DNA of 64,000 nt, taken from positions 1 to 64,000 of the forward strand of contig SCQE01000063.1 of the NCBI GenBank assembly GCA_004321915.1, read 5' to 3'. The notes beneath the pieces are model-generated. The model was given only the letters and a program-made list of their open reading frames with translations. It did not search any database and was not told the origin of the DNA. Every line of letters starts with the position of its first letter. The stretch's first letter is position 1. This document shows positions 1 to 64,000 of this stretch, piece by piece. Both the position numbers and the translations under genes were made by a program. This stretch comes from Nitrospirota bacterium (lineage in GTDB: Bacteria > Nitrospirota > Thermodesulfovibrionia > Thermodesulfovibrionales > Dissulfurispiraceae).

Positions 1-124
1 CCCTGAACGGAAGGAATTTATCCCTATCGCTGGGAGCCTTTTTAAAGTGAATCAAGCGGCTTAAAGTCGTTGACTGGACTGTTACAAAAAACTTTTGTTC
101 GTAGAATTGAATTACAGACAATAA

Positions 125-412
125 TTAACGCCTTTTCCCCTCTATTTTGACCACAAGCCTTGCATCAAGGGCGACGGCTATTTTTTTAAGAGTCAAAAGT
201 TTGGGCAACCCATGAGTAAGCCCCTCAATTCTTGAAATCGTTGACTGAGGCATTCCGGTCTTTTTAGCAACATCCTCTTGAGTCATCTTCTTTTTAAGCC
301 GCTGCTCAATTATACTTTTTGCCAGCTCGTACTCAGGCAGAAGTTTATCATACTCCTCTTTTACCTTTTTGCTTTTTAAAAGCTCTTTTCTATGTTCCCT
401 GTAAGTTATCAT
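125..412 (-). CDS. XRE-family HTH antitoxin (HigA-like)
   Basis: 95-residue protein with a helix-turn-helix of the XRE/Cro type in its second half: residues about 35-85 carry MTQEDVAKKTG followed by PQSTISRIEG, the typical recognition helix. It lies 5 bp downstream of the RelE/HigB-like toxin gene, in the toxin-first order of HigBA modules. It would neutralise the toxin and repress the shared promoter. A Lys/Glu-rich N-terminal helix precedes the HTH. Family assignment is firm; the exact subfamily is not. Confidence 0.85.
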   Translation of the reverse strand: MITYREHRKELLKSKKVKEEYDKLLPEYELAKSIIEQRLKKKMTQEDVAKKTGMPQSTISRIEGLTHGLPKLLTLKKIAVALDARLVVKIEGKRR

Positions 413-417
413 CGTGG

Positions 418-771
418 CTACCCCTTTCTTGATAGATACTCTTCCATTCTTCTTTCTGCTATTTCGATCTCCCTGCCGGGAGTCTTGTCCGTTTTCTTTG
501 TAAATCCATGCAGCAGAATAAGTTTCTTGCCGGTAAAGGCAAAATAAAATATCCGGTGAATGTTTGACTTGTCCTTTATCCGTATTTCATAGAGTTTTTT
601 TGAACCGGTGATATGTTTTATATAAGGTTCTCTTACCTTTAATCCATAATCTTCCAATAGGTCTGCGATAAAAATATATTTAGCTTTGCTTTCGGGTGAT
701 AGCAAATCAATGAACTCTTTGACAGGGCATTTCCCATCACTTGTCACATAATAATCTATCGTCCAGTCCAT
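418..771 (-). CDS. RelE/HigB-like toxin (phage Gp49-like)
   Basis: 117-residue basic protein of the Gp49/HigB (RelE superfamily) type: an N-terminal WTIDYYVTSDGKCPVKEF motif, then LYEIRIKDKSNIHRIFYF and LLHGFTKKTDKTP, the usual core of these mRNA interferases. It is first in a two-gene operon with the XRE antitoxin. The predicted promoter sits directly against the start codon, so the mRNA may be leaderless. It probably cleaves mRNA on the ribosome, which is inferred from the family. Confidence 0.85.
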   Translation of the reverse strand: MDWTIDYYVTSDGKCPVKEFIDLLSPESKAKYIFIADLLEDYGLKVREPYIKHITGSKKLYEIRIKDKSNIHRIFYFAFTGKKLILLHGFTKKTDKTPGREIEIAERRMEEYLSRKG

Positions 772-776
772 GATTT

Positions 777-805
777 ATTGTATAGCATTAGTGCTATAAT
801 TGCAA
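777..805 (-). promoter_or_regulatory. Promoter and operator of the HigBA-like operon
   Basis: On the minus strand TTGCAA (800-805) and TACAAT (777-782) are separated by exactly 17 bases. A perfect 7-bp inverted repeat (781-798, TATAGCA-TTAG-TGCTATA) fills most of the spacer, as expected for an antitoxin operator. The -10 box ends 5 bases before the toxin ATG, which leaves almost no leader and no Shine-Dalgarno sequence. Confidence 0.6.
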
Positions 806-810
806 TCAAA

Positions 811-860
811 GTACCATTTCCGAAATAGCGATTGCTTCGGGACTTTGTCCCTCGCCGGGT
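811..860. repeat. Degenerate dispersed repeat, copy 1
   Basis: The stretch GTACCATTTCCGAAATAGCG followed by ATTGCTTCGGGACTTTGTCC closely resembles 41579-41630. Both resemble the widespread intergenic element with the core GATTGCTTCG...CTTCG...CTCGC...AATGAC, and an AATGAC also occurs at about 925. It sits between the toxin-antitoxin pair and DUF116 and has no coding potential. Confidence 0.5.
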
Positions 861-962
861 ATCTATCATTCGGAAAATACAAAAACTTTTTGAAAAGGCT
901 GGGTTCCCTTTGAACGCACTGCGGGAATGACAAAGATATCGTTACTGTTCTGAAACCGCGTT

Positions 963-1487
963 CTATTTCCCGAACAGCTCTATCGCTTCCCGGACCCTTT
1001 GCAGATCAACGCGGGTATTGACGCATGGGCCGAAAGGCCGCTCATTCTGTATGCCTATCGCAGGCATAGGGTAGGTGTCCACAAGCCCGCTGCTTAAGTC
1101 CCTTTCGCAGGCGACAGCGACAATAGCTTCGGGCTTCGCATCTTTTACTATCTTTCTTGCCAAGTTACCGCCTGTGGCCACAAATAACTTGAGCTGATTG
1201 TCGTCGGCCATCTGTATCAAATCTTTTATTTCGCAACGGCCGCAGCGTTTGCAGTTGTAGATGTCGTTTGTAATTCTCACATCGCAGTCATTGATCTGGA
1301 GGCAGTGCGGGAGCAGGAGCAGGATCCGTTTGGTTTTAAGTCGGGCTATGTCAGCCTTAACAAGCCTGTTGTTCAGATCTATTACGAACCTCTGCAAGCT
1401 CTCTTTTTTGTCTTTAAAAAAAGCCCCGACCAGCATAAGCAGCGGGTAAAGTATTTTTAGGACAAGACCTCTCAGTAAATGGTTCAT
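963..1487 (-). CDS. DUF116 family Fe-S-like protein
   Basis: 174-residue protein of the DUF116 family: a hydrophobic N-terminal helix (about residues 5-22, possible membrane anchor), the LLLLPHCLQ motif, then a cysteine cluster CDVRITNDIYNCKRCGRC that could bind an Fe-S cluster or zinc, a further Cys in VAVACERD, and a Cys near the C-terminus (GPCVNTR). The function of the family is not established. It is transcribed away from the hydrogenase-like operon, sharing a 147-bp intergenic region. Confidence 0.8.
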   Translation of the reverse strand: MNHLLRGLVLKILYPLLMLVGAFFKDKKESLQRFVIDLNNRLVKADIARLKTKRILLLLPHCLQINDCDVRITNDIYNCKRCGRCEIKDLIQMADDNQLKLFVATGGNLARKIVKDAKPEAIVAVACERDLSSGLVDTYPMPAIGIQNERPFGPCVNTRVDLQRVREAIELFGK

Positions 1488-1634
1488 AGAAGCTCTATTT
1501 TCGGCAAATTACCGGGTGAAAAGCAAGCGTATCGTCTGTCCGAACATACAAAAATCGTGGATTTGACAAAAAAGCCCCAATGAATTATTATCCAAAATCG
1601 AACAAAATTTTGAAGTATGGAAGACGTTCTTTAA

Positions 1635-3689
1635 ATGATACAGTTGACTCTGACCCCGTTAAACCTTGCTTCTTTTGCTATCATCCTGTTGCTGGCGCAG
1701 ACGGCAATAGCCTCCATATTAAGAAAAAACGAACGCCTGATGGTCCCGGTCTGCTTTGCCTTGTCCTCAGCCGCCTCTTTTGCAGCAACGGCAGCCGGCG
1801 TATGGACGGTCGGTCTCGGTTCCTCGAGCAGCGCGGTAATGGCCCTCGGTCTGCCGGGGCTTCCGTTTCACTTGAGATTAGACCCTCTTTCAGGCTACTT
1901 CCTCGGACTTATAGGCCTTTTGTCCTTTTTTGTTTCGATATATTCGATCGGATACGTAAAAGGGTTCATAGGACACAGGCCTATTGCGCGTCTCTGCATT
2001 TTTTACGGGCTGTTTATTGCAGGCATGTTCATGGTTGTGCTTGCGGACGATGCCTTGTTCTTTTTGATCTCTTGGGAAACTATGGCTGCTGCGTCCTATT
2101 TCCTTGTGATGTTCGAGGACGAGCGCGTTGAGAACAGACGGGCGGCTTTCCTGTATATTGTCGTGGCGCATGTAGGCGCTGTGGCAATACTGCTTGCGTT
2201 CGGTGTTATGGCAGGTCTTGCAACCGGTTTCGATAATTTCAGCGGCTTTACCTTTGACGCTATGCGTCAGGCCGATTTCCCCCCTGAATGGGCCACCGTC
2301 GCCTTTCTGCTCGCTTTCTTCGGATTCGGGGCAAAGGCGGGTATCGTTCCAATGCATGTCTGGCTTCCGGAGGCGCATCCGGTTGCCCCGTCTAATGTAT
2401 CGGCCCTTATGAGCGGCGTTATGCTTAAAACCGCTGTATACGGGATACTGAGAGTCACATTCGATCTTATAAAAATCATTCCGTGGTGGTGGGGCGCGCT
2501 CGTCCTTGCACTTGGGATCATATCTGCTTTGATGGGCATTCTATATGCCATGATGGAAAAAGACCTGAAGCGGCTTCTCGCGTATTCGTCCGTGGAAAAC
2601 ATCGGCATTATCATGATTGGCGTCGGAATGGCCATGGTATTTAAATCCTTCGGTCAGGGAATTTTTGCCGCGCTGGCCCTTATCGCAGCTTTATATCACG
2701 CTGTGAACCACGCGATGTTCAAAGGGCTGTTATTCATGGGAGCTGGCGCAGTGCTGCATGCCACCCATGAGAGGAACATGGAAGAGATGGGCGGCCTGAT
2801 CCATAAAATGCCGTGGACAGCGGCGCTTTTTTTAATCGGCTGTGTTTCGATCTCGGCGCTGCCGCCTTTTAACGGCTTTGTTTCCGAGTGGTTGACCTTT
2901 CAGGCATTTCTGCTCTCGCCTGCATTGCCCAGCCCCCTGATGAAACTCCTCATGCCCCTAGGAGCGGCCCTGCTTGCGCTGACCGCGGCCCTTGCCGCCG
3001 CCTGTTTCGTCAAGGCCTTTGGCGTAACTTTTCTAGGCAACTGGAGGGGGCGCCATCGTACGCAAGTGCAAGAGACATGCTGGCCTATACGTATCGCGAT
3101 GGGTATGGCCGCGACCTCATGTCTGCTTCTCGGCATACTGCCTACCGTATTTATAGACTGGATGGACGTTATAGCAGAGCAGCTGACAGGCGGAAAACTC
3201 GCGACTTCGGCAGGCGCGGTAGGCTGGATGTGGCTTACGCCCATAGCGCCTGAGCGGGCGTCGTATTCAGGACTTGTGGTTTTTTCAGGAATTCTTGCGG
3301 TTTACGCTATCGTCTATATAATCCTGCATGTCAATCCGGGCAAGATACGGCGCGGGCATGTTTGGGATTGCGGTTTTGAAAAGCTTACGAACAGGATGCA
3401 GTATAATGCCATATCTTTTTCGATGCCGATCCGAAGGATATTCGGTTTTCTGTTCAATATAAAAGAAGAAGTGCGCCTCGTTCCGCAACAGGCCCATTCC
3501 GCCTTCCCTCAGAAATTGATCTATTCACTAAGGATAAGGGACCGCTTTTGGAACTGGATCTACAAGCCGGTCGCGGACGCAAGCTTCTGGCTTTCAAGAA
3601 GGGTCGGGAGGCTGCAGCAGGGCCGCATAAACACGTATCTCATATATTCTTTCGTAACTATTATCCTGCTTTTGCTTTTTGTGAGGTGA
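1635..3689 (+). CDS. hyfB: HyfB-like proton-pumping membrane subunit (NuoL/N-type)
   Basis: 684-residue polytopic membrane protein of the proton-conducting Mrp/NuoL/HyfB family, with about 15 hydrophobic segments. The conserved antiporter core is visible, including the TM7-8 region FGFGAKAGIVPMHVWLPEAHP and the helix-12-type HAMFKGLLFMGAGAVLHATH, with the usual charged Lys and His residues. It opens a six-gene operon (hyfB-C-E-F-G-I) with 2-5 bp spacings or overlaps. Its role is ion translocation coupled to the soluble redox arm. The length fits HyfB (about 670). Confidence 0.9.
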   Translation: MIQLTLTPLNLASFAIILLLAQTAIASILRKNERLMVPVCFALSSAASFAATAAGVWTVGLGSSSSAVMALGLPGLPFHLRLDPLSGYFLGLIGLLSFFVSIYSIGYVKGFIGHRPIARLCIFYGLFIAGMFMVVLADDALFFLISWETMAAASYFLVMFEDERVENRRAAFLYIVVAHVGAVAILLAFGVMAGLATGFDNFSGFTFDAMRQADFPPEWATVAFLLAFFGFGAKAGIVPMHVWLPEAHPVAPSNVSALMSGVMLKTAVYGILRVTFDLIKIIPWWWGALVLALGIISALMGILYAMMEKDLKRLLAYSSVENIGIIMIGVGMAMVFKSFGQGIFAALALIAALYHAVNHAMFKGLLFMGAGAVLHATHERNMEEMGGLIHKMPWTAALFLIGCVSISALPPFNGFVSEWLTFQAFLLSPALPSPLMKLLMPLGAALLALTAALAAACFVKAFGVTFLGNWRGRHRTQVQETCWPIRIAMGMAATSCLLLGILPTVFIDWMDVIAEQLTGGKLATSAGAVGWMWLTPIAPERASYSGLVVFSGILAVYAIVYIILHVNPGKIRRGHVWDCGFEKLTNRMQYNAISFSMPIRRIFGFLFNIKEEVRLVPQQAHSAFPQKLIYSLRIRDRFWNWIYKPVADASFWLSRRVGRLQQGRINTYLIYSFVTIILLLLFVR

Positions 3690-3691
3690 AG

Positions 3692-4630
3692 GTGGCCGGA
3701 TTTATCATAGAAATATTACAAATCGCGCTTGTAATAGGGCTTGCCCCGATCTTTGCGGGATGGGTCAAGATGCTCAAATGCTGGTCTCAGGGGCGTTCGT
3801 CGCCGAGCATCCTTCAGCCTTACAGGAACCTGTTGAAGTTATTTTCGAAAGATATTATTCTGGCCGAAAACGCCTCATGGATATTCCGCTTCACGCCGTA
3901 TCTCGTGTTCGGCACAGGGGTGCTGGTCAGCGCGATTATTCCGTTGTTGTCCACAGACCTGCCGTTGGCCCTGACCGCCGATGTAATAGTCTTGGTGTCC
4001 CTGTTCGCCATCGCACGGTTTTTTACGGCGCTGGCCGGTATGGACATAGGCACGGCCTTCGGCGGCATGGGGTCAAGCAGAGAGATGATGATCGCATCCA
4101 TATCAGAACCCGCAATGCTTATGGCGATATTTACGGTGTCGCTCTCGTGCGGGTCAACGTCCCTTTCACGCATCGTAGAGGTCATTTACAGTCCTGCAAG
4201 CGTGATCAAACCGTCCTTGGCCTTTGCCTTTATCGCTTTTGTCCTCATCACCTTGGCAGAAACAGGCAGGGTGCCTGTGGACAATCCGGCCACGCATCTC
4301 GAACTTACAATGGTACATGAAGCGATGATACTCGAATATTCGGGAAGGCATTTGGCGCTTATAGAGTGGGCCGGCATGATGAAGCTGTTTCTTTTTATCT
4401 CGCTGGGGGTCGCGCTGTTTGCTCCGGTGGGGATTGCGGTTTCTACGAACCCGGCAGGCATTCCGCTCGCCTTCGTTTATTTGTCGCTAAAGCTCGGATT
4501 TTCGGGCATCGTAATAGTTTTAATAGAGACCGGGCTTGCCAAAATGCGGCTCTTCAGACTGACCGAATTTTTAGGTGCGGCGTTTTTGATGGCCACACTG
4601 GGGATGCTATCATTTTTTATGCTGGAGTAG
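3692..4630 (+). CDS. hyfC: HyfC-like membrane subunit (NuoH-type)
   Basis: About 312 residues, homologous to HyfC/HycD and NuoH, the membrane anchor that joins the peripheral arm to the ion-pumping arm. The GTG start at 3692 lies 2 bp after the hyfB stop behind GAGGTGAAG; the open frame extends further upstream, but that part overlaps hyfB and is not like the family. Conserved features include the Q-site-like segments ILQPYRNLLKLFSKD and AETGRVPVDNPATHLELTMVHE, the latter with the glutamates typical of NuoH/HyfC. Confidence 0.9.
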   Translation: MAGFIIEILQIALVIGLAPIFAGWVKMLKCWSQGRSSPSILQPYRNLLKLFSKDIILAENASWIFRFTPYLVFGTGVLVSAIIPLLSTDLPLALTADVIVLVSLFAIARFFTALAGMDIGTAFGGMGSSREMMIASISEPAMLMAIFTVSLSCGSTSLSRIVEVIYSPASVIKPSLAFAFIAFVLITLAETGRVPVDNPATHLELTMVHEAMILEYSGRHLALIEWAGMMKLFLFISLGVALFAPVGIAVSTNPAGIPLAFVYLSLKLGFSGIVIVLIETGLAKMRLFRLTEFLGAAFLMATLGMLSFFMLE

Positions 4631-4634
4631 AATT

Positions 4635-5300
4635 ATGAATATTCAGACAATAACACAAATAAACAGCTTTCTCGCCGCTTTTGTGCTGCTCACGGCCTTC
4701 GGCATGTTGGCGCAAAAAAAGATAAACAGCCTTATACACCTTTTCACATGGCAGGGGCTTTTCCTTTCGATAAATACAGCGATAGTCGGCTATGTTGCCG
4801 GAAGACACCATCTTTACATATCGTCGGTGCTTACGCTCGCCCTGAAAGTTATTCTTTTGCCTTATATCCTGCATCTCCTTATCGCCCGTTTGAAGATCCG
4901 CAAAGATGTAGAAACAATCGTCAACATTCCGGCAACCATGCTCATCGGCATCGCCCTCGTAATATTCTCTTATCATCTGACCGCACCTGTAAGAGAGCTT
5001 TCCACCTTTATAACACGTTCGACACTTGCAATAGCGCTTGCCACGGTCATGATAGGCCTATTGATGATGATTACCAGAAAGCATGCCGTCACCCAGATTA
5101 TAGGTTTTCTCGCAATGGAAAACGGCCTCTTCTTTGCCGCCACAAGCGCGACCTATGGGATGCCTCTCGTGGTAGAGCTGGGTGTGGCGCTCGACGTTCT
5201 TATAGCCGCTTTTATATTCGGCATGTTTTTCTTTCAGATACACACAACCTTTGACAGTCTCGATGTGGACCAGATGGCGCGTCTGAAGGAGGAGAGCTGA
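4635..5300 (+). CDS. hyfE: HyfE-like membrane subunit
   Basis: 221-residue protein with about seven hydrophobic segments, matching HyfE of hydrogenase-4-type complexes (an NuoK-like C-terminal half with MTRKHAVTQIIGFLAMENG). It starts 4 bp after hyfC and ends 4 bp before hyfF. A glutamate in the helix around FLAMENGLF corresponds to the NuoK-type channel glutamate. It forms part of the ion-translocating membrane arm. Confidence 0.88.
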   Translation: MNIQTITQINSFLAAFVLLTAFGMLAQKKINSLIHLFTWQGLFLSINTAIVGYVAGRHHLYISSVLTLALKVILLPYILHLLIARLKIRKDVETIVNIPATMLIGIALVIFSYHLTAPVRELSTFITRSTLAIALATVMIGLLMMITRKHAVTQIIGFLAMENGLFFAATSATYGMPLVVELGVALDVLIAAFIFGMFFFQIHTTFDSLDVDQMARLKEES

Positions 5301-5304
5301 AATA

Positions 5305-6765
5305 ATGCAGAACAGCGCTGTGCTGCTTATTCTGTTGGGGACGCCTCTCTTTGCTGCGGCGGTCCTCGCCTTTGTGGGAGACAGGCGGTTTGCGCCCGAA
5401 GTCAATATCGCGGGCTCGGCCGCGACTTTTGCGGCAGGCCTCGGCCTTGCCTTCGAGGTGTATAAACAGGGCTCTATGCTGGCCGGAGGAAACTTCTTTT
5501 TTGTGGATGCGTTCAATGTCTATCTTGCGGTCCTCACATCCTTTGTCTCTATGACCACCGCCATCTTCAGCCGGCCTTACATGCGGAGAGAAAGGGAGCA
5601 CGGAAGGGTCGGCCACTGGGGCATGCGTTTCTATCACGCGATGTTCCAACTGTTCATATTTGCGATGCTCCTCTGTCTGCTTACAAACAATATCGGCGTG
5701 TTATGGATAGCTATGGAACTTGCTACATTGTCCACGGTCCTTCTCGTATCGCTTTACAGAACGCCGACAGCCATAGAAGCGGCATGGAAATATTTTATCC
5801 TGTGCGGTGTCGGAATAGCGCAGGCGCTCTTTGGAACGGTGCTGCTCTATTTTGCGGCCGAAAGAGTGCTTGGTGAAGGGGGGCAGGCCCTTCTCTGGAC
5901 AAACCTGAGCCTTGTAAGCGACAAGCTCGAACCTACGATACTCTCCCTTGCCTTTGTCTTTTTGATGGTGGGCTACGGCACAAAGGTAGGGCTTGTGCCC
6001 CTCCACAACTGGCTGCCTGACGCTCACAGCGAAGGCCCGACCCCCATATCGGCGGTGCTTTCGGGACTGCTTCTTAATATCGCGCTTTATGCCCTTGTAA
6101 GATGCAAAGTGCTTGTTGACGGCGCGACACATTCACATCATGCCGGCGATATAATGATGGGCTTCGGAATACTCTCTATACTGGTTGCTTCTTTTTCCCT
6201 GCTCAGGCAGAAGGACATAAAGCGTATGTTTTCGTATTCTTCGATAGAACATATGGGCATAGCCACCTTTGCCTTCGGACTCGGCGGTCCAGTCGCGACC
6301 TTCGGCGCGCTTCTGCATATGCTGGTCCACAGCCTTGCCAAGTCAGCGATATTTTTCACTGTAGGGCATGCCTCGCAAATGCACCGCACTCAGGAGATGG
6401 ACAGGATAAAAGGCCTCTTCAAAGGCAACCCTCTGGTAGGCTGGGGTTTTATGTTCGGAGCGATGGCCATTGTGGGAATGCCCCCTTTCGGTGTTTTTAC
6501 AAGCGAGTTCCTGATACTGACGGCAACGATGAAAAGCGCGCCTCTTATGACACCCTTTCTTCTTCTGGGGCTTGGAGTGGCGTTTGCGGCCATATTCAGA
6601 AAGGTGCAAACAATGGTCGCGGGAGATGTCCCGGAATACCAGACCCCGGTGAAAGCGGCCCATGTTCCGGTCATGCTTCACATGGCGATTGTGCTCGCAA
6701 TCGGGATTTATCTGCCGGATTTTTTAAACAACTGGTTTCATACCGCAGTGGAGCTGATTAAATAG
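5305..6765 (+). CDS. hyfF: HyfF-like proton-pumping membrane subunit (NuoM/N-type)
   Basis: 486-residue second antiporter-like subunit. It has about 14 TM segments and the hallmark GTKVGLVPLHNWLPDAHSEGP and HSLAKSAIFFTVGHASQMHRT motifs, with the lysines and histidines used in proton transfer. With hyfB it gives the complex two antiporter-type modules; no HyfD-like third copy is present. Spacing to hyfG is 2 bp. Confidence 0.9.
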   Translation: MQNSAVLLILLGTPLFAAAVLAFVGDRRFAPEVNIAGSAATFAAGLGLAFEVYKQGSMLAGGNFFFVDAFNVYLAVLTSFVSMTTAIFSRPYMRREREHGRVGHWGMRFYHAMFQLFIFAMLLCLLTNNIGVLWIAMELATLSTVLLVSLYRTPTAIEAAWKYFILCGVGIAQALFGTVLLYFAAERVLGEGGQALLWTNLSLVSDKLEPTILSLAFVFLMVGYGTKVGLVPLHNWLPDAHSEGPTPISAVLSGLLLNIALYALVRCKVLVDGATHSHHAGDIMMGFGILSILVASFSLLRQKDIKRMFSYSSIEHMGIATFAFGLGGPVATFGALLHMLVHSLAKSAIFFTVGHASQMHRTQEMDRIKGLFKGNPLVGWGFMFGAMAIVGMPPFGVFTSEFLILTATMKSAPLMTPFLLLGLGVAFAAIFRKVQTMVAGDVPEYQTPVKAAHVPVMLHMAIVLAIGIYLPDFLNNWFHTAVELIK

Positions 6766-6767
6766 AG

Positions 6768-8333
6768 ATGCTGAAAGAAGCTATAGACAATGTTTTAGGC
6801 ACGGCCGCAGCCTACAGCGAGCGGCAGTTCCCGGGCTCTGTGACTTCATGCACTGTTCCGAGGGGCCGTTTTGCGGATGCCGCAAAGGTCATGAAAAAAG
6901 CCTATGCTTTACTTGCCGCAGAATGGGCTGCCGATGAAACGCCGTTCGGCGGCGGGTTCGCGGTATATGCCTGCTTCCGCTTTGCAAACGAATACATGAT
7001 CATACGTACGGAGGTCCCGGTCGACGACCCGACCTTTCCGAGCCTCACAAAAAAATTCGTACCCGCCTATCGCTTTGAACGACAGATCCATAGTTTAATG
7101 GGGCTTATTCCTGAAGGCCATCCGGACCTGAGACCGTGGATAAAATTTGAGGATTGGCCTGAGGACGCATGGCCTTTGCGAAAAAGCTTTAACTCTCCAA
7201 AACCTTTGCCGTATGTGAATGGAAAGTATCAATGGATCAAGGCTGAAGGCGAAGGGGTTTACGAGATACCGGTCGGGCCTGTTCACGCCGGAATTATAGA
7301 GCCCGGACACTTCCGTTTTCAGGCGGTCGGAGAGATGATAGTAAACCTTGAAGAGCGTCTGGGCTATGTGCATAAAGGCATAGAGAAGCGTTTTGAATCT
7401 CTCTCGTGGCAGGAAGGGGCGAAGCTGGCAGGGCGGGTTTCCGGCGACACTACCGTAGCCCACGGCATAGCATATTCTATGGCTGTAGAGGCCATGACCC
7501 AAAACCGGGTCTCCGATCGGGCGCATTGGCTAAGGGCGCTGTTTCTCGAAAGGGAGCGCATAGCAAACCACCTCGGAGATATCGGCGCAATCTGTAACGA
7601 TGTGGCCTTTGCCTTCATGCTTTATCAGACGGCAAGGCTTAAAGAGATGCTGCTTCGTACGAATCTGGATCTTTTCGGACATAGGTTCATTATGGACAGA
7701 GCGCTGCCCGGAGGGGTGACCGTCGATATAAGCGAAACCGGCAAAGAAGCAATAAAAGAGGAGCTTGATAAGCTGTCGGACGATTTTGAAAGGCTCGTCA
7801 CGGTCTATGATGAAAGTGCGTCCCTTGAAGACAGGGTAAGGGAGACCGGCGTACTTACTCCTGAAAAGGCCCGGAGTCTCTGTACAGTCGGCATTGTTGC
7901 GCGGGCAAGCGGCCTCAACCTTGACTGTAGAATACAGAACCCTTTCCCGCCGTATGACCGGTTTGAGATAAAAGTGCCCGTACTGATATCGGGAGACGCG
8001 CATGCGCGCGCATGGGTGAGGGTTGAAGAGGTGAGAGAGTCGATCCGGATTATCCGGTTCATTCTCGAAAACATGCCTGAAGGGCCGATTAAGGTCAATC
8101 TTGCCCGTCCGGCCCCGGATACCGCAGGATTTGCCGCTGTCGAGGGTTGGAGAGGAGAGATAATTTATTGGGTCCAAGCCGGGACCAGAGGTGAAATAAA
8201 CCGCTGCATGGTCCGCGATCCTTCCAGCGTTAACTGGCTCGGTCTCGAACAGGCGATACCCGGAAACATTGTCCCGGACTTTCCGCTTTGCAACAAGAGT
8301 TTCAACCAATCGTATTCGGGGCATGACCTATGA
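6768..8333 (+). CDS. hyfG: HyfG/HycE-like large subunit lacking Ni-binding cysteines
   Basis: 521 residues: an NuoC-like domain (about 1-150) fused to an NuoD/[NiFe] hydrogenase large-subunit domain (about 165-521), the architecture of HycE/HyfG. The two cysteine pairs that hold the NiFe site are absent. The RxCGxC position reads RVSGDTTVAH (223-232) and the C-terminal DPCxxC position reads DPSSVN (484-489). The protein ends on SGHDL with no cleavable maturation tail evident. This is the pattern of Ehr complexes, so it should not be annotated as an active hydrogenase. The substrate is unknown; quinone or ferredoxin chemistry is conceivable. Confidence 0.9.
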   Translation: MLKEAIDNVLGTAAAYSERQFPGSVTSCTVPRGRFADAAKVMKKAYALLAAEWAADETPFGGGFAVYACFRFANEYMIIRTEVPVDDPTFPSLTKKFVPAYRFERQIHSLMGLIPEGHPDLRPWIKFEDWPEDAWPLRKSFNSPKPLPYVNGKYQWIKAEGEGVYEIPVGPVHAGIIEPGHFRFQAVGEMIVNLEERLGYVHKGIEKRFESLSWQEGAKLAGRVSGDTTVAHGIAYSMAVEAMTQNRVSDRAHWLRALFLERERIANHLGDIGAICNDVAFAFMLYQTARLKEMLLRTNLDLFGHRFIMDRALPGGVTVDISETGKEAIKEELDKLSDDFERLVTVYDESASLEDRVRETGVLTPEKARSLCTVGIVARASGLNLDCRIQNPFPPYDRFEIKVPVLISGDAHARAWVRVEEVRESIRIIRFILENMPEGPIKVNLARPAPDTAGFAAVEGWRGEIIYWVQAGTRGEINRCMVRDPSSVNWLGLEQAIPGNIVPDFPLCNKSFNQSYSGHDL

Positions 8334-8848
8334 TAAGAATACTGCACCAGATATTCAGGACAGGCATTGTGACCGAACCGCTTCCTCAGGCTGTTGAAGA
8401 CGAAATATCGGTTGTCGGCGCAAAACTCGAAGAGGCGGTAAAAAAATATTTTCGCGGAAGCCTCACCATAAGGGAAGTGGATGCCGGCTCCTGCAATGGC
8501 TGCGAACTCGAGATACATGCGATAAATAATCCCGTCTACAACTGCGAGCGCTTCGGTATTCAATTCACGGCATCCCCGCGCTTTGCGGATATGCTGCTGG
8601 TCACCGGCCCTGTGTCAAGAAATATGGCGGTAGCCTTAAAAAGGACTTACGACTCAACCCCGTCGCCCAAGCTTGTAGTGGCTGTGGGCGATTGCGGATG
8701 CAACGGCGGAATATTCGGAGAAAGCTACGCCTCTTTAGGCGGGGTGGATACAGTGATTCCCGTGGATGTGCTTATTCACGGATGCCCTCCGCCCCCCGCA
8801 GCCATCTTGAACGGCATACTGCGCGCAATCGAAAGCAAAGAAGAATAA
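8330..8848 (+). CDS. hyfI: HyfI-like small subunit (NuoB-type, one [4Fe-4S])
   Basis: 172 residues, homologous to NuoB and the small subunit of group 4 hydrogenases. The proximal (N2-like) [4Fe-4S] ligands are intact: SCNGCE (C55, C58), GDCGC (C122) and HGCPP (C152). It overlaps hyfG by 4 bp. An intact Fe-S subunit beside a large subunit without Ni ligands indicates a retained electron-transfer role. No ferredoxin-like HyfH/NuoI gene follows; the operon ends here and a tRNA comes next. Confidence 0.9.
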   Translation: MIRILHQIFRTGIVTEPLPQAVEDEISVVGAKLEEAVKKYFRGSLTIREVDAGSCNGCELEIHAINNPVYNCERFGIQFTASPRFADMLLVTGPVSRNMAVALKRTYDSTPSPKLVVAVGDCGCNGGIFGESYASLGGVDTVIPVDVLIHGCPPPPAAILNGILRAIESKEE

Positions 8849-8865
8849 GAAAACCCCGCCGGATT

Positions 8866-8900
8866 TTGACACTACCGGACACTTTGTGATAGGCTATAAT
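8866..8900 (+). promoter_or_regulatory. Possible tRNA-Leu promoter
   Basis: TATAAT (8895-8900) lies 38 bases before the tRNA. A perfect TTGACA (8866-8871) is upstream, but the 23-base spacing is too long for a standard sigma-70 pair, so the real -35 may be a weaker hexamer nearer 8872. The -10 box is convincing and the -35 is not. Confidence 0.35.
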
Positions 8901-8938
8901 GTTCTGCAACTCGTTGATGCTCTAAGATAATTTCCACA

Positions 8939-9025
8939 GCCGGTGTGGTGGAACTGGCAGACGCGCCGGACTCAAAATCCGGTGAGGGCAACCTCGTGGG
9001 AGTTCGACCCTCCCCACCGGCACCA
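8939..9025 (+). tRNA. tRNA-Leu (anticodon CAA)
   Basis: 87-nt cloverleaf with the acceptor stem GCCGGTG paired to CACCGGC, a long variable arm (class II), the T-loop GTTCGACCC and an encoded CCA at 9023-9025. The anticodon loop is CTCAAAA flanked by CCGGA/TCCGG, giving CAA, which reads UUG. It stands alone between the hydrogenase-like operon and a SUMF1-domain gene. Confidence 0.95.
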
Positions 9026-9114
9026 TTTACGAAATCAATTGCAACGCATCAACAATATCTCATGCATGTTTTTAATCATATCACTTAGAATATGGCACTG
9101 AGAGGAGTAAAGCA

Positions 9115-9846
9115 ATGAGTGGCGAAAATATAAAAACAGACGAAGAAATGAATCCGGCAGGGCCTGAAATGATATTTGTACAGGGCGGAACTTACCAAAT
9201 GGGCGATTCGTTTGGAGACGGCGGCTCTAATGAAAGACCGGTGCATCAGGTAAAGGTGGATGATTTTTACATAGGCAAATATCAGGTGACATTTGATGAA
9301 TATTACATATACTGTGTTGAAATGGGGAAAAACAAACCAAAAGATGAGGGATGGGGGACGGGAAAGAGGCCTGCGATAAACGTAAGCTGGAATGATGCTG
9401 CAGACTATTGCAAATGGCTGACAAAGAAAACAGGGGAAAGCTATAGATTGCCTACAGAAGCGGAATGGGAATATGCGGCGCGGAGTGGGGGAAAAGCTGA
9501 AAAATGGGCCGGGACAAGCAACGAGAGCGAACTTGGGAATTATTCATTTTATGACAAAAAACATGGGGATCAGACACACCCTGTGGGCGGCAAAATGCCC
9601 AACGGGTTAGGCATATATGACATGAGCGGCAATGTGTGGGAATGGTGTAGTGATATTTATGACGAACATTATTATAAAGATAGTGCTGCTGAAAATCCGA
9701 ATGGGCCGGACAGCGGTTGGTACCGTGCCCTACGCGGAGGGTCATGGAACAACTATGCATGGAATGTGCGTACCACCACAAGGCAGGGGAAATATCCTGT
9801 TTACCACAGCAACAATTTAGGGTTCCGCGTAGCGAGAACGAAGTAG
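9115..9846 (+). CDS. SUMF1/formylglycine-generating-type domain protein
   Basis: 243-residue single-domain protein of the SUMF1 fold: FVQGGTYQMGDSFGDGGSNE at the start, WNDAADYCKWL, RLPTEAEWEYAAR, GNVWEWCSDIYD, then RALRGGSWNN and NNLGFRVAR. The active-site cysteines of true formylglycine-generating enzymes, expected just after the GGS motif, are missing (GGSWNNYAWNVRTTTRQ). A generic SUMF1 role (C-type-lectin-like, possibly ligand binding) is therefore likelier than sulfatase maturation. Start ATG behind GAGAGGAG. No signal peptide; monocistronic. Confidence 0.85.
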   Translation: MSGENIKTDEEMNPAGPEMIFVQGGTYQMGDSFGDGGSNERPVHQVKVDDFYIGKYQVTFDEYYIYCVEMGKNKPKDEGWGTGKRPAINVSWNDAADYCKWLTKKTGESYRLPTEAEWEYAARSGGKAEKWAGTSNESELGNYSFYDKKHGDQTHPVGGKMPNGLGIYDMSGNVWEWCSDIYDEHYYKDSAAENPNGPDSGWYRALRGGSWNNYAWNVRTTTRQGKYPVYHSNNLGFRVARTK

Positions 9847-9854
9847 TTTTACAA

Positions 9855-11423
9855 TTACTCTTTTTCTTTGAGGAGCTTGTATTCGATGCTGTCAACGAGC
9901 GCCTGCCATGAGGCCTCGATGATGTTTTCGGAAACTCCGACAGTCCCCCATTTGTGGAGTTCGTCGCCGGATTCGATCAATACGCGGACTTTTGCGGAGG
10001 TGCCTTTTCCTGTTGTGAGCACGCGGACTTTGTAGTCCAACAGTCTCACCGCTTTTAACTCGGGATAAAATTTTTCGAGCGCTTTTCTTATCGCATTGTC
10101 GAGCGCATTGACCGGTCCGTTTCCGGTAGCGGCCGTATGCTCGATATGTTTGCCGACCCTTACCATAATGGTCGCCTCGCTCAGGGGCTCTTCGTTTTCA
10201 TGCCGTTTTTCATCTATGACCCTGAATCCGACCAGATCAAAAAATCTCCTGTGAAGACCGAGAGCTTTTTTGAGAAGAAGTTCGAACGACGCCTCGGCGC
10301 CCTCAAACTGAAAGCCTTGGTGCTCAAGGTCTTTCATTCTGTCGAGTATGCCCTGAATTTCCGGGGAGTCGGCATCGAGCCGTATCTTGAACTCCTCCGC
10401 CTTTCTCAGTATGTTGCTTCTGCCTGCCATGTCCGATATTAAGACCCGCTGGGAATTGCCGACGAGCTCGGGCCGCATATGCTCATAAGTTTCAGGCCGC
10501 TTTCTTATTGCGCTGACATGTATGCCGCCTTTGTGCGCAAAGGCGCTGTCGCCCACAAAAGGCTGCCTCTTGAAATGGCTCATATTAGCGATCTCATTCA
10601 CAAAGCGCGAGGCGTCCCTAAGTTTTTTCAAGTTTTCGTCGGAGATGCATCTGAATCCGCTTTTGGCCTGAAGGTTCGGGAGCACGGAGCACAAATTGGC
10701 GTTTCCGCACCTCTCGCCGAGGCCGTTAATGGTCCCCTGCACCTGCACAGCGCCGAGTTCGACAGCGGCCAAAGAATTGGCAACGGCACAATCGGAATCA
10801 TTATGCGCATGAATGCCGATAGGGGTTTTGACCTGTTTAATAACTTCGTGGACTATCTTCCTGAGTTCGTCAGGCAGCGTGCCCCCGTTGGTGTCGCAGA
10901 GCACAAGCCTGTCCGCCCCTGCCTTCTGCGCTGCAAGCAGGCATTTAACGGCAAATGCCGGATTTCCCTTGTACCCGTCGAAAAAATGCTCTGCATCGAA
11001 AAAGACTTTTTCTGCGTGTTTTTTAAGATACGCTACAGAGTTATGTATTATGCCTAAATTGGCTTCAAGCGTGATTTTCAGCGCTTCTTTCACATGAAAA
11101 TCCCATGTCTTGCCGAATATCGTAATAACCTTGGCCTGCGACTCGACCAGAGACTTCATGTTCGGATCATTGTCAACCTTGATCTTCGGCCTGTGCGTGC
11201 TTCCGAATGCAACCACAACCGCATTTTTCAGCTTAAGCTTTTTGACCTTTTTGAAATACTCGACATCCTTCGGGTTCGATCCCGGCCATCCGCCTTCGAT
11301 GTAATGAACGCCCAAATCATCGAGCTTTTCGGTGATACGGATTTTGTCCTCGACCGAAAAAGCCACATCTTCGGCCTGAGCGCCGTCCCGCAGGGTCGTG
11401 TCGTATATTTCGATCTTTTTCAC
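9855..11423 (-). CDS. cimA: (R)-citramalate synthase
   Basis: 522 residues of the LeuA/CimA family. The N-terminal [20 protein letters not shown] active-site motif, the [11 protein letters not shown] segment and the [17 protein letters not shown] metal-site motif define the HMGL-like catalytic barrel. A LeuA-type allosteric dimer domain follows (about 395-520). The DGAQAED form is typical of CimA rather than LeuA, so it should condense pyruvate with acetyl-CoA to citramalate for isoleucine. The GTG start directly abuts the lysC stop codon, implying coupling. Confidence 0.9.
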
Positions 11424-12650
11424 TTACTGTTTTGCTGCCTGAGCAAGCCCGAAGGTATCGTGTAAAACACGGACCGCAAGCTCTGTGAATTTCGCATCTA
11501 TTATACAGGAGACCTTTATCTCGGATGTGCTTATCATCATGATGTTGATGCCGTGCTTGGACATGGCCTCGAACATCTGCGCGGCAACGCCTGAATGGGT
11601 CCTCATGCCAACACCGACAATAGATATCTTGGCGATATCGTCTCTTGTGACAACCCGCTCTGCGCCAAGCTCTTTTGTTACGCTTTCGGCAAGCTGAAAC
11701 GCCTTTTTGCTGTCGGTCTTCGGAACAGTAAACGAAATATCGGCGGACTTGCCGTCGCTGCTGATGTTCTGGACTATCATGTCAACTATTATGCTTGCGT
11801 CCGCAATCGCCTTGAACAGACCTGCCGCAAGACCGGGCCTGTCGGGAAGCCCCATGACCGTTATCTTTGCCTGATTTTTATCATAAGCTACGCCGGATAC
11901 TACGACTTCTTCCATTTCCTTCTCCTCCGTTGTGACCAGTGTTCCGGGATTATTGTTAAAGCTCGATTTGACCACGACAGGTACATTGTATTTCATCGCA
12001 AACTCTACAGACCTTGTCTGGAGGACCTTTGCGCCCAAGCTTGCCAGTTCGAGCATTTCTTCGTAAGAGATTTTTTCCAGCTTCCTTGCTTCCGGGACAA
12101 TATTGGGGTCTGTTGTATAAACACCGTCGACATCGGTATAAATTTCGCAGAGATCGGCCTTTAACGCGGCAGCGATTGCGACTGCAGACAGATCTGAACC
12201 GCCCCTGCCGAGCGTGGTAACATTATCGTCGCCGGTTATTCCCTGAAAGCCCGCTACCACTACAACAAAACCATCCTGCAAAGCTTTTTGCGCCCTGTCA
12301 GCATGTATCTTTTCTATCTTCGCTTTCGTATGCACGGTGTCGGTTATAATGCCCATCTGTCTTCCTGTTAAAGCCATGGCCTTATGTCCGAGCGCTTCTA
12401 TGGCCATTGCGGTCAATGCGCTTGTAACACGCTCTCCGGAAGATAGGAGTAGGTCCATCTCTCTCTCTGTGGGATTGGACGAGACCTGATTTGCAAGAGA
12501 TATCATCTTGTCGGTTTCCCCTGACATGGCCGAAACCACAACCGCTACCTTGTGCCCCTGCTTTGCCGTATCCGCAACGCGTTGTGCAACCGCTTTTATT
12601 CTTTCAACGTTGGCGACCGAAGTACCGCCGTATTTTTGTACTATGAGCAT
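11424..12650 (-). CDS. lysC: Aspartate kinase
   Basis: 408 residues: amino-acid kinase domain ([16 protein letters not shown] at the N-terminus, [36 protein letters not shown]) followed by two ACT domains (about 265-405), one with [15 protein letters not shown]. It catalyses the first step of the aspartate family (Lys, Thr, Met). The ACT pair implies feedback control by lysine and/or threonine. Length and layout match the single-polypeptide LysC. Confidence 0.95.
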
Positions 12651-12727
12651 TAAATCAGAACCTCCTTACCTTGCCGCTTGAGTTGTTTCATTATGCATGA
12701 ACAAGTTTTACTATAGTCATAATTTTA

Positions 12728-13336
12728 TCAATCCCACTTGTAATCATGGTCTTCCAGTCTTTTTTTTGCAATTGCTTTTTCCTTCTCGGTAAATAGATTT
12801 GCAAATTGAGACTTGAGAACAAGATATTCTATGGAGAGATCAAGGCATTTGCATTCCCAAAGCACTGTAAATCCGGCTTGTAAGGGTGCATGTAAAAGTC
12901 GTTTTGCTGTTTCAATACCGCCATGTTCAGAAAACATCTTTTTAAAAACAGGAAATTTATGATTACATTTACGCACCGCTTCCTTGTAAGCAGTTAATAC
13001 CGCTTGATTAAACAAATCTTCGCGTGTTTGACTATGCCTGACTTGTCTTTTATCTAACCATTTTTTAAATGAAACCCGGCTTTCGCCCGACGGCTTTCCG
13101 GATAACAACCCTTCAACGCTAATGTCTTCGTCTATATCTTCCCAATGAATACCATGTCCGCTGCCTATGAGTTTCCATTTTTTTCTTTCTTTTGCCGTCG
13201 CATACATCAAGCGAGGAAACCAAGCTAACGGCACAGAAATAGTTCTCCCATCGTTCAAGTCAACGCTAAGTGTATCGTCGGTTACTGTTACGCCTTCGGC
13301 TCTTGAGACATCCGATTCAATTACCAAAGTATTCAT
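12728..13336 (-). CDS. DUF2442 protein with an extra C-terminal domain
   Basis: 202 residues. The first about 85 match DUF2442 (VTVTDDTLSVDLNDGRTISV, FPRLMYATAKERKKW, GIHWEDIDEDISVEGLL). Stand-alone DUF2442 proteins end near there. Here a second domain of about 90 residues follows (ETAKRLLHAPLQAGFTVLWE, CLDLSIEYLVL, LFTEKEKAIAKKRL), which I recall as a module found on several unrelated prokaryotic proteins. It overlaps the DUF4160 gene by 20 bp. Such pairs are often toxin-antitoxin-like, but function is unproven. Confidence 0.75.
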   Translation of the reverse strand: MNTLVIESDVSRAEGVTVTDDTLSVDLNDGRTISVPLAWFPRLMYATAKERKKWKLIGSGHGIHWEDIDEDISVEGLLSGKPSGESRVSFKKWLDKRQVRHSQTREDLFNQAVLTAYKEAVRKCNHKFPVFKKMFSEHGGIETAKRLLHAPLQAGFTVLWECKCLDLSIEYLVLKSQFANLFTEKEKAIAKKRLEDHDYKWD

Positions 13337-13553
13337 GCCATGCCTCCAATAATTTCTTCTGGTTGTCGTTGATAATCCTATTTACCTTGTTAATCTCCGC
13401 CCTGCTAAATCCTCCGCTGTTTTGAAGGCGGACAGGGTCGAGCCAAAATTTTGCAATATTCTCATCATACGCAACATGTATATGCGGTGGTTCATCCGCA
13501 TCTCCTGCATAAAAGAAAAAACGATACGCTCCTACACGCAATACTGTCGGCAT
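13317..13553 (-). CDS. DUF4160 family protein
   Basis: 78-residue protein with the DUF4160 signature: RFFFYAGDADEPPHIHVAYD, then AKFWLDPVRL and the C-terminal INKVNRIINDNQKKLLEAWHEYFG. It overlaps the following DUF2442 gene. DUF4160/DUF2442 pairs are common as movable small operons. This one sits between the ApgM-like gene and lysC, within an otherwise amino-acid biosynthetic run. Function unknown. Confidence 0.85.
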   Translation of the reverse strand: MPTVLRVGAYRFFFYAGDADEPPHIHVAYDENIAKFWLDPVRLQNSGGFSRAEINKVNRIINDNQKKLLEAWHEYFGN

Positions 13554-13567
13554 ATTCTGTAAATATT

Positions 13568-14776
13568 TTATTCGCCCTTGATAAAATAATCCATGAGCTT
13601 GTAGCCTTCTTCAAAAACCTTTATGCCGCTTTTTGCTGCTATTGTTTCATCGTAGGATATTCCGGCATTGTTCTGTTTTTTGCGGCTGTCATAGATCACG
13701 AAAGGCACAGGCTCGGCGGTGTGTGTCCTAATCTTTATCGGTGTAGCGTGGTCAGGCATTAAAAGCACGCGGTATTCGCCGAACCTTTCCTCAAGACCTT
13801 TCATTACCGGCCCGACCACAAGGCGATCAAAATCCTCTATGGCCTGAAGTTTGTTTTTGTAATCGCCCGAATGTCCTGCTTCGTCCGGCGATTCGACATG
13901 TATATAAACGAAATCCACATCGTTTAACGCATTAAGCGCATACTCGGCCTTTCCCGAATAATTTGTATCGAGCCAGCCTGTAACTCCCGGAACATTCAAT
14001 ATCTCAAAGCCCGCATATATGCCTAGCCCTTTTGTTAAGTCTACGGCGGAGATGAGCGCGCCCTTAAGCCCGTATTTCTCTCTGTATGTCGAGAGCTGCG
14101 GTTTTCTGCCCTGCCCCCAGAGCCAGATGCTCGTTGCAGGCTTCTTGCCGTTTTTTATTCTCTCTTTGTTTGCCGGATGCTCCGCCAATATTTTTTCTGA
14201 ACGACCCATAAGGTCTTTCAAAAACTCTGCCCTGTTTCCATTAGGCAGATGCGCTGTAGCCTCCTGCCCGATTATGTCGTGGGGCGGCGTGCATTCAATA
14301 TCATCCGTTCCGCCTTTCCAGACCATAAGATGCCTATAGCTCACGCCCGGATAAAATTTTATATTTTCCGTTTCAAGCTCTGCTTTCAGTGCAAGTATGA
14401 GTTCCGTTGCTTCAGGTGTCGTTATATGTCCGCTGCTGTAATCGTCCATCAATACTTTGCCGCCGTCATTTCTCAGCGTTACAAGATTGCAGCGGTAGGC
14501 CACATCGCCGTCCATAAGCTCGACGCCTATGCTTGCCGCTTCAAGAGGAGCGCGTCCTGTATATGATTCGGCAGGATTATATCCGAGTATGCTCAGATTG
14601 GCCACATCCGAACCCGGATGAAAACCATTCGGCACTGTGCGGGCCATGCCGATAAGCCCTTCCTGCGCAAGCCTGTCCATGTTAGGGGTCGCTGCTTTTT
14701 GGAGAGGCGTAAGCCCGCCTAGCGCGTCGATAGGCGTATCGGCCATGCCGTCACCCAAGAGGACTACGAATTTCAT
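13568..14776 (-). CDS. apgM: ApgM-like cofactor-independent phosphoglycerate mutase / probable homoserine kinase
   Basis: 402 residues of the archaeal-type iPGM (alkaline-phosphatase superfamily). It has the metal-site motif LLGDGMADTP, TPNMDRLAQEGL, the serine-site GFHPGSDVANLSILGY, HVESPDEAGHSGD and MPDHATP. It overlaps thrC by 4 bp and lies upstream of lysC. No ThrB is visible here. ApgM-like enzymes beside thrC are proposed or shown in several bacteria to phosphorylate homoserine. On context I favour homoserine kinase; phosphoglycerate mutase remains possible. Confidence 0.82.
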   Translation of the reverse strand: MKFVVLLGDGMADTPIDALGGLTPLQKAATPNMDRLAQEGLIGMARTVPNGFHPGSDVANLSILGYNPAESYTGRAPLEAASIGVELMDGDVAYRCNLVTLRNDGGKVLMDDYSSGHITTPEATELILALKAELETENIKFYPGVSYRHLMVWKGGTDDIECTPPHDIIGQEATAHLPNGNRAEFLKDLMGRSEKILAEHPANKERIKNGKKPATSIWLWGQGRKPQLSTYREKYGLKGALISAVDLTKGLGIYAGFEILNVPGVTGWLDTNYSGKAEYALNALNDVDFVYIHVESPDEAGHSGDYKNKLQAIEDFDRLVVGPVMKGLEERFGEYRVLLMPDHATPIKIRTHTAEPVPFVIYDSRKKQNNAGISYDETIAAKSGIKVFEEGYKLMDYFIKGE

Positions 14777-15864
14777 AGAATTCTCTCGACCACTTTTTTG
14801 ACTGCATTGAATTCGGCCTTGACCTTGATCGTCTCACCCGAAACCTTGATGGCATTGTCAGGGTCTTTTAACCCGTGGCCTGTCAGTGTGCATACAACGG
14901 TTTCGCCTTTTTCAAAATAGTTTTCTCTATAAAGTTTGAGCACCCCTGCAAAAGACGCGGCCGATGCAGGCTCGCAGAAAATACCTTCGTTTGCGGCTAT
15001 AAGCTTGTACGCCGACAAAATCTCTTCGTCCGTAACAGCATCTATTTTCCCGCCTGATTCGTCCCTTGCCGCGATTGCGCCCCTCCAACTTGCAGGGTTT
15101 CCTATCCTTATCGCGGTAGCAACAGTTTCGGGTTTTTCGACAGGCTTACCGCTTACCAACGGCGCGGCGCCCGCAGCCTGAAAGCCAAGCATGACGGGCA
15201 TTCTTGAGACAAGACCTTCGGATTTATACTCTTTGTAGCCTTTCCAGTATGCGGTTATATTCCCGGCGTTTCCGACCGGCATGGCATGGTAGCGCGGCGC
15301 AAATCCGAGCTGGTCGCATATCTCGAAGGCCGCGGATTTCTGTCCCTCTATCCTGTACGGGTTGATCGAATTCACAAGCGTTATCGGATAGTTGGATACC
15401 ACCTCTTTTACCATGTTCAGGGCCTCATCGAAGTTGCCCTGAAGCTGAAGCACATGCGCCCCATGCATCAACGCCTGAGCCAGTTTGCCGAGCGCTATCT
15501 TGCCTTCGGGGATTACGACTATCGCCTTTATGCCGGCGCGTGCCGCATAGGCCGAGGCCGCCGCTGAAGTATTACCTGTTGAGGCGCAGATTACGGCCTT
15601 AGCATTGTCTTCCGCAGCCTTGGACAACGCAAGGGTCATGCCCCTGTCTTTGAAAGATCCTGTCGGGTTTGCGCCGTCAAACTTCAAAAACAGGTCCAGT
15701 TCTATATTGAGCCGCTTTGTTAAATTAGCGGCCCTGATTAGGGGAGTATTGCCTTCCTGCAGGCTTATTACAGGGGTCTTTTCTGATACCGGGAAAAATT
15801 TTCTGTATTCTTCTATTATGCCGCGCCATAAAGATCGGGTGCGGCTGCATCGGTCAGTCACCAT
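14773..15864 (-). CDS. thrC: Threonine synthase
   Basis: 363 residues, PLP-dependent fold II. The lysine site is in GANPTGSFKDRGMTLALSKA, the phosphate-binding loop is CASTGNTSAAASAYAARAG, and PVGNAGNITAYWKGYKEY is present. It converts O-phosphohomoserine to threonine. It overlaps the ApgM-like gene, which would supply that substrate. The ATG at 15864 has GGAG about 11 bases upstream; homology begins around RGIIEEYRKF, some 14 residues in. Confidence 0.93.
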   Translation of the reverse strand: MVTDRCSRTRSLWRGIIEEYRKFFPVSEKTPVISLQEGNTPLIRAANLTKRLNIELDLFLKFDGANPTGSFKDRGMTLALSKAAEDNAKAVICASTGNTSAAASAYAARAGIKAIVVIPEGKIALGKLAQALMHGAHVLQLQGNFDEALNMVKEVVSNYPITLVNSINPYRIEGQKSAAFEICDQLGFAPRYHAMPVGNAGNITAYWKGYKEYKSEGLVSRMPVMLGFQAAGAAPLVSGKPVEKPETVATAIRIGNPASWRGAIAARDESGGKIDAVTDEEILSAYKLIAANEGIFCEPASAASFAGVLKLYRENYFEKGETVVCTLTGHGLKDPDNAIKVSGETIKVKAEFNAVKKVVERIL

Positions 15865-15881
15865 AAATTAAATATCTCCGT

Positions 15882-16118
15882 TTATTCGATTATATCGCCC
15901 TCTACCAGCTCCACATCTATGCCCTGAGTTATGAGCGACTTTATTCCTTTTTCGACATTTTCTTCGGCGCCGTCGAGTTCCAGTATCATTTCTCCAACGC
16001 TGTCGGTTATCCGGGCCCTTCTGATATTCGGCATTACTTCATACGTTTTCGCCATAGTAAAAATCACCGGCTCTTTTATGAGGTTTTGCGGAAAAGTCAG
16101 CTTCACACGCCTTTTCAT
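15882..16118 (-). CDS. NIL domain protein
   Basis: 78-residue stand-alone NIL domain (KRRVKLTFPQNLIKEPVIF..., then PNIRRARITDSVGEMILELDG), a ferredoxin-like ligand-binding fold first seen at the C-terminus of methionine ABC transporter ATPases. There are no cysteines, so it is not the NIL-ferredoxin fusion. It lies between two thrC-type genes and next to a MoaD-like gene, which suggests a sulfur-amino-acid role (binding or sensing), but this is inference. Confidence 0.85.
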   Translation of the reverse strand: MKRRVKLTFPQNLIKEPVIFTMAKTYEVMPNIRRARITDSVGEMILELDGAEENVEKGIKSLITQGIDVELVEGDIIE

Positions 16119-16152
16119 TGCGTCCTCCTAAATATTCTGTTGACTGTCTGGG

Positions 16153-16449
16153 TTAATTTGAAACCCGGGCGCAGCAGCTTCCACCGGCTATCGCAGGCAC
16201 GATAGAAACCTCGTCACCGTCTTTTACAAGGGTCTGCTCCGCCTGTGCAAACCTTATGTCCTCTTCGTTTACATAAAGGTTTACAAATCTTCTTACTTTT
16301 CCGCCCTCCGAAAGCCTTTCGGCTATGCCCGGATACCTTTTGTCGAGATCGTTTATCAGCTCGATCACTGTACCGGCTTTGCCTTCGACCTCCTCGCTGC
16401 CCTGTGTCAGCTTTTGAAGCGGGGTCGGGATCCTAACTTTTACGGCCAT
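16153..16449 (-). CDS. MoaD/ThiS-family sulfur-carrier-like protein
   Basis: 98-residue beta-grasp protein (VKVRIPTPLQKLTQGSEEVE, VNLYVNEEDIRFAQ, LVKDGDEVSIVPAIAGG). The Gly-Gly is followed by nine more residues (SCCARVSN tail), so it would need trimming before activation, as in CysO/HcyS-type carriers. The ATG at 16449 has a perfect AGGAGGT at the right distance. It sits directly downstream of the ThrC-like gene 16519-17757 and upstream of the NIL gene. A thiocarboxylate donor role is likely. Confidence 0.85.
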   Translation of the reverse strand: MAVKVRIPTPLQKLTQGSEEVEGKAGTVIELINDLDKRYPGIAERLSEGGKVRRFVNLYVNEEDIRFAQAEQTLVKDGDEVSIVPAIAGGSCCARVSN

Positions 16450-16518
16450 ACTATCACCTCCTGCCAAAATTAATTAAGAACTATGACGTTAGAAGTAGGA
16501 AATAAAAGATTTCACTTT

Positions 16519-17757
16519 TTACTTCCCGCTTATCTTTTTAAGCACTTCTTCAAACGCGTCGAGTTTGGGCGATATGTGGTGCATCTGTGCGGTATGGCCG
16601 GCAAGCGCCTCCTGCGTTTTAAGCCCATTGCCCGTAATGCAGATAACGGTGGTCTCGTTCCTTCCGATTTTACCCTGCTCGATAAGTTTTTTCGCTGAGG
16701 CAACAGTAACGCCTCCGGCGGTTTCTGCGAATATGCCTTCCGTCCTTGCGAGCAGTTTCATTCCGGCGATAATTTCTTCATCCGAAACATCCTCCCCGTA
16801 ACCGCCGGTGTCCTTGACAACCTGAGACGCGTAAAAACCGTCGGCCGGATTGCCTATAGCAAGAGATTTTGCTACTGTATTCGGTTTTACCGGCCTGATC
16901 ACATCGGTCCCGGTTTTTATCGCAACCGAGATCGGCGAGCAGCCGGTTGCCTGCGCTGCAAAGACTTTAGTTTCGAGCTCTTTGATTATGCCTATCTCTT
17001 TAAACTCTTTGAAGGACTTCCAGACTTTTGTGAGAAGCGAACCGCTCGCGCAAGGCACGACCACATTGTCGGGCGCCTTCCATCCGAGCTGTTCGATTAT
17101 CTCAAAGCCCTGTGTTTTAGAGCCTTCGGCATAAAACGGTCTTATGTTTATGTTCACGAACGCCCATTTGTATTTGTTGGCGATCTCGCTGCAAAGCCTG
17201 TTTACCTCGTCATAATTGCCGTCCACCGCTACAAGATTCGGTTCGTACACCAGAGAGGCCACAATCTTGCTCTGCTCCAGAGTTGCCGGAATAAAGACAA
17301 ACCTGTTGAACCCGGCTTTTGCTCCCTGAGCGGATACCGAATGGGCAAGGTTTCCGGTAGACGCGCAAGCAACCGTATCAAAACCGAACTCTTTTGCCTT
17401 TGTAAGCGCCACCGCCACAACCCTGTCTTTAAAAGAAAGCGTGGGATGAGCTACAGTATCATCTTTAACATAAAGCTCTTTCACTCCCAGCTCTTTCGCA
17501 AGATTGTCCGCTTTTACAAGGGGGGTGAACCCGGATTTCAGGCCCACCTGCGGCTCGCCGTCTATGGGGAGCAGCTCTTTATAGCGCCAGAGGCTTTTGT
17601 CCCGCTTCTCGATAGTTTTTCTTTTCAGGACTTTTTTAATGCCTTTATAATCGTAAATAACCTCAAGCGGGCCAAAGCAGAATTCGCAGACATATATAGG
17701 GTCTACAGGGTATTCCCTGCCGCATTCCCTGCATTTAAGTCCATCAACATATCCCAT
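16519..17757 (-). CDS. Second threonine synthase-like PLP enzyme with zinc ribbon
   Basis: 412 residues, fold II PLP enzyme. An N-terminal zinc-ribbon-like segment carries LKCREC and YVCEFC. The catalytic core follows: AHPTLSFKDRVVAVALTKA with the PLP lysine, CASTGNLAHSVSAQGAKAG, and PCASGSLLTKVWKSFKEF. It is a paralogue of the thrC two genes downstream. Its immediate linkage to a MoaD-like carrier and a NIL protein suggests it may use O-phosphohomoserine (or a similar ester) with a protein thiocarboxylate to make homocysteine or cysteine instead of threonine. Confidence 0.85.
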   Translation of the reverse strand: MGYVDGLKCRECGREYPVDPIYVCEFCFGPLEVIYDYKGIKKVLKRKTIEKRDKSLWRYKELLPIDGEPQVGLKSGFTPLVKADNLAKELGVKELYVKDDTVAHPTLSFKDRVVAVALTKAKEFGFDTVACASTGNLAHSVSAQGAKAGFNRFVFIPATLEQSKIVASLVYEPNLVAVDGNYDEVNRLCSEIANKYKWAFVNINIRPFYAEGSKTQGFEIIEQLGWKAPDNVVVPCASGSLLTKVWKSFKEFKEIGIIKELETKVFAAQATGCSPISVAIKTGTDVIRPVKPNTVAKSLAIGNPADGFYASQVVKDTGGYGEDVSDEEIIAGMKLLARTEGIFAETAGGVTVASAKKLIEQGKIGRNETTVICITGNGLKTQEALAGHTAQMHHISPKLDAFEEVLKKISGK

Positions 17758-17967
17758 CTTTACCTCCTCACACAGCTTAAATATTTAATGTAACATCTTG
17801 AAGAAAAGAATGTTATTTTACTCCAAACGCCGGCCAAAAGTAAAAACTTATCGTCATTGTTTGAGCAACAGGACAACCGGCAGCCGCGCTTTAAAATACC
17901 GCTGCTTTAAGGCCAGAGGGCCTATTGCCTATTCGCTTCTTAATCCTGTATCCTATATCTCTGTTTT

Positions 17968-18855
17968 ATGAGGAATAAACTGAACATAACGACCGCCAAA
18001 AGGGCGGGGTTTTGCTTCGGTGTAAAACGGGCGGTTGATATGACCTTCGATGAGGCGAAAAAAGGCGATGATGTGTTCACCCTCGGCCCTATAATCCATA
18101 ACCCGCAAGTAATAGAAAACTTAAAGCTCCAAGGTGTTTCGCCCTCCGACAGCATCGATAACCGCAAGATAAAGACTTTGATAATCAGGACGCATGGGGT
18201 TCCTGTCGAAATTTCGGAAAAGCTTGCAAATAAGAAGTATAGGGTCATAGATGCCACCTGCCCTTTTGTTAAAAAGGCCCAACAGTACGCAAGGCTCCTT
18301 AAAGAGGGCGGCTATCAGACGCTTATAATCGGGGACAAGGAACATCCTGAAGTAAAAAGCCTGATGAGCTATGCAGGCCCTGAGGCAGTTGTTTTGGGGC
18401 GGGACGATGAACTGCCGAAGCTAAAAAGCAGGGTTGGAGTGGTAGTGCAGACTACGCAGCCGATAAGCATCCTGAAAAAATTCGTATGCGAAGCCATGGG
18501 ACAGGTCAATGAGCTGAAGGTCTTTAATACGATATGCAATTCAACGGCCTTGCGGCTTAAGGAGACAGAAGAGCTTGCAAAAAAAGTCGATGTGATGATC
18601 GTGGTGGGCGGCAGAAACAGCGCGAACACCACCCAGCTGGCACATCTGTGCGCAGACAAAAAAGTCCAGTGTTACCACATCGAAACCGCCTCGGAAATCA
18701 AGGCGGCATGGTTTAAAGGCAAGAACAATGTCGGCATTACCGCAGGGGCTTCAACCCCCGACTGGATTATTAAAGAGGTTCAGGATAGAATCAGGGAAAT
18801 AGGAGGAAAGGGTCAGGATGGACGATCAACCAAAAGAAGAAACAACCGATATTGA
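17968..18855 (+). CDS. ispH: 4-hydroxy-3-methylbut-2-enyl diphosphate reductase
   Basis: 295 residues, the last enzyme of the MEP isoprenoid pathway, with a [4Fe-4S] centre. The three cluster cysteines are in KRAGFCFGVKRAVDM, DATCPFVKKAQ and FNTICNST. The E/T/N substrate residues are present as well (VVGGRNSANTTQLAHLC). The 3' end overlaps rpsA by 38 bp in another frame. In some Firmicutes these two genes are fused. Confidence 0.95.
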   Translation: MRNKLNITTAKRAGFCFGVKRAVDMTFDEAKKGDDVFTLGPIIHNPQVIENLKLQGVSPSDSIDNRKIKTLIIRTHGVPVEISEKLANKKYRVIDATCPFVKKAQQYARLLKEGGYQTLIIGDKEHPEVKSLMSYAGPEAVVLGRDDELPKLKSRVGVVVQTTQPISILKKFVCEAMGQVNELKVFNTICNSTALRLKETEELAKKVDVMIVVGGRNSANTTQLAHLCADKKVQCYHIETASEIKAAWFKGKNNVGITAGASTPDWIIKEVQDRIREIGGKGQDGRSTKRRNNRY

Positions 18856-20419
18856 ATCGCTTTATGCCGAAACTCTCCAAAAAGTAGAGAGAGGGGTTGT
18901 AACAAAAGGCAGGGTGATCAGCGTCAAGTCTGACGGGGTTGTGGTTGATGTCGGATATAAGTCGGAAGGCATAATTCCCGCTGCGGAGTTCACCGACAAA
19001 GAACTCGCCTCGCTTAAGGAAGGCGATAAATTGGATGTCTTTGTCGAACGGATAAATGATCATGAAGGCGTGGTCTATCTTTCAAAAGACAGGGCCGCAA
19101 AACTGCGCGCATGGGAAAACCTGACAGCAGCGCAACAAAACGGTTCTACCATCGAAGGCACAGTGGAGGGCAAAACAAAGGGCGGATTGATAGTTGCATG
19201 CGGAGGCATAAAAGGGTTCCTTCCCGCCTCACAGATAGATGTAAAGCTTGTAAAGGACATGGATTCCTATATAGGCAAGACCTTTCAAGTCAAGATACTT
19301 AAAATGCTGCCGCATAAGCAGGGACCGGAATCTCAAGGAACATCGATGGTCCTGTCCCGGCGCGTTGTCGTGGAAGAGGAACGGAATAAGCTCAAAGAAA
19401 ACACCTTAAAGATCCTGAAAGAAAACGCGGTCCTTCCGGGTGTGATTAAAAATATTACCGATTATGGTGTGTTCGTAGATTTAGGCGGAATGGACGGGCT
19501 TCTGCATATTTCGGACATGTCTTGGCGGCGCGTCAGCCATCCGTCGGAGTTTTTCAAGGTCGGAGAGAAAAAAGATTTTCTGATACTCAAATACGACGAC
19601 AGCAGCGGAAAAGTAACCCTCGGATACAAGCAAAAGAAGCCTGATCCGTGGTTGACGGTAGATGAGAAATACAGCGCCGGAATGAAAATCACCGGCATAG
19701 TTGTAAATATAGTCGACTATGGGGTTTTTATCGAGATCGAAGAGGGGCTGGAGGGGTTGATTCACATATCGGAGATCGATTGGGCGCCGCGCCCCAAGCA
19801 TCCCTCTAAATACGTCGCTGCCGGCGATGAAATAGAGGCGATCGTTCTTAATGTCAACAAAAACGAACGTCGGCTTTCGCTCAGCATAAAGCAACTTAAA
19901 CAAAAACCTTGGGAGCTTATCGCAAAACATTATTCCGTGGGACAAAAAATAAGCGGGACGGTAAAAACGATCACAGACTTCGGGGCGTTCATACGGCTTC
20001 CGGAAGGCGTTGACGGACTTGCCCACATTTCGGACCTGTCATGGACAAAACATATAAAGCATCCGTCCGAAGCGCTGAGAAAGGGCCAGCGGATCGAGGC
20101 GGTGGTTTTGAGCATAGACCCTGCGCGCGAACGTATGGCGCTCGGCATTAAACAGCTGACCCCCGATCCATGGGTCAACGAAATACCCGCAAAGCTCAAA
20201 CTTGGAGAAGAAATGAAAGGCCGTGTACTGAAAATCGCGGACTTCGGTATTTTTGTCGAGCTTGAATGCGGAGTTGAGGGATTGATATATTCCTCGGAAA
20301 TAGACCAGTCTATAGAGATCAAGGAGAACGAAAAAATCCGTGTAAAGATCATAAAATTAAATCTGGATGAACGGAAAATAGGTTTGAGCACTAAAAATTT
20401 AAAAACAAATGAAAAATAG
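18818..20419 (+). CDS. rpsA: 30S ribosomal protein S1 (six S1 domains)
   Basis: 533 residues with six OB-fold S1 repeats at about 20-90, 105-180, 200-272, 287-358, 373-445 and 460-528. Repeats 3-5 carry the best KNITDYGVFVDLGG..GLLHISD consensus. The ATG lies just behind GGAGGAAAGG, inside the end of ispH. It binds mRNA and helps initiation on the 30S subunit. Six domains and the length match classical Gram-negative S1. Confidence 0.95.
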   Translation: MDDQPKEETTDIESLYAETLQKVERGVVTKGRVISVKSDGVVVDVGYKSEGIIPAAEFTDKELASLKEGDKLDVFVERINDHEGVVYLSKDRAAKLRAWENLTAAQQNGSTIEGTVEGKTKGGLIVACGGIKGFLPASQIDVKLVKDMDSYIGKTFQVKILKMLPHKQGPESQGTSMVLSRRVVVEEERNKLKENTLKILKENAVLPGVIKNITDYGVFVDLGGMDGLLHISDMSWRRVSHPSEFFKVGEKKDFLILKYDDSSGKVTLGYKQKKPDPWLTVDEKYSAGMKITGIVVNIVDYGVFIEIEEGLEGLIHISEIDWAPRPKHPSKYVAAGDEIEAIVLNVNKNERRLSLSIKQLKQKPWELIAKHYSVGQKISGTVKTITDFGAFIRLPEGVDGLAHISDLSWTKHIKHPSEALRKGQRIEAVVLSIDPARERMALGIKQLTPDPWVNEIPAKLKLGEEMKGRVLKIADFGIFVELECGVEGLIYSSEIDQSIEIKENEKIRVKIIKLNLDERKIGLSTKNLKTNEK

Positions 20420-21263
20420 AAGAATTTTTCTGTTTGGAAGCATATTTTTGGGGTTTATATTCTTTCTAAGCGTAATAATAACCCTATTTCAAAAACAGAT
20501 CCCTATCGGCTCGAAAGTCGCGCTGGTCAGGGTTGAGGGGCCAATCTTCGAGTCGAAGACCGCGGTCAACGAACTTAAAGGCTACTTGAAAGACAAGTCG
20601 ATAAAGGCAATAGTCCTTCGGGTCGACAGCCCCGGAGGCGGGGTGGTTGCGGCCCAAGAAATATATGCCGAAGTCCTCAGGGCGTCCGCAGAGAAGAAAA
20701 TTGTTGTCTCGATGGGCGCGCTTGCTGCGTCAGGCGGCTACTATATTTCGGCGCCCGCCACGAAAATAATAGCAAACCCCGGGACCATCACAGGCTCGAT
20801 CGGGGTCATAATGGAAGTGCCTAACATCAAAGGCCTTATGGATAAAATCGGCATAAAATCCGAGGTCATAAAGAGCGGCAGGAACAAAGATCTTGCGTCG
20901 GTTTTTCGAGGGATAGGAACGGAAGAGCGCGCAATACTTCAGGGTGTTATGGACGACGTGCACGAACAGTTCATTAAGGCCGTCGCCGACGGAAGAAAGA
21001 TGCCTGTCTCTAAAGTAAAAGATTTTGCGGACGGACGGGTCTTTTCCGGCAAACAGGCCCTGAAACTCGGGCTTGTCGATGAACTCGGTGACCTTGAAGC
21101 CGCGATAAAGAGCGCGGCATTGTTGGCAGGCATACAGGGAGAGCCTGAAGTTGTAAGCAAAAAAGAGAAAACAGTGCTGCACGATCTGCTTAACGGCAGT
21201 ATCATGGAGATCCTATGGAAACGCATGCCGGCTACGGAATTGAAATATCTTTACAGGTTTTAA
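20409..21263 (+). CDS. sppA: Signal peptide peptidase SppA
   Basis: 284 residues, short-form S49 protease. It has an N-terminal membrane anchor (about 5-27). The catalytic serine is S108 in LAASGGYY and the general-base lysine is K160 in SGRNKD, both intact. GITGSIGVIME-type residues follow the serine. It overlaps rpsA by 11 bp and precedes the HU/IHF gene, an order also common in proteobacteria (rpsA-ihfB). It degrades cleaved signal peptides in the membrane. Confidence 0.93.
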   Translation: MKNRRIFLFGSIFLGFIFFLSVIITLFQKQIPIGSKVALVRVEGPIFESKTAVNELKGYLKDKSIKAIVLRVDSPGGGVVAAQEIYAEVLRASAEKKIVVSMGALAASGGYYISAPATKIIANPGTITGSIGVIMEVPNIKGLMDKIGIKSEVIKSGRNKDLASVFRGIGTEERAILQGVMDDVHEQFIKAVADGRKMPVSKVKDFADGRVFSGKQALKLGLVDELGDLEAAIKSAALLAGIQGEPEVVSKKEKTVLHDLLNGSIMEILWKRMPATELKYLYRF

Positions 21264-21303
21264 GAACGGAAAAAATAAAAAGAAAAAATCAGGAGGCAGT
21301 AAG

Positions 21304-21582
21304 ATGACAAAATCCGAGTTGATAGAAAAAGTCACCGAAAAGGTGGAGGGTCTGACGAAAAAGCAGGTAGAGGCGATAGTAAACACAATATTTGACGGGA
21401 TGAAAGACGCCCTTGCCGCAGGCGGCAAGATCGAGATCCGAGGCTTCGGCAATTTCAGGCTGAAGCAGAGAAAGGAAAAGACAGCCAGAAACCCGAGGAC
21501 AGGAGAGCAGGTTCAGGTGGCCTCCAAAAAGGTCGTCCATTTCAAGACCGGAAAACCGTTTCACATCGCGCTCAATTCTTAA
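21304..21582 (+). CDS. HU/IHF-family DNA-binding protein
   Basis: 92 residues: MTKSELIEKVTEKVEGLTKKQ, GGKIEIRGFGNFRLKQRKEKTARNP and a basic C-terminal arm (VHFKTGKPFHIALNS). The AARNPRTGE-type motif is that of HU/IHF-beta proteins. It bends and compacts DNA. The start has a clear AGGAGG (21292-21297). Position downstream of rpsA and sppA favours IhfB, but it could be HU. Confidence 0.93.
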   Translation: MTKSELIEKVTEKVEGLTKKQVEAIVNTIFDGMKDALAAGGKIEIRGFGNFRLKQRKEKTARNPRTGEQVQVASKKVVHFKTGKPFHIALNS

Positions 21583-21648
21583 AGCAGGTCTCTTCCGCCT
21601 CCCGGACCCTACGCTCCTTCGGGTTCGGGCTTCGAAGACGGTGCGGTT

Positions 21649-22092
21649 ATGAACCGAAGAAATTTTCTTGTTCATTTTGTAAGGCTTTTCTTCGCAGGGC
21701 TTTTTGCCGCTGTTTGTTCCGTAATATTTTATATTTTCCCTTCGACCGGACGGCCCAAAAGCATCCGCTATTTCTACCTTATGGAAGAGGATGACCTCCC
21801 CCGCAAAGGCGTGCGCAAGATAGATTTCGAATACAGCGGAGAAGACCGCACTATGGCAAGCAGGGTTTATCTTTCAGCTTCGGACAGCGGATTGATTGCA
21901 TTTTCAGCCGTCTGCACGCACCTCGGCTGCTTTATCAACTGGGACCACAATAAAAAAGAATTCCTCTGCCCCTGCCACGGCGGCAGATACAACGCCAAAG
22001 GAAGAGTAACAGCCGGCCCGCCGCCTGCGCCGCTTACGGAACTTCCCCTCGAAATAAAAGACGGCAAAGTTTATATAGGCATGAAAATATAA
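21649..22092 (+). CDS. Rieske [2Fe-2S] protein
   Basis: 147 residues. A single N-terminal membrane/Tat-like helix (RRNFLVHFVRLFFAGLFAAV), then a soluble domain with both Rieske boxes: CTHLGC and CPCHGG, each giving one Cys and one His ligand. The last A of its TAA stop codon is also the A of the ATG of the cytochrome b gene. With the two downstream genes it forms a quinol-oxidising bc/b6f-type complex. No cytochrome c gene is attached. Confidence 0.92.
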   Translation: MNRRNFLVHFVRLFFAGLFAAVCSVIFYIFPSTGRPKSIRYFYLMEEDDLPRKGVRKIDFEYSGEDRTMASRVYLSASDSGLIAFSAVCTHLGCFINWDHNKKEFLCPCHGGRYNAKGRVTAGPPPAPLTELPLEIKDGKVYIGMKI

Positions 22093-22739
22093 TGGGAAAA
22101 CTATTCGACTGGGCCGACAAAAAATTCGGCATAAAAGAACCTCACAAAAGATTCCTGAAGCGCCCCTTGCCCGAAAATGTCGGATATTCTTACTGTTTCG
22201 GAGGCATCGCTTTTGTTTATTTTCTTTTGCTCGCCTTCAGCGGAATGCTTCTGACCCTTTACTATGTGCCTTCCGAAAAAGAGGCGTACAAAAGCATTTT
22301 AATGATCACAGAAGAGCTTACCTTAGGCTGGCTTGTGCGCGGCCTTCATAAATGGTCGGCAACCCTGCTCATAGTTTTTATACTTCTTCATACTGTCCGG
22401 GTATTTGTCTCAAAGGCGTACAGGCCGCCGAGGGAGCTTAACTGGATGGCTGGAGTGATAGGCCTGACATTCGCGCTCGGGTCCGGTTTTACAGGGTATC
22501 TGCTGCCGTGGGACCAGAAGGCATACTGGGCCACAGAGGTCGGAACATCCATGCTCGGCACCTTGCCGTTTCTTGGGGGATATATCAAAAGTTTGCTGCG
22601 CGGAGGCTCCGATGTCGACGGCTCAACACTGATAAGGTTTTACAGTATGCATGTGATATATCTGCCGGCGCTTATATCTCTGATACTCTGGGCGCATTTC
22701 CACATGGTGAAAAGACGGGGGATAGCAAAAAATCTGTGA
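22092..22739 (+). CDS. Cytochrome b N-terminal subunit (b6-type)
   Basis: 215 residues, four TM helices carrying two bis-His b hemes. The first helix pair has HKWSATLLIVFILLH (13 residues between histidines). The other has H..14 residues..H (MHVIYLPALISLILWAHFH). The 14-residue spacing is the b6 pattern. GSGFTGYLLPWDQKAYWA is the Qo-side motif. The gene ends before the PEWY domain, which is encoded separately. Confidence 0.92.
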   Translation: MGKLFDWADKKFGIKEPHKRFLKRPLPENVGYSYCFGGIAFVYFLLLAFSGMLLTLYYVPSEKEAYKSILMITEELTLGWLVRGLHKWSATLLIVFILLHTVRVFVSKAYRPPRELNWMAGVIGLTFALGSGFTGYLLPWDQKAYWATEVGTSMLGTLPFLGGYIKSLLRGGSDVDGSTLIRFYSMHVIYLPALISLILWAHFHMVKRRGIAKNL

Positions 22740-23098
22740 AAGAAAAAAAGTTTTATCCGGACTATCTGGCTGAAATAATATTTGTCTCCCTGATCGCCCT
22801 CGAACTGCTGGTGGTGATAGCACTCCTCTATCCGCCGCCGGTCGGCAGGCAGATAGACCTCACAAAATCTTTTCAGCCGCTGCCCGAGTGGTATTTTCTA
22901 TGGATATACCAGCTTATACGCTATTTCCCCGGCAACTCTATTTTCGTGGGGGCGGTCATTGTGCCTGCGCTCGCTCTTGTGGCCTTGCTTCTTATTCCGT
23001 TTGTTGATAAGGGCGAAAACGGAAGGCAAAAAGCATCGGTGATATTCTTCGGACTGTTCCTGATTGTTGCAGCTTTGACGCTGCTGAGTCAGCTTTAG
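22736..23098 (+). CDS. Cytochrome b C-terminal subunit (subunit IV-type, PEWY)
   Basis: 120 residues with three hydrophobic segments and the Qo-site PEWY motif (QPLPEWYFLWIYQLIRYFPG). The GTG start at 22736 overlaps the stop codon of the previous gene (GTGA), a translational-coupling overlap; the frame is open further upstream, but that part overlaps the cytochrome b gene out of frame and has no homology. It completes the split cytochrome b. Confidence 0.88.
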   Translation: MKEKKFYPDYLAEIIFVSLIALELLVVIALLYPPPVGRQIDLTKSFQPLPEWYFLWIYQLIRYFPGNSIFVGAVIVPALALVALLLIPFVDKGENGRQKASVIFFGLFLIVAALTLLSQL

Positions 23099-23889
23099 CG
23101 CCTGCTCATCGCCTCGATATTCTTCACAAGACCTTCTATCAGAAAGACAATGGCTTCGACATCGAGATATTTATCAGCCGAAGGGTTGAATAAGACCTTA
23201 ACCTTTGACGGGAACTCGTTTTCTTCAGGCCAGTAAAGGATAAGCACAGGGACTTTGGGCAGCAGGTTAAGAGCCCATGCGTAAGGAGTGGGGAAGCCCT
23301 CTTTTTTTAGAGCGCCCAAACGGTTAAGAATAGCCTCGACCGATGCGAGGTTCTGGTCGAGCATTTCTTTTAGCGGGTCTTCGCCCTCGCGCTGAAAAGA
23401 CGACGCCTTCACCATACCGCTCTTCAGTTCTGCGTAAGATATCCATTTTTCGTCCGCCTGTTTCGGCATGCCCTTTATCATGATGGAGTTGTTGAAGGAA
23501 TTCCTTATGTAGTGGAGCAGCAGGATCTTTACCCACGGGGTTATATGCCCATGCGTGGCCACCTCGCCGTCCGCTGATATTGTGAACGGCCTGCCCATGC
23601 AAATAATTACCAGACTCCCGTTTTTCATCTGTCCACCCAGCAAATCAGCAATAGCGGCCAAATCTATTTTCTTCACCTCGTCCCTAAGCTTTAATATCAG
23701 GCCTTCACGCCAATCTGTCACGGTTATCATGCCTTTGAGTCTTTCCGCTTCGGCGGTATCCAGAAGCGGGCATTCAGAAAGCTCCGCATCCCCTTTTATC
23801 ACCGCGAGCGCAAAAGGCATGCAGGTCTTCTGCCTGCATTTGCCGCAGTTTTTCTTAGGAAGATTTTTATAAAGGTCTATCTGTTTCAT
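23095..23889 (-). CDS. DUF3786 protein with N-terminal Fe-S motif
   Basis: About 264 residues from the ATG at 23889. The N-terminus has NCGKCRQKTCMPFALAVIKG...C, a four-cysteine motif like the small Fe-S domain of CODH/ACS corrinoid proteins. The rest is the DUF3786 domain (GHITPWVKILLLHYIRN, LPKVPVLILYWPEENEFPS). Function unknown; the family occurs in anaerobes. Its stop overlaps the cytochrome b stop (convergent). The frame is open upstream to about 23958, but no Shine-Dalgarno decides the start. Confidence 0.82.
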   Translation of the reverse strand: MKQIDLYKNLPKKNCGKCRQKTCMPFALAVIKGDAELSECPLLDTAEAERLKGMITVTDWREGLILKLRDEVKKIDLAAIADLLGGQMKNGSLVIICMGRPFTISADGEVATHGHITPWVKILLLHYIRNSFNNSIMIKGMPKQADEKWISYAELKSGMVKASSFQREGEDPLKEMLDQNLASVEAILNRLGALKKEGFPTPYAWALNLLPKVPVLILYWPEENEFPSKVKVLFNPSADKYLDVEAIVFLIEGLVKNIEAMSRR

Positions 23890-24025
23890 GGCATAAAGGA
23901 CATTTTTTATATTATGGATTTTAGCGTGAAAGAAAAACAATATATTGCGCAACAACAAAAACCTTGCATCTATGCGGATTTTATTTTATTATAGTTCTTA
24001 AATCAACTATTTACGAGGTGTCCTT

Positions 24026-24961
24026 ATGTCTGAGCAAAAACAGTATAGACTTGTAACAAGAAGCGACATGGACGGACTTGTCTGTGCCGTGCTGCTCAAA
24101 GAGCTTGGCATGATCAATGATTTCAAGTTCGTGCACCCAAAAGACATGCAGGACATGAAGATCGAAATAACAGAAAATGACATAACGACCAACCTTCCGT
24201 ACGTGCCGGGAGTGCATCTGGCCTTCGACCACCATCTGAGTGAAACCCTAAGAAACAAGATGGGCAATCCAAACCATATCATTAATCCTGAAGCGCCTTC
24301 TGCCGCGCGGGTCGTCTACGACTATTATGGCGGTAAGGCACGGTTCCCCGAAATTGCGGATGATATGATGGCCGCTGTTGATAAGGCCGATGCGGCGCAG
24401 TTCAGCCTCGACGATGTGCTTAAACCGAAAGGGTGGGAACTGCTCAGTTTCCTGATGGACGCGAGAACAGGCCTCGGCCGGTTTAAAGAGTTCAAGGTCT
24501 CGAACTATCAGCTTATGATGGATTTAATTGATTACTGTAAAAATCATACGATTGAACAGATCCTCAGCCTCTCGGATGTTAAAGAGCGCGTCGATCTTTT
24601 CTTCAAATACGAGGAGCGCTTCAAATACCAGATACACAAATGCTCCACGATCCATAAAAATCTGGTTGTACTGGACCTCAGAAACGAAGAGACCATATAC
24701 CCGGGAAACCGCTTTATGGTTTACGCCGTTAATCCCGATTGCAACATTTCGATACATGTACTCTGGGGACTCAAAAAGCAGAACACGGTATTCGCCGTAG
24801 GTAAATCCATCTTTAACAGAACATCTAAAACGAACATCGGCGAACTGATGCTCAAATACAACGGCGGCGGGCATGCCAATGCAGGCACCTGCCAGATAGC
24901 CACAGAGAACGCCGATGCGGTCTTGAAAGAATTAATAACCGCAATCACAGCGCAAGGATAA
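24026..24961 (+). CDS. DHH-family phosphoesterase
   Basis: 311 residues. The metal-binding DHH-superfamily motifs are RSDMDGLVCAVLL near residue 12 and LAFDHHLSE near residue 72. A DHHA1-type substrate domain follows at the C-terminus (GGGHANAGTCQI). It probably cleaves a phosphodiester or phosphoanhydride (nanoRNase, c-di-NMP or polyphosphate), but the substrate cannot be read from sequence. Start ATG behind GAGGTG. Confidence 0.85.
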   Translation: MSEQKQYRLVTRSDMDGLVCAVLLKELGMINDFKFVHPKDMQDMKIEITENDITTNLPYVPGVHLAFDHHLSETLRNKMGNPNHIINPEAPSAARVVYDYYGGKARFPEIADDMMAAVDKADAAQFSLDDVLKPKGWELLSFLMDARTGLGRFKEFKVSNYQLMMDLIDYCKNHTIEQILSLSDVKERVDLFFKYEERFKYQIHKCSTIHKNLVVLDLRNEETIYPGNRFMVYAVNPDCNISIHVLWGLKKQNTVFAVGKSIFNRTSKTNIGELMLKYNGGGHANAGTCQIATENADAVLKELITAITAQG

Positions 24962-24977
24962 TAATTGATATCTTCCG

Positions 24978-25018
24978 GCAGAAGAGGGCAGACGGATTTG
25001 CCGTCTGCCCTCTTCTGC
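24978..25018. terminator. Perfect 18-bp hairpin between the DHH and PAP2 genes
   Basis: GCAGAAGAGGGCAGACGG (24978-24995) pairs without a mismatch to 25001-25018 around a five-base ATTTG loop. It begins 16 bp after the DHH stop and ends 16 bp before the PAP2 ATG. No T-tract follows on either strand. It may act as a terminator or attenuator, or protect the 3' end of the upstream mRNA. Confidence 0.55.
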
Positions 25019-25034
25019 GTTGAAAACCATTAAA

Positions 25035-25619
25035 ATGGACCTGTCATCCGCCGACACAGCCGTTTTCTTTCTGATAAACAGAGGCTTTAACAACCCCGTT
25101 CTCGATGTTTTTATGAAATCGCTTACGGCAAAGGGATATCTGCTTGTTCTGCCTTTTGCTTTATTCATGGTGCTGACCGCTTCAAAGACAAAAAATACCG
25201 GCGGGAAAAGTTATAAAACCTTGGCTATCTGGATCGTTTGCATCTCAGCGCTTGCAGCTGTACTCACCGACTGGAGCGGCGGCAACATAAAGCATCTTAT
25301 CGCAAGGGTGCGGCCCTGCAGGGCGCTCGAAAATGTCCGGATTCTGGTCGGGTGCACCCAGTCGGGATCAATGCCGTCGAACCACGCCGCAAACTCATTC
25401 GCTTATGCGGTCCCGCTTTTTTACCTGACCCGCAATTTTCTTCCATTAGGATGGCGTATTTATCCATTATCGCTCGCAGCGCTGGTGGCCGTTTCGAGGG
25501 TCTATCTGGGTGTACACTATCCTACAGACGTTATCGCAGGCAGCCTATGGGGGGCCTTCATCGCGTCCGTTTTAACATGGGCATATCTTAGGGCCTCGCA
25601 GCGATACGCAAAGCCTTAA
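25035..25619 (+). CDS. PAP2-family membrane phosphatase
   Basis: About 194 residues, several TM helices and all three phosphatase motifs: KHLIARVRP (KX6RP), PSNHAANS (PSxH) and SRVYLGVHYPTD (SRX5HX3D). It probably dephosphorylates a lipid phosphate such as undecaprenyl diphosphate or phosphatidate. ATG at 25035 preferred; a TTG at 25020 is possible. No clear Shine-Dalgarno, and a strong hairpin lies immediately upstream. Confidence 0.88.
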   Translation: MDLSSADTAVFFLINRGFNNPVLDVFMKSLTAKGYLLVLPFALFMVLTASKTKNTGGKSYKTLAIWIVCISALAAVLTDWSGGNIKHLIARVRPCRALENVRILVGCTQSGSMPSNHAANSFAYAVPLFYLTRNFLPLGWRIYPLSLAALVAVSRVYLGVHYPTDVIAGSLWGAFIASVLTWAYLRASQRYAKP

Positions 25620-25624
25620 TCTGT

Positions 25625-25630
25625 TATAAT
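25625..25630 (+). promoter_or_regulatory. Possible -10 box for the GT2 gene
   Basis: TATAAT just after the PAP2 stop and 27 bp before the GT2 start. No good -35 is seen at 16-18 bp upstream, so this is tentative. Confidence 0.3.
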
Positions 25631-25656
25631 CTATAAACTGATTTTATGGAGACCAG

Positions 25657-26601
25657 ATGACAGTATCCGTAGTGATTCCGTTGTATAACGAGGAAGAAAA
25701 CGTCGCGATCCTTTATGAGCGGCTGCGTGAAGTCCTTGATACTTTAGCTTCAGGTTACGAGATTGTTTTCGTCGACGACGGAAGCACCGACAAGACCCTT
25801 CCCCTGCTGGAATCCTTCCAGAAAAAAGACGAGCGGGTCGTTGTTCTAAGTCTTCGGAGAAATTTCGGACAGACCGCAGCTTTCGCCGCAGGATTCGATT
25901 TTGCGCGTGGAGAAGTAGTTGTGACGATGGACGGAGACCTCCAAAACGATCCTAAAGACATACCCAAGCTGATAGAAAAACTAAAAGACTTTGACCTTGT
26001 GAGCGGGTGGCGCAAACACCGCAAAGACACATTTTTCACGCGAAGACTGCCCTCGATCATTGCGAACTGGCTCATAAGCAAGGTCACCGGAGTTAATCTC
26101 CACGACTATGGCTGCTCGTTAAAGGCCTACAAGCGCGATGTAGTAAAGAACCTCAGGCTCTACGGTGAAATGCACCGCTTCATTCCCGCCATGGCGAGCT
26201 GGTACGGCGTCAAGATCGCAGAAATGGAAACAACGCATCATCCCCGGCTTCGCGGCAAATCGAAATACGGCATCTCAAGGACCATAAAAGTCATTCTAGA
26301 TCTTATAACCGTAAAATTTCTACAGAGTTTTTCGACAAAACCTATCCAATTCTTCGGGCCTGTAGGGGTGCTTTTTGCATTAGGCGGGGTAGGCATATCC
26401 TTCTACCTTTCCATCGAAAAACTTTTCAGGGGGGCCACGCTCGCAGGCAGGCCGCTGCTGCTGCTCGGGGTCCTGCTTATCATTGTGGGCGTGCAGTTTA
26501 TCGGCATGGGACTGCTCGGAGAGATGATCGTAAGGGTTTATCATGAAAGCCAGAAGAAACCTATCTACGCCCTAAAAAAAATCTTGGGTTCAGGGCGCTA
26601 A
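25657..26601 (+). CDS. GT2 glycosyltransferase (DPM/ArnC/GtrB-like)
   Basis: 314 residues. The GT-A domain has VVIPLYNEEENVAILYERL, FVDDGSTDKTL, the DxD-type MDGDLQNDP and SGWRKHRKD. Two C-terminal TM helices (about 230-290) follow. This is the layout of polyprenyl-phosphate sugar transferases. It probably loads a sugar onto undecaprenyl phosphate; the donor is unknown. GGAG precedes the ATG. The neighbouring YbhN-like and PAP2 genes fit an envelope lipid-carrier theme. Confidence 0.9.
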   Translation: MTVSVVIPLYNEEENVAILYERLREVLDTLASGYEIVFVDDGSTDKTLPLLESFQKKDERVVVLSLRRNFGQTAAFAAGFDFARGEVVVTMDGDLQNDPKDIPKLIEKLKDFDLVSGWRKHRKDTFFTRRLPSIIANWLISKVTGVNLHDYGCSLKAYKRDVVKNLRLYGEMHRFIPAMASWYGVKIAEMETTHHPRLRGKSKYGISRTIKVILDLITVKFLQSFSTKPIQFFGPVGVLFALGGVGISFYLSIEKLFRGATLAGRPLLLLGVLLIIVGVQFIGMGLLGEMIVRVYHESQKKPIYALKKILGSGR

Positions 26602-26602
26602 A

Positions 26603-27565
26603 ATCAAAAGTTTCATTCAAAAGATCCTGCTGTTCGGCCTGAAACTGTCGGTAAGTTCGGCTTTTTTGTATTTTCTGCTTTCGAAGATCGGGGTCGAAAA
26701 GCTTTTGGACAATATGAAACGCATGAATCCTGCGGCGTTCGCGGCAGCGGTCGCTGTCTACCTCTCTGCGTCATATATATCCACCCTGCGCTGGAAAATG
26801 CTCGTTCCGTACAAAACGAAAACCAAACGCCTGTTCGATATGTATATGATAGGGGCCTTTTTCAACATCTGCATGCCGGGACTTATAGGCGGAGACGCGG
26901 TAAAGATTTTTTATCTCGGAAGAGAGATAAAAAATAAGAGGGGCAAGGCAGAATGCCGGAAACTACAGACGGGCGAGAACGCGCTTGCGGTGGCTTCGGT
27001 ATTTATGGACAGATATATCGGGTTTGCAGCGCTTATGACAATCGCAACTATAACCTTCCCTTTCGGCTTCGAATACCTCCAAAACACTCCGGTCAAGTGG
27101 CTGGTCCCGTTCGTAGTAACATCTTTTATAGCAGGCAGCATTGTTGTGTTCAGGTTCAGAATAGGCGGGCAGATAAACTTTATAAGCAATGTTTATGATA
27201 ATTTCAGTCTATATAAAAACCAGCGGGCTGTTATTGGGCGTTGCTTCGCGTATTCCCTGTTTATTCAGGTCCTCAGCGTTCTGGGTGTTTATATCCTCGC
27301 GCTCGGACTCTCGATGAATATTTCCTTCCTGTCGGTGTTTGTGTTCCTTCCGATCATAATCGTCATATCGTTTCTGCCCCTTTCGATCTCGGGCATCGGA
27401 TTGCGTGAAGGGGCGTTTGTTTTCCTTTTCGGTCTTACCGGAGTTTCCGAGGATATGGCGATGACGCTGTCTCTTGTTTGGTTTTTTTCGATAATCGCGG
27501 CCAGTTTATGGGGGCTTGTCGAATACCTAAGATTTAAGACGGTGCTTGGCAGCGATATAAAATAA
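26603..27565 (+). CDS. YbhN/UPF0104 (LPG synthase TM-type) membrane protein
   Basis: About 320 residues with 7-8 TM helices of the lysylphosphatidylglycerol-synthase-TM/YbhN family: LRWKMLV, NICMPGLIGGDAVKIFYL, MDRYIGFAALM, PLSISGIGLREGAFVFLFG. The first ATG/GTG/TTG in frame is a TTG at 26666, which would cut TM1 in half. The coherent TM1 (IKSFIQKILLFGLKLSVSSA) begins next to the GT2 stop. The true start is probably a rare codon (ATC 26603 or ATT 26615) or coupled reinitiation. The start given is therefore uncertain. Confidence 0.8.
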   Translation: MKSFIQKILLFGLKLSVSSAFLYFLLSKIGVEKLLDNMKRMNPAAFAAAVAVYLSASYISTLRWKMLVPYKTKTKRLFDMYMIGAFFNICMPGLIGGDAVKIFYLGREIKNKRGKAECRKLQTGENALAVASVFMDRYIGFAALMTIATITFPFGFEYLQNTPVKWLVPFVVTSFIAGSIVVFRFRIGGQINFISNVYDNFSLYKNQRAVIGRCFAYSLFIQVLSVLGVYILALGLSMNISFLSVFVFLPIIIVISFLPLSISGIGLREGAFVFLFGLTGVSEDMAMTLSLVWFFSIIAASLWGLVEYLRFKTVLGSDIK

Positions 27566-29104
27566 CAGCTTCTTCAAATCTTTAAGATTGCCCGGGAACG
27601 CTTCTTTTTCGTAATATTCTTGAAGACCCAACCGCAAAGCCTCCTCGTTCAAATTCAACCTGTATTTGGATATAATGCTGTCCGCAATAAATTCAATGTC
27701 CTGCCGCCGCTCCCTCAGGGGCGGTATTCTTATAGCCTCCGGCGACAAGCAGTCCAGCAGTCTGCGCAAAGAGCTTCCCTCGCTTGCAATTTCCGTCAGA
27801 TCGTATTTTGAGGTAAGAATAAAACGGATGTCGAGCTTCTGGGGTGCCTTGTCCCCTGATTTAAAAAATTTTCCGGACGAATAAATTTCGATAATTCTAT
27901 CGAGAAGGTGCTCGGGCATTCTATCGATGTCCTTCAAAAGTATGGTGCCCCCGTTCGCGAACTCTAGGGCCCCTTTATGTTTTTGGAGGTTGTGATAACC
28001 GCTCCTGCTTCCGAACAGGTCCCTTTCGAGTAAATCCTCGGATGTGTCGCAATGAAAAGTAACATAAGGATTAAGCCTTCTCGGGTTGTCCCCCTGATAG
28101 TAAAGCGCTGCTGCAAGAAGCCTTTTACCGGTGCCGCGTTCACCGCAAATAAGTACATTTTTTTCTTCGCAAACCGCTGCGCGGATCCTTTCGAGTCCTG
28201 CATTCAATTCCGGCGACTTCGTCAAAAACTGCATAGCCGTCTGCTTTATTTCTTCGGCGGAAGCGGTGCAATACATTGCAGCCTCTTCGACATTGTAAAG
28301 CTTACTTACGGCATTAAGCCTTTCCAGAGCTTCAGCAAGAAGTTCCTCCACCTCGCTTTCGGCTATCAAGAAATATCTTTTGCACAACTCCCTGAATTTT
28401 TCCTGCGCTTCGACCACGGAAGGGAAAAGAACCGCCCGCGCCCCTGCGCCTGCCGTATCCATCAGATAAAACAACTGAAAAGTCTCGTACGCGAGCGAAA
28501 GCTTTCCGGGCTCCTCTATCACAGGCCTTTTTGATCCCTCGGCAGAGATAACAGCGTTAATGAAATTAATAAGGTCCATATAAACCGCCGCAGCCGAAAA
28601 ATTTTTAGTAAGCAGTTCTATATGGCTTGTCTGGAAGAGTTTTTGTTCGACAAACACCCTGTCTTCTATCGGAAGCATCAGAAGAAGCTCATAGACTTTC
28701 TTATATGGAAGCTTTTCTATCAACATAATTAGCATCCCGATAATCGGAAGCGATGCCGAAAAATAAACCACCTCTTCATCTTCGATGCCGGCCTTGTTGT
28801 TTATCAACACTGCAAGTTCTCCGGCAAGCACCGAGTAACACCAAAGCTGCATATGCTCTTCATTTAAGAGAATATCATGCTGAATTATCTGCCGCTCAAC
28901 GCCTTGCGCGCCCAACAGAGATATGGCCTGCAACGCTGTTTTTGCCTCGCATTTGCCGGATGCCAAGCAAAGCCCCTGAATCAGGTTTAGATAAAGCCCC
29001 GGATCATGTCTTATCATGCCCGCCACTGAACTGAGAGAGGCCCGCTCGTCGCTAATCAAAGAATGAAGCGACTTTATGGTATGTTCAAAGAAGGGAATCT
29101 GCAT
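27527..29104 (-). CDS. HDOD-like / degenerate sigma54-type AAA+ protein
   Basis: 525 residues. The N-terminal half (about 1-260) resembles HDOD signalling domains (SLSSVAGMIRHDPGLYLNLIQ). The C-terminal half is an NtrC-type AAA+ module with Walker A GERGTGKR (321-328) and LFGSRSG. The GAFTGA loop that contacts sigma54 is replaced (SRSGYHNL). The Walker B acidic pair reads LLKDID rather than LDEI. It ends without a Fis-type HTH. A sigma54 activator role is therefore unlikely; a regulatory or scaffold ATPase is more probable. Confidence 0.78.
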   Translation of the reverse strand: MQIPFFEHTIKSLHSLISDERASLSSVAGMIRHDPGLYLNLIQGLCLASGKCEAKTALQAISLLGAQGVERQIIQHDILLNEEHMQLWCYSVLAGELAVLINNKAGIEDEEVVYFSASLPIIGMLIMLIEKLPYKKVYELLLMLPIEDRVFVEQKLFQTSHIELLTKNFSAAAVYMDLINFINAVISAEGSKRPVIEEPGKLSLAYETFQLFYLMDTAGAGARAVLFPSVVEAQEKFRELCKRYFLIAESEVEELLAEALERLNAVSKLYNVEEAAMYCTASAEEIKQTAMQFLTKSPELNAGLERIRAAVCEEKNVLICGERGTGKRLLAAALYYQGDNPRRLNPYVTFHCDTSEDLLERDLFGSRSGYHNLQKHKGALEFANGGTILLKDIDRMPEHLLDRIIEIYSSGKFFKSGDKAPQKLDIRFILTSKYDLTEIASEGSSLRRLLDCLSPEAIRIPPLRERRQDIEFIADSIISKYRLNLNEEALRLGLQEYYEKEAFPGNLKDLKKLLFYIAAKHRLKS

Positions 29105-29110
29105 AAATGC

Positions 29111-29116
29111 TATAAT
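29111..29116 (+). promoter_or_regulatory. Candidate -10 box of mnmG
   Basis: TATAAT in the 22-bp gap between the divergent HDOD-AAA+ and mnmG genes. Transcription would begin about 4 bases before the mnmG ATG at 29127, giving a nearly leaderless mRNA. That agrees with the absence of a Shine-Dalgarno. No strong -35 is visible. Confidence 0.4.
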
Positions 29117-29126
29117 AATTTTATTT

Positions 29127-31046
29127 ATGTATAAAGAGCAAGACTACGATATTATCGTGGTCGGCGCAGGTCATGCCGGCTGCGAAGCGGCTTTGGCGGC
29201 AGCGCGAATGGGGCTTCACACCTGTCTGTTCACGATCAACCTCGATACAATCGCCCACCTTTCATGTAATCCTGCCATAGGGGGGCTTGCTAAAGGCCAT
29301 CTTGTCCGCGAAATAGACGCGCTCGGCGGAGAAATGGCCAAGGTAACGGACAAGGCGGGCATTCAATTCCGGATGCTTAATTTGTCCAAAGGGCCTGCCG
29401 TCTGGGCGTTGCGGGCACAAGCCGACAGGGCATTGTATAAAACCGCAATGCGCATAGCACTCGAAAACCAGAAAAATCTTACTATCAAGCAGGGCATGGT
29501 CGAGCGTCTTGTCGCAAACGACCAAAAAATCTCAGGTGTCGTTACAACGCTCGGCGTGCTGTATGGCGCCCGGGCCGTAGTTGTTACCGCAGGGACGTTT
29601 CTGAAAGGTCTTATTCACATAGGCCTAGACAGTTTTCAATCCGGCAGGGCGGGAGAATTCCCTTCGATCGGACTGTCGGATTCGTTGCGTGACCTCGGAC
29701 TTAATATGGGCAGGTTGAAGACAGGCACCCCTCCGAGACTCGACGCCAAAACCATAGATTTTTCTAAAACAGTCCCGCAATGGGGCGATGACCCGCCCGT
29801 TCCGTTTTCTTACTCGACGGAAAAGATAACGACTCTCCAGCTCCCATGCTATATGACATACACAAATAAGACTACTCATGAGATCATACGCGGAGGGCTC
29901 GACAGATCACCGCTTTACAGCGGACGCATCAAAGGCATAGGCCCGCGATATTGTCCTTCCATCGAAGACAAAGTAGTACGTTTTGCCGATAGGGAACGGC
30001 ACCAAATATTTCTCGAGCCTGAGGGGCTGGAGACTAAAGAGTATTACGCAAACGGTATTTCCACAAGCCTTCCTTACGATGTGCAGGTCAGGCTCGTAAA
30101 GAGCATCGAAGGACTCGAAAACGCTGAAATAATGCGGCCTGCTTATGCCATAGAGTATGATTTTGTATTCCCTACGCAGTTGCGGCACAGCCTTGAGACC
30201 AAAACAATAGAGGGTCTTTTTCTGGGCGGACAGATCAACGGCACCTCCGGCTATGAGGAAGCGGCGGCGCAAGGGCTTATAGCGGGGATTAACGCTGCGC
30301 GTAAGATAAAAGAACTCGAACCGCTGGTCCTCGGACGGGATGAGGCCTACATAGGCGTCCTGATAGACGACCTTGTTACAAAGGGAACAACAGAGCCTTA
30401 CAGGATGTTTACTTCGCGGGCGGAATACAGGCTTCTTCTCAGGCATGACAACGCCGACTTCAGGCTTATGGAAAAGGGACACGCAATCGGGCTTGTGACC
30501 GACGACTCTTTTAAGCGGTTCGATGAGAAAAAGATTGCCCTGCAAAAAGAGCTGTCCCGATTGAAAACCGTCAGGCTCAAGCCCTCTGAAAATGTAAACA
30601 ACGCATTGAGCGCCGCCGGAACTTCGGCGATCACCGAAAACACCTCGCTCGAAAAAATACTCAAACGCCCCGAAATCGATTACTCTTTCATACAAGCTTT
30701 CTCTCCTGCTCCGATCGCAATATCCGCGCAGCTGGCCCGCCTTGTAGAGATTAATGTTAAATACGAGGGATACATCCAAAAGCAATTAGAAACGGCCGGC
30801 AAATCGCATAAGATCGAAGCATGCAAGATCCCTACTGACTTCGATTACAAAAACATACCGGGACTTTCGCGGGAGGTTGTGCAGAAACTGACCGAGATCG
30901 GGCCGGAGACCTTGGGACAGGCAGGCAGGATCCCCGGGATTACTCCTGCAGCCGTCTCCATCCTTCATGTGGCAGTTGAAAAATACCGAGGGAAAAACCC
31001 TAAAAATATTTCTAAAAACAGCTCCGCAGAAGAGAGCGTGCTATAA
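29127..31046 (+). CDS. mnmG: tRNA U34 carboxymethylaminomethyl synthase, FAD subunit
   Basis: 639 residues: FAD-binding VVGAGHAGCEAALAAARMG, CNPAIGGLAKGHLVREIDALGG, GTFLKGLIHIG, TGTPPRLD, the GGQINGTSGYEEAAAQG motif and the C-terminal helical tRNA domain. It works with MnmE on the wobble uridine of tRNAs. The start at 29127 matches the family N-terminus (MYKEQDYDIIVVG); the longer open frame overlaps the divergent gene. No SD; a -10 box lies 16 bp upstream. Confidence 0.95.
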   Translation: MYKEQDYDIIVVGAGHAGCEAALAAARMGLHTCLFTINLDTIAHLSCNPAIGGLAKGHLVREIDALGGEMAKVTDKAGIQFRMLNLSKGPAVWALRAQADRALYKTAMRIALENQKNLTIKQGMVERLVANDQKISGVVTTLGVLYGARAVVVTAGTFLKGLIHIGLDSFQSGRAGEFPSIGLSDSLRDLGLNMGRLKTGTPPRLDAKTIDFSKTVPQWGDDPPVPFSYSTEKITTLQLPCYMTYTNKTTHEIIRGGLDRSPLYSGRIKGIGPRYCPSIEDKVVRFADRERHQIFLEPEGLETKEYYANGISTSLPYDVQVRLVKSIEGLENAEIMRPAYAIEYDFVFPTQLRHSLETKTIEGLFLGGQINGTSGYEEAAAQGLIAGINAARKIKELEPLVLGRDEAYIGVLIDDLVTKGTTEPYRMFTSRAEYRLLLRHDNADFRLMEKGHAIGLVTDDSFKRFDEKKIALQKELSRLKTVRLKPSENVNNALSAAGTSAITENTSLEKILKRPEIDYSFIQAFSPAPIAISAQLARLVEINVKYEGYIQKQLETAGKSHKIEACKIPTDFDYKNIPGLSREVVQKLTEIGPETLGQAGRIPGITPAAVSILHVAVEKYRGKNPKNISKNSSAEESVL

Positions 31047-31088
31047 TTTTGTTACTGCCGGATGTTAAAATATTTATCGACCTTTGAT

Positions 31089-31162
31089 GCGCCTGTAGCT
31101 CAGCGGATTAGAGCATCGGCCTCCGGAGCCGAGGGTCGGAGGTTCGAATCCTCTCAGGCGCG
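31089..31162 (+). tRNA. tRNA-Arg (anticodon CCG)
   Basis: 74-nt cloverleaf without encoded CCA. Acceptor GCGCCTG pairs with CAGGCGC (31155-31161), the D-arm is AGCTCAGCGG...GAGC, the anticodon loop CTCCGGA is held by TCGGC/GCCGA, and the T-loop is GTTCGAATC. The anticodon CCG reads CGG (Arg). It lies between mnmG and the convergent ribBA gene. Confidence 0.95.
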
Positions 31163-31164
31163 CT

Positions 31165-32379
31165 TTAAACATTTTCGATCATGTGCCCCATTTTCTTCTT
31201 TTTTGTCTTAAGATAAACAATGTTTTTGTCGTGCGGCGTCACTTCCGCCGGCACTCTTTCAACGACCTTAAGTCCGTATCCTTCAAGCCCGACTATTTTT
31301 TTAGGGTTGTTCGTTATTATCCGCATTTTTTTCACACCAAGCTCAACCAGTATCTGCGCGCCTATGCCGTAATCGCGCAGATCGGGCTGAAACCCGAGTT
31401 GTAAATTCGCCTCTACAGTATCGAGTCCCTTGTCCTGTAGTTCATATGCACGCAGCTTATTTGCGAGACCGATGCCCCTGCCTTCCTGCCGCATGTACAA
31501 CACAACGCCTTTGCCCTCTTTGCTTATCATCTCCATCGCCTTGTGAAGCTGGTCGCCGCAGTCGCATCGCTTTGAACCAAACACATCTCCGGTAAGGCAT
31601 TCCGAATGAACTCTTACCAGAATCGTTTCCCCGCTTTTAATCGTTCCTTTAACGAGCGCGATATGGACATTTTTATCAACATCGTTGGCGTAGGCTATAG
31701 AAGTAAAATCGCCCCCGTATTTAGTCGGCATCTTGACCGTAGCAATGCGTTTTACAAGCCGCTCATTCCTCATCCGGTATTTGATAAGGTCTTTTACGGT
31801 GATTATTTTCAGGCTATGCTTTTTGGCGAACTCCACAAGCTGAGGCATACGCGCCATAGTCCCGTCGTCGTCCATGATCTCGCAGATCACTCCGGAGGGG
31901 TCAAGTCCCGCAAGTCTCGCAAGGTCAACAGACCCTTCTGTTTGTCCGGCCCTTTGAAGCACACCGCCCGGTTTCGCCCTAAGCGGGAAAACATGCCCGG
32001 GCCTTGCAATATCCTCCGGTCTTGTCTTAGGATTGATTGCCGTCAGTATTGTAACCGCCCGGTCCTTTGCGGATATTCCGGTAGTAACGCCTTTTTTTGC
32101 CTCGATCGAGACTGTAAATGCGGTGCCGAAAGACGAGGTGTTGTCCTCGGTCATCATAGGCAGGTTAAGCTCCTCAACTCTTTGCGGAGCAAGAGAAAGA
32201 CAGATAAGACCCCGCCCGTACTTGGCCATAAAATTAATCGCATCCGGCGTAACTTTTTCGGCTGCCATGCAAAGATCGCCCTCGTTTTCGCGGTCTTCGT
32301 CGTCAACGAGTATGACCATTCTCCCGTTCACAATATCTTCGAGGGCTTCCTCTATTGAATTTACTTTATATTTTTCCAC
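31165..32379 (-). CDS. ribBA: Bifunctional DHBP synthase / GTP cyclohydrolase II
   Basis: 404 residues. The N-terminal RibB domain (about 1-200) has [17 protein letters not shown] and the [21 protein letters not shown] motif. The C-terminal RibA domain (about 205-400) has the zinc site [15 protein letters not shown] and [16 protein letters not shown]. It provides both branch substrates of riboflavin synthesis. The gene runs toward the tRNA-Arg and appears monocistronic here. Confidence 0.96.
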
Positions 32380-32487
32380 TCTAAAACCTCCGGTTTATTT
32401 GTTTGAAAGTATTTCAGGACAGTAAAAATTATACCACACCGGCCCTCAATGGAGCTTATCCGGAGCGCTAACCTTAAGAGTTGTTGA

Positions 32488-32967
32488 TTATCTTCTGGTA
32501 TGGGCGTGGCAAACGGCCAAGGCTATCGCATCCGCACTGTCGGGCGACAGCTTGTGTCGTATATTCAGGATTTGCGAGACCATGCACTGCACCTGATTTT
32601 TGTCGGCTTTGCCGTATCCGACAACCGCTTTTTTCACCTCAAGCGCGCTGTATTCAAAAATAGGCATGCCGGTAAGCGCTGCCGCCACAAGGACCGCCCC
32701 CCGGGTATGTCCCATGCTTATGGCCGCTTTTGTACCTTTAGCAAAAAACATCTTTTCTATTGCTATCTCATCAGGCTTGTATTCTGAAAAAACCTCGCTT
32801 AACGTGCTGAAAAGCGTTTTAAGCCTCTCATGAAGGGGGTCTTTTGCAGGCATAACGATCCGTCCTGAAGAAAGGTAGAGGATTTTTTTAGAATAAGGAT
32901 TGGCCGAGACATTGATAAGACCATACCCGCAATAAATGCTGCCGGGATCAATTCCTAAAATCTTCAA
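32488..32967 (-). CDS. ruvC: Holliday junction resolvase RuvC
   Basis: 159 residues: MKILGIDPGSIYCGYGLI with the first catalytic Asp, DEIAIEKMFFAKGTKAAISMGHTRG with the catalytic Glu, VKKAVVGYGKADKNQVQ, and SPDSADAIALAVCH with the final two acidic residues. It resolves Holliday junctions with RuvAB. It follows gmhA with a 2-bp gap. Confidence 0.95.
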   Translation of the reverse strand: MKILGIDPGSIYCGYGLINVSANPYSKKILYLSSGRIVMPAKDPLHERLKTLFSTLSEVFSEYKPDEIAIEKMFFAKGTKAAISMGHTRGAVLVAAALTGMPIFEYSALEVKKAVVGYGKADKNQVQCMVSQILNIRHKLSPDSADAIALAVCHAHTRR

Positions 32968-32969
32968 AA

Positions 32970-33554
32970 CTATCTTTTTCTTGGGGCTTCAAATAAAATC
33001 TCTTCCACCATTTGGCAGATTATATGGGCGAGGGTTATATGAGTTTCCTGAATTCGCGGCGTGTCTTCCGACGACACGACAAAAGCGTAATCGCATTTTG
33101 CCGCAAACTTATCGCCTCGCTGTCCGGTGAAAGCTATGGTTTTTATCCCTTTTTTCTTGGCCGCGTCAACAGCCTTGAGTATATTCTTTGATCCGCCGCT
33201 AGTGCTTATGGCAAGCGCGAGGTCTCCGGATTGTCCCAGTGTCTTTACCTGCCTTGCGAATATTTCCGAATAGTCGTAATCGTTCGATATGGATGTAAGG
33301 ACCGCAGTATCGGTATTTAAGGCTATTGCCGGCAATCCGGGTCTGTCCTTTTTAAAGCGGTTTACGAATTCTGCCGCAATGTGCGACGCATCGCACGCGC
33401 TTCCGCCGTTTCCAAAAAGAAGCAGTTTCCTGCCTTCACTGAAAGCGTCGGCTATAACCTTAGACACTTCGGCGATCAATGCGGTATTGTCTTTTGCAAA
33501 ACGTTTTTTAACTTCTATGCTGTCTTCAAATGCCTTTATGATTTTTCTTTCCAT
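32970..33554 (-). CDS. gmhA: Phosphoheptose isomerase
   Basis: 194-residue SIS-domain protein: LLLFGNGGSACDASHIAAEFVNRF, SNDYDYSEIFARQ, AISTSGGSKNILKA and the C-terminal EDTPRIQETHITLAHIICQ motif, with the conserved Glu/His of GmhA that distinguish it from DiaA. It converts sedoheptulose 7-phosphate to heptose 7-phosphate for LPS core synthesis, in keeping with the lipid A genes elsewhere in the window. Confidence 0.9.
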   Translation of the reverse strand: MERKIIKAFEDSIEVKKRFAKDNTALIAEVSKVIADAFSEGRKLLLFGNGGSACDASHIAAEFVNRFKKDRPGLPAIALNTDTAVLTSISNDYDYSEIFARQVKTLGQSGDLALAISTSGGSKNILKAVDAAKKKGIKTIAFTGQRGDKFAAKCDYAFVVSSEDTPRIQETHITLAHIICQMVEEILFEAPRKR

Positions 33555-33615
33555 GGCGTTAAGTGTACTAAAGATTTTTCTACTCCGTCAAGGCGGCAGG
33601 GGGCCATAATCGGGT

Positions 33616-33650
33616 CGGAAGCGCCTGCATTTCAATAGCAGGCGCTTCCG
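33616..33650. terminator. GC-rich hairpin downstream of the rhodanese selenoprotein
   Basis: A 13-bp perfect stem, CGGAAGCGCCTGC (33616-33628) paired to 33638-33650, with a nine-base loop, 7 bp after the rhodanese stop. No T-tract follows in the minus-strand direction. Probable transcription end or mRNA-stabilising stem; it resembles the hairpin at 24978-25018. Confidence 0.55.
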
Positions 33651-33656
33651 TAAAAA

Positions 33657-35012
33657 CTAATCTTCTTTGGTCACTTCAATCTTTCCGTCTTTGGCTATTT
33701 TCACCGTAGCGTTCAAGAAGCGTGCCTTGAACCCTTTTTCTTTAAGCGTGTTGTAGGCTATTTCAGCCCTTGCGCCGGTTGAACAATGGATAATAATCTC
33801 TTTTCCTTTCGGCAGCTCGGCAATCCTATCGCCGATATCCTGCGTTGGTATATTCTTAGCGCCTTTTATCATGCCTTCTTCAGCTTCGTCCGCATCCCGG
33901 ACATCGAGAACGAATTTGTCTTTCGGAATAGACGCGGCAATCGCCTTGAATTCTTCGGGGAGGATCTCTCCGGCACGCGGTTTGGGCACATAAACTATTT
34001 CTGCTTTAAGTTTGTCCTCTTCTACGGAATTGCCGGACTTTTTCCATGCGTCTATCCCGCCCGCAAGGTATGCTGTATTTACATAACCCCAGCCCCTGAC
34101 AACCTTAAAGGCCTCTTCCATTGTCTGCTGGGAGGCGCAGTAAATAATAATCGGGGCCTTTTTATTCTCCGGAAATTTAGACTTCATGTCAGCAAGCTTT
34201 TTTAGCGGTATGTTGACCGCGCCTTTTATATGCTCTTTCTTTGCGTAATCCGCGGGTCTGACATCTATCAACACATGCGGGATGTCTTTTTCTATCATGC
34301 CTTTAAGATTTGCGGCTGTAGACGCGACAAGGTTGCCGCCCTTTTTCCATGCAGGCAGGCCGTCAACAAATACCTTTACGTTTTTGTATCCGAGTTTCTC
34401 TGCTTTCCCGGCAGAGGATGGACTCAGCCTTCAGGTGGGGCCTGCACAATAGAAAACTATGACCTTATCTTTTTCTTTAGGAAGTTTTTCTATGTTTTTA
34501 TCAAAATCCGCATCGTAGATGTTTATGGCCCCCGGAATATGCCCTTCATTGAATCGGGGCGCCGGCCTTGAATCGACCATAATGTAATTCCCCTTATCCG
34601 CTCCAAGCGCAATGAGTTTTGAAAGTTCTTCCGCTTTAATAAGTTGTTCGTCTTTTATTTTTGCAGGCGGCTTTACGCTTATCGCTTCGGCATAAAGCTT
34701 GCCGTCTTTTTCCACAAAACTTATCGCAATCTCTTTTTCTTTCGGTATCTTGTTTACAGGCTGTTGCCAGTTGTTGATTTTTGTCTTTTCATCAAACTTT
34801 ACTATCCATGTAGCGCCTGTTTCGATCTGAATAGCTTCGGCCTTAGCCGAAACACTGCCGACCGTGCCCATAAGCTTATTTTTCGCCGCCTGATGGCACT
34901 GCGTGCAGGGCTTAAGAATCTGCGGCTTCTCGGCTGCGAACGCCATAGCGCTGCAAAACAGCATTACGGCTGCAACCGCAAGCGCCTTTTTCAAAAAAGT
35001 GTTTTTTGCCAT
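33657..35012 (-). CDS. Periplasmic triple-rhodanese (seleno)protein, Sec at codon 194
   Basis: One frame of 452 codons is interrupted only by UGA at 34431-34433 (codon 194). It encodes a signal peptide (1-26), a CTQCH heme-c-type motif (36-40), a spacer domain, and three rhodanese domains. Domain 1 (about 127-235) has the active site FYCAGPT-U-RLSP, where Cys homologues that I recall carry Cys at the UGA position. Domain 2 has C292 (IIYCASQQT) and domain 3 C410 (IIHCSTGARAE). Homology continues unbroken across the UGA (AGKAEKLGYKNVKVFVDGLPAW-type), and a SECIS-like hairpin follows. Strong AGGAGGA at the ATG. A periplasmic sulfur/selenium transferase is likely; the alternative is a true nonsense mutation. 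Confidence 0.85.
34392..34425 (-). promoter_or_regulatory. Candidate bacterial SECIS element
   Basis: In mRNA sense, five bases after the UGA, GAGT (34422-34425) pairs with ACTC (34392-34395). Above it CTCTGC/GCAGAG forms a perfect 6-bp stem with the loop CGGGAAA (34404-34410). The G in the first two loop positions and the loop about 20 nt from the UGA match the known bSECIS layout of fdhF. Not tested by folding software. Confidence 0.65.
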
Positions 35013-35095
35013 TTTTATCCTCCTACTTTTTTATTTGCAGGCCAAGCTGTCTAAACCCACAATTTATAGGTTAATTATATCACAAATTTTAGGAA

Positions 35096-35344
35096 ATGCT
35101 GCTCTGTTTAGCGGTTACTGCTATAACCGTTTATGCCGCCGACAAAACCGGCATCACTTGGTTGGGACATTCCGCATTTAAAATTACTACAACATCAGGC
35201 AAGGGCCTGCTTGAGGTGCCGATGCATCACAGCACTTTCCCGGCGCTGAAAGGCACGGCAGCAGAATTCGAAAGAGAGATGAAGGTACTCGGGCTTCAGA
35301 CCGGGATGAAGAATCTTGCTGTTGGCGAAACCATTTACCGGTAA
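35096..35344 (+). pseudogene. UPF0173 metal-hydrolase remnant with internal deletion
   Basis: 82 codons. A secretion signal (LLCLAVTAITVYAA) leads into TGITWLGHSAFKITTTSGKG, the N-terminus of UPF0173 beta-lactamase-fold hydrolases. It jumps straight to the family C-terminus (VPMHHSTFPALKG, AEFEREMKVLGL, LAVGETI). About 150 residues, including the HxHxDH zinc site, are missing, although the reading frame is kept. It cannot be catalytically active and is best seen as a deletion remnant. AGGAA precedes the ATG. Confidence 0.7.
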
Positions 35345-35363
35345 TCCTAAAAACGGCAGTTAA

Positions 35364-35426
35364 ACCACAGAGCTCACAGAGTTTTTTATTTCGCCTTTTG
35401 AGTAATTTCTCTGTGTCCTCTGTGGT
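35364..35426. repeat. Inverted repeat of the CCACAGAG..ACACAGAG type
   Basis: Arms ACCACAGAGCTCACAGAG (35364-35381) and CTCTGTGTCCTCTGTGGT (35409-35426) are complementary at 16 of 18 positions around a 27-base spacer. This wording is common as a dispersed intergenic palindrome in many anaerobe genomes. It lies between two convergent genes and may also stop transcription. Confidence 0.55.
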
Positions 35427-35446
35427 GAATGCTTTTTTGTCGAAGA

Positions 35447-36037
35447 CTACTCTTTTAGCATCTCAATTTCCAAGCTTATCGTCACTTCATCCCCAACCAA
35501 AACACCGCCTGTTTCTATTGCCTTGTTCCATGCCAAACCATAGTCCCGTCTGTTGATTTTTGTGGTTGCAGAAGCTCCTCTCCTGATTTTACCCCACGGA
35601 TCTTTAACGGGTTCTGTAAGGTTTTCGACATCAAGGACAACCTCACGGGTTATACCATGAATTGTGAGGTCGCCCGTAACTTTCAGGCGGTCCTTTCCCG
35701 CTGCCGCGATCTTTTTAGACACAAAGGTCATGGTCGGAAATACCGCTGCATCGAAAAAATCAGAACTCCGCAGATGATCGTCCCTCTTTTGGATACGCGT
35801 GTTTATGGAGGCTGTTTCTATAACAGTTTTAACGCTTGATTTTGCAATATCGGATTCATCCATCACAACCTTGCCAGAAAAGCGTTCGAACACACCTTTA
35901 ACATTAGTTATCATCATATGCCGGACAGAGAAACCTATAGTCGAGTGCTCCATGTCAATCTGCCACGTAGAGGCAAAAACAAAAGAAGGCGCCGCAAAAA
36001 CAAAAAACAACAGGGCCGGGACAAAAAGTTTTTTCAT
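35447..36037 (-). CDS. YceI family periplasmic protein
   Basis: 196 residues with a signal peptide (KKLFVPALLFFVFAAPSFVFA) and the YceI lipocalin-like fold: WQIDMEHSTIGFSVRHMMITNVKGVFERFSG-type start, LRSSDFFDAAVFPTMTF, VTGDLTIHGITREVVLDV and RRDYGLAWNKAIETGGVLVGDEVTI. It binds an isoprenoid or amphiphilic ligand in related proteins. Expressed alone, 20 bp downstream of sdhB on the same strand, so it may be the last gene of that operon. Confidence 0.92.
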   Translation of the reverse strand: MKKLFVPALLFFVFAAPSFVFASTWQIDMEHSTIGFSVRHMMITNVKGVFERFSGKVVMDESDIAKSSVKTVIETASINTRIQKRDDHLRSSDFFDAAVFPTMTFVSKKIAAAGKDRLKVTGDLTIHGITREVVLDVENLTEPVKDPWGKIRRGASATTKINRRDYGLAWNKAIETGGVLVGDEVTISLEIEMLKE

Positions 36038-36057
36038 GGTCTTTCTCCTGTCTGATT

Positions 36058-36813
36058 TTATAAAGCTTCTGACGGTTTTGCCAAAGATTTTATAAACTCG
36101 CGGTTAAGCTTTGCGATAAAAGAGACCTTGATGCCCTTGGGACATGCGGCCTGACATTCATAATGGTTGCTGCAGTTTCCGAAACCTTCCTTCATCATAG
36201 TCTCGGTCATAACGCAGACCCTTCGCGCTGCCTCGACACAACCTTGCGGCAACAGCGCGAGATGCGCCACTTTTGCGCTGACAAACAACATGGCCGAGCC
36301 ATTGGGACAGGCTGCAACACAGGCACCGCAGCCTATGCATTCGGCAGCGTCCATCGCCCTGTCGGAATCCGCCTTAGGAATCAATATGGCGTTGGCGTCC
36401 GGCACACCGCCGGTGCTTACGGAAACATACCCGCCCGATTGGATTATCCGGTCGAGAGCGCCCCTGTCAACAACTAAGTCCTTTATCACGGGGAATGCTT
36501 TGGCGCGCCATGGCTCTATGTAAATGGTGTCGCCATCCTTAAAATTTCTCATATGGAGCTGGCAAACGGTTGTCTTCTCCTGCGGCCCGTGCGCTGTGCC
36601 GTTTATGACCTGCGAACACATGCCGCAGATGCCTTCACGGCAGTCATGATCAAAGGCTATCGGCTCTATGCCCTTTTTAATCAGATCTTCGTTTACCACG
36701 TCCAACATTTCGAGGAACGACATGTCAGGGCTTATATCGCGGGCTTCATACTGCTGCAATCCCCCGCTGTCCGCAGGGCTTTTCTGCCTCCATACAAAAA
36801 GGGCAAGGTTCAT
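36058..36813 (-). CDS. sdhB: Succinate dehydrogenase/fumarate reductase iron-sulfur subunit
   Basis: 251 residues. The N-terminal [2Fe-2S] domain has [20 protein letters not shown]. The C-terminal domain has [17 protein letters not shown] and later [23 protein letters not shown], giving ligands for [4Fe-4S] and [3Fe-4S]. Electrons pass between the flavin of SdhA and the heme of SdhC. It overlaps sdhA by 1 bp. Confidence 0.94.
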
Positions 36814-38726
36814 TATTTATAGCTCCTTACCGCAAGGTGGACATTCTCGAATTCGAGCGGCTCTTTGTGCAGCTCAGGCCCTTTGCCTTCGCCCCTGAAC
36901 TCCCATGCAGCAACATATCTGAAGTTTTCATCATCTCTCTTTGCCTCGCCGTCAGGCATCTGGTATTCGGTGCGGAAATGCCCACCGCACGACTCTTTGC
37001 GCTGCATCGCATCTAAAACAAAGAGCTCCGCAAACTCAAGGAAATCGGCCACACGTCCCGCCTTCTCAAGCTCCTGATTCAGCTCTGTTCCGGTCCCGGT
37101 AACCTTAACATTCTGTGAAAATTCGGCCTTAAGCTGAGGGATCAATTCGAGCGCTTTTTTAAGACCCTCTTCACTGCGCGCCATCCCGGCATGCTCCCAC
37201 ATTATGCGTCCAAGTTCCCGATGAAATTCATTCACGGTTTTTCTGCCGTTTATCGAAAGCATCCGGCGGGTGAGGTTTTCGGTATCCTCTTTCGACTTTT
37301 TGAACTCAGAATGTTCGGGGCTTGCCGTGCCGGGCTTTGTGCGTGCCAGATAATCGGCGATCGTATAAGGAATAATGAAATATCCGTCCGCAAGACCCTG
37401 CATAAGAGCGCTTGCGCCCAAACGGTTTGCACCGTGGTCGGAGAAATTCGCTTCGCCCAAAACAAAGAGTCCGGGTATGTTGCTCTGGAGATTGTAGTCA
37501 ACCCACAGCCCGCCCATCGTATAGTGCGGCGCAGGATAAATGCGCATAGGCTGTTCATAGGCATCTTCGTCCGTTATTTTTTTATACATGTCAAAGAGAT
37601 TGCCATAGCGTTCCTGAATTTTTTCTTTGCTGAACCGCTTTATCGCATCGCCGAAATCAAGATAAACGCCCCTGTTTCCGGGCCCTACCCCCCTGCCTTC
37701 GTCGCAAACCTCTTTTGCGGCCCGTGATGAAATGTCGCGGGGCGCAAGGTTCCCGAAACTTGGGTATTTGCGCTCAAGATAGTAGTCGCGCTCGTCTTCG
37801 GGTATTTCGGACGGATGTCTTGTATCGCCTTGTTTTTTAGGGGCCCATACCCTTCCGTCATTCCTCAGGGATTCGGACATCAGCGTCAGCTTTGATTGAT
37901 GGTCGCCTGTTACCGGAATGCAGGTGGGGTGTATCTGCGTAAAGCAGGGATTGGCAAAATATGCGCCTTTCTTATATGCCCTGTAAATGGCGGTGGTGTT
38001 GCTTCCCATCGCATTTGTCGATAGATAAAAAACATTCGAGTATCCGCCTGTGCAGAGGCATACGGCATCCGCCGCATGCGAGCGGATCTCTCCGGACACA
38101 AGGTCCCTTACCGTTATGCCTTTTGCCTCGCCGTTTACTATCACGAGATCCAGCATCTCTGTGCGCGGATAAAGCTTCACAGAGCCTGCATGTATCTGCC
38201 TCGAAAGCGCAGAATACGCGCCGAGCAGCAACTGCTGGCCCGTCTGGCCGCGGGCATAAAAAGTGCGCGAAACCTGCGCGCCGCCGAACGAGCGGTTTTC
38301 CAGATATCCGGCATAATCGCGGGCAAAGGGCACACCCTGCGCCACGCATTGGTCAATTATCTGGTTGCTGACAGCCGCAAGGCGGTAAACATTCGCCTCC
38401 CTCGCCCTGAAATCGCCGCCCTTGATCGTGTCGTAAAAAAGGCGGTAGATGTTGTCGCCGTCATTAGGATAGTTTTTTGCCGCGTTTATCCCGCCCTGTG
38501 CCGCTATGCTGTGCGCCCTGCGGCCGCTGTCCTGATAGCAGAAGGCCTCGACCTGATATCCGAGTTCGCCGAGCGTTGCGGCGGCGGAAGCTCCGGCAAG
38601 ACCCGTACCGACTACAATAATTTTATATTTGCGTTTGTTCGAAGGGTTTACAAGCTTTAGTTCCTGCCTGTGCTTGTCCCATTTAAGCGGAAGCTGGCCT
38701 GAAGGGCATTTGCCGTCGAGTATCAT
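36813..38726 (-). CDS. sdhA: Succinate dehydrogenase/fumarate reductase flavoprotein subunit
   Basis: 637 residues: FAD-binding [19 protein letters not shown], the covalent-FAD histidine motif [20 protein letters not shown], the substrate-site HPTCIP segment, [26 protein letters not shown] and the C-terminal CGGHFRTE motif. The length and motifs match the B-type (B. subtilis/Wolinella-like) enzyme. Direction of catalysis (succinate oxidation or fumarate reduction) cannot be told from sequence. Confidence 0.95.
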
Positions 38727-38730
38727 ATCC

Positions 38731-39381
38731 TTACCTTACAGCCCCGAGCAGGATAAACAGAGGAATGGAAGAATATCCTCCAAAAAGAACCAGAGAAATT
38801 ATCACCGCTGATTTCATAATGAAAGGCATAGCAGCCTCAGAATTCAAGCCGAGCGTTTGAAAAGAACTCTGGATGCCGTGGCTGAGATGGTAAAATAAAG
38901 CTGTAATTGAAGCAACATAAACCAGAACCACAGGCAAAGAACTAAAGCCCTGCACCACCATTCCGAAAACATCCGGCCGCGAAAAAAGGTCTCTGCCGGG
39001 GACTCCCGAAAATGTGAACTGGATCAGATGGTACAAGAGGAATGCGGCAATAGCACTACCGGTCCATATCATGTTTTTTGATGCAAAGGTGGCTTTCTGG
39101 GTTTTCGTCACGGCATAGGCTTGCGGTTTAGCCGCCCTGTTTTCGAGCGTGATTATTGCCCCGTAAAAAACATGAAGCGTAAGAGCAGCAAGCATTATAA
39201 GCCTGAAAGACCAGACGAGAAGCGGCAAGGAATGAAGTCGCTCGGCATAACTGTTAAGCGCGCCTGAATAGACCGTAAAGTTTCCGAGCAGGTGCATGAC
39301 AACAAAGGCTATCAATGCCTGCCCGCTCAATGCCATAAGATTTTTTCTTCCTACAGTACTGCTGAAGAGTCGCATACCCAT
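38731..39381 (-). CDS. sdhC: SdhC/FrdC-type cytochrome b558 subunit
   Basis: 216 residues, five TM helices, with His residues in the helices ([50 protein letters not shown]) that would bind two hemes b, as in B-type SQR/QFR with one membrane subunit. It is the first gene of sdhCAB. Start ATG at 39381 matches the family N-terminus ([15 protein letters not shown]). Confidence 0.92.
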
Positions 39382-39426
39382 CCCCTCAAATCACAACTGT
39401 TTTAATTTTATCATATCGGATTGGTT

Positions 39427-39612
39427 TCATACTTTTAAAATGTTATCCAATTTTTCGACTTCTTCGTGCGGAATGCCTTTGCCTTCATCCAATTCCTTCA
39501 AGCCTGCGTCAACCTGTAGCTTGAAGTATAATTCAGCCATAATATCGTCAACGCTAATCTCTTCAGGAAGCGAATTGATCATTTGTATTACCTGTTCTTT
39601 TACCCCGGACAT
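39427..39612 (-). CDS. Orphan antitoxin-like small protein
   Basis: 61 residues: KEQVIQMINSLPEEISVDDIMAELYFKLQVDAGLKELDEGKGIPHEEV, the pattern of small antitoxins paired with ParE/RelE toxins (a LPE..S.DDIM.ELY core, then a helix with E-E-G). No toxin gene is adjacent. It is clearly related to the neighbour at 39673-39852. Confidence 0.75.
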   Translation of the reverse strand: MSGVKEQVIQMINSLPEEISVDDIMAELYFKLQVDAGLKELDEGKGIPHEEVEKLDNILKV

Positions 39613-39672
39613 AATGCACCTCCGTGATTATTTATTCTCTTTTAATGGGCAGTGAACCTATATCTGACCACT

Positions 39673-39852
39673 TTACCACGACTGCATTTCTCTTTTTAAA
39701 TCTTCAATAGAAATAGTTTCCCCACGCTCTACTGCCTCTCTGCCTTTTTTTACCTTGTCAACAACATAAAGCTCATACATTATGTCGTCAAGGCTTGAGG
39801 TCTCAGGCAGATTTGAAAATACCCTGATAGCTTCCTGTTTTAAAGTGTCCAT
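39673..39852 (-). CDS. Second orphan antitoxin-like small protein
   Basis: 59 residues with a perfect AGGAGG before the ATG at 39852. The sequence runs MDTLKQEAIRVFSNLPETSS, LDDIMYELYVVDKVKKGREA, VERGETISIEDLKREMQSW. It shares the LPE..S.DDIM.ELY core and the E-x-G..I..E layout with the gene at 39427-39612, so the two are paralogues. No toxin gene follows. Confidence 0.72.
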   Translation of the reverse strand: MDTLKQEAIRVFSNLPETSSLDDIMYELYVVDKVKKGREAVERGETISIEDLKREMQSW

Positions 39853-40042
39853 AGCGCGCCTCCTTCGCTTAAGGTAACTGTTAATATTTTATCACGGCAT
39901 GGTTGCATGAGACCTATGCTTTTAACGGTCGCTGACCCTAATTCCCCGTCTTGAATATTGTATTGTAAGACCTGACCCTGCGGCCTTTGCCCGAGAAAAT
40001 CAGCCGGCGCAGCGACGGGCTATATTGCTTTTGTTAGCTTGT
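39853..40042. other. Intergenic stretch with possible mobile-element remnant
   Basis: 190 bp without a gene. On the minus strand it reads GGGTCAGGTCTTACAATACA... followed by GGGTCAGCGACC, wording typical of sequence left beside transposase and REP-associated elements in related genomes. No open reading frame or complete inverted repeat was seen. Remnant status is a guess. Confidence 0.25.
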
Positions 40043-41095
40043 TTAAAATGGCCTTACCTCTGCAAGTCCAAGCAATCTATATTGTGAAGAAAGTAAGTTG
40101 TTTGCTCGATTTTTGGCTTCTTCCAGCATTATAGAATAGGTCCAAAACGTTATGCCACCATATTTCGTATTGATAAGACGCTCTTTGTCCTCAACCCCTC
40201 TTCCTATTATGACCATTCGTTCCTTTGCGCCAGTCATAAAATTATATTCCCCAAATGCATTTCGCATGGGATCATTTTCAACAAATTGAACCCACTCTGA
40301 TATTTGTTGGCTAGCATGATTAGCTTGTGCAGTTAGGTCATAATTTTTTGTAAACACATTGTGAACAGGGGATTCCAATTCTACGAATATGGACGGAAGC
40401 CCCTGTTCTCTTTCTAAGATAAAGTCAGCTTTTCTTGTTTCGTTGCCAAGATAAAGCTTATGTTCAAAAAGACACCGCTTGTGACTTGGGAGCAATATGT
40501 TCTTATGCTCATTTACGAATCTATGTATTCTCCTTTCAAGAAATGCTTTTCTTTTAATAATTGCGTGAAACTTTTCAAATACTTTTCTGGTTTCTTGCAC
40601 GTAGTTTTTGTTTTTTCCAAGACCTTCTTTAGCATTATTCCAAATGTTAATTGCTTCTGTTTTGGCCTTTGCAATATCGAAACTCTCAAAAAAGCCGGAC
40701 GATCTCCCCAAACCAATCATAAACCTATTATCTAAAACCGGCACAGCAAGAGGATTACCACTTTCAACAACTGACATATCTGCCATCATAATGAAGCTAT
40801 TGTCTGGTTCTTTGTTTGGAAGCTTGCCATCATAATGCATCGGTGCAATAACATCACTAACATCATTGATTGTTCTAATTGTCTTTATAACAACCCTATC
40901 TTCTTCAAGTTTGTCATCTGGCATGATTTTTATAGCTACACCTTCGTTGTCTTCAGTGACGCCAATAAATATATTTCTCTTTTGTAGAACCCAACTGGGC
41001 AGTCCAGACAACTGTCCTTCTTCATGACTTGAAAGCATATCTAAGCTACTATCAATAGATATGAGATACTGAATAATCGTTTGCTCATAATTCAT
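40043..41095 (-). CDS. Shedu-like DUF4263 anti-phage nuclease candidate
   Basis: 350 residues. The C-terminal part (about 185-345) is DUF4263/SduA-like, a PD-(D/E)XK nuclease fold: KADFILER (D224), then FVELESPVHNVFTKNYDLT (E239, E241) and a helix with QANHASQQISEW. ELE stands where many nucleases have ExK. The N-terminal about 180 residues have no family I recognise; such N-termini vary among Shedu proteins and sense the trigger. Single gene, AAGGAA before the ATG, in a low-GC accessory stretch. Defence role inferred from the family. Confidence 0.75.
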   Translation of the reverse strand: MNYEQTIIQYLISIDSSLDMLSSHEEGQLSGLPSWVLQKRNIFIGVTEDNEGVAIKIMPDDKLEEDRVVIKTIRTINDVSDVIAPMHYDGKLPNKEPDNSFIMMADMSVVESGNPLAVPVLDNRFMIGLGRSSGFFESFDIAKAKTEAINIWNNAKEGLGKNKNYVQETRKVFEKFHAIIKRKAFLERRIHRFVNEHKNILLPSHKRCLFEHKLYLGNETRKADFILEREQGLPSIFVELESPVHNVFTKNYDLTAQANHASQQISEWVQFVENDPMRNAFGEYNFMTGAKERMVIIGRGVEDKERLINTKYGGITFWTYSIMLEEAKNRANNLLSSQYRLLGLAEVRPF

Positions 41096-41108
41096 GTAAT
41101 TTAGATAT

Positions 41109-41165
41109 TCCTTTCATTCGCGCCGCGCTTCGCGGCTCGAACCAGTTATTATCTCGTTGGAATTT
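41109..41165. other. Hairpin upstream of the Shedu-like gene
   Basis: GCCGCG-CTT-CGCGGC (within 41121-41138) lies in otherwise AT-rich DNA before the Shedu-like start. It might be a boundary palindrome of the mobile segment or a terminator for upstream transcription. Too little is present to call an attC or IS end. Confidence 0.3.
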
Positions 41166-41195
41166 TATTAGGGACACATCCCAGATTTATCACTA

Positions 41196-41513
41196 TTAAG
41201 TCCTTCCGTCCCATTTTTCTTCTATAACTTCGGCTGACACTATGCCTGCGGAATAGGTTGTTACCTGATCTTTCGTCAACTGCATATTTTTTACTTCGGT
41301 CTCGCTTACAAGATATGTCCCTAACTCTTCAAGCAGAAGCCTTTTGACCATCTTAAGCGCAAGCGTTCTGCTTGAGTGTCTGCTGTCAAAGTCGCTCGCC
41401 TGATAGGTATATTCTTTTGTGAAGGTTTTTACTTCGCCAAAGGCAGGCGCGGCAATAAGCAGGAATAATAAAAGCGTCAGCGATAATTTAAAGAGAAAAT
41501 TGCATTGCCTCAT
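41196..41513 (-). pseudogene. Truncated secreted protein (FlgT/LPP20-like N-terminal part)
   Basis: 105 codons: signal peptide (FKLSLTLLLFLLIAAPAFG), then FTKEYTYQASDFDSRHSSRT, LALKMVKRLLLEELGTYLVS and ending KWDGRT. Full-length relatives continue after the WDG..Y segment for several hundred residues. Here TAA TAG follow at once and DNA resembling element ends comes next. I read it as the 5' fragment of a larger envelope gene cut by rearrangement. The family placement is from memory of similar proteins. Confidence 0.6.
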
Positions 41514-41578
41514 ACAGCCTCCCCTGCTTAGAACAATAAGAAATTATGCCACTTCCACGCCTAAAGGTAAAGGGAAAA

Positions 41579-41630
41579 GTACCATTTTCTGAAACAACGA
41601 TTGCTTCGAGACTTCGTTCCAGCCGAACAT
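41579..41630. repeat. Degenerate dispersed repeat, copy 2
   Basis: GTACCATTTTCTGAAACAACG then ATTGCTTCGAGACTTCGTTCC matches the repeat near 811-850 with scattered changes. Like that copy, it lies beside a toxin-antitoxin operon, here vapBC. Confidence 0.5.
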
Positions 41631-41680
41631 TATGCGCTAAGTCCGATAATATGCGTCTTTTCTTGTTTTGCGCTATTTTT

Positions 41681-41709
41681 ACACATTATATTGTGTTATA
41701 ATTATGTGT
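41681..41709 (+). promoter_or_regulatory. Promoter/operator region of vapBC
   Basis: TATAAT at 41697-41702 lies inside an inverted repeat ACACAT (41681-41686)/ATGTGT (41704-41709) whose inner bases TATA...TATA also pair. This is where VapB would be expected to bind and autorepress. No convincing -35 seen. GGAGGTG then leads to the ATG at 41725. Confidence 0.5.
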
Positions 41710-41724
41710 AGCTGGAGGTGTGAA

Positions 41725-41922
41725 ATGGCAACAAATCTTGCGCTGGACGACAGTTTGATTACCGAAGCCCTAAAGGTGGGACGCCACAAAACCAAGAAAG
41801 AAGCCGTGACTATTGCGTTAAAAGAATACATCGCAAGGAAAAAACAGGCAGAGGTTATTGATATGTTCGGCAAAGTCATTTTCGATAAAGACTACGACTA
41901 TAAGAAGGCCCGCACAAGATGA
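41725..41922 (+). CDS. vapB: VapB-type RHH antitoxin
   Basis: 65 residues of the VapB type common with PIN toxins: MATNLALDDSLITEALKVG, then KTKKEAVTIALKEYIARKKQ (ribbon-helix-helix) and an acidic/aromatic tail (MFGKVIFDKDYDYKKAR) that binds the toxin. ATG at 41725 has GGAGGTG upstream. It overlaps vapC by 4 bp (ATGA). Confidence 0.9.
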   Translation: MATNLALDDSLITEALKVGRHKTKKEAVTIALKEYIARKKQAEVIDMFGKVIFDKDYDYKKARTR

Positions 41923-42311
41923 AGGTTCTTATCGACACCTGTGTCTGGTCTAATGTTCTCAGGCATAAGTCTTCAGATCCGGCTATAGCAGAAAAGGTTA
42001 TAAAGCTTATAAAAAACGGCTCTGTCGTTATGATCGGACCGATAAGGCAGGAGCTGCTGTCAGGCATATCGGATGCCGCGCAGTTCTCAAATGTAAAAGA
42101 CAAATTAGCCGCGTTTGAGGATATACCGCTTGAAAGCGATCATTTTATCAAGGCTGCGGAATTCAGCAACACATGCAGAAAAAAGGGAGTTCAGGGATCA
42201 ACAATAGATTTTCTTATCTGTGCTGTTTCGGCAATCGAAAACCTTATTGTTTTTACAACCGACAAAGACTTTGTTAACTACAAAAAATATCTGCCGATAA
42301 AGCTGCTTTAA
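41919..42311 (+). CDS. vapC: VapC-type PIN-domain toxin
   Basis: 130 residues. The four PIN-domain acidic residues are visible: LIDTCVWSN (Asp), GPIRQELLSG (Glu), STIDFLICA (Asp) and TTDKDF (Asp). It is a probable site-specific RNase (tRNA or rRNA). Translation is coupled to vapB by the ATGA overlap, and its own TAA overlaps the alkD ATG (TAATG). Confidence 0.92.
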   Translation: MKVLIDTCVWSNVLRHKSSDPAIAEKVIKLIKNGSVVMIGPIRQELLSGISDAAQFSNVKDKLAAFEDIPLESDHFIKAAEFSNTCRKKGVQGSTIDFLICAVSAIENLIVFTTDKDFVNYKKYLPIKLL

Positions 42312-43030
42312 TGATAGGTTCAGCGACGGCCCAAGAAATCTGTAGATCGCTTCAAAAACTTGGCAATGAGGAGATAGCCGCTCATTCGCAGGGTTTTTTC
42401 AAAACCGGCAGAGGCGAATACGCAGAGGGCGACAAGTTTCTTGGAATCCGTGTGCCAGTGCTCAGAAAAGAGGCGCAAAGATATAAAAACCTCTCTCTAA
42501 AAGAAACCGTTGTCCTTCTTAAATCCCGCTTTCATGAGGCGCGCCTGCTTGCCCTATTCATCCTCATAAAAAAATTCTTGGCAGGCAGCGACAAACAAAA
42601 ATCCGAAATTTATGGGCTTTATCTGAAAAATATGAAACATATAAACAACTGGGATCTGGTTGACTGCTCTGCGCCCTACATTGTCGGCATGCATCTCGAA
42701 GAAGAAAAAAGAGGGATTCTTTATACGCTTGCCGGATCGAACAGCCTTTGGGAGCGCAGGACCGCAATAATTGCAACCTTCCACCTTATCAGGGAAAATG
42801 ATTTTAGCGATGCCCTTGCAATATCCGAAATCCTGCTCGGAGACAAAGAAGACCTGATTCATAAAGCGGTGGGCTGGATGCTCCGTGAAGTTGGCAAACG
42901 CGACGTAGAAATCTTAAAAAGTTTTTTGAAAAAATATTATGAAGAAATGCCTCGCACTATGCTGAGGTATGCTATCGAAAGATTCCCCGAAAAAGAACGC
43001 AAGGCGTATCTTCAGGGAACATTGAAATAA
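42311..43030 (+). CDS. alkD: AlkD-like DNA alkylation repair protein
   Basis: 239 residues of HEAT-like helical repeats: KFLGIRVPVLRKEAQRYKNL, SRFHEARLLALFILIKKF, NNWDLVDCSAPYIVGM, SLWERRTAIIATFHLI, IHKAVGWMLREVGKRD and RTMLRYAIERFPEKER, the last four being AlkD signatures with the catalytic-cleft Trp and Asp. It excises bulky or charged alkylated bases. It starts in the vapC stop codon, so it seems part of that transcript. Confidence 0.92.
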   Translation: MIGSATAQEICRSLQKLGNEEIAAHSQGFFKTGRGEYAEGDKFLGIRVPVLRKEAQRYKNLSLKETVVLLKSRFHEARLLALFILIKKFLAGSDKQKSEIYGLYLKNMKHINNWDLVDCSAPYIVGMHLEEEKRGILYTLAGSNSLWERRTAIIATFHLIRENDFSDALAISEILLGDKEDLIHKAVGWMLREVGKRDVEILKSFLKKYYEEMPRTMLRYAIERFPEKERKAYLQGTLK

Positions 43031-44191
43031 TTACGCCGCTGTCTTCTTTTTCTTCTCTGCGGCGAGCCTTAATACTTCGGCTGTGTTGAAAGTCCCCTCA
43101 ATCGCCTGAACCGGACACTTGGCAGTGCAGATGCCGCAGCCGATGCACTTAGACTGATTGACTTCATGTTTTTTCTTCGGCTCTCCGCTTATGGCATCCA
43201 TCGGGCAGACTTTTTTGCAAGACTGGCAGCCGATGCATTTGTCTGTGATAACAGCCTTCGGCCTTGCAGGGATTAGATCAACTATCGCTTTTGTGGGACA
43301 TTTGGATACGCAGAGTCCGCATACCCTGCATTTATCAAGGTCTATGCGCGAAAGATTCTTATCGACTTTAGGCGCGTCAAACGGACAGACCTTTACACAG
43401 ATACCGCAGGCAATGCAGCCTATCCGGCAGTTCTTCTTTGTATCAACGCCCTTGTCTTTTGAGTGGCATGAAACAAGCACTGCTTTGGATGCCGGCAGCA
43501 CTTCAATTACTTTCTTGGGGCAGGCAGCTTCGCACTTCCGGCAACCTGTGCATTTGGTAATATCAACAACAGGCAATTTGTTATCACTCATCGTTATTGC
43601 GCCGAAAGGACAGACCCGTTCGCATGTTCCGTAACCCAGACAGCCATATACGCAGGACTTGTCTCCGCCTCCGGCAAGCACTGCTGCGCGGCAGTCCTGT
43701 ACGCCTTCGTAGTTAAACCTTCTCTGAGAGAGGCTATGGCCGCCCTGACACATTATTCTTGCGAACTGAGGTTCTTTTATTTCGGCCTTTTTGCCGGTTA
43801 TCAACGCAACCGCCTCGGCGCCTTTTGCGCCCGCAGGGGTGCAAAGATTAGGCGCCACATCCGGATTGTTCACAACCGCCTCAGCATACTGTTCGCAGCC
43901 CGCATAACCGCAAGCGCCGCAGTGGGCGTGGGCAAGCACATCCTTCACCTGTTCGACCCTCGGATCTATCTGGACAGAAAATCTTTTTGCTGCAAACGCA
44001 AGCCCTATACCGAATACTGCTCCAATACCCGCAAGAAATACGAGCGTCCATTTTATGAGAGGCACTATATCAATCGTCTCGCGCGCCTCAACCCCGCCGC
44101 CTACGCCCGCAAGCGGGACCAAGAACTGGGTCAAGTCCATTCCCTGCAACAGGCCGATTATGTCTAAAATCAGCTTTTGAATCTCGTACAT
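43031..44191 (-). CDS. rnfB: RnfB subunit with six ferredoxin-type motifs
   Basis: 386 residues, longer than the about 190-280 of most RnfB. A TM helix (about 47-68) precedes the Fe-S domain with HCGACGYAGCEQYAEAV and a later Cys. Six CxxCxxCxxxC(P)-type motifs follow: CLGYGTCERVCP, CTGCRKCEAACP, CIACGICVKVCP, CRVCGLCVSKCP, CIGCQSCKKVCP and CIGCGICTAKCP. That gives up to seven [4Fe-4S] clusters. It is the last gene of rnfCDGEAB and would take electrons from ferredoxin. Confidence 0.93.
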   Translation of the reverse strand: MYEIQKLILDIIGLLQGMDLTQFLVPLAGVGGGVEARETIDIVPLIKWTLVFLAGIGAVFGIGLAFAAKRFSVQIDPRVEQVKDVLAHAHCGACGYAGCEQYAEAVVNNPDVAPNLCTPAGAKGAEAVALITGKKAEIKEPQFARIMCQGGHSLSQRRFNYEGVQDCRAAVLAGGGDKSCVYGCLGYGTCERVCPFGAITMSDNKLPVVDITKCTGCRKCEAACPKKVIEVLPASKAVLVSCHSKDKGVDTKKNCRIGCIACGICVKVCPFDAPKVDKNLSRIDLDKCRVCGLCVSKCPTKAIVDLIPARPKAVITDKCIGCQSCKKVCPMDAISGEPKKKHEVNQSKCIGCGICTAKCPVQAIEGTFNTAEVLRLAAEKKKKTAA

Positions 44192-44222
44192 TTAGTTAAA
44201 CCTCCAAAGACGGAAGAAAGTT

Positions 44223-44816
44223 TTAAAGTGTTATCAGCCCCGAAAAACCTGTAAACGCAAGCGCTATCAATCCCGATACGATAAACGCCATCGGAAGCCC
44301 TCTGAACGGGGCCGGGATGTCCGCAAGCTCGAGCTTTTCGCGGATGCTCGCCATGATTATCAGGGCCAACGCAAAGCCAATGCCGGAGCCGAGTCCAAAG
44401 GCAAGGCTCTCTATAAAATTATAATGCTCGCCCGCATTGATGAGCGGGACAGCAAGTATAATGCAGTTTGTCGATATAAGCGCAAGGTAGATCCCGAGCT
44501 TGTAATAAAGTCCCGGGGCCACCTTCCTCATTATAGTGTCGGACGCCTGAACAAATGCGGCGATAACGCCGATAAAAACGATGATCTTCAGGAATGTTAT
44601 ATCGAGCGGGACCATAACAAAATTGAATATCACCCAGCTCAAGGCCGCGCTTATCATCATGACCGCAGTAAAGGTGACGCTCATGCCGACCGCAGTCTCC
44701 ATTTTTTTCGAAACGCCGAAGAATATGCAGAGACCGAGGAAGCGGGTGAAGACGAAGTTGTTTATCAGCGAGGCTGCGATTATCAGTTCAAATAGTTTTG
44801 TAAAATCCATTGTCAT
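44223..44816 (-). CDS. rnfA: RnfA membrane subunit
   Basis: 197 residues, six TM helices: NNFVFTRFLGLCIFFGVSKK near the N-terminus and LISTNCIILAVPLINAGEHYNF in the middle, both with a conserved Cys that holds the intramembrane [2Fe-2S] shared with RnfE. Homologous to NqrE. Part of the ion-conducting core of Rnf. Confidence 0.94.
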   Translation of the reverse strand: MTMDFTKLFELIIAASLINNFVFTRFLGLCIFFGVSKKMETAVGMSVTFTAVMMISAALSWVIFNFVMVPLDITFLKIIVFIGVIAAFVQASDTIMRKVAPGLYYKLGIYLALISTNCIILAVPLINAGEHYNFIESLAFGLGSGIGFALALIIMASIREKLELADIPAPFRGLPMAFIVSGLIALAFTGFSGLITL

Positions 44817-44830
44817 TTAATAGCCCCCCT

Positions 44831-45463
44831 TTAGTGCGATGCTGCCGGGCCTTTTTTGAAATACCGGATATCTATCCAGTTGAAAAGGGCCATCAATATG
44901 CCGACCGCAAAGAAACCGCCGGCAGGCAGGATCATTATAAGAAGCGGCTTGGCGTTAATAAGCGCGTAACCCCAGACTGAACCCTTGCCTATTAATTCGC
45001 GGAAAAAGCTGATGACCGTGAGCGCGAACAGGAAGCCAAGCCCCATGCCTATGCCGTCCGCCATAGAAGGAGCGATCTTGTTCTTGCTCGCGAACATCTC
45101 TGCGCGTGCAAGTATCGACGCGAAAGCGACTATAAGCTGGATGTAAAGCCCCATCTGCTTGTAGATGTCAGGCACAAAAGCGGCCATAGACATGTCCGCT
45201 ATGGTGACCCAGCCGGAAATAACGAGCATGAATATCGGGAGTCTGACCTTGGGATGTATGAATTTTCTCAAAACCGAGATCGTGATATTGACCATCGTCT
45301 GGACGAATAAGACCGCAACGCCCATAAGCACGCCGTTTTTCAGGTTGTTGGTGACCGCGATAGACGGGCATAAGCTAAGCGCGAGCTTGAATATGGTATT
45401 TTCTTTTATGAGGCCGTTCTTTATTAAATCGAGGTAATTAACGGTGTCCGCTGTGTTCGCCAT
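44831..45463 (-). CDS. rnfE: RnfE membrane subunit
   Basis: About 210 residues from the ATG at 45463, which has AGGAGGTG six bases upstream; it overlaps rnfG by 26 bp. Six TM helices, homologous to NqrD: LALSLCPSIAVTNNLKNGVLMG with the conserved Cys, and the lumen-side loop FASILARAEMFASKNKI. Pairs with RnfA. Confidence 0.94.
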   Translation of the reverse strand: MANTADTVNYLDLIKNGLIKENTIFKLALSLCPSIAVTNNLKNGVLMGVAVLFVQTMVNITISVLRKFIHPKVRLPIFMLVISGWVTIADMSMAAFVPDIYKQMGLYIQLIVAFASILARAEMFASKNKIAPSMADGIGMGLGFLFALTVISFFRELIGKGSVWGYALINAKPLLIMILPAGGFFAVGILMALFNWIDIRYFKKGPAASH

Positions 45464-46034
45464 TGCCGGCACCTCCTTCGGTCATCTGCTTTTTCAAAAA
45501 CTCCACGCCCTTTCTGACCGCATCGTCGCAGACTGCGCGGCTCGAAATGGTTGCGCCGGAAATCGCCTGAACAAATTCCGTGGTCTCTGTTTTCAGCACT
45601 TTCAGATGTTCTGCGTCCTTGCCTTTGAACTGGTCTTTAAAACTATCCGCCTCTATCTCATCGCCGAGGCCGGGTGTTTCAGCATGGCTCAAGATATTTA
45701 TCTTAGTGACCTTGAAATCCTTGTCAACTGCAACGAGCGTATTGATGTAGCTCGAATAGCCTTTGCCGAAGGATTGTATTACATAACCTATTACCTCATC
45801 GCCTTTTTTCGCGACAAAGTATTCGGCATGCTTTTCGTGTATGGTCCAGTCGCCCGCTTTTTCGATCTTGTCCGCTTCAGGTACAAGCTGTTTAAGCGCA
45901 GCTTCTTTTGCAATGACCGCATTTTTAAACATTATCGGAGAGGTCTTTGCGTAAACACCGGCAAGGATGAGTCCTCCTGCAAGATATACCAGCACGAGGT
46001 TTAAGGTTATTTTAAAAATATCTTTACCGGTCAT
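45438..46034 (-). CDS. rnfG: RnfG subunit, covalent FMN
   Basis: 198 residues: one N-terminal TM helix and an FMN-binding domain whose SGATISSRAV motif bears the threonine that carries phosphoester-linked FMN. Other family features are HAETPGLGDEIEADSF and FKDQFKG. It faces the outside of the membrane and transfers electrons in the complex. Confidence 0.94.
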   Translation of the reverse strand: MTGKDIFKITLNLVLVYLAGGLILAGVYAKTSPIMFKNAVIAKEAALKQLVPEADKIEKAGDWTIHEKHAEYFVAKKGDEVIGYVIQSFGKGYSSYINTLVAVDKDFKVTKINILSHAETPGLGDEIEADSFKDQFKGKDAEHLKVLKTETTEFVQAISGATISSRAVCDDAVRKGVEFLKKQMTEGGAGNGEHSGHR

Positions 46035-47041
46035 TTCTTCGCCTCCTTCTTGGCGCCGAAGACCTTGGTTTTAAAACCCCTGTCGATGAGCGGCGAGAAG
46101 CAGTTCATGATAAGAATGGCGAACATCACGCCTTCAGGATATCCGCCTTTCAACCTTATAAGCATCGTCAAAAAGCCGCAGCCCGCGCCGAAGAGAAGCT
46201 GTCCGGCCTTTACCGACGGGCAGGTGACATAATCGGTCGCCATGAAAAATGCGCCCAATAGCATACCGCCGCTCAGAAGATGCACTATCGGGTCTCCGGC
46301 GAACAACGCGCCCTTTGCGCCGAAGGCCCAAGCCATTAGCCCGGCCGTTCCCAAAAACGAAACCGGAATGTGCCATGTGATATATCCCCGATAAAAAAGA
46401 AATGCGGCGCCCAGAAGCAAAGCAATAGCGGAAGTCTCACCGATAGAGCCTGCCCTGTGGCCTGAAAGAAGCTGAAGATATAAATTAGAGCTGTCGCCGA
46501 ACAGTTCCAAAAGCTTGGCAACCCCTTCTTCTTTCAGAATGCCGAGGGGGGTGGCTGTGGTCTTTGCATCGAGCTTTATGAATGCGGCTGTCGGCTCCGC
46601 CCAGATGGTCATGAGCTTTGGGAACGATATTAAAAGAAATGCCCTTCCTATCAGCGCAGGGTTAAAAACATTGTATCCCAATCCGCCGAAAAGCTGTTTT
46701 GTAATTACTACCGCCACGGCCGAGCCGACTATCGGTATATAAAACGGGACCGTAGGCGGAAGGTTCAGCCCCAGAAGCAGCCCTGTCAAAAACGCGCTGC
46801 CGTCGCAGACAGTAATCTTTTTGGCTGTGGCTTTCTGGTACAGGTATTCTGAAAGTATCGAGGCTATTATACAGAGCGCGACATTAAAAATCGCCTTGGG
46901 TCCGAAGAAGTAGGCGCCCATTACAGCAGCCGGGACAAGCGCCGCAGACACGCTCCACATGATCCGGCTTGTGGTCTCCTCGCTCCGCACATGCGGACTT
47001 ACAGAAAGCGTCAACTGGTGGTCTTTTTTCAAATTCTCCAT
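46031..47041 (-). CDS. rnfD: RnfD membrane subunit, covalent FMN
   Basis: About 336 residues from the ATG at 47041, which has CGGAG upstream and follows the rnfC stop by 10 bp. Polytopic, NqrB-like, with the FMN-threonine motif AKTTATPLGIL. Also NPALIGRAFLLISFPK and MATDYVTCPSVKAGQLLFGAGCG (split across helices). A main ion-translocating subunit. Confidence 0.93.
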   Translation of the reverse strand: MENLKKDHQLTLSVSPHVRSEETTSRIMWSVSAALVPAAVMGAYFFGPKAIFNVALCIIASILSEYLYQKATAKKITVCDGSAFLTGLLLGLNLPPTVPFYIPIVGSAVAVVITKQLFGGLGYNVFNPALIGRAFLLISFPKLMTIWAEPTAAFIKLDAKTTATPLGILKEEGVAKLLELFGDSSNLYLQLLSGHRAGSIGETSAIALLLGAAFLFYRGYITWHIPVSFLGTAGLMAWAFGAKGALFAGDPIVHLLSGGMLLGAFFMATDYVTCPSVKAGQLLFGAGCGFLTMLIRLKGGYPEGVMFAILIMNCFSPLIDRGFKTKVFGAKKEAKK

Positions 47042-47051
47042 CAATGCTCCG

Positions 47052-48359
47052 TTAGGGTTTAACCATTGTTTTTGCAAGTCTGACAAACTGCACTATCGGC
47101 CTTTTGGACGGACAGACAAAGGTGCATGAGCCGCACTCAAAGCAGTCAAAAAGATTGTACGCCTTCGCATCCTCATAAAAGCCCTTTTCAGAATAGACGC
47201 TCAACATAGAAGGCATAAGTCCCATGGGGCATGCGTCAATGCATCTGCCGCAGCGGATGCAGGGACCGAACTCGTCGAGATGAAATGCTCCGGATTCAGG
47301 AAGTACAAGCACTCCCGAAGTCCCTTTGGTTACGGGCGTCTCTGTAGAATATACCGCAAAGCCCATCATCGGGCCGCCTGATATGACCTTTGCCGTTTCA
47401 GAGCTGTATCCGCCGCACTCTTCTATAAGTTCAGAAACGAGCGTCCCGATTTTTACAAGAAGGTTTTTGGGCTCTTTGATGCCTTCGCCGGTTACGGTAA
47501 CGACTCTTTCTATCAACGGCTTTCCGTATCTTGCGGCTTCGTAAACCGCTATGGCCGTACCTATGTTCTGCACCACAACGCCTACATCCATCGGAAGCGC
47601 CCTAGGCGGGACTTCTCTGCCGGCGCAGGCCTTTATAAGCATCTTTTCCGCGCCTTGCGGATATTTGACCTCAAGCGCGCATACCTGAATGTTCGATTCT
47701 CCTGCAACCGCGCTTTTCATTATTTCTATAGCGTCGGGTTTGTTGTTTTCGATGCCGACGAATCCTTTATTTACGCCAAGGATCTTCATCAAAACTTTCA
47801 GGCCTTCGATTATGTCCTTCGGCCTCTCTATCATCAGCCTGTAGTCGGCGGTGAGATACGGCTCGCATTCCGCACCGTTGATGATGACCACATCGATAGG
47901 CTTTTCCTTTGGCGGAGAAAGTTTTACATGGGCCGGAAACGCTGCCCCCCCCATGCCGACTATCCCTGCATCCTTGACCTTTGCCTTGAGTTCGTCGGGG
48001 GAGAGATTAATGTAATCAGGGTTGTCCTTCAATGGGGCCCATTCGTCCGTGCCTGAATTTTCTATGACAACGGAAGGCACCATCCTGCCGGTGGCAACAG
48101 GAAAATCAGCAATCGCAACGACCTTCCCTGCGACAGAAGAATGCACAGGCGATGAAACAAAGCCTTCAGGGGCGCCCACGGTTTCGCCCTTTTTAACTTT
48201 CTGCCCGATACTTACCGCAAGCTTGCAGGGCGCGCCTATGTGCTGAGACAGAGGAATGACGACCCTCTTGGGTGAACGGGCAGGCGTTATCGCCTTGCCT
48301 TTTGAAAGCTCTTTTTTATCAGGAGGATGTATTCCCCCTTTAAATGTTGCCAAGGCCAT
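47052..48359 (-). CDS. rnfC: RnfC subunit
   Basis: 435 residues. The N-terminal domain has GGIHPPDKKELSKGK and PLSQHIGAPCKLAV. The FMN/NADH-type Rossmann region has DAGIVGMGGAAFPAHVKL and NGAECEPYLTADYRL. Two C-terminal [4Fe-4S] motifs are CIRCGRCIDACPMG and CFECGSCTFVCPSK. It exchanges electrons with NAD(H). First gene of rnfCDGEAB. Confidence 0.95.
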   Translation of the reverse strand: MALATFKGGIHPPDKKELSKGKAITPARSPKRVVIPLSQHIGAPCKLAVSIGQKVKKGETVGAPEGFVSSPVHSSVAGKVVAIADFPVATGRMVPSVVIENSGTDEWAPLKDNPDYINLSPDELKAKVKDAGIVGMGGAAFPAHVKLSPPKEKPIDVVIINGAECEPYLTADYRLMIERPKDIIEGLKVLMKILGVNKGFVGIENNKPDAIEIMKSAVAGESNIQVCALEVKYPQGAEKMLIKACAGREVPPRALPMDVGVVVQNIGTAIAVYEAARYGKPLIERVVTVTGEGIKEPKNLLVKIGTLVSELIEECGGYSSETAKVISGGPMMGFAVYSTETPVTKGTSGVLVLPESGAFHLDEFGPCIRCGRCIDACPMGLMPSMLSVYSEKGFYEDAKAYNLFDCFECGSCTFVCPSKRPIVQFVRLAKTMVKP

Positions 48360-48657
48360 TCAATGCTCCTCCGGATTAGAACATAAACCTTATTAACTGC
48401 GGTTTCCGTTCAGATTTTAGTGCGGCCTTATCTTTCCCCCAAGTCCGCATCCACCAGAAAAAAGTCTTTAAGTAATAACATTACAATCTTGAAGATGTCA
48501 AGAATTCTTGATTGAAAATCCTTATAAACATATAAATATCAAAGCTTAGCGAGAGCTTTTTAAAATAAGTTTATCTTTTTTGATAATACCGAATTGCTGA
48601 AAAGAAAGATATTTCAGAAGAAACAGTCACCATCAAGCCGATTAACAAGCAGTTGGA
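48360..48657. other. Gene-free region upstream of the rnf operon
   Basis: 298 bp, AT-rich to the right. It should contain the rnf promoter (minus strand), though no convincing hexamers stand out. At 48539-48583 it contains an imperfect copy of the 3' end of the NYN nuclease gene. Nothing else recognisable. Confidence 0.5.
48539..48583. repeat. Left copy of a direct repeat: decayed 3' end of the NYN gene
   Basis: TCAAAGCTTAGCGAGAGCTT and the following about 25 bases match 52408-52452 at roughly three quarters of positions. The right copy begins exactly at the stop codon of the NYN gene. Read on the minus strand, the left copy still shows LSKK and KALAKL on either side of a frame break. Confidence 0.6.
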
Positions 48658-50436
48658 TTACTCCGTTAAAGAACCTCTTCTTATTTCCTTAAACAACTCC
48701 ATTGAGGCTGTCTTTGGCCCATCCTGTTCAAAACCCTCTATTCCAAGGCGGGTCCTTATCTGGCCCACCCTGACCCCGGTCTTAAACATCCGGTCAAAAT
48801 ATTCCCTCGCAATTTTCTCATGGATTTCTTTTCGTTGAGGCGCTCCGAAAGGATTGGCAAAATATGTATGCACAAGGCCCTTCTCATCTGTCGTGCCCTT
48901 GGCAAACCTCGCCGCGCTCCTGAAAACAGAAATGGCCTCATCTGGATTCGAAAAGAATTCTATCGCAGGAATGTCTTCATTCACCTGTTCATAGTTGTTG
49001 GCATAGAGGACCATATGCACGGGACACCCCTTCACAATATGATGATACCGAGTAATCGGCATTATGAGCCTAGCGTTTGTTTTGTCCGGATTCATGAATA
49101 TGCTCCTGTCTATTTCCTCATACGCATATCCGGCCTGCAGGTCATCAAGCCTCACAAACGCCCCTATCTCCGTGCCATATCCGACAACTGTACCATTACC
49201 GTCTATGCCTATGGATCCCATATCATCGAATATGATGACCATTTCGCAGATGTGCTCGTCTGCAAGCAGCCGCAAAGCCTCTATAGTCTCAGACTTGCCT
49301 GCGCCGCTGTCTCCGATAATTATGACATTCGCTGAAGCGCCATCTTTCAGCTTAATACAGACCATGGCCCCATGAAGGGGCAGGCGATTTCTCTTCAGCA
49401 TGGCGATATTGTGAAGGGTAAGAGTCATCTTCTTGAAATAACCGAAATAATCGACTGTTTCAGAATGTCTGACAACGCCTACAAGCATATTGCTTTCCTT
49501 GTCTTCATAAAAAACCGTGTCTCCCGGTAGGCTGCCTTTGACGCCAAAGACCAGAACAAGGTCCGGGACTTTGCCTTCAATGTCTTCATAGTCAGCTATC
49601 TCAAAGAGGTTGCACATGGAAAGCGCAAGGGATATAAAATCGTGATGGAAATAGATAAACGCGGTCAGATCTCCAACCTTGGCAGGGAAACAGTACCAGT
49701 CTTCCGCGTTCAGTGAAAGCACCTCTTTATTCAAATCCGGTATTTCTTCAAACCTACCCTTTCTCGTATTCATAACAGGGTAGAGAATGACCGGCGGTTC
49801 TATCAGAGTCAGGCGTATAAAAGGGATTTCTGTCAGGGTTGCATACAATTCAGGACAGGCCCATTCGATCTTTTCGAGGAGCATTCCCATGTTCGCCCCG
49901 GCTGGCAGCTGACGGTAAACACGAGGGTTCTTGCCTATCAGGTTCTCGCTGATACGGCGGTACACATAGAGCACAAGGCTTTTGAACTCTTCATTCGATT
50001 TAATGAATTGGGCGTGGTGAAGACTGTTCTTTGTATATTTCGAGCGCTGCGGCGCCTCAAGGTAAATAAACCGCTCGAACCTTCTCCAGAAGTTGTAGAG
50101 CTCTTCTATAAATTCAAAAAGTTTCTCTTTTTCTGAAAGTACAGGACCATATTCACTGTTCATTGAGGAGATTTCGTCAGCAGTATGGCTTGCAAGCAGC
50201 CTGAATATGTTTGCCATATAAGCAGACATCTTTACCCGTTCCACTGCGGGCAGTTTCTCCCTAAGAAAAGCAAACAGTGAATTTCCTTTTGAAGCGATCC
50301 TTTCTATAAACCGCTCTACGATCTCTGCAAAGAGATCGCTCTTGAGCAGTTTTTCAGGGGTTTCACAGTAAATGGTGGAATAGTCAAATATGACTTTCCC
50401 GCGTGTAATTGTGTATGGTCTTTTTGTTGTTTGCAT
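48658..50436 (-). CDS. PEPCK/HprK-fold P-loop protein
   Basis: 592 residues. The C-terminal half carries RLPLHGAMVCIKLKDG, the P-loop GDSGAGKSE (375-383), IIFDDMGSI (D404/D405) and MPITRYHHIVKGCPVHMVLYA. This layout is typical of phosphoenolpyruvate carboxykinase-like and HPr-kinase-like proteins. The N-terminal about 300 residues match nothing I recognise. Databases often label such proteins PEPCK. The adjacent carbonic anhydrase gene would suit a CO2-using enzyme, but activity is unproven. Confidence 0.7.
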   Translation of the reverse strand: MQTTKRPYTITRGKVIFDYSTIYCETPEKLLKSDLFAEIVERFIERIASKGNSLFAFLREKLPAVERVKMSAYMANIFRLLASHTADEISSMNSEYGPVLSEKEKLFEFIEELYNFWRRFERFIYLEAPQRSKYTKNSLHHAQFIKSNEEFKSLVLYVYRRISENLIGKNPRVYRQLPAGANMGMLLEKIEWACPELYATLTEIPFIRLTLIEPPVILYPVMNTRKGRFEEIPDLNKEVLSLNAEDWYCFPAKVGDLTAFIYFHHDFISLALSMCNLFEIADYEDIEGKVPDLVLVFGVKGSLPGDTVFYEDKESNMLVGVVRHSETVDYFGYFKKMTLTLHNIAMLKRNRLPLHGAMVCIKLKDGASANVIIIGDSGAGKSETIEALRLLADEHICEMVIIFDDMGSIGIDGNGTVVGYGTEIGAFVRLDDLQAGYAYEEIDRSIFMNPDKTNARLIMPITRYHHIVKGCPVHMVLYANNYEQVNEDIPAIEFFSNPDEAISVFRSAARFAKGTTDEKGLVHTYFANPFGAPQRKEIHEKIAREYFDRMFKTGVRVGQIRTRLGIEGFEQDGPKTASMELFKEIRRGSLTE

Positions 50437-50488
50437 GCCTTTATAATCCTCCTCGGATCACTAAAATTGTACATTGCATCACTTCTGC

Positions 50489-51113
50489 CTAATCTTTCCG
50501 ATAAATAGTCTGTTTTGTTGTCGTTCCGGAATAGACTATGACCTCGAACATCTCCTCATTGGGATTGTAGGCAGATACATCCCCTGTTTCAATTTTATAA
50601 TACCATCCGTGAAGATAAAGCCTTCCCTCGTTAAGTGTCCGGGCCACAAACGGATATGTCTGGATATTCTTCAGCTGCGCAAGAATGTTTTCTTCCTCTG
50701 CAATTCGCCGACAATATTCTGTGCCGAAACCAGAACAAACCTTTGCAACAGTTTCTTTTACAGATGATGCTATATTCAGCCAATCCCTGAGGTGCGGCAT
50801 ACCCTCTAGCTCACGCTCATCTCCACAGAGTGCCTGCAGCGCACCACAATTCGAATGGCCGCAAACAATAATATCCGTCACCTTCAGTTTCAGCACTGCA
50901 AACTCAATTGCAGATGATATTTCCAACATTCCGGACAATGAACAGATCTCCCGGTCTGCTCTGAGTCACAAGATTCGGATCAACCCGCGAGTCGGCACAG
51001 GTTATGAAGAGGACGTCAGGTTCCTGTTTTCCGGAAAGCCGCCTGAAGAACTCCTCTTCTTTCTTGAAGTATGACTCCTGAAATTTATGAATGCCTTTAT
51101 ACAGCCTTTTCAT
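50489..51113 (-). pseudogene. Beta-carbonic anhydrase broken by deletion and frameshift
   Basis: Two frames make up one beta-class enzyme. 51113 to about 50910 encodes [31 protein letters not shown] (zinc Cys, Asp/Arg dyad) and IVRNVGNI, then hits TGA. From about 50925 another frame gives [27 protein letters not shown] (His and Cys ligands) to the C-terminus. The usual GNIVPPY..GGTSAAIEF linker, some 12-14 residues, is missing at the join. All zinc ligands exist, but on separate frames. A pseudogene or an assembly error. Confidence 0.75.
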
Positions 51114-51322
51114 TCGATCAATAATTCCTGAAATGGTGCAAGATAACACTATGAAATGCAGGTAAGGACGGATGTGATTCATGAAGAAAACAACCGGCAT
51201 TTAAAATACTCCGCTTCATTGCTTTTGCATAGCACTATAGTTTACCCGGGAGGCGAATTGTAAAACACGGAGCTTATTACCTGATAGTCAAATTTAATAA
51301 TCTCTGTGGTATTCTATTTATC

Positions 51323-52234
51323 ATGGATATAAAGCTGAAACTTTTCTGCGCAGTCGCCGAAACAAGGAGCTTTTCCAAGACTTCAAGAATTGCTCACCTC
51401 AGCCAGCCGGCTGTGAGCCTTCAAATACAGGCACTTGAAGAGTTCTTCGAGACAAAGCTTTTTGACAGGACCGGCTGGGAAATAAATTTGACGCCGGCCG
51501 GTGAAATACTGTATCAGCAGGCAAAACATATCCTTGAGCATTATAACGATATTGAAAAAGACATGCGCAAGATATCCGGGGCAATCAAGGGGGGATTTAC
51601 AATCGGGGCAAGCACATCCCTCGGAAACCATGTTCTTCCCAGAGTGATTATTGCCTTCAAGAAGCAGCATCCTAAAGTAAAGATCAGCATGATGGTGGGA
51701 AACACGAAAAGGATTGAAGAACTCCTGCGGTCCGGATTTGTAGATTTCGGACTAGTAGCAGGCGAGTGCATGGGCGGAAAAATGAAGCGAGAAACAATAA
51801 TGTCTGATGAGCTTATGCTGATTGTTTCCAAGGAACATCCTTGGGCAAGAAAGAAAAATGTTTCCGTTCTGGATATTTTAAAAGAGCCCTTCATTCTCCG
51901 GGAAGAAGGTTCCGGCACCAGACAACAGATCGAGGAGTATTTTTCTGCGCATGGGATCAACATCCATGACATGCATATTGCCTTGATACTGGGCAGCACC
52001 GCTTCTATAAAGGAGGCAGTGGAGGCCGGTATAGGCGTCTCAATTGTCTCAAAATGGGCAGTACTGAGGGAGGCTGCAGACGGTCGCCTAAAGCTTCTGA
52101 CATTCAGGGAAGGCGCTATTCAGAGAGACCTCTCCCTCCTTATTCCGGTCAGAAAGCATCTTTCCCATGTCATGGAGGAATTTCTTATTTTTGCAAGAAA
52201 ATATCCCTATGACACATTCTTCAAGAAAACCTGA
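51323..52234 (+). CDS. LysR-family transcriptional regulator (CysB/CbbR-like)
   Basis: 303 residues: N-terminal winged HTH (LFCAVAETRSFSKTSRIAHLSQPAVSLQIQALEEFFETKLFDR-type motif) and a periplasmic-binding-like effector domain (GASTSLGNHVLPRVI, EEGSGTRQQIEEYF, VEAGIGVSIVSKWAV). It is divergent from the carbonic anhydrase gene with a 209-bp shared upstream region, the classic LysR arrangement. It probably regulates that gene and/or the PEPCK-like gene. Confidence 0.9.
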   Translation: MDIKLKLFCAVAETRSFSKTSRIAHLSQPAVSLQIQALEEFFETKLFDRTGWEINLTPAGEILYQQAKHILEHYNDIEKDMRKISGAIKGGFTIGASTSLGNHVLPRVIIAFKKQHPKVKISMMVGNTKRIEELLRSGFVDFGLVAGECMGGKMKRETIMSDELMLIVSKEHPWARKKNVSVLDILKEPFILREEGSGTRQQIEEYFSAHGINIHDMHIALILGSTASIKEAVEAGIGVSIVSKWAVLREAADGRLKLLTFREGAIQRDLSLLIPVRKHLSHVMEEFLIFARKYPYDTFFKKT

Positions 52235-52407
52235 TTATTTCTCCTTTAAAAAGCTTTTACCGGAGAGGACACAAAGGCATTACAATGCGTTAGATCTCAG
52301 TAGCGCCAGCAGATAAAAGACCAAGAAGCTGACTCTAAAAATTCTTTGAATTCTTCTTTGTATAGCCTTTTTCTGAGTACTCTGCTGATTACCTGTTGTT
52401 CTTAGGT

Positions 52408-52452
52408 TCAAAGCTTGGCGAGAGCTTTTTTAACCAGTTTTTCCTTTTTGGA
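52408..52452. repeat. Right copy of the direct repeat at the NYN gene 3' end
   Basis: Begins at the NYN stop codon (52408-52410) and covers its last about 14 codons. The partner copy is 48539-48583. Together they bracket the PEPCK-like, carbonic anhydrase and LysR genes. Confidence 0.6.
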
Positions 52453-52983
52453 AAGCTGGTAAGGGCTTCCTTTACGGGTGGGTATATATTCCTCATCCTC
52501 GTCTTTGAAATACGGGGCAGCATCTTCTGTGGACCTATCGGGCAAACCTTTTTTCACTGTGCCCGAAACCTTTTCATAGAAAACATCCGAAGCGATGGGG
52601 ATTGAGTTGATCTGCCAAGCATGGTTTGCTATGTCCCGGTCCGAGGTGACCACAATCCATTCTTTTCTATGCGCTGAAATAATGCGTTTTATAACGTCGT
52701 CAGCCCTCTCGCCGAGCTTTGAATATATTATTTTTACGCCGCCTCTTACGCTAACATTCTCGGCTGCGCCCCCGGTCTTATGGCCGTCAAAAACTACGGT
52801 TATATCGTGGCTGCTTTTCAGTCTGTATTCCAAGAGAAGCTCTATAAGGCCGTTGCGGGCCCTTTCCATGTCTTTGTGGAAAATACCGATGACATTGTAG
52901 CCGTCTATAATTATAGGCGCGATTGTAGCAGTCTCCCTTAAAGTTATGCCCTGTTGCACGGCCTCGCCGCTATCCGGGCCCAA
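52408..52983 (-). CDS. NYN-domain (YacP-like) ribonuclease
   Basis: 191 residues. PIN/NYN fold: PIIIDGYNVIG with the first Asp, DITVVFDGHKTGG, VKIIYSKLGERADDVIKRII and WIVVTSDRDIANHAW with the remaining acidic residues, then a basic C-terminal tail. YacP/Rae1-type NYN proteins are RNases acting at the ribosome. The start is uncertain: TTG at 52983 (overlapping the preceding small gene by 40 bp) or GTG at 52959; AGGGAG lies further in before an ATC. Confidence 0.85.
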   Translation of the reverse strand: MGPDSGEAVQQGITLRETATIAPIIIDGYNVIGIFHKDMERARNGLIELLLEYRLKSSHDITVVFDGHKTGGAAENVSVRGGVKIIYSKLGERADDVIKRIISAHRKEWIVVTSDRDIANHAWQINSIPIASDVFYEKVSGTVKKGLPDRSTEDAAPYFKDEDEEYIPTRKGSPYQLSKKEKLVKKALAKL

Positions 52984-53111
52984 GTATCTTCGTCTATCTC
53001 GTCAAGGTAATCAGAAATCCTGAATTCTCTGCCGCATGCCACGCACCGGAAGAAAACGGTTTTTCAGGTTGACGCAAAATCGAGCCTTGCGCCGCATATC
53101 CTGCATTTCAT
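52944..53111 (-). CDS. Small dual-CXXC (seleno)protein, Sec at codon 16
   Basis: A 56-codon frame with one in-frame UGA at 53064-53066. It reads MKCRICGARLDFAST, Sec16, then KTVFFRCVACGREFRISDYL and DEIDEDTWARIAARPCNRA. The two CXXC pairs (C3/C6 and C23/C26) form a zinc-ribbon-like unit, and the sequence after the UGA is clearly protein-like. A hairpin with its loop about 21 nt past the UGA could be a SECIS. I recall a database family of dual-CXXC small (seleno)proteins that fits. No Shine-Dalgarno seen. Function unknown. The alternative is a nonsense mutation. Confidence 0.72.
53025..53054 (-). promoter_or_regulatory. Candidate SECIS of the dual-CXXC gene
   Basis: mRNA sense: TTCT (+10 to +13 after the UGA) pairs with AGAA (+36 to +39). 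Inside it CCGGTGC pairs with GCATGCGG (one bulged G, one G-U), with a short GTG loop at +22. The G at the loop start and the distance agree with bacterial SECIS elements, but the loop is small. Confidence 0.4.
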
Positions 53112-53157
53112 TCCGCAAACTCTGACAAAAACATAATTTTTAATATACCATACAGCG

Positions 53158-53676
53158 GTGGAACTGCTGAGCTTGCTGAACAATAATCTCTCATTCAAAA
53201 ACAGGACGGATTGGGACAAAACGCTTTTGCTGCTCGAAGAAACGTTTAAGTCCCCGGAAACCTTAAAGCTTAAAGGGATTGCCTTGTCTCTGGTCGAAGC
53301 CGTGCGCCTGATGGACGGCTTCATTCAGGAAAATACCGCTGTCGTCTGCCCTGAATGCGTCAAGGTCTGCTGCAAAAACAAACATTCTTATTACGATCAT
53401 GAAGACCTGATATTTATCTACTCCCTCGGCAAAAAAGCGCCCCGGTATGAGCCGGAAATCGATGATGACGACGCCTGCCGGTTCATTGCCGCCAATGGAT
53501 GCACCCTCGAAAGGGCGCTTAGACCGTTCAGGTGCAACTGGTATTTTTGCGGCCCTCTCATAAAGCATATGGAGGAAGGACCTCAAAAAGCTTACCGCCG
53601 GTTCATAGCCATATTCCATGATACGATAGATTTAAGGCGCAGGCTTCTGGGGGATTTTTTTGCTCTCATAAAATAA
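53158..53676 (+). CDS. Cys-rich protein, YkgJ-like metal-binding pattern
   Basis: 172 residues from a GTG. After a helical N-terminus comes VVCPECVKVCCKNKHSYYDHED (CxxCxxxCC), then ACRFIAANGCTLERALRPFRCNWYFCG, the cysteine layout of YkgJ-type zinc or iron-binding proteins (CxxCxxxCC..C..G-C..RP..C...C). Function unknown. Divergent from the dual-CXXC gene with only 46 bp between. Confidence 0.65.
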   Translation: MELLSLLNNNLSFKNRTDWDKTLLLLEETFKSPETLKLKGIALSLVEAVRLMDGFIQENTAVVCPECVKVCCKNKHSYYDHEDLIFIYSLGKKAPRYEPEIDDDDACRFIAANGCTLERALRPFRCNWYFCGPLIKHMEEGPQKAYRRFIAIFHDTIDLRRRLLGDFFALIK

Positions 53677-53751
53677 GCTTGAAGCTTTATCACGTCGCTG
53701 TGGTATTATTAAATCGAAAACCTATAATAAACAGCTTCTGGGGAGAATGCA

Positions 53752-54651
53752 ATGCTTAATGAGGACCATCTTTACAGACATCTTCTCGACGAGATGCATG
53801 ACGGCATCTATATTGTTGACAAACAAAAAAAGATCACCTACTGGAACAAGTCGGCCGAAAGACTGACAGGCTACAAGGCATCGGAAACCATAGGCGCGCA
53901 CTGCACAGGCGATATTCTGATGCATTGCGACAAAGGCGGCGCCACCCTTTGCAAAAGGTCCTGCCCGGTTGTTGAATCGGTCACGTCCGGCAAAAGATTC
54001 GAAGGTGAAGTTTATCTCCAGCATAAGGAAGGCCATAGGGTCCCTGTTCTTATGTGCGTTTCGCCTATTACCGATCCGGAGGGCAATATTACCGGCGCGG
54101 TAGAGATTTTCAGCGACCACTCTTGGAGCGTTGCAGCGGTAAACAGGATCGAAGAGCTCCGTAAAATAGCGCTTCTCGACTCTCTTACCGAGGTTGCAAA
54201 CCGGAGATTCATAGAGATAAGCATCGCAAACCTGCTGTCCGGAATGAAGCGTTATAACTTCCCGTTCGGCCTGCTCTTTATAGATGTCGACCACTTCAAA
54301 AAAATCAACGACACCCACGGGCATGAGACCGGAGACAGGGTTTTAAAAATGATCGCAAAATCGCTAAGCAGCACTTTACGGCCTCTTGATATCATCGGCC
54401 GGTGGGGAGGAGAGGAGTTTGTGGTTTTGCTTCTTCATGCCACCCACGAAAACCTGACTTCAGTAGCCACCCGCCTGAGACTGCTTGTAGAAAATTCCTT
54501 TCTCAATACGGAAAGCGGCATAATTCGAACAACCGTTTCCATCGGCGGCACCGTTGCAAATGTTAATGATACGATCGAAACGACGATCAAAAGAGCGGAC
54601 GAACTGATGTATCAGAGTAAACAAAAAGGCAGGAACTGCGTGACTATTTAA
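53752..54651 (+). CDS. PAS-GGDEF diguanylate cyclase
   Basis: 299 residues. A PAS domain (about 10-125) has HCTGDILMHCDKGGATLCKRSC: four cysteines C51, C59, C67 and C71 plus H58, possibly a redox or metal sensor. The GGDEF domain (about 140-299) has the active motif GGEEF (219-223) and the inhibitory I-site RPLD (210-213). It should make c-di-GMP with product inhibition. No TM segments, so cytosolic. Its end overlaps the end of lpxK (convergent). Confidence 0.92.
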   Translation: MLNEDHLYRHLLDEMHDGIYIVDKQKKITYWNKSAERLTGYKASETIGAHCTGDILMHCDKGGATLCKRSCPVVESVTSGKRFEGEVYLQHKEGHRVPVLMCVSPITDPEGNITGAVEIFSDHSWSVAAVNRIEELRKIALLDSLTEVANRRFIEISIANLLSGMKRYNFPFGLLFIDVDHFKKINDTHGHETGDRVLKMIAKSLSSTLRPLDIIGRWGGEEFVVLLLHATHENLTSVATRLRLLVENSFLNTESGIIRTTVSIGGTVANVNDTIETTIKRADELMYQSKQKGRNCVTI

Positions 54652-55690
54652 CTGCCTGAGGCCCGTCCAGTTTTTTCTCTATAAAAGACAAGATTTCCTC
54701 ATTCAATTTTAATGCGGCGCGCGCGAATAAGACATTTTTACCGGGCCTGAGCTCCCTGATCTTGACCATGTCTTTCTCTGTCGCAATTATATAATCGGCC
54801 CCTGCCTCATGCGCCCGGCCACAAACCAGATCGATATCAGCCTGTTTGTAACGGTGGTGGTCACGAAACGTAATTAAATCGCAAACTTCAATCCCGGCAG
54901 AAATTAATGCATTCCTGAATGACTCAGGCCTGGCAATGCCGCAGAAGGCCATCGCTTTTTTCGCTTTAACGGATTCTTGAGCAAGATCACTGCCGGTCAC
55001 ATCTATGAATGAATCAATCGCGTATTCCGAAAAGGAAACAAATGCGGCCGGATTTATGGCCCTGATTTCCTCCAAAAGTCCGCTGTTTCTAGTCTTTGTT
55101 ACAAGTACGGCATCGGCCCGTTTAAGCGCTCCAAGCGGCTCACGCAAGACTCCGAGCGGCAGAAGACGACCGTTACCGAACGGTTTTGCCCCGTCCAAAA
55201 GAACTATATCCAGATCTCTATAAAGCCTCCAGTGCTGAAAACCGTCATCGAGAATAAAGACCGCTTTTTCCAGATACTCGCCGTTAAGGTGTCTTAGTGC
55301 AAAATTCCCTCCCGCATATCTGTCCGCACATTTTACGACCGGCACTTTTTCGAGTTTTTCCGCCATGAGCAGCGGCTCGTCCCCTGCTTCCTCGACAGTG
55401 CCGCAAAGCAGCGGGGCGCCCGACAGACCGAATGATTCGATAATTCTTCCGGGCCCGACAAAACAAGGGCCCTTTGCCTTTCCCCTGTAACCCCGTGTGA
55501 GTATCACCGGCGCGTAGCCTCTGAGCCTGAGTCCTTCGGCAAGCGCAATGGTGGCGGGGGTTTTGCCTGTGCCGCCGGTCGTGATATTGCCGATGCTTAC
55601 GACCTTGAACGGAAGCCTCTTACGGCGCTTCATCCAGTAGTTTTTTTTGATCCTGCAGCCGCATAAATAGATTGCTTCTAAAAAATTCAT
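54644..55690 (-). CDS. lpxK: Tetraacyldisaccharide 4'-kinase
   Basis: 348 residues: the P-loop VVSIGNITTGGTGKTPATIAL, LTRGYRGKAKGP, GDEPLLMA, VFILDDGFQHWRLYRDLDIVLLD and ATEKDMVKI. It phosphorylates the lipid A disaccharide at position 4'. It overlaps waaA by 4 bp and is last in the bamD-to-lpxK run. Confidence 0.94.
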   Translation of the reverse strand: MNFLEAIYLCGCRIKKNYWMKRRKRLPFKVVSIGNITTGGTGKTPATIALAEGLRLRGYAPVILTRGYRGKAKGPCFVGPGRIIESFGLSGAPLLCGTVEEAGDEPLLMAEKLEKVPVVKCADRYAGGNFALRHLNGEYLEKAVFILDDGFQHWRLYRDLDIVLLDGAKPFGNGRLLPLGVLREPLGALKRADAVLVTKTRNSGLLEEIRAINPAAFVSFSEYAIDSFIDVTGSDLAQESVKAKKAMAFCGIARPESFRNALISAGIEVCDLITFRDHHRYKQADIDLVCGRAHEAGADYIIATEKDMVKIRELRPGKNVLFARAALKLNEEILSFIEKKLDGPQAVK

Positions 55691-56940
55691 AGGTACCGGC
55701 CTATTATTTCGAGCGTTTTTTCTATTGCGCCGGAATTCCGTTCGTACAAAGTCTTTGCCTTTTCCCCCGTGGAAACCATATTATCGGGCGATAACAAAAG
55801 CCTTCTGAGTTCAGCCGACAAAGTTTCTTTCCGCACTTCAACGGCAGCGCCTTCTTCATAGAAGTCGGGCATGAACGGGAAATTCTCCATGTGCGGCCCG
55901 CAAATTATCGTCTTGCCCCAACATGCCGGTTCGAGAGGGTTCTGGCCGCCGTGAGGAATAAAGCTCCCGCCCATAACCGCAATGTCCGCAGCGCCGTAAA
56001 CACCGGAAAGTTCTCCAATGACATCGAGCAGCACGACCGCCCCGGACAGAGAGGCCGCAGCATAAGGGGATTTGATCTCAGACCGCTTAGTTAAAGGAAA
56101 ACCCTTCTTCATAACAAGCTCTTCCACTTCTTTAAACCTTTCGGGATGACGCGGCGCAAGGACAAGATTCAGGTCTTGAAAATCCTGTTTCAATTCGGCG
56201 TAGGCGTCCAGCAAAAGCTCCTCTTCTGTCCTGTGAGTGCTGCCGCCTATAACTACCGGGCCTTTCAAAACAGCCGTCCATTCAGGGTTTGATGCCGGTT
56301 TGGGGGTGTCAAATTTCAGGTTCCCGGTTGCGACAACCCTTTCGGGGGCTGCCCCGAGCGCTATCATTCTCTCGGCATAGACCTTGTTCTGCATACAAAA
56401 GAAACCCACATTGCCCAAGACTTTTTTTAGAAAGAATCTTAGCTTCAAATATCCGTCAAAGGATTTCTCGGAGATCCTCCCGTTCAAAAGCATGACCGGC
56501 ACGCCCGACTTTGACGCTTCGCCTATCATATTCGGCCAGAGCTCGGTTTCCATAATAACGAGCAGTGCCGGGTCCAAACTTTTTATCACACCGCGGACCG
56601 CAAAGCAGAGATCGAAAGGCACATAAATAATCCGGGCCACACTGCCTAGCCGCTCTTTTGCAACCTTCCGGCCGGTATCGGTGACCGTCGAAAGAACTAT
56701 TCCGGTTTCCGGATATTTTTCTTTTATTTTTTTTACGAACGGCGTGACCGCAATCGTTTCGCCTACGGACACTGCATGTATCCAGACAAGGGTGCGGGGG
56801 GCTGTGTCCTGTCGTGCGTCGATAAACCCGCACCGTTCCTTGATCCAGCGGCCCCGGATTTCCTTAGGGCGCTTGAAATACTCGAAAGGGGCAATAAAAC
56901 AGAGTGCGGTAAAATAAAATATGGAGTAGAGCAATCGCAT
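55687..56940 (-). CDS. waaA: Kdo transferase
   Basis: 417 residues, GT30: WIHAVSVGETIAVTPFVKKI, VIMETELWPNMI, LLNGRISEKSFDGYLKL, GGSTHRTEEELLLDAY, LAPRHPERFKEVE and GSFIPHGGQNPLEPACWGK. It adds Kdo residue(s) to lipid IVA. An N-terminal membrane helix is present. 6 bp downstream of msbA. Confidence 0.95.
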   Translation of the reverse strand: MRLLYSIFYFTALCFIAPFEYFKRPKEIRGRWIKERCGFIDARQDTAPRTLVWIHAVSVGETIAVTPFVKKIKEKYPETGIVLSTVTDTGRKVAKERLGSVARIIYVPFDLCFAVRGVIKSLDPALLVIMETELWPNMIGEASKSGVPVMLLNGRISEKSFDGYLKLRFFLKKVLGNVGFFCMQNKVYAERMIALGAAPERVVATGNLKFDTPKPASNPEWTAVLKGPVVIGGSTHRTEEELLLDAYAELKQDFQDLNLVLAPRHPERFKEVEELVMKKGFPLTKRSEIKSPYAAASLSGAVVLLDVIGELSGVYGAADIAVMGGSFIPHGGQNPLEPACWGKTIICGPHMENFPFMPDFYEEGAAVEVRKETLSAELRRLLLSPDNMVSTGEKAKTLYERNSGAIEKTLEIIGRYL

Positions 56941-56946
56941 ATCGCA

Positions 56947-58674
56947 TCAGGAATCGCCGGACTCTCCGGCCGAAAGCTGGAGGTCATGGAGTTTCTTATA
57001 AGTCCCGCCGTGCTGCATAAGCTCTTCGTGCGGGCCGGTTTCGACTATTCTGCCTTTTTCCAAAACCATTATTCTGCCCGCCTTTTTTACGGTCGAAAGC
57101 CTGTGCGCTATCACAAAGGTGGTCCGGTTCTGCATCAGCGTATCGAGCGCCATCTGCACTTTCAGCTCCGATTCTGTGTCGAGCGCAGAGGTCGCTTCAT
57201 CGAGGATGAGAATCGGCGGGTTCTTCAGGATGGCCCTAGCTATAGAAAGCCTCTGGCGCTGGCCGCCCGACACCATCACCCCGCGTTCGCCTATTACCGT
57301 ATCATAGCCGTTCGGCAGTTCGAGAATAAATTCATGCGCGTAAGCCGCTTTTGCCGCAGCTACAAGCTCCTCTTCCGAAGCGGCCGGATTACCGAAAAGT
57401 ATATTTGCCCTTACCGTATCGTTGAAAAGTATTATGTCCTGACTCACAAGCCCTATCTGGTCTCTCAGAGAGCCGAGCTTCACATCCCTAACATCCACGC
57501 CGTCGACAAAAATACCGCCGGAAACAGGGTCGTAAAATCTCGGTATCAGGTCCGCAAGGCTGGTCTTGCCTGCCCCGCTCCTGCCGACTATCGCGATTAT
57601 TTCGCCTTTTTTCACCTCTATATTTATATTGTCGAGAACATTGTGCTTAGAAAGAGGATACCTGAAGACCACAGACCTGAACTCGATGGAGCGCCGGATG
57701 ACAGGCATGTCCTGCTGTCCGTCCGCTTCCCGGGTCTTTGCGAAGAGCTCGTCGAGCCTTTCGAGGGACGCCTTAGATTTCTGAACTCCGTTGTGGGCAG
57801 ACGCAAGCCTTTTGGCCGGAGTGTAGACCATGAATATGGCAGTTAGAAAAGAAAAGAAATCGCCGGGGCTTATAGTCTCCGCGATTACAAGCCTGCCGCC
57901 GTACCACAACACAAAGGCTATGCCGATCCCGCCCACAAACTCCATGAGAAGTGATGTGAACTCCATTAACCTTGTAGAACGCATCAGGTTGCGGTAAAAG
58001 TCCTGGTTCTTCTCCGAAAAAGTGTCGATAAGCGCCTTCTCGCGCCTGAAGACCTTTACCATCTTTATGCCGCTGAAGGTTTCGGAGAGGAATTCGGTTA
58101 TCAGAGATATTTTTTTGTTAGCTTCTATGCTCACTTTTTTCAGCCTTTTCCCGATCCGCTGCACCCCGTAGAAAGCGGCAGGGAAGACCGTAATGGCAAG
58201 AAGCGCAAGCTCCCACTTCCTGTAAAAAGCAACGCCCAGAAGAACTACGAGGGTAGCGCTCTCCACGAATATATCTTTGACCGCTCCGGCAAGAAAAGTC
58301 TGGAGTTGCGCCGCATCATTTATAACTCTCGAAAGAATCGCGCTGCTCGATTCTTTTTTAAATTCGTTTACAGGCAGAAATAATAAATGCTGATATAATC
58401 GGTTCCAAATGTCCCTCATCACCTTTGCGCCTGTTGACCGCATGAGATATGCCTGACAGAATGAAAAAACTCCGCGAAGCAAAAAAACTATAAGCACGCC
58501 GAAAGGAAGAAAGGTCAAAAGGGCTGCATTCTTTTCGAGGAAAATACCGTCGAGAGCGGGCTTTACAAGCCATGCCAAGGCGCCGTTCATTCCTGAGATC
58601 AAAAGACTCAGGACAATGGCCAGCAGCATGCGGCTCCAGTAAGGCCGCACCATCTGGAGCATCCGATTAAACAC
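56947..58674 (-). CDS. msbA: Lipid A-type ABC exporter MsbA
   Basis: 575-residue half-transporter: six TM helices (about 1-310), then an ATPase with Walker A GRSGAGKTSLADLI, the signature VSGGQRQRLSIARAIL and Walker B ILILDEATSALD, plus the H-loop IAHRLSTV. It flips lipid A core across the inner membrane. The gene context confirms MsbA. Overlaps lpxB by 8 bp. Confidence 0.94.
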   Translation of the reverse strand: MFNRMLQMVRPYWSRMLLAIVLSLLISGMNGALAWLVKPALDGIFLEKNAALLTFLPFGVLIVFLLRGVFSFCQAYLMRSTGAKVMRDIWNRLYQHLLFLPVNEFKKESSSAILSRVINDAAQLQTFLAGAVKDIFVESATLVVLLGVAFYRKWELALLAITVFPAAFYGVQRIGKRLKKVSIEANKKISLITEFLSETFSGIKMVKVFRREKALIDTFSEKNQDFYRNLMRSTRLMEFTSLLMEFVGGIGIAFVLWYGGRLVIAETISPGDFFSFLTAIFMVYTPAKRLASAHNGVQKSKASLERLDELFAKTREADGQQDMPVIRRSIEFRSVVFRYPLSKHNVLDNINIEVKKGEIIAIVGRSGAGKTSLADLIPRFYDPVSGGIFVDGVDVRDVKLGSLRDQIGLVSQDIILFNDTVRANILFGNPAASEEELVAAAKAAYAHEFILELPNGYDTVIGERGVMVSGGQRQRLSIARAILKNPPILILDEATSALDTESELKVQMALDTLMQNRTTFVIAHRLSTVKKAGRIMVLEKGRIVETGPHEELMQHGGTYKKLHDLQLSAGESGDS

Positions 58675-59872
58675 CCGCCATGCCCCCTAATTCTTCAACC
58701 ATCGCCGCGACCCTCGCCGAGGCGTTCCTGCCGGTAAAATGTCCTGCAATGAATTTAAATTGGGCGCTTAATCCGTCCGAGTAAGTTTTATCGTCGAGCA
58801 TCCTGCATATTTCAGCCGAAACCCTTTCGCTGCAAGCATCGGATTGTAAAAGCTCCGTTATTCTGGGGCCGCTCTTTTGCGTAAAATCCAGCAGCACATT
58901 CGCCAGCGATATATGTTTTACCTTCACAACCAGCCTGCCGACGAAATAACTCAAAGCAGAAAGTTTATACATCACCACCATCGGAACGCCGAGCACCGCA
59001 GCCTGCAGAGTTGAGGTGCCGGAGGCTATAATCGCGGCATCAGCCGCTAAAAGCGCCTCTATGGAATTTTCGACTACCTGCGGGGGCGCGTCCGAAACAG
59101 AGCTCAGCATCCCGAGCATCTCGGCCCGCACTGTCGTGTTAAGATTGGGCGCAACAGGAATTACGAACTGAAAGCCCCTGTCCTTCATGCGAGCGTCTTT
59201 CATAGAGTCTATTATAACCGGCATAAGCTTTAATATTTCATGGCGGCGGCTGCCGGGCATAAGGACCATCGTAGGTTTTGCCGGATCGAGTTTGAGTCTC
59301 TCGCGAAACGCTTTTTTTACCTCCGGAGACCCGGTCTGTGAAAAAACAAATCCGGAAGCGGAAAGAGCATCGCTTATTTCGTCCATTATAGGATGGCCGA
59401 CGAATTCGCACTCAACGCCGGCATCATTATACAGTTTTTCTTCAAAAGGCAGTATCAACGCCATTTTGTCGACCACTCTCTTGAGGACGTTTATTCTCTT
59501 CCCCCTCCATGCCCAGACCTGCGGGCTCACATAATAAAGCACTGCTGCGCCTTGGCCTTTTACGGCTTCTGCAAGGCGCATGTTGAAGTCCGGATAGTCT
59601 ATAAGAACGAGGACCTGAGGCCTCAAAGTTTTGATTGCCGACAGGATTTTATGGAAGGTTTTTTTTGTTTCAGAGAGTGTCTTTAAAGCCTCGGTCAGAC
59701 CGAAAGAAGCGGTTATCCCTGTTATCAGCTCCACCCCTGCCGCAGACATCTTCTCTCCGCCCATCCCGGTTATGCTTACTTCGCTGTTTCTTTTTTTAAG
59801 TTCGCGGGCAAGCAGGGCGCCGTACAGCTCGCCGGAGCTCTCCCCGGCGATTATCATCACCCTTTCAAGCAT
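58667..59872 (-). CDS. lpxB: Lipid A disaccharide synthase
   Basis: 401 residues, GT19: IIAGESSGELYGALLARELK, ITGMGGEKMSAAGVEL, LIDYPDFNMRLA, YYVSPQVWAWRGKRI, CEFVGHPIMDEI and LMPGSRRHEI, with IIASGTSTLQAAVLGVPMVVMYK near the C-terminus. It overlaps the aminotransferase gene by 16 bp, so the two are translated together. Confidence 0.95.
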   Translation of the reverse strand: MLERVMIIAGESSGELYGALLARELKKRNSEVSITGMGGEKMSAAGVELITGITASFGLTEALKTLSETKKTFHKILSAIKTLRPQVLVLIDYPDFNMRLAEAVKGQGAAVLYYVSPQVWAWRGKRINVLKRVVDKMALILPFEEKLYNDAGVECEFVGHPIMDEISDALSASGFVFSQTGSPEVKKAFRERLKLDPAKPTMVLMPGSRRHEILKLMPVIIDSMKDARMKDRGFQFVIPVAPNLNTTVRAEMLGMLSSVSDAPPQVVENSIEALLAADAAIIASGTSTLQAAVLGVPMVVMYKLSALSYFVGRLVVKVKHISLANVLLDFTQKSGPRITELLQSDACSERVSAEICRMLDDKTYSDGLSAQFKFIAGHFTGRNASARVAAMVEELGGMAGV

Positions 59873-60954
59873 TGCAGAATGATTTCGGCCGTCTCCTGAA
59901 TATCGCCCTCTCCAAGTTCCGGATACATAGGAAGCGAAAGCACTTCGAGTGCGGCCTTTTCGGCTTGAGGCAGGTCGCCCTTTTTATATCCGAGAAAGTT
60001 TAATGCCTCCTGAAGATGGAGCGGGATAGGATAATAGACAACGGAAGATACGCCTTTTTCTTTCAAGCGCTGCTGCAAAGCGTCCCGTTTGGAGGTCCTT
60101 ATGGTGTATTGGTGATAGACATGGTAAGCGCCGGGCAGCTCGATCGGACAGTCGACAGTCTCCGACAGCAGCCCGCAATATGCCGCAGCCTTCTCTCTCC
60201 GCAGCCTGTTGTATTCGTCTATCCTCTTCAGTTTGACCAGCAGTATACCTGCCTGTATTTCGTCCAGCCTGCTGTTGTAGCCGAGGCCCTCATGTCTGTA
60301 GCCTCCTGCAGAGCCGTGGTTTCTAAGCTTCTTTATCTCTTCTGCAACAGGGGCATTGTTCAGAATGATCATCCCGCCGTCGCCGTACGCGCCGAGGTTC
60401 TTGCTCGGATAAAAGCTGAAACATCCTGCATCGCCGAAGCTTCCGGTCTTTTGGCCCTTTAAAGAAGCTCCGAAAGATTGGGCGCAATCCTCAACTATCT
60501 TCAGATTATATTTTCCCGCTATCTCTTTTATGCGCCCCATGTCTGCCGGATGGCCGAACATATGAACAGGGACTATCGCGCGGGTTTTGTCCGTTATCTT
60601 TTCCTCTACCATGTTTGTGTCTATATTGTAAGTCTCAAGGTCTATGTCCGCAAAAACAGGCTTTGCGCCGACATAAAGTATCGCTTCGACCGTAGCAAAA
60701 AATGTAAAGGGCGTGGTAATGACCTCGTCGCCCTCTTTTATACCGAGCGCCTTCAATGCAAGGTGAAGCGCGTCAGTGCCTGAAGCCACGCCAACCGCAT
60801 TGCTTACGCCGTGGTAATCCATCACCCTTTTTTCGAGTTCAAGAACGTTCTTGCCCAAAACATATTGGGAGCTTTCGAGTATTCCGTTTAAGGTCTCAAG
60901 GATTTCGTCCTTGATCGACAGATACTGTTTTTTGAGGTCTATCATAGGTTTCAT
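59857..60954 (-). CDS. DegT/DnrJ/EryC1 aminotransferase, GnnB-like
   Basis: 365 residues, PLP sugar aminotransferase: YHGVSNAVGVASGTDALHLA, TPFTFFATVEAILYVGAKPV, VPVHMFGHPADM, EDCAQSFGA and the lysine motif GCFSFYPSKNLGAYGDGGMI. Placed between a Gfo/Idh oxidoreductase and lpxB, it is a good match for GnnB, which makes the 3-amino sugar of UDP-GlcNAc3N in lipid A. The activity is inferred from context. Confidence 0.9.
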   Translation of the reverse strand: MKPMIDLKKQYLSIKDEILETLNGILESSQYVLGKNVLELEKRVMDYHGVSNAVGVASGTDALHLALKALGIKEGDEVITTPFTFFATVEAILYVGAKPVFADIDLETYNIDTNMVEEKITDKTRAIVPVHMFGHPADMGRIKEIAGKYNLKIVEDCAQSFGASLKGQKTGSFGDAGCFSFYPSKNLGAYGDGGMIILNNAPVAEEIKKLRNHGSAGGYRHEGLGYNSRLDEIQAGILLVKLKRIDEYNRLRREKAAAYCGLLSETVDCPIELPGAYHVYHQYTIRTSKRDALQQRLKEKGVSSVVYYPIPLHLQEALNFLGYKKGDLPQAEKAALEVLSLPMYPELGEGDIQETAEIILQCLKG

Positions 60955-60959
60955 GAATT

Positions 60960-61898
60960 CTAAACTCCTTGCCGGTTTTTCTTTATCATATGGCTTATCC
61001 GCAAAACGAGTTCGAGGGCCTCTCTGCCGTCCGAAGCCGAAACGAGGGGCCTTTTTTTGTGTAAAATGCAGCGGACAAAATCCTGCAGTTCTTCTTTAAG
61101 CGGCTCTTTTTTTTCTACGGCGATCTCTTCCGGACCATAAACACCGTTTCTGACAGCAAAACGTTTTATGGTCATATCCTGATAGTCGAGCGATAAGCAG
61201 ACGCCCTTCTGCAGAAGCAGCATCTTGCGGGATTTTGCTTCAGAGACCCTGCTTGCGGTCAAAGAAGCGCAGCAGCCGTCGTCAAACTCAAGCCATGCCT
61301 TGGCAAAATCTATATTATTGGTCAGCATCATCGCGCCGGAGGCCCGGACCTCTTTCAACTTTGCCCCATCGCGCTTTTTGAGCGCCAGCAAAATATCGAC
61401 ATCATGGATCATCAGATCCAGAGTTATGTCTATATCGAGACTCCTGCCCAAGAAAGGTGAAAGGCGTTCCGCTTCTATATATGTAGAATGCGCCGACAAA
61501 TCGAATGCGCGGACAACGACCGGGTTGAACCTTTCGAGCAGGCCGACCTGAACAATTACCCCGGCCTTGTCTGCGGCCGCTATAAGGCGCTCAGCCTCTT
61601 CAAGGGTCGCTGTCAAAGGCTTTTCTATCAATAGATGCTTGCCCTTTGAAATACAGATAGCGGCAGCTTCGTAATGCGCTATCGTAGGGGTCGCGATGCT
61701 GAGCGCATCGACTTTATCGATCAGATCATCCAGTCCGGCAAAGGCCCCGCATCCGTATTTTGCGCCTATTTCTTTTGCCCTTTCGAAATCCGCATCCGCC
61801 ACTCCGACAAGCCGGACCCCTTCTATCCCCGAAAAAATCCGCGCATGGTGCTGTCCCAAATAGCCTACGCCTATCACCCCGACATTAAGCAAGCGCAT
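60960..61898 (-). CDS. Gfo/Idh/MocA oxidoreductase, GnnA-like
   Basis: 312 residues: Rossmann NVGVIGVGYLGQHHARIFSG, VDALSIATPTIAHYEAA, LLIEKPLTATLEEAERL (catalytic EKP) and a C-terminal substrate domain with MIHDVDILLAL. Length and neighbourhood (5 bp before the DegT gene, then lpxB) suit GnnA, the 3-dehydrogenase that pairs with GnnB. Confidence 0.9.
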   Translation of the reverse strand: MRLLNVGVIGVGYLGQHHARIFSGIEGVRLVGVADADFERAKEIGAKYGCGAFAGLDDLIDKVDALSIATPTIAHYEAAAICISKGKHLLIEKPLTATLEEAERLIAAADKAGVIVQVGLLERFNPVVVRAFDLSAHSTYIEAERLSPFLGRSLDIDITLDLMIHDVDILLALKKRDGAKLKEVRASGAMMLTNNIDFAKAWLEFDDGCCASLTASRVSEAKSRKMLLLQKGVCLSLDYQDMTIKRFAVRNGVYGPEEIAVEKKEPLKEELQDFVRCILHKKRPLVSASDGREALELVLRISHMIKKNRQGV

Positions 61899-62529
61899 TT
61901 CTCCTTAGACTGTTAAATGAATTCTCTATCCCATTTTTCACTGTTTTAAACCCCTGTGAACGCAGCTGTTCTATTGTTTTCCTTGATGCGCTTTTTTTCA
62001 AAAATGCTTCCCGCAGGACCTTGTCCGGAATATCTTTCAATGCCGCTTCTCTCATTTTTTTTATAAACCGGAGAAACTGTCCTACATCGGCCGGATAACT
62101 GCTTTCAAGCTCTTCTCTTATCGCCCTAGCTAAGGCGGGACTCGCCCCTGCGGTCGAAACGGCAATCGTCAAAGGGCCTCTCGATATCAAGGACGGGACT
62201 ATAAAATTTGCTAAAGCGGGCTGATCAACGACATTGACAAGGCTTTCCGCATCCTGCGACACAGCTTGGTTGATCTTTCCGTCAGAGGTTGCGGCCACAA
62301 CCAGAAAAGCGCCCTTTAGGTCGCCTTTACGGTATTTCCGTTCAATATGGACTATTTTTCTTTTTGTCTTCTGCTTCTTAAGGCCCTCCGTAATAGCAGG
62401 GCTGATTACCTTTACCAGTCCGCCGGCCTTTATAAGTTGTGCGATTTTCCTCTCGGCAACCCTGCCGCCGCCCACAACAACGCATTCCTTCCCCTTCAGG
62501 TTTATGAAGGCGGGGTAATAAAGGCTCAC
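61885..62529 (-). CDS. Precorrin-2 dehydrogenase / ferrochelatase (Met8/CysG-N-like)
   Basis: 214 residues: YYPAFINLKGKECVVVGGGRVAERKIAQLIKAG-type NAD site, FLVVAATSDGKINQAVSQDA, VNVVDQPALANFIVPSLISRGPLTIAVSTAGASPALARAIREELE. This is the NAD-dependent oxidase half of siroheme synthase, without the methyltransferase. It makes siroheme (or early heme d1/alternative-heme intermediates). Overlaps bamD by 4 bp and gnnA by 14 bp. Confidence 0.92.
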   Translation of the reverse strand: MSLYYPAFINLKGKECVVVGGGRVAERKIAQLIKAGGLVKVISPAITEGLKKQKTKRKIVHIERKYRKGDLKGAFLVVAATSDGKINQAVSQDAESLVNVVDQPALANFIVPSLISRGPLTIAVSTAGASPALARAIREELESSYPADVGQFLRFIKKMREAALKDIPDKVLREAFLKKSASRKTIEQLRSQGFKTVKNGIENSFNSLRRNALA

Positions 62530-63290
62530 AACTCTTTCTTTGCCTCTGCGGCAGCTTTGCTTTTCGGATAGTTTTCTGTCAGCTTTTTAAAGATTTCTTT
62601 GGCCTTTACGGTGTTTTTCAACGCCTTGTAGGACTTTCCGAGCAGAAGCAGCGCCTCGTCGGTTTCTCTGTACTCGGGGAATTTTTTAAGCAGGCCCTCT
62701 ATTCTTTGGATCGCCGCAAAATAAGATTCTTTCTTGTGATAATACTGTGCGACAACAAATTCGCCTTCGGCTATTATGTTCAGGCATTTCTCTATGCGAA
62801 GCTCAACCGCTTCACGGTAAGGATTTCTCGGATAAAGCTCCTTCAGTCTCCGGAATTCATACAGCGCTTTTTGCGCGGCCCCCGAACCCCTGTCTGCGGC
62901 CTCTATCTGTGAAAAATGGGCCATAGCTATCTGGTACTGCGCATACGGCGCATTCTGGTTGTCCGGATACAGTTCGAGAAACTTGCGGTATTCCTCTACG
63001 CCGAGGTCTATCTCGCTGTCCTTTATATAAGAATCCGCTATTTTCAGTTGCGCCATCGGAGCGAATTTTTTCGCCGTTTCCCTGTTTTTGACTTCGAGCA
63101 GGGTTTTTCGCGCCTCCTCGTATTCCTGGTCCCTTACCTGCTTGTCCGCAAGCAAAAGCTGTTTTTCGGGATCGAATACCTCTTCCTTGACCGGTTTTTT
63201 GCCGCCGCAAGACGTTATAAAAACCGCCGTCAAACAAAAAACAATAAATGTGAACAGCGCCTTATTCTTTGATTTTCCAGAAATTTTCAT
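62526..63290 (-). CDS. bamD: Outer-membrane assembly lipoprotein BamD
   Basis: 254 residues with a lipoprotein signal (FCLTAVFITSC, lipid-anchored Cys) and five TPR-like repeats typical of BamD/YfiO (ADKQVRDQEYEEARKTLLEV, FLELYPDNQNAPYAQYQIAMA, FRRLKELYPRNPYREAVELR). It helps BamA insert beta-barrel proteins. First gene of the run that continues to lpxK. Confidence 0.88.
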   Translation of the reverse strand: MKISGKSKNKALFTFIVFCLTAVFITSCGGKKPVKEEVFDPEKQLLLADKQVRDQEYEEARKTLLEVKNRETAKKFAPMAQLKIADSYIKDSEIDLGVEEYRKFLELYPDNQNAPYAQYQIAMAHFSQIEAADRGSGAAQKALYEFRRLKELYPRNPYREAVELRIEKCLNIIAEGEFVVAQYYHKKESYFAAIQRIEGLLKKFPEYRETDEALLLLGKSYKALKNTVKAKEIFKKLTENYPKSKAAAEAKKEL

Positions 63291-63345
63291 AGCATATATT
63301 TAAGCCTTTATTTTCCATTTTAGTCAAGCTGTACTCTTTTTTTGG

Positions 63346-63374
63346 TGGAAAAAAATAGACCATATATTTATAAT
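63346..63374 (+). promoter_or_regulatory. Probable leuD promoter
   Basis: TATAAT (63369-63374) with TGGAAA (63346-63351) at 17-base spacing, 47 bp before the leuD ATG. GAAGGAGGA gives a strong ribosome-binding site at 63406-63416. The -35 is a weak match. Confidence 0.4.
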
Positions 63375-63420
63375 AAAAATCTTGCTGAAAATTGCTATGT
63401 TTTTGCGAAGGAGGACATAG

Positions 63421-63921
63421 ATGCTTCTCAAAGGAAATGTTTGGCGGTTCGGTAACGACATCGATACCGATGCGATAATCCCCGCAAGGTATTTGAACAC
63501 CTCAGACCCTAAAGAACTCGCCGGGCATGTAATGGAAGATGCGGACAAAGATTTTCCCAAAAAGATGAAGGTTGGCGATATAATTGTCGCCGGCAAGAAT
63601 TTCGGATGCGGTTCTTCAAGAGAACACGCGCCTATCGCTATAAAAGCCGCCGGGATCAATGCAGTGGTCGCAAGCAGCTTTGCACGAATATTCTACAGAA
63701 ACGCCTTTAACATCGGTCTCCCGATATTTGAATCAGCCGAAGCATCCGAACTTATTGCAGAAGGGGACACGATCGAGATAGACGCCTCAAAAGGCGTTGT
63801 GAAAAACCTTTCGACCGGCAAAGAATATCAGGCAAAACCGATCCCGCCTTTTATGCAGGACCTTATAGCTGCGGGCGGGTTGATAGAATGGACCAAAAAC
63901 AGGATGAAGGGGGCCGCTTAG
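63421..63921 (+). CDS. leuD: 3-isopropylmalate dehydratase small subunit
   Basis: 166 residues: [45 protein letters not shown] and the aconitase swivel domain ending. It works with LeuC, which is not in the window, and could also serve the citramalate route with CimA (isoleucine). ATG behind AAGGAGGAC; leuB starts 1 bp after its stop. Confidence 0.94.
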
Positions 63922-64000
63922 ATGAGCAAAACTTACAACATAGCGGTAATAGGCGGCGACGGCACCGGCCCTGAGGTTGTGGCCGAGGGGATAAAAGTCA
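63922..64000 (+). CDS. leuB: 3-isopropylmalate dehydrogenase, 5' fragment
   Basis: 26 codons before the window ends: MSKTYNIAVIGGDGTGPEVV then AEGIKV, the N-terminus of isocitrate/isopropylmalate dehydrogenases. Following leuD this is probably LeuB; the rest lies outside. Confidence 0.85.
   Translation, partial: MSKTYNIAVIGGDGTGPEVVAEGIKV

Follow-up and report, generated by a model that had tools for sequence, protein, structure and literature searches.

Does the UGA that separates two neighbouring rhodanese genes of a Nitrospirota bacterium end a protein, or is it read as selenocysteine (Sec) within a larger one, and what would such a protein do? The question is raised by a locus on the minus strand of the window, by which we mean the whole 64,000-nucleotide stretch of DNA analysed here. 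Standard gene calling yields two ORFs of 193 and 213 aa, split at the UGA, and a preliminary description had joined both into one periplasmic triple-rhodanese selenoprotein.

One reading frame with an internal UGA

The joined frame extends from an ATG at 35012 to a TAG ending at 33657 and comprises 451 codons. Its sole internal stop is a UGA at codon 194, which falls within the first rhodanese domain, in its loop YC189AGPT-U-RLSPSS.

35019..35024, minus strand: AGGAGG ribosome-binding site, from the sequence, 6 nt upstream of the ATG
33657..35012, minus strand: complete 451-aa coding frame including Sec194; single in-frame UGA, codon position shared by orthologues of 440-455 aa
34431..34433, minus strand: UGA codon read as selenocysteine 194; conserved codon, dN/dS on both sides, family alignment

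Orthologues were searched in 60 relatives and then in 296 genomes of the phylum with a threshold of E ≤ 1e-60. They were found in 49 of the 296 genomes, which belong to many families within a single order and, outside the class, to one family (f23). A total of 58 members was aligned, and 52 were scored once fragments and highly divergent cases had been dropped. While C189 is invariant (52/52), position 194 is encoded by UGA in 42 members and is Cys in six, Gly in one and Arg in one; the remaining two have a shortened CX3C loop. Thus, a sulfur or selenium partner of C189 is kept in 50 of the 52, and only two members are left without any. As the members are related, these counts are not independent, and our conclusions draw in addition on two controls described below, the synonymous null and the slid helices.

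In comparison with the sister genome, dN/dS amounts to 0.10 before and 0.07 after the UGA. The joining of the two apparent genes thereby holds: only the UGA interrupts the frame, the homologous codon is mostly UGA as well, and both halves evolve under low dN/dS. A true stop codon, a recent mutation or a sequencing error, with a pseudogene or an independent gene as the second half, would agree with the two ORFs from standard gene calling. However, this reading is already refuted by the comparison across relatives, since 42 genes from separate assemblies share the codon, purifying selection acts on either side, a SECIS element follows and Cys replaces Sec in six members. We rejected it and regard its remaining probability as negligible.

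The view that Sec stands in place of the second Cys of a CxGPxC-type loop is likewise borne out. The loop YCWGPACN of Bacillus halodurans BH2092 (PDB 3nhv; see also 3o3w) aligns with YCAGPTU and has Cys at the positions of both C189 and U194. BH2092 differs in carrying Cys for Sec and in consisting of one domain only.

Several further copies were observed during the survey. In two genomes of one genus (G005 and G017, loci L036 and L038), the copies are degenerate, with no partner residue at position 194 (CTGPAG, CAGPGR); the G005 copy has lost C410 as well, which suggests a decay of function in this genus. The window's own genome encodes a second triple-rhodanese paralogue (L145 8567-9964, contig C81), which is 37% identical and has a CxxCH motif, an in-frame UGA in the loop CNSYGU and its own loop-G hairpin. 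In genome G023, tandem paralogues occur (L039/L144), one with Sec and without CxxCH, the next with CxxCH and a CX3C loop without Sec, and genome G011 has one CX3C copy and one UGA copy on different contigs. Genome G008 encodes a short, single-domain exported rhodanese with the CX4U loop CRGAGU (L129 3100-3690, minus strand), 5 kb from its triple-rhodanese gene, and in other genomes several short rhodanese frames with one UGA each were found. Judging from these frames, the CX4U loop probably also occurs outside the long triple-rhodanese protein.

SECIS element and selenocysteine decoding

A SECIS hairpin was located downstream of the UGA.

34390..34427, minus strand: bacterial SECIS hairpin, apical stem 34416-34411/34403-34398, loop 34410-34404; from the fold and from covariation in 41 UGA genes

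Its apical stem is CUCUGC/GCAGAG, and the loop CGGGAAA starts 20 nt past the UGA. In the UGA genes, with one exception, the hairpin is found 14-17 nt past the UGA with a G within the first two loop bases. The hairpin of the preliminary description is hence present and conserved in the UGA genes, but its span is 34427-34390 rather than 34425-34392. Folding the window's hairpin as a single sequence gave no significant result (z = -0.98, with 35 of 200 shuffles equally good), whereas the synonymous null and the covariation across the whole set clearly did. For the synonymous null, the 14 codons after the UGA were redrawn per gene, weighted by the gene's own codon usage, in 1000 draws. The summed stem score of the 42 UGA genes was 759, compared to 441 ± 24 in the null (maximum of 518 in 1000 draws). 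At least five pairs together with a G in the first two loop bases were present in 41 of the 42 UGA genes, where synonymous recoding would give 8.9, and the loop-G hairpin occurred in just 2 of 11 non-UGA members. In the 41 aligned sequences, 93% of the cells pair, and 23 double-sided changes were counted against a shuffle mean of 9.0; helices slid out of position pair at 41-56%. The loops alternate between an AGTAA type and a C-GTC-G type with an extra pair, and the stem is unchanged around both. The overall folding energy was only weakly informative against the synonymous null and gave no separation of the UGA members (mean z of -1.36) from the others (-1.22), but the position-specific stem with its loop G does separate them.

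The window's genome (3.6 Mb, 99.6% complete) encodes all four components that were looked for: tRNA-Sec (selC; 71 bits, anticodon tca according to ARAGORN), SelA (616 bits), SelB (357 bits) and SelD (362 bits). The SelD gene (L146, contig C39:117781-118704) contains an in-frame UGA itself. With the conserved UGA, the Cys homologues, the SECIS and the full Sec machinery, comparative sequence evidence establishes that the triple-rhodanese frame is a real selenoprotein, as the preliminary description had claimed.

The distribution of the machinery among carriers was compared as well. G211 (99% complete) has the Cys form CGGVTC, and in this genome neither SelA, SelB nor a tRNA-Sec above the cut-off was found, nor a SECIS at its place; in terms of gene content, this is the expected outcome of lost Sec decoding. 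The same explanation was dropped for G227, another Cys form, as tRNA-Sec and SelA are present there and SelB alone is missing. Three carriers of the UGA form (G023, G237 and G134) gave no SelB match. In each, tRNA-Sec is matched strongly (63-71 bits), and SelA is present in G023 together with weak, partial matches to SelB spread over two contigs, so that assembly loss is the simplest explanation. Of the Cys forms, G004 and G016 retain SelA and SelB, and a stem is still present where the SECIS would be, though one of the two lacks the loop G; this pattern suggests recent Sec-to-Cys changes.

Domain anatomy and genomic context

The signal-peptide-like N-terminus, the CTQCH motif and the three rhodanese stretches were all recovered.

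34935..35012, minus strand: signal peptide, residues 1-26 (MAKNTFLKKALAVAAVMLFCSAMAFA), recognised by eye from its basic start, hydrophobic core and terminal AxA
34893..34907, minus strand: CTQCH, residues 36-40 (CxxCH); C36 and C39 in 49/52, H40 in 50/52
34674..34880, minus strand: N-terminal beta-barrel, residues 45-113, CusF/OB-like fold by AlphaFold2 and Foldseek, no Pfam family
34323..34649, minus strand: rhodanese domain 1, residues ~122-230, loop C189-A-G-P-T-U194; PF00581, AlphaFold2 pLDDT mostly at least 90
34017..34319, minus strand: rhodanese domain 2, residues ~232-332, nucleophile position C292; Cys in 9/52, otherwise mostly S/A/G/D
33702..33968, minus strand: rhodanese domain 3, residues ~349-437, loop C410-S-T-G-A-R; C410 and R415 each in 50/52

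The signal peptide region forms a helix (residues 5-22) in the structure model, and the orthologues have similar N-termini; export to the periplasm is therefore predicted. The motif that follows is CX2CH or, in one genus-level group and a few other members, CX4CH, a spacing also known among heme c motifs. CTQCH in a protein with predicted export is what a c-type cytochrome would have, and a heme on CxxCH/CX4CH is plausible. The adjacent barrel resembles CusF and not a cytochrome. Its best Foldseek match in the PDB is CusF 3e6z (E of 1.6e-4, TM of 0.60 by query), AlphaFold2 modelled residues 28-122 with a pLDDT of 92-96 across most of the barrel, and the N-terminal part had no Pfam match at E ≤ 1. 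The CxxCH is not required for the Sec site, since two Sec-containing paralogues lack it.

The PF00581 profile matches three stretches with 182 bits (3.4e-54). Within the six-residue rhodanese loop, C189 comes first, at what we take to be the usual nucleophile position, and Sec194 comes last; Sec194 is therefore the CX4U partner and not the usual nucleophile. Of the two downstream residues that the preliminary description placed in its relay, C410 is conserved, but C292 is not. Thus, domain 2, which lacks its loop nucleophile in most members, is probably non-catalytic. The full-length model reached a pLDDT of 86.9 and a pTM of 0.67, with confident domains but no confident mutual arrangement, including the distance between C410 and C189.

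The window gene lies between yceI-like and gmhA-like genes and appears monocistronic. Neither a constant neighbour nor a conserved operon was found at most relatives' loci. In one genus-level group (L133, L187, L188, L189 and L047), a multiheme cytochrome c gene begins 40-50 nt downstream; its product has about 630 residues and about eight CxxCH motifs. At four of these five loci, single-domain rhodanese genes are found upstream in divergent orientation. At L047, DsrE-like, TusC/DsrF-like, TusA-like and YeeE/TsuA-like genes follow the cytochrome c gene. This gene set matches the composition of the YTD cluster, a proposed marker of sulfur disproportionation (PMC12998232; PMC13047784). The window's genome has dsrA and a TsuA-like gene. 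A role in sulfur-compound respiration is plausible, as most carriers have dsrA and a multiheme cytochrome c gene directly follows in the one genus-level group. The presence of dsrA as such was discarded as a functional link, as it is confounded by phylogeny: dsrA is near-universal in the order.

Two observations were made beside this locus. A YeeE/TsuA-like thiosulfate transporter homologue of the window's genome (L198 1462-2556, contig C39:91567-92604) is a probable double-Sec transporter: it has two in-frame UGAs (RYUMN and GGUTVGH), and at both positions the L047 homologue carries Cys (FCMN, GGCNVGH). On the plus strand of the window, an 82-aa ORF (35096-35344) joins the start and the end of a metal-dependent hydrolase of the metallo-beta-lactamase fold. 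The hydrolase is intact in the sister genome (L126 807-1634, 275 aa, NF001911 at 228 bits), and the ORF looks like an internal-deletion remnant.

Proposed function and relation to known systems

The best explanation, to which we assign a probability of roughly 0.6, is an exported triple-rhodanese selenoprotein that uses its Cys189-x4-Sec194 pair as a persulfide/sulfane redox enzyme. Direct support extends to the Sec codon, the SECIS, the machinery, the paired conservation of 189 and 194, the conservation of C410 and the non-conservation of C292, while we infer the export, the redox cycle, the substrates, the direction and the electron partner. The sulfane sulfur, supplied by polysulfide, thiosulfate or a small persulfide, would be bound as a persulfide on C189 of domain 1, either directly or via a handover from C410 of domain 3, which would act as a second sulfur acceptor. 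Sec194 in the same loop would then attack the persulfide, releasing sulfide and leaving a C189-S-Se-U194 bond. This step is suggested by the combination of a Cys nucleophile and a conserved Cys/Sec partner in the loop of an exported sulfurtransferase. A periplasmic donor, such as a c-type cytochrome or a thiol partner, perhaps acting via the protein's own CxxCH, would reduce the S-Se bond again; outside the one genus-level group this donor is a guess, because most genomes have no conserved operon partner. The chemistry would be reversible, so that the pair could also oxidise sulfide to bound sulfane sulfur, and domain 2 would be structural. A more specific proposal is put forward tentatively, at odds clearly below even: a periplasmic sulfane/sulfide oxidoreductase that depends on Sec, is linked to c-type cytochromes through its own CxxCH heme or a partner, and serves dissimilatory sulfur reduction or disproportionation in Nitrospirota. 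To our knowledge, no enzyme has been established there for this step.

The preliminary description had favoured a relay through all three domains, and a version of it was weighed in which Sec194 itself is the carrier, as a perselenide or selenylsulfide, in a rhodanese chain that passes on sulfane sulfur or selenide without net redox chemistry. The several rhodanese domains per chain and the conserved C410 would suit such a relay, and a selenium-substituted rhodanese appears in literature cited by PMC5877670. However, a passage through C292 was rejected, as the residue is missing in 43 of the 52 members and at most two sites are left. Moreover, a second chalcogen beside C189 meets the need of a redox pair rather than that of a carrier, no selenium-handling gene was found in the neighbourhood, and apart from the single Sec residue there is no sign that the protein deals with selenium. 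We therefore consider the relay unlikely.

Two further readings are less probable still, and to a similar degree. Cys189/Sec194, the CxxCH and the CusF-like barrel could form a periplasmic site for soft metals (Cu, Ag, Hg) or metalloids on a rhodanese scaffold, in line with the likeness of the N-terminal domain to CusF and SilF and with the binding of soft metals by selenols. CusF uses Met ligands, though, and these are not conserved here despite the similar fold: no Met column of the barrel is conserved in at least 30 of the 52 members. In addition, the catalytic loops of rhodanese domains 1 and 3 are conserved, and no adjacent metal efflux genes were recognised. A periplasmic protein of general function, either a thiol/peroxide oxidoreductase or a stress protein, and unconnected with sulfur metabolism, would be in keeping with most selenoproteins of known function being redox enzymes and with a gene that often stands alone amid housekeeping genes. 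The conserved loop nucleophiles C189 and C410 speak against it, as does dsrA in 46 of the 49 carriers, yet the latter is common across the whole order.

We know of no Sec in YnjE, EanB or the four-domain thiosulfate sulfurtransferase of Pseudomonas aeruginosa. These multi-rhodanese chains (PDB 2wlr, 6ktv, 1yt8) are among the top Foldseek matches, but their whole packing is not superposable (TM of about 0.2-0.25), and they have no CxxCH domain. Rhodanese selenoproteins as such are already known, and a 2026 review describes five forms with the motifs UxxS, UxxG, CxU, UxxG and UxxxxU (PMC13188914). They likewise have Sec in the rhodanese active-site loop and bacterial Sec decoding, but none is CxxxxU, a string that is absent from the review; CX4U in a triple-rhodanese frame is not among its forms. 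Form 3 corresponds to NF041203 (LYCAU), which requires CxU; with the motif CAGPTU and 88 bits against a cut-off of 115, the protein is not a member. Neither does it belong to form 5, TsoB (NF045694), as domain 1 matches with 80.7 bits at a cut-off of 805 and has Cys at the first position. TsoB is a rhodanese/DsbD fusion-like selenoprotein with UxxxxU (PMC13188914), whereas three rhodaneses with a CxxCH/CusF-like N-terminus are present here and Pfam returned no domain besides rhodanese, hence no DsbD-like part. The spacing of four residues is the same, and the pair in TsoB therefore fits the thiol/selenol redox reading of C189/U194. ExtH of Geobacter (GSU2940), encoded in an ext cluster with multiheme cytochromes, is likewise described as rhodanese-like and of equal size (49.0 kDa; PMC5877670). 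No ExtH family was among the NCBIfam matches at E ≤ 0.01, and the selenoprotein reported from ext clusters is the cytochrome ExtKL. A literature search, with most subscription journals outside its scope, returned no paper on a triple-rhodanese CX4U architecture.

Since standard annotation splits the gene at the UGA, it would present a selenoprotein conserved in dozens of Nitrospirota with dsrA as a pair of rhodanese fragments. Natural Sec, Cys and degenerate copies make the role of selenium testable. If the proposed mechanism is true, Sec would be the resolving residue in a rhodanese loop whose nucleophile is an ordinary Cys, and the protein would be a candidate for the missing periplasmic step by which these bacteria reduce or form sulfur-sulfur bonds.
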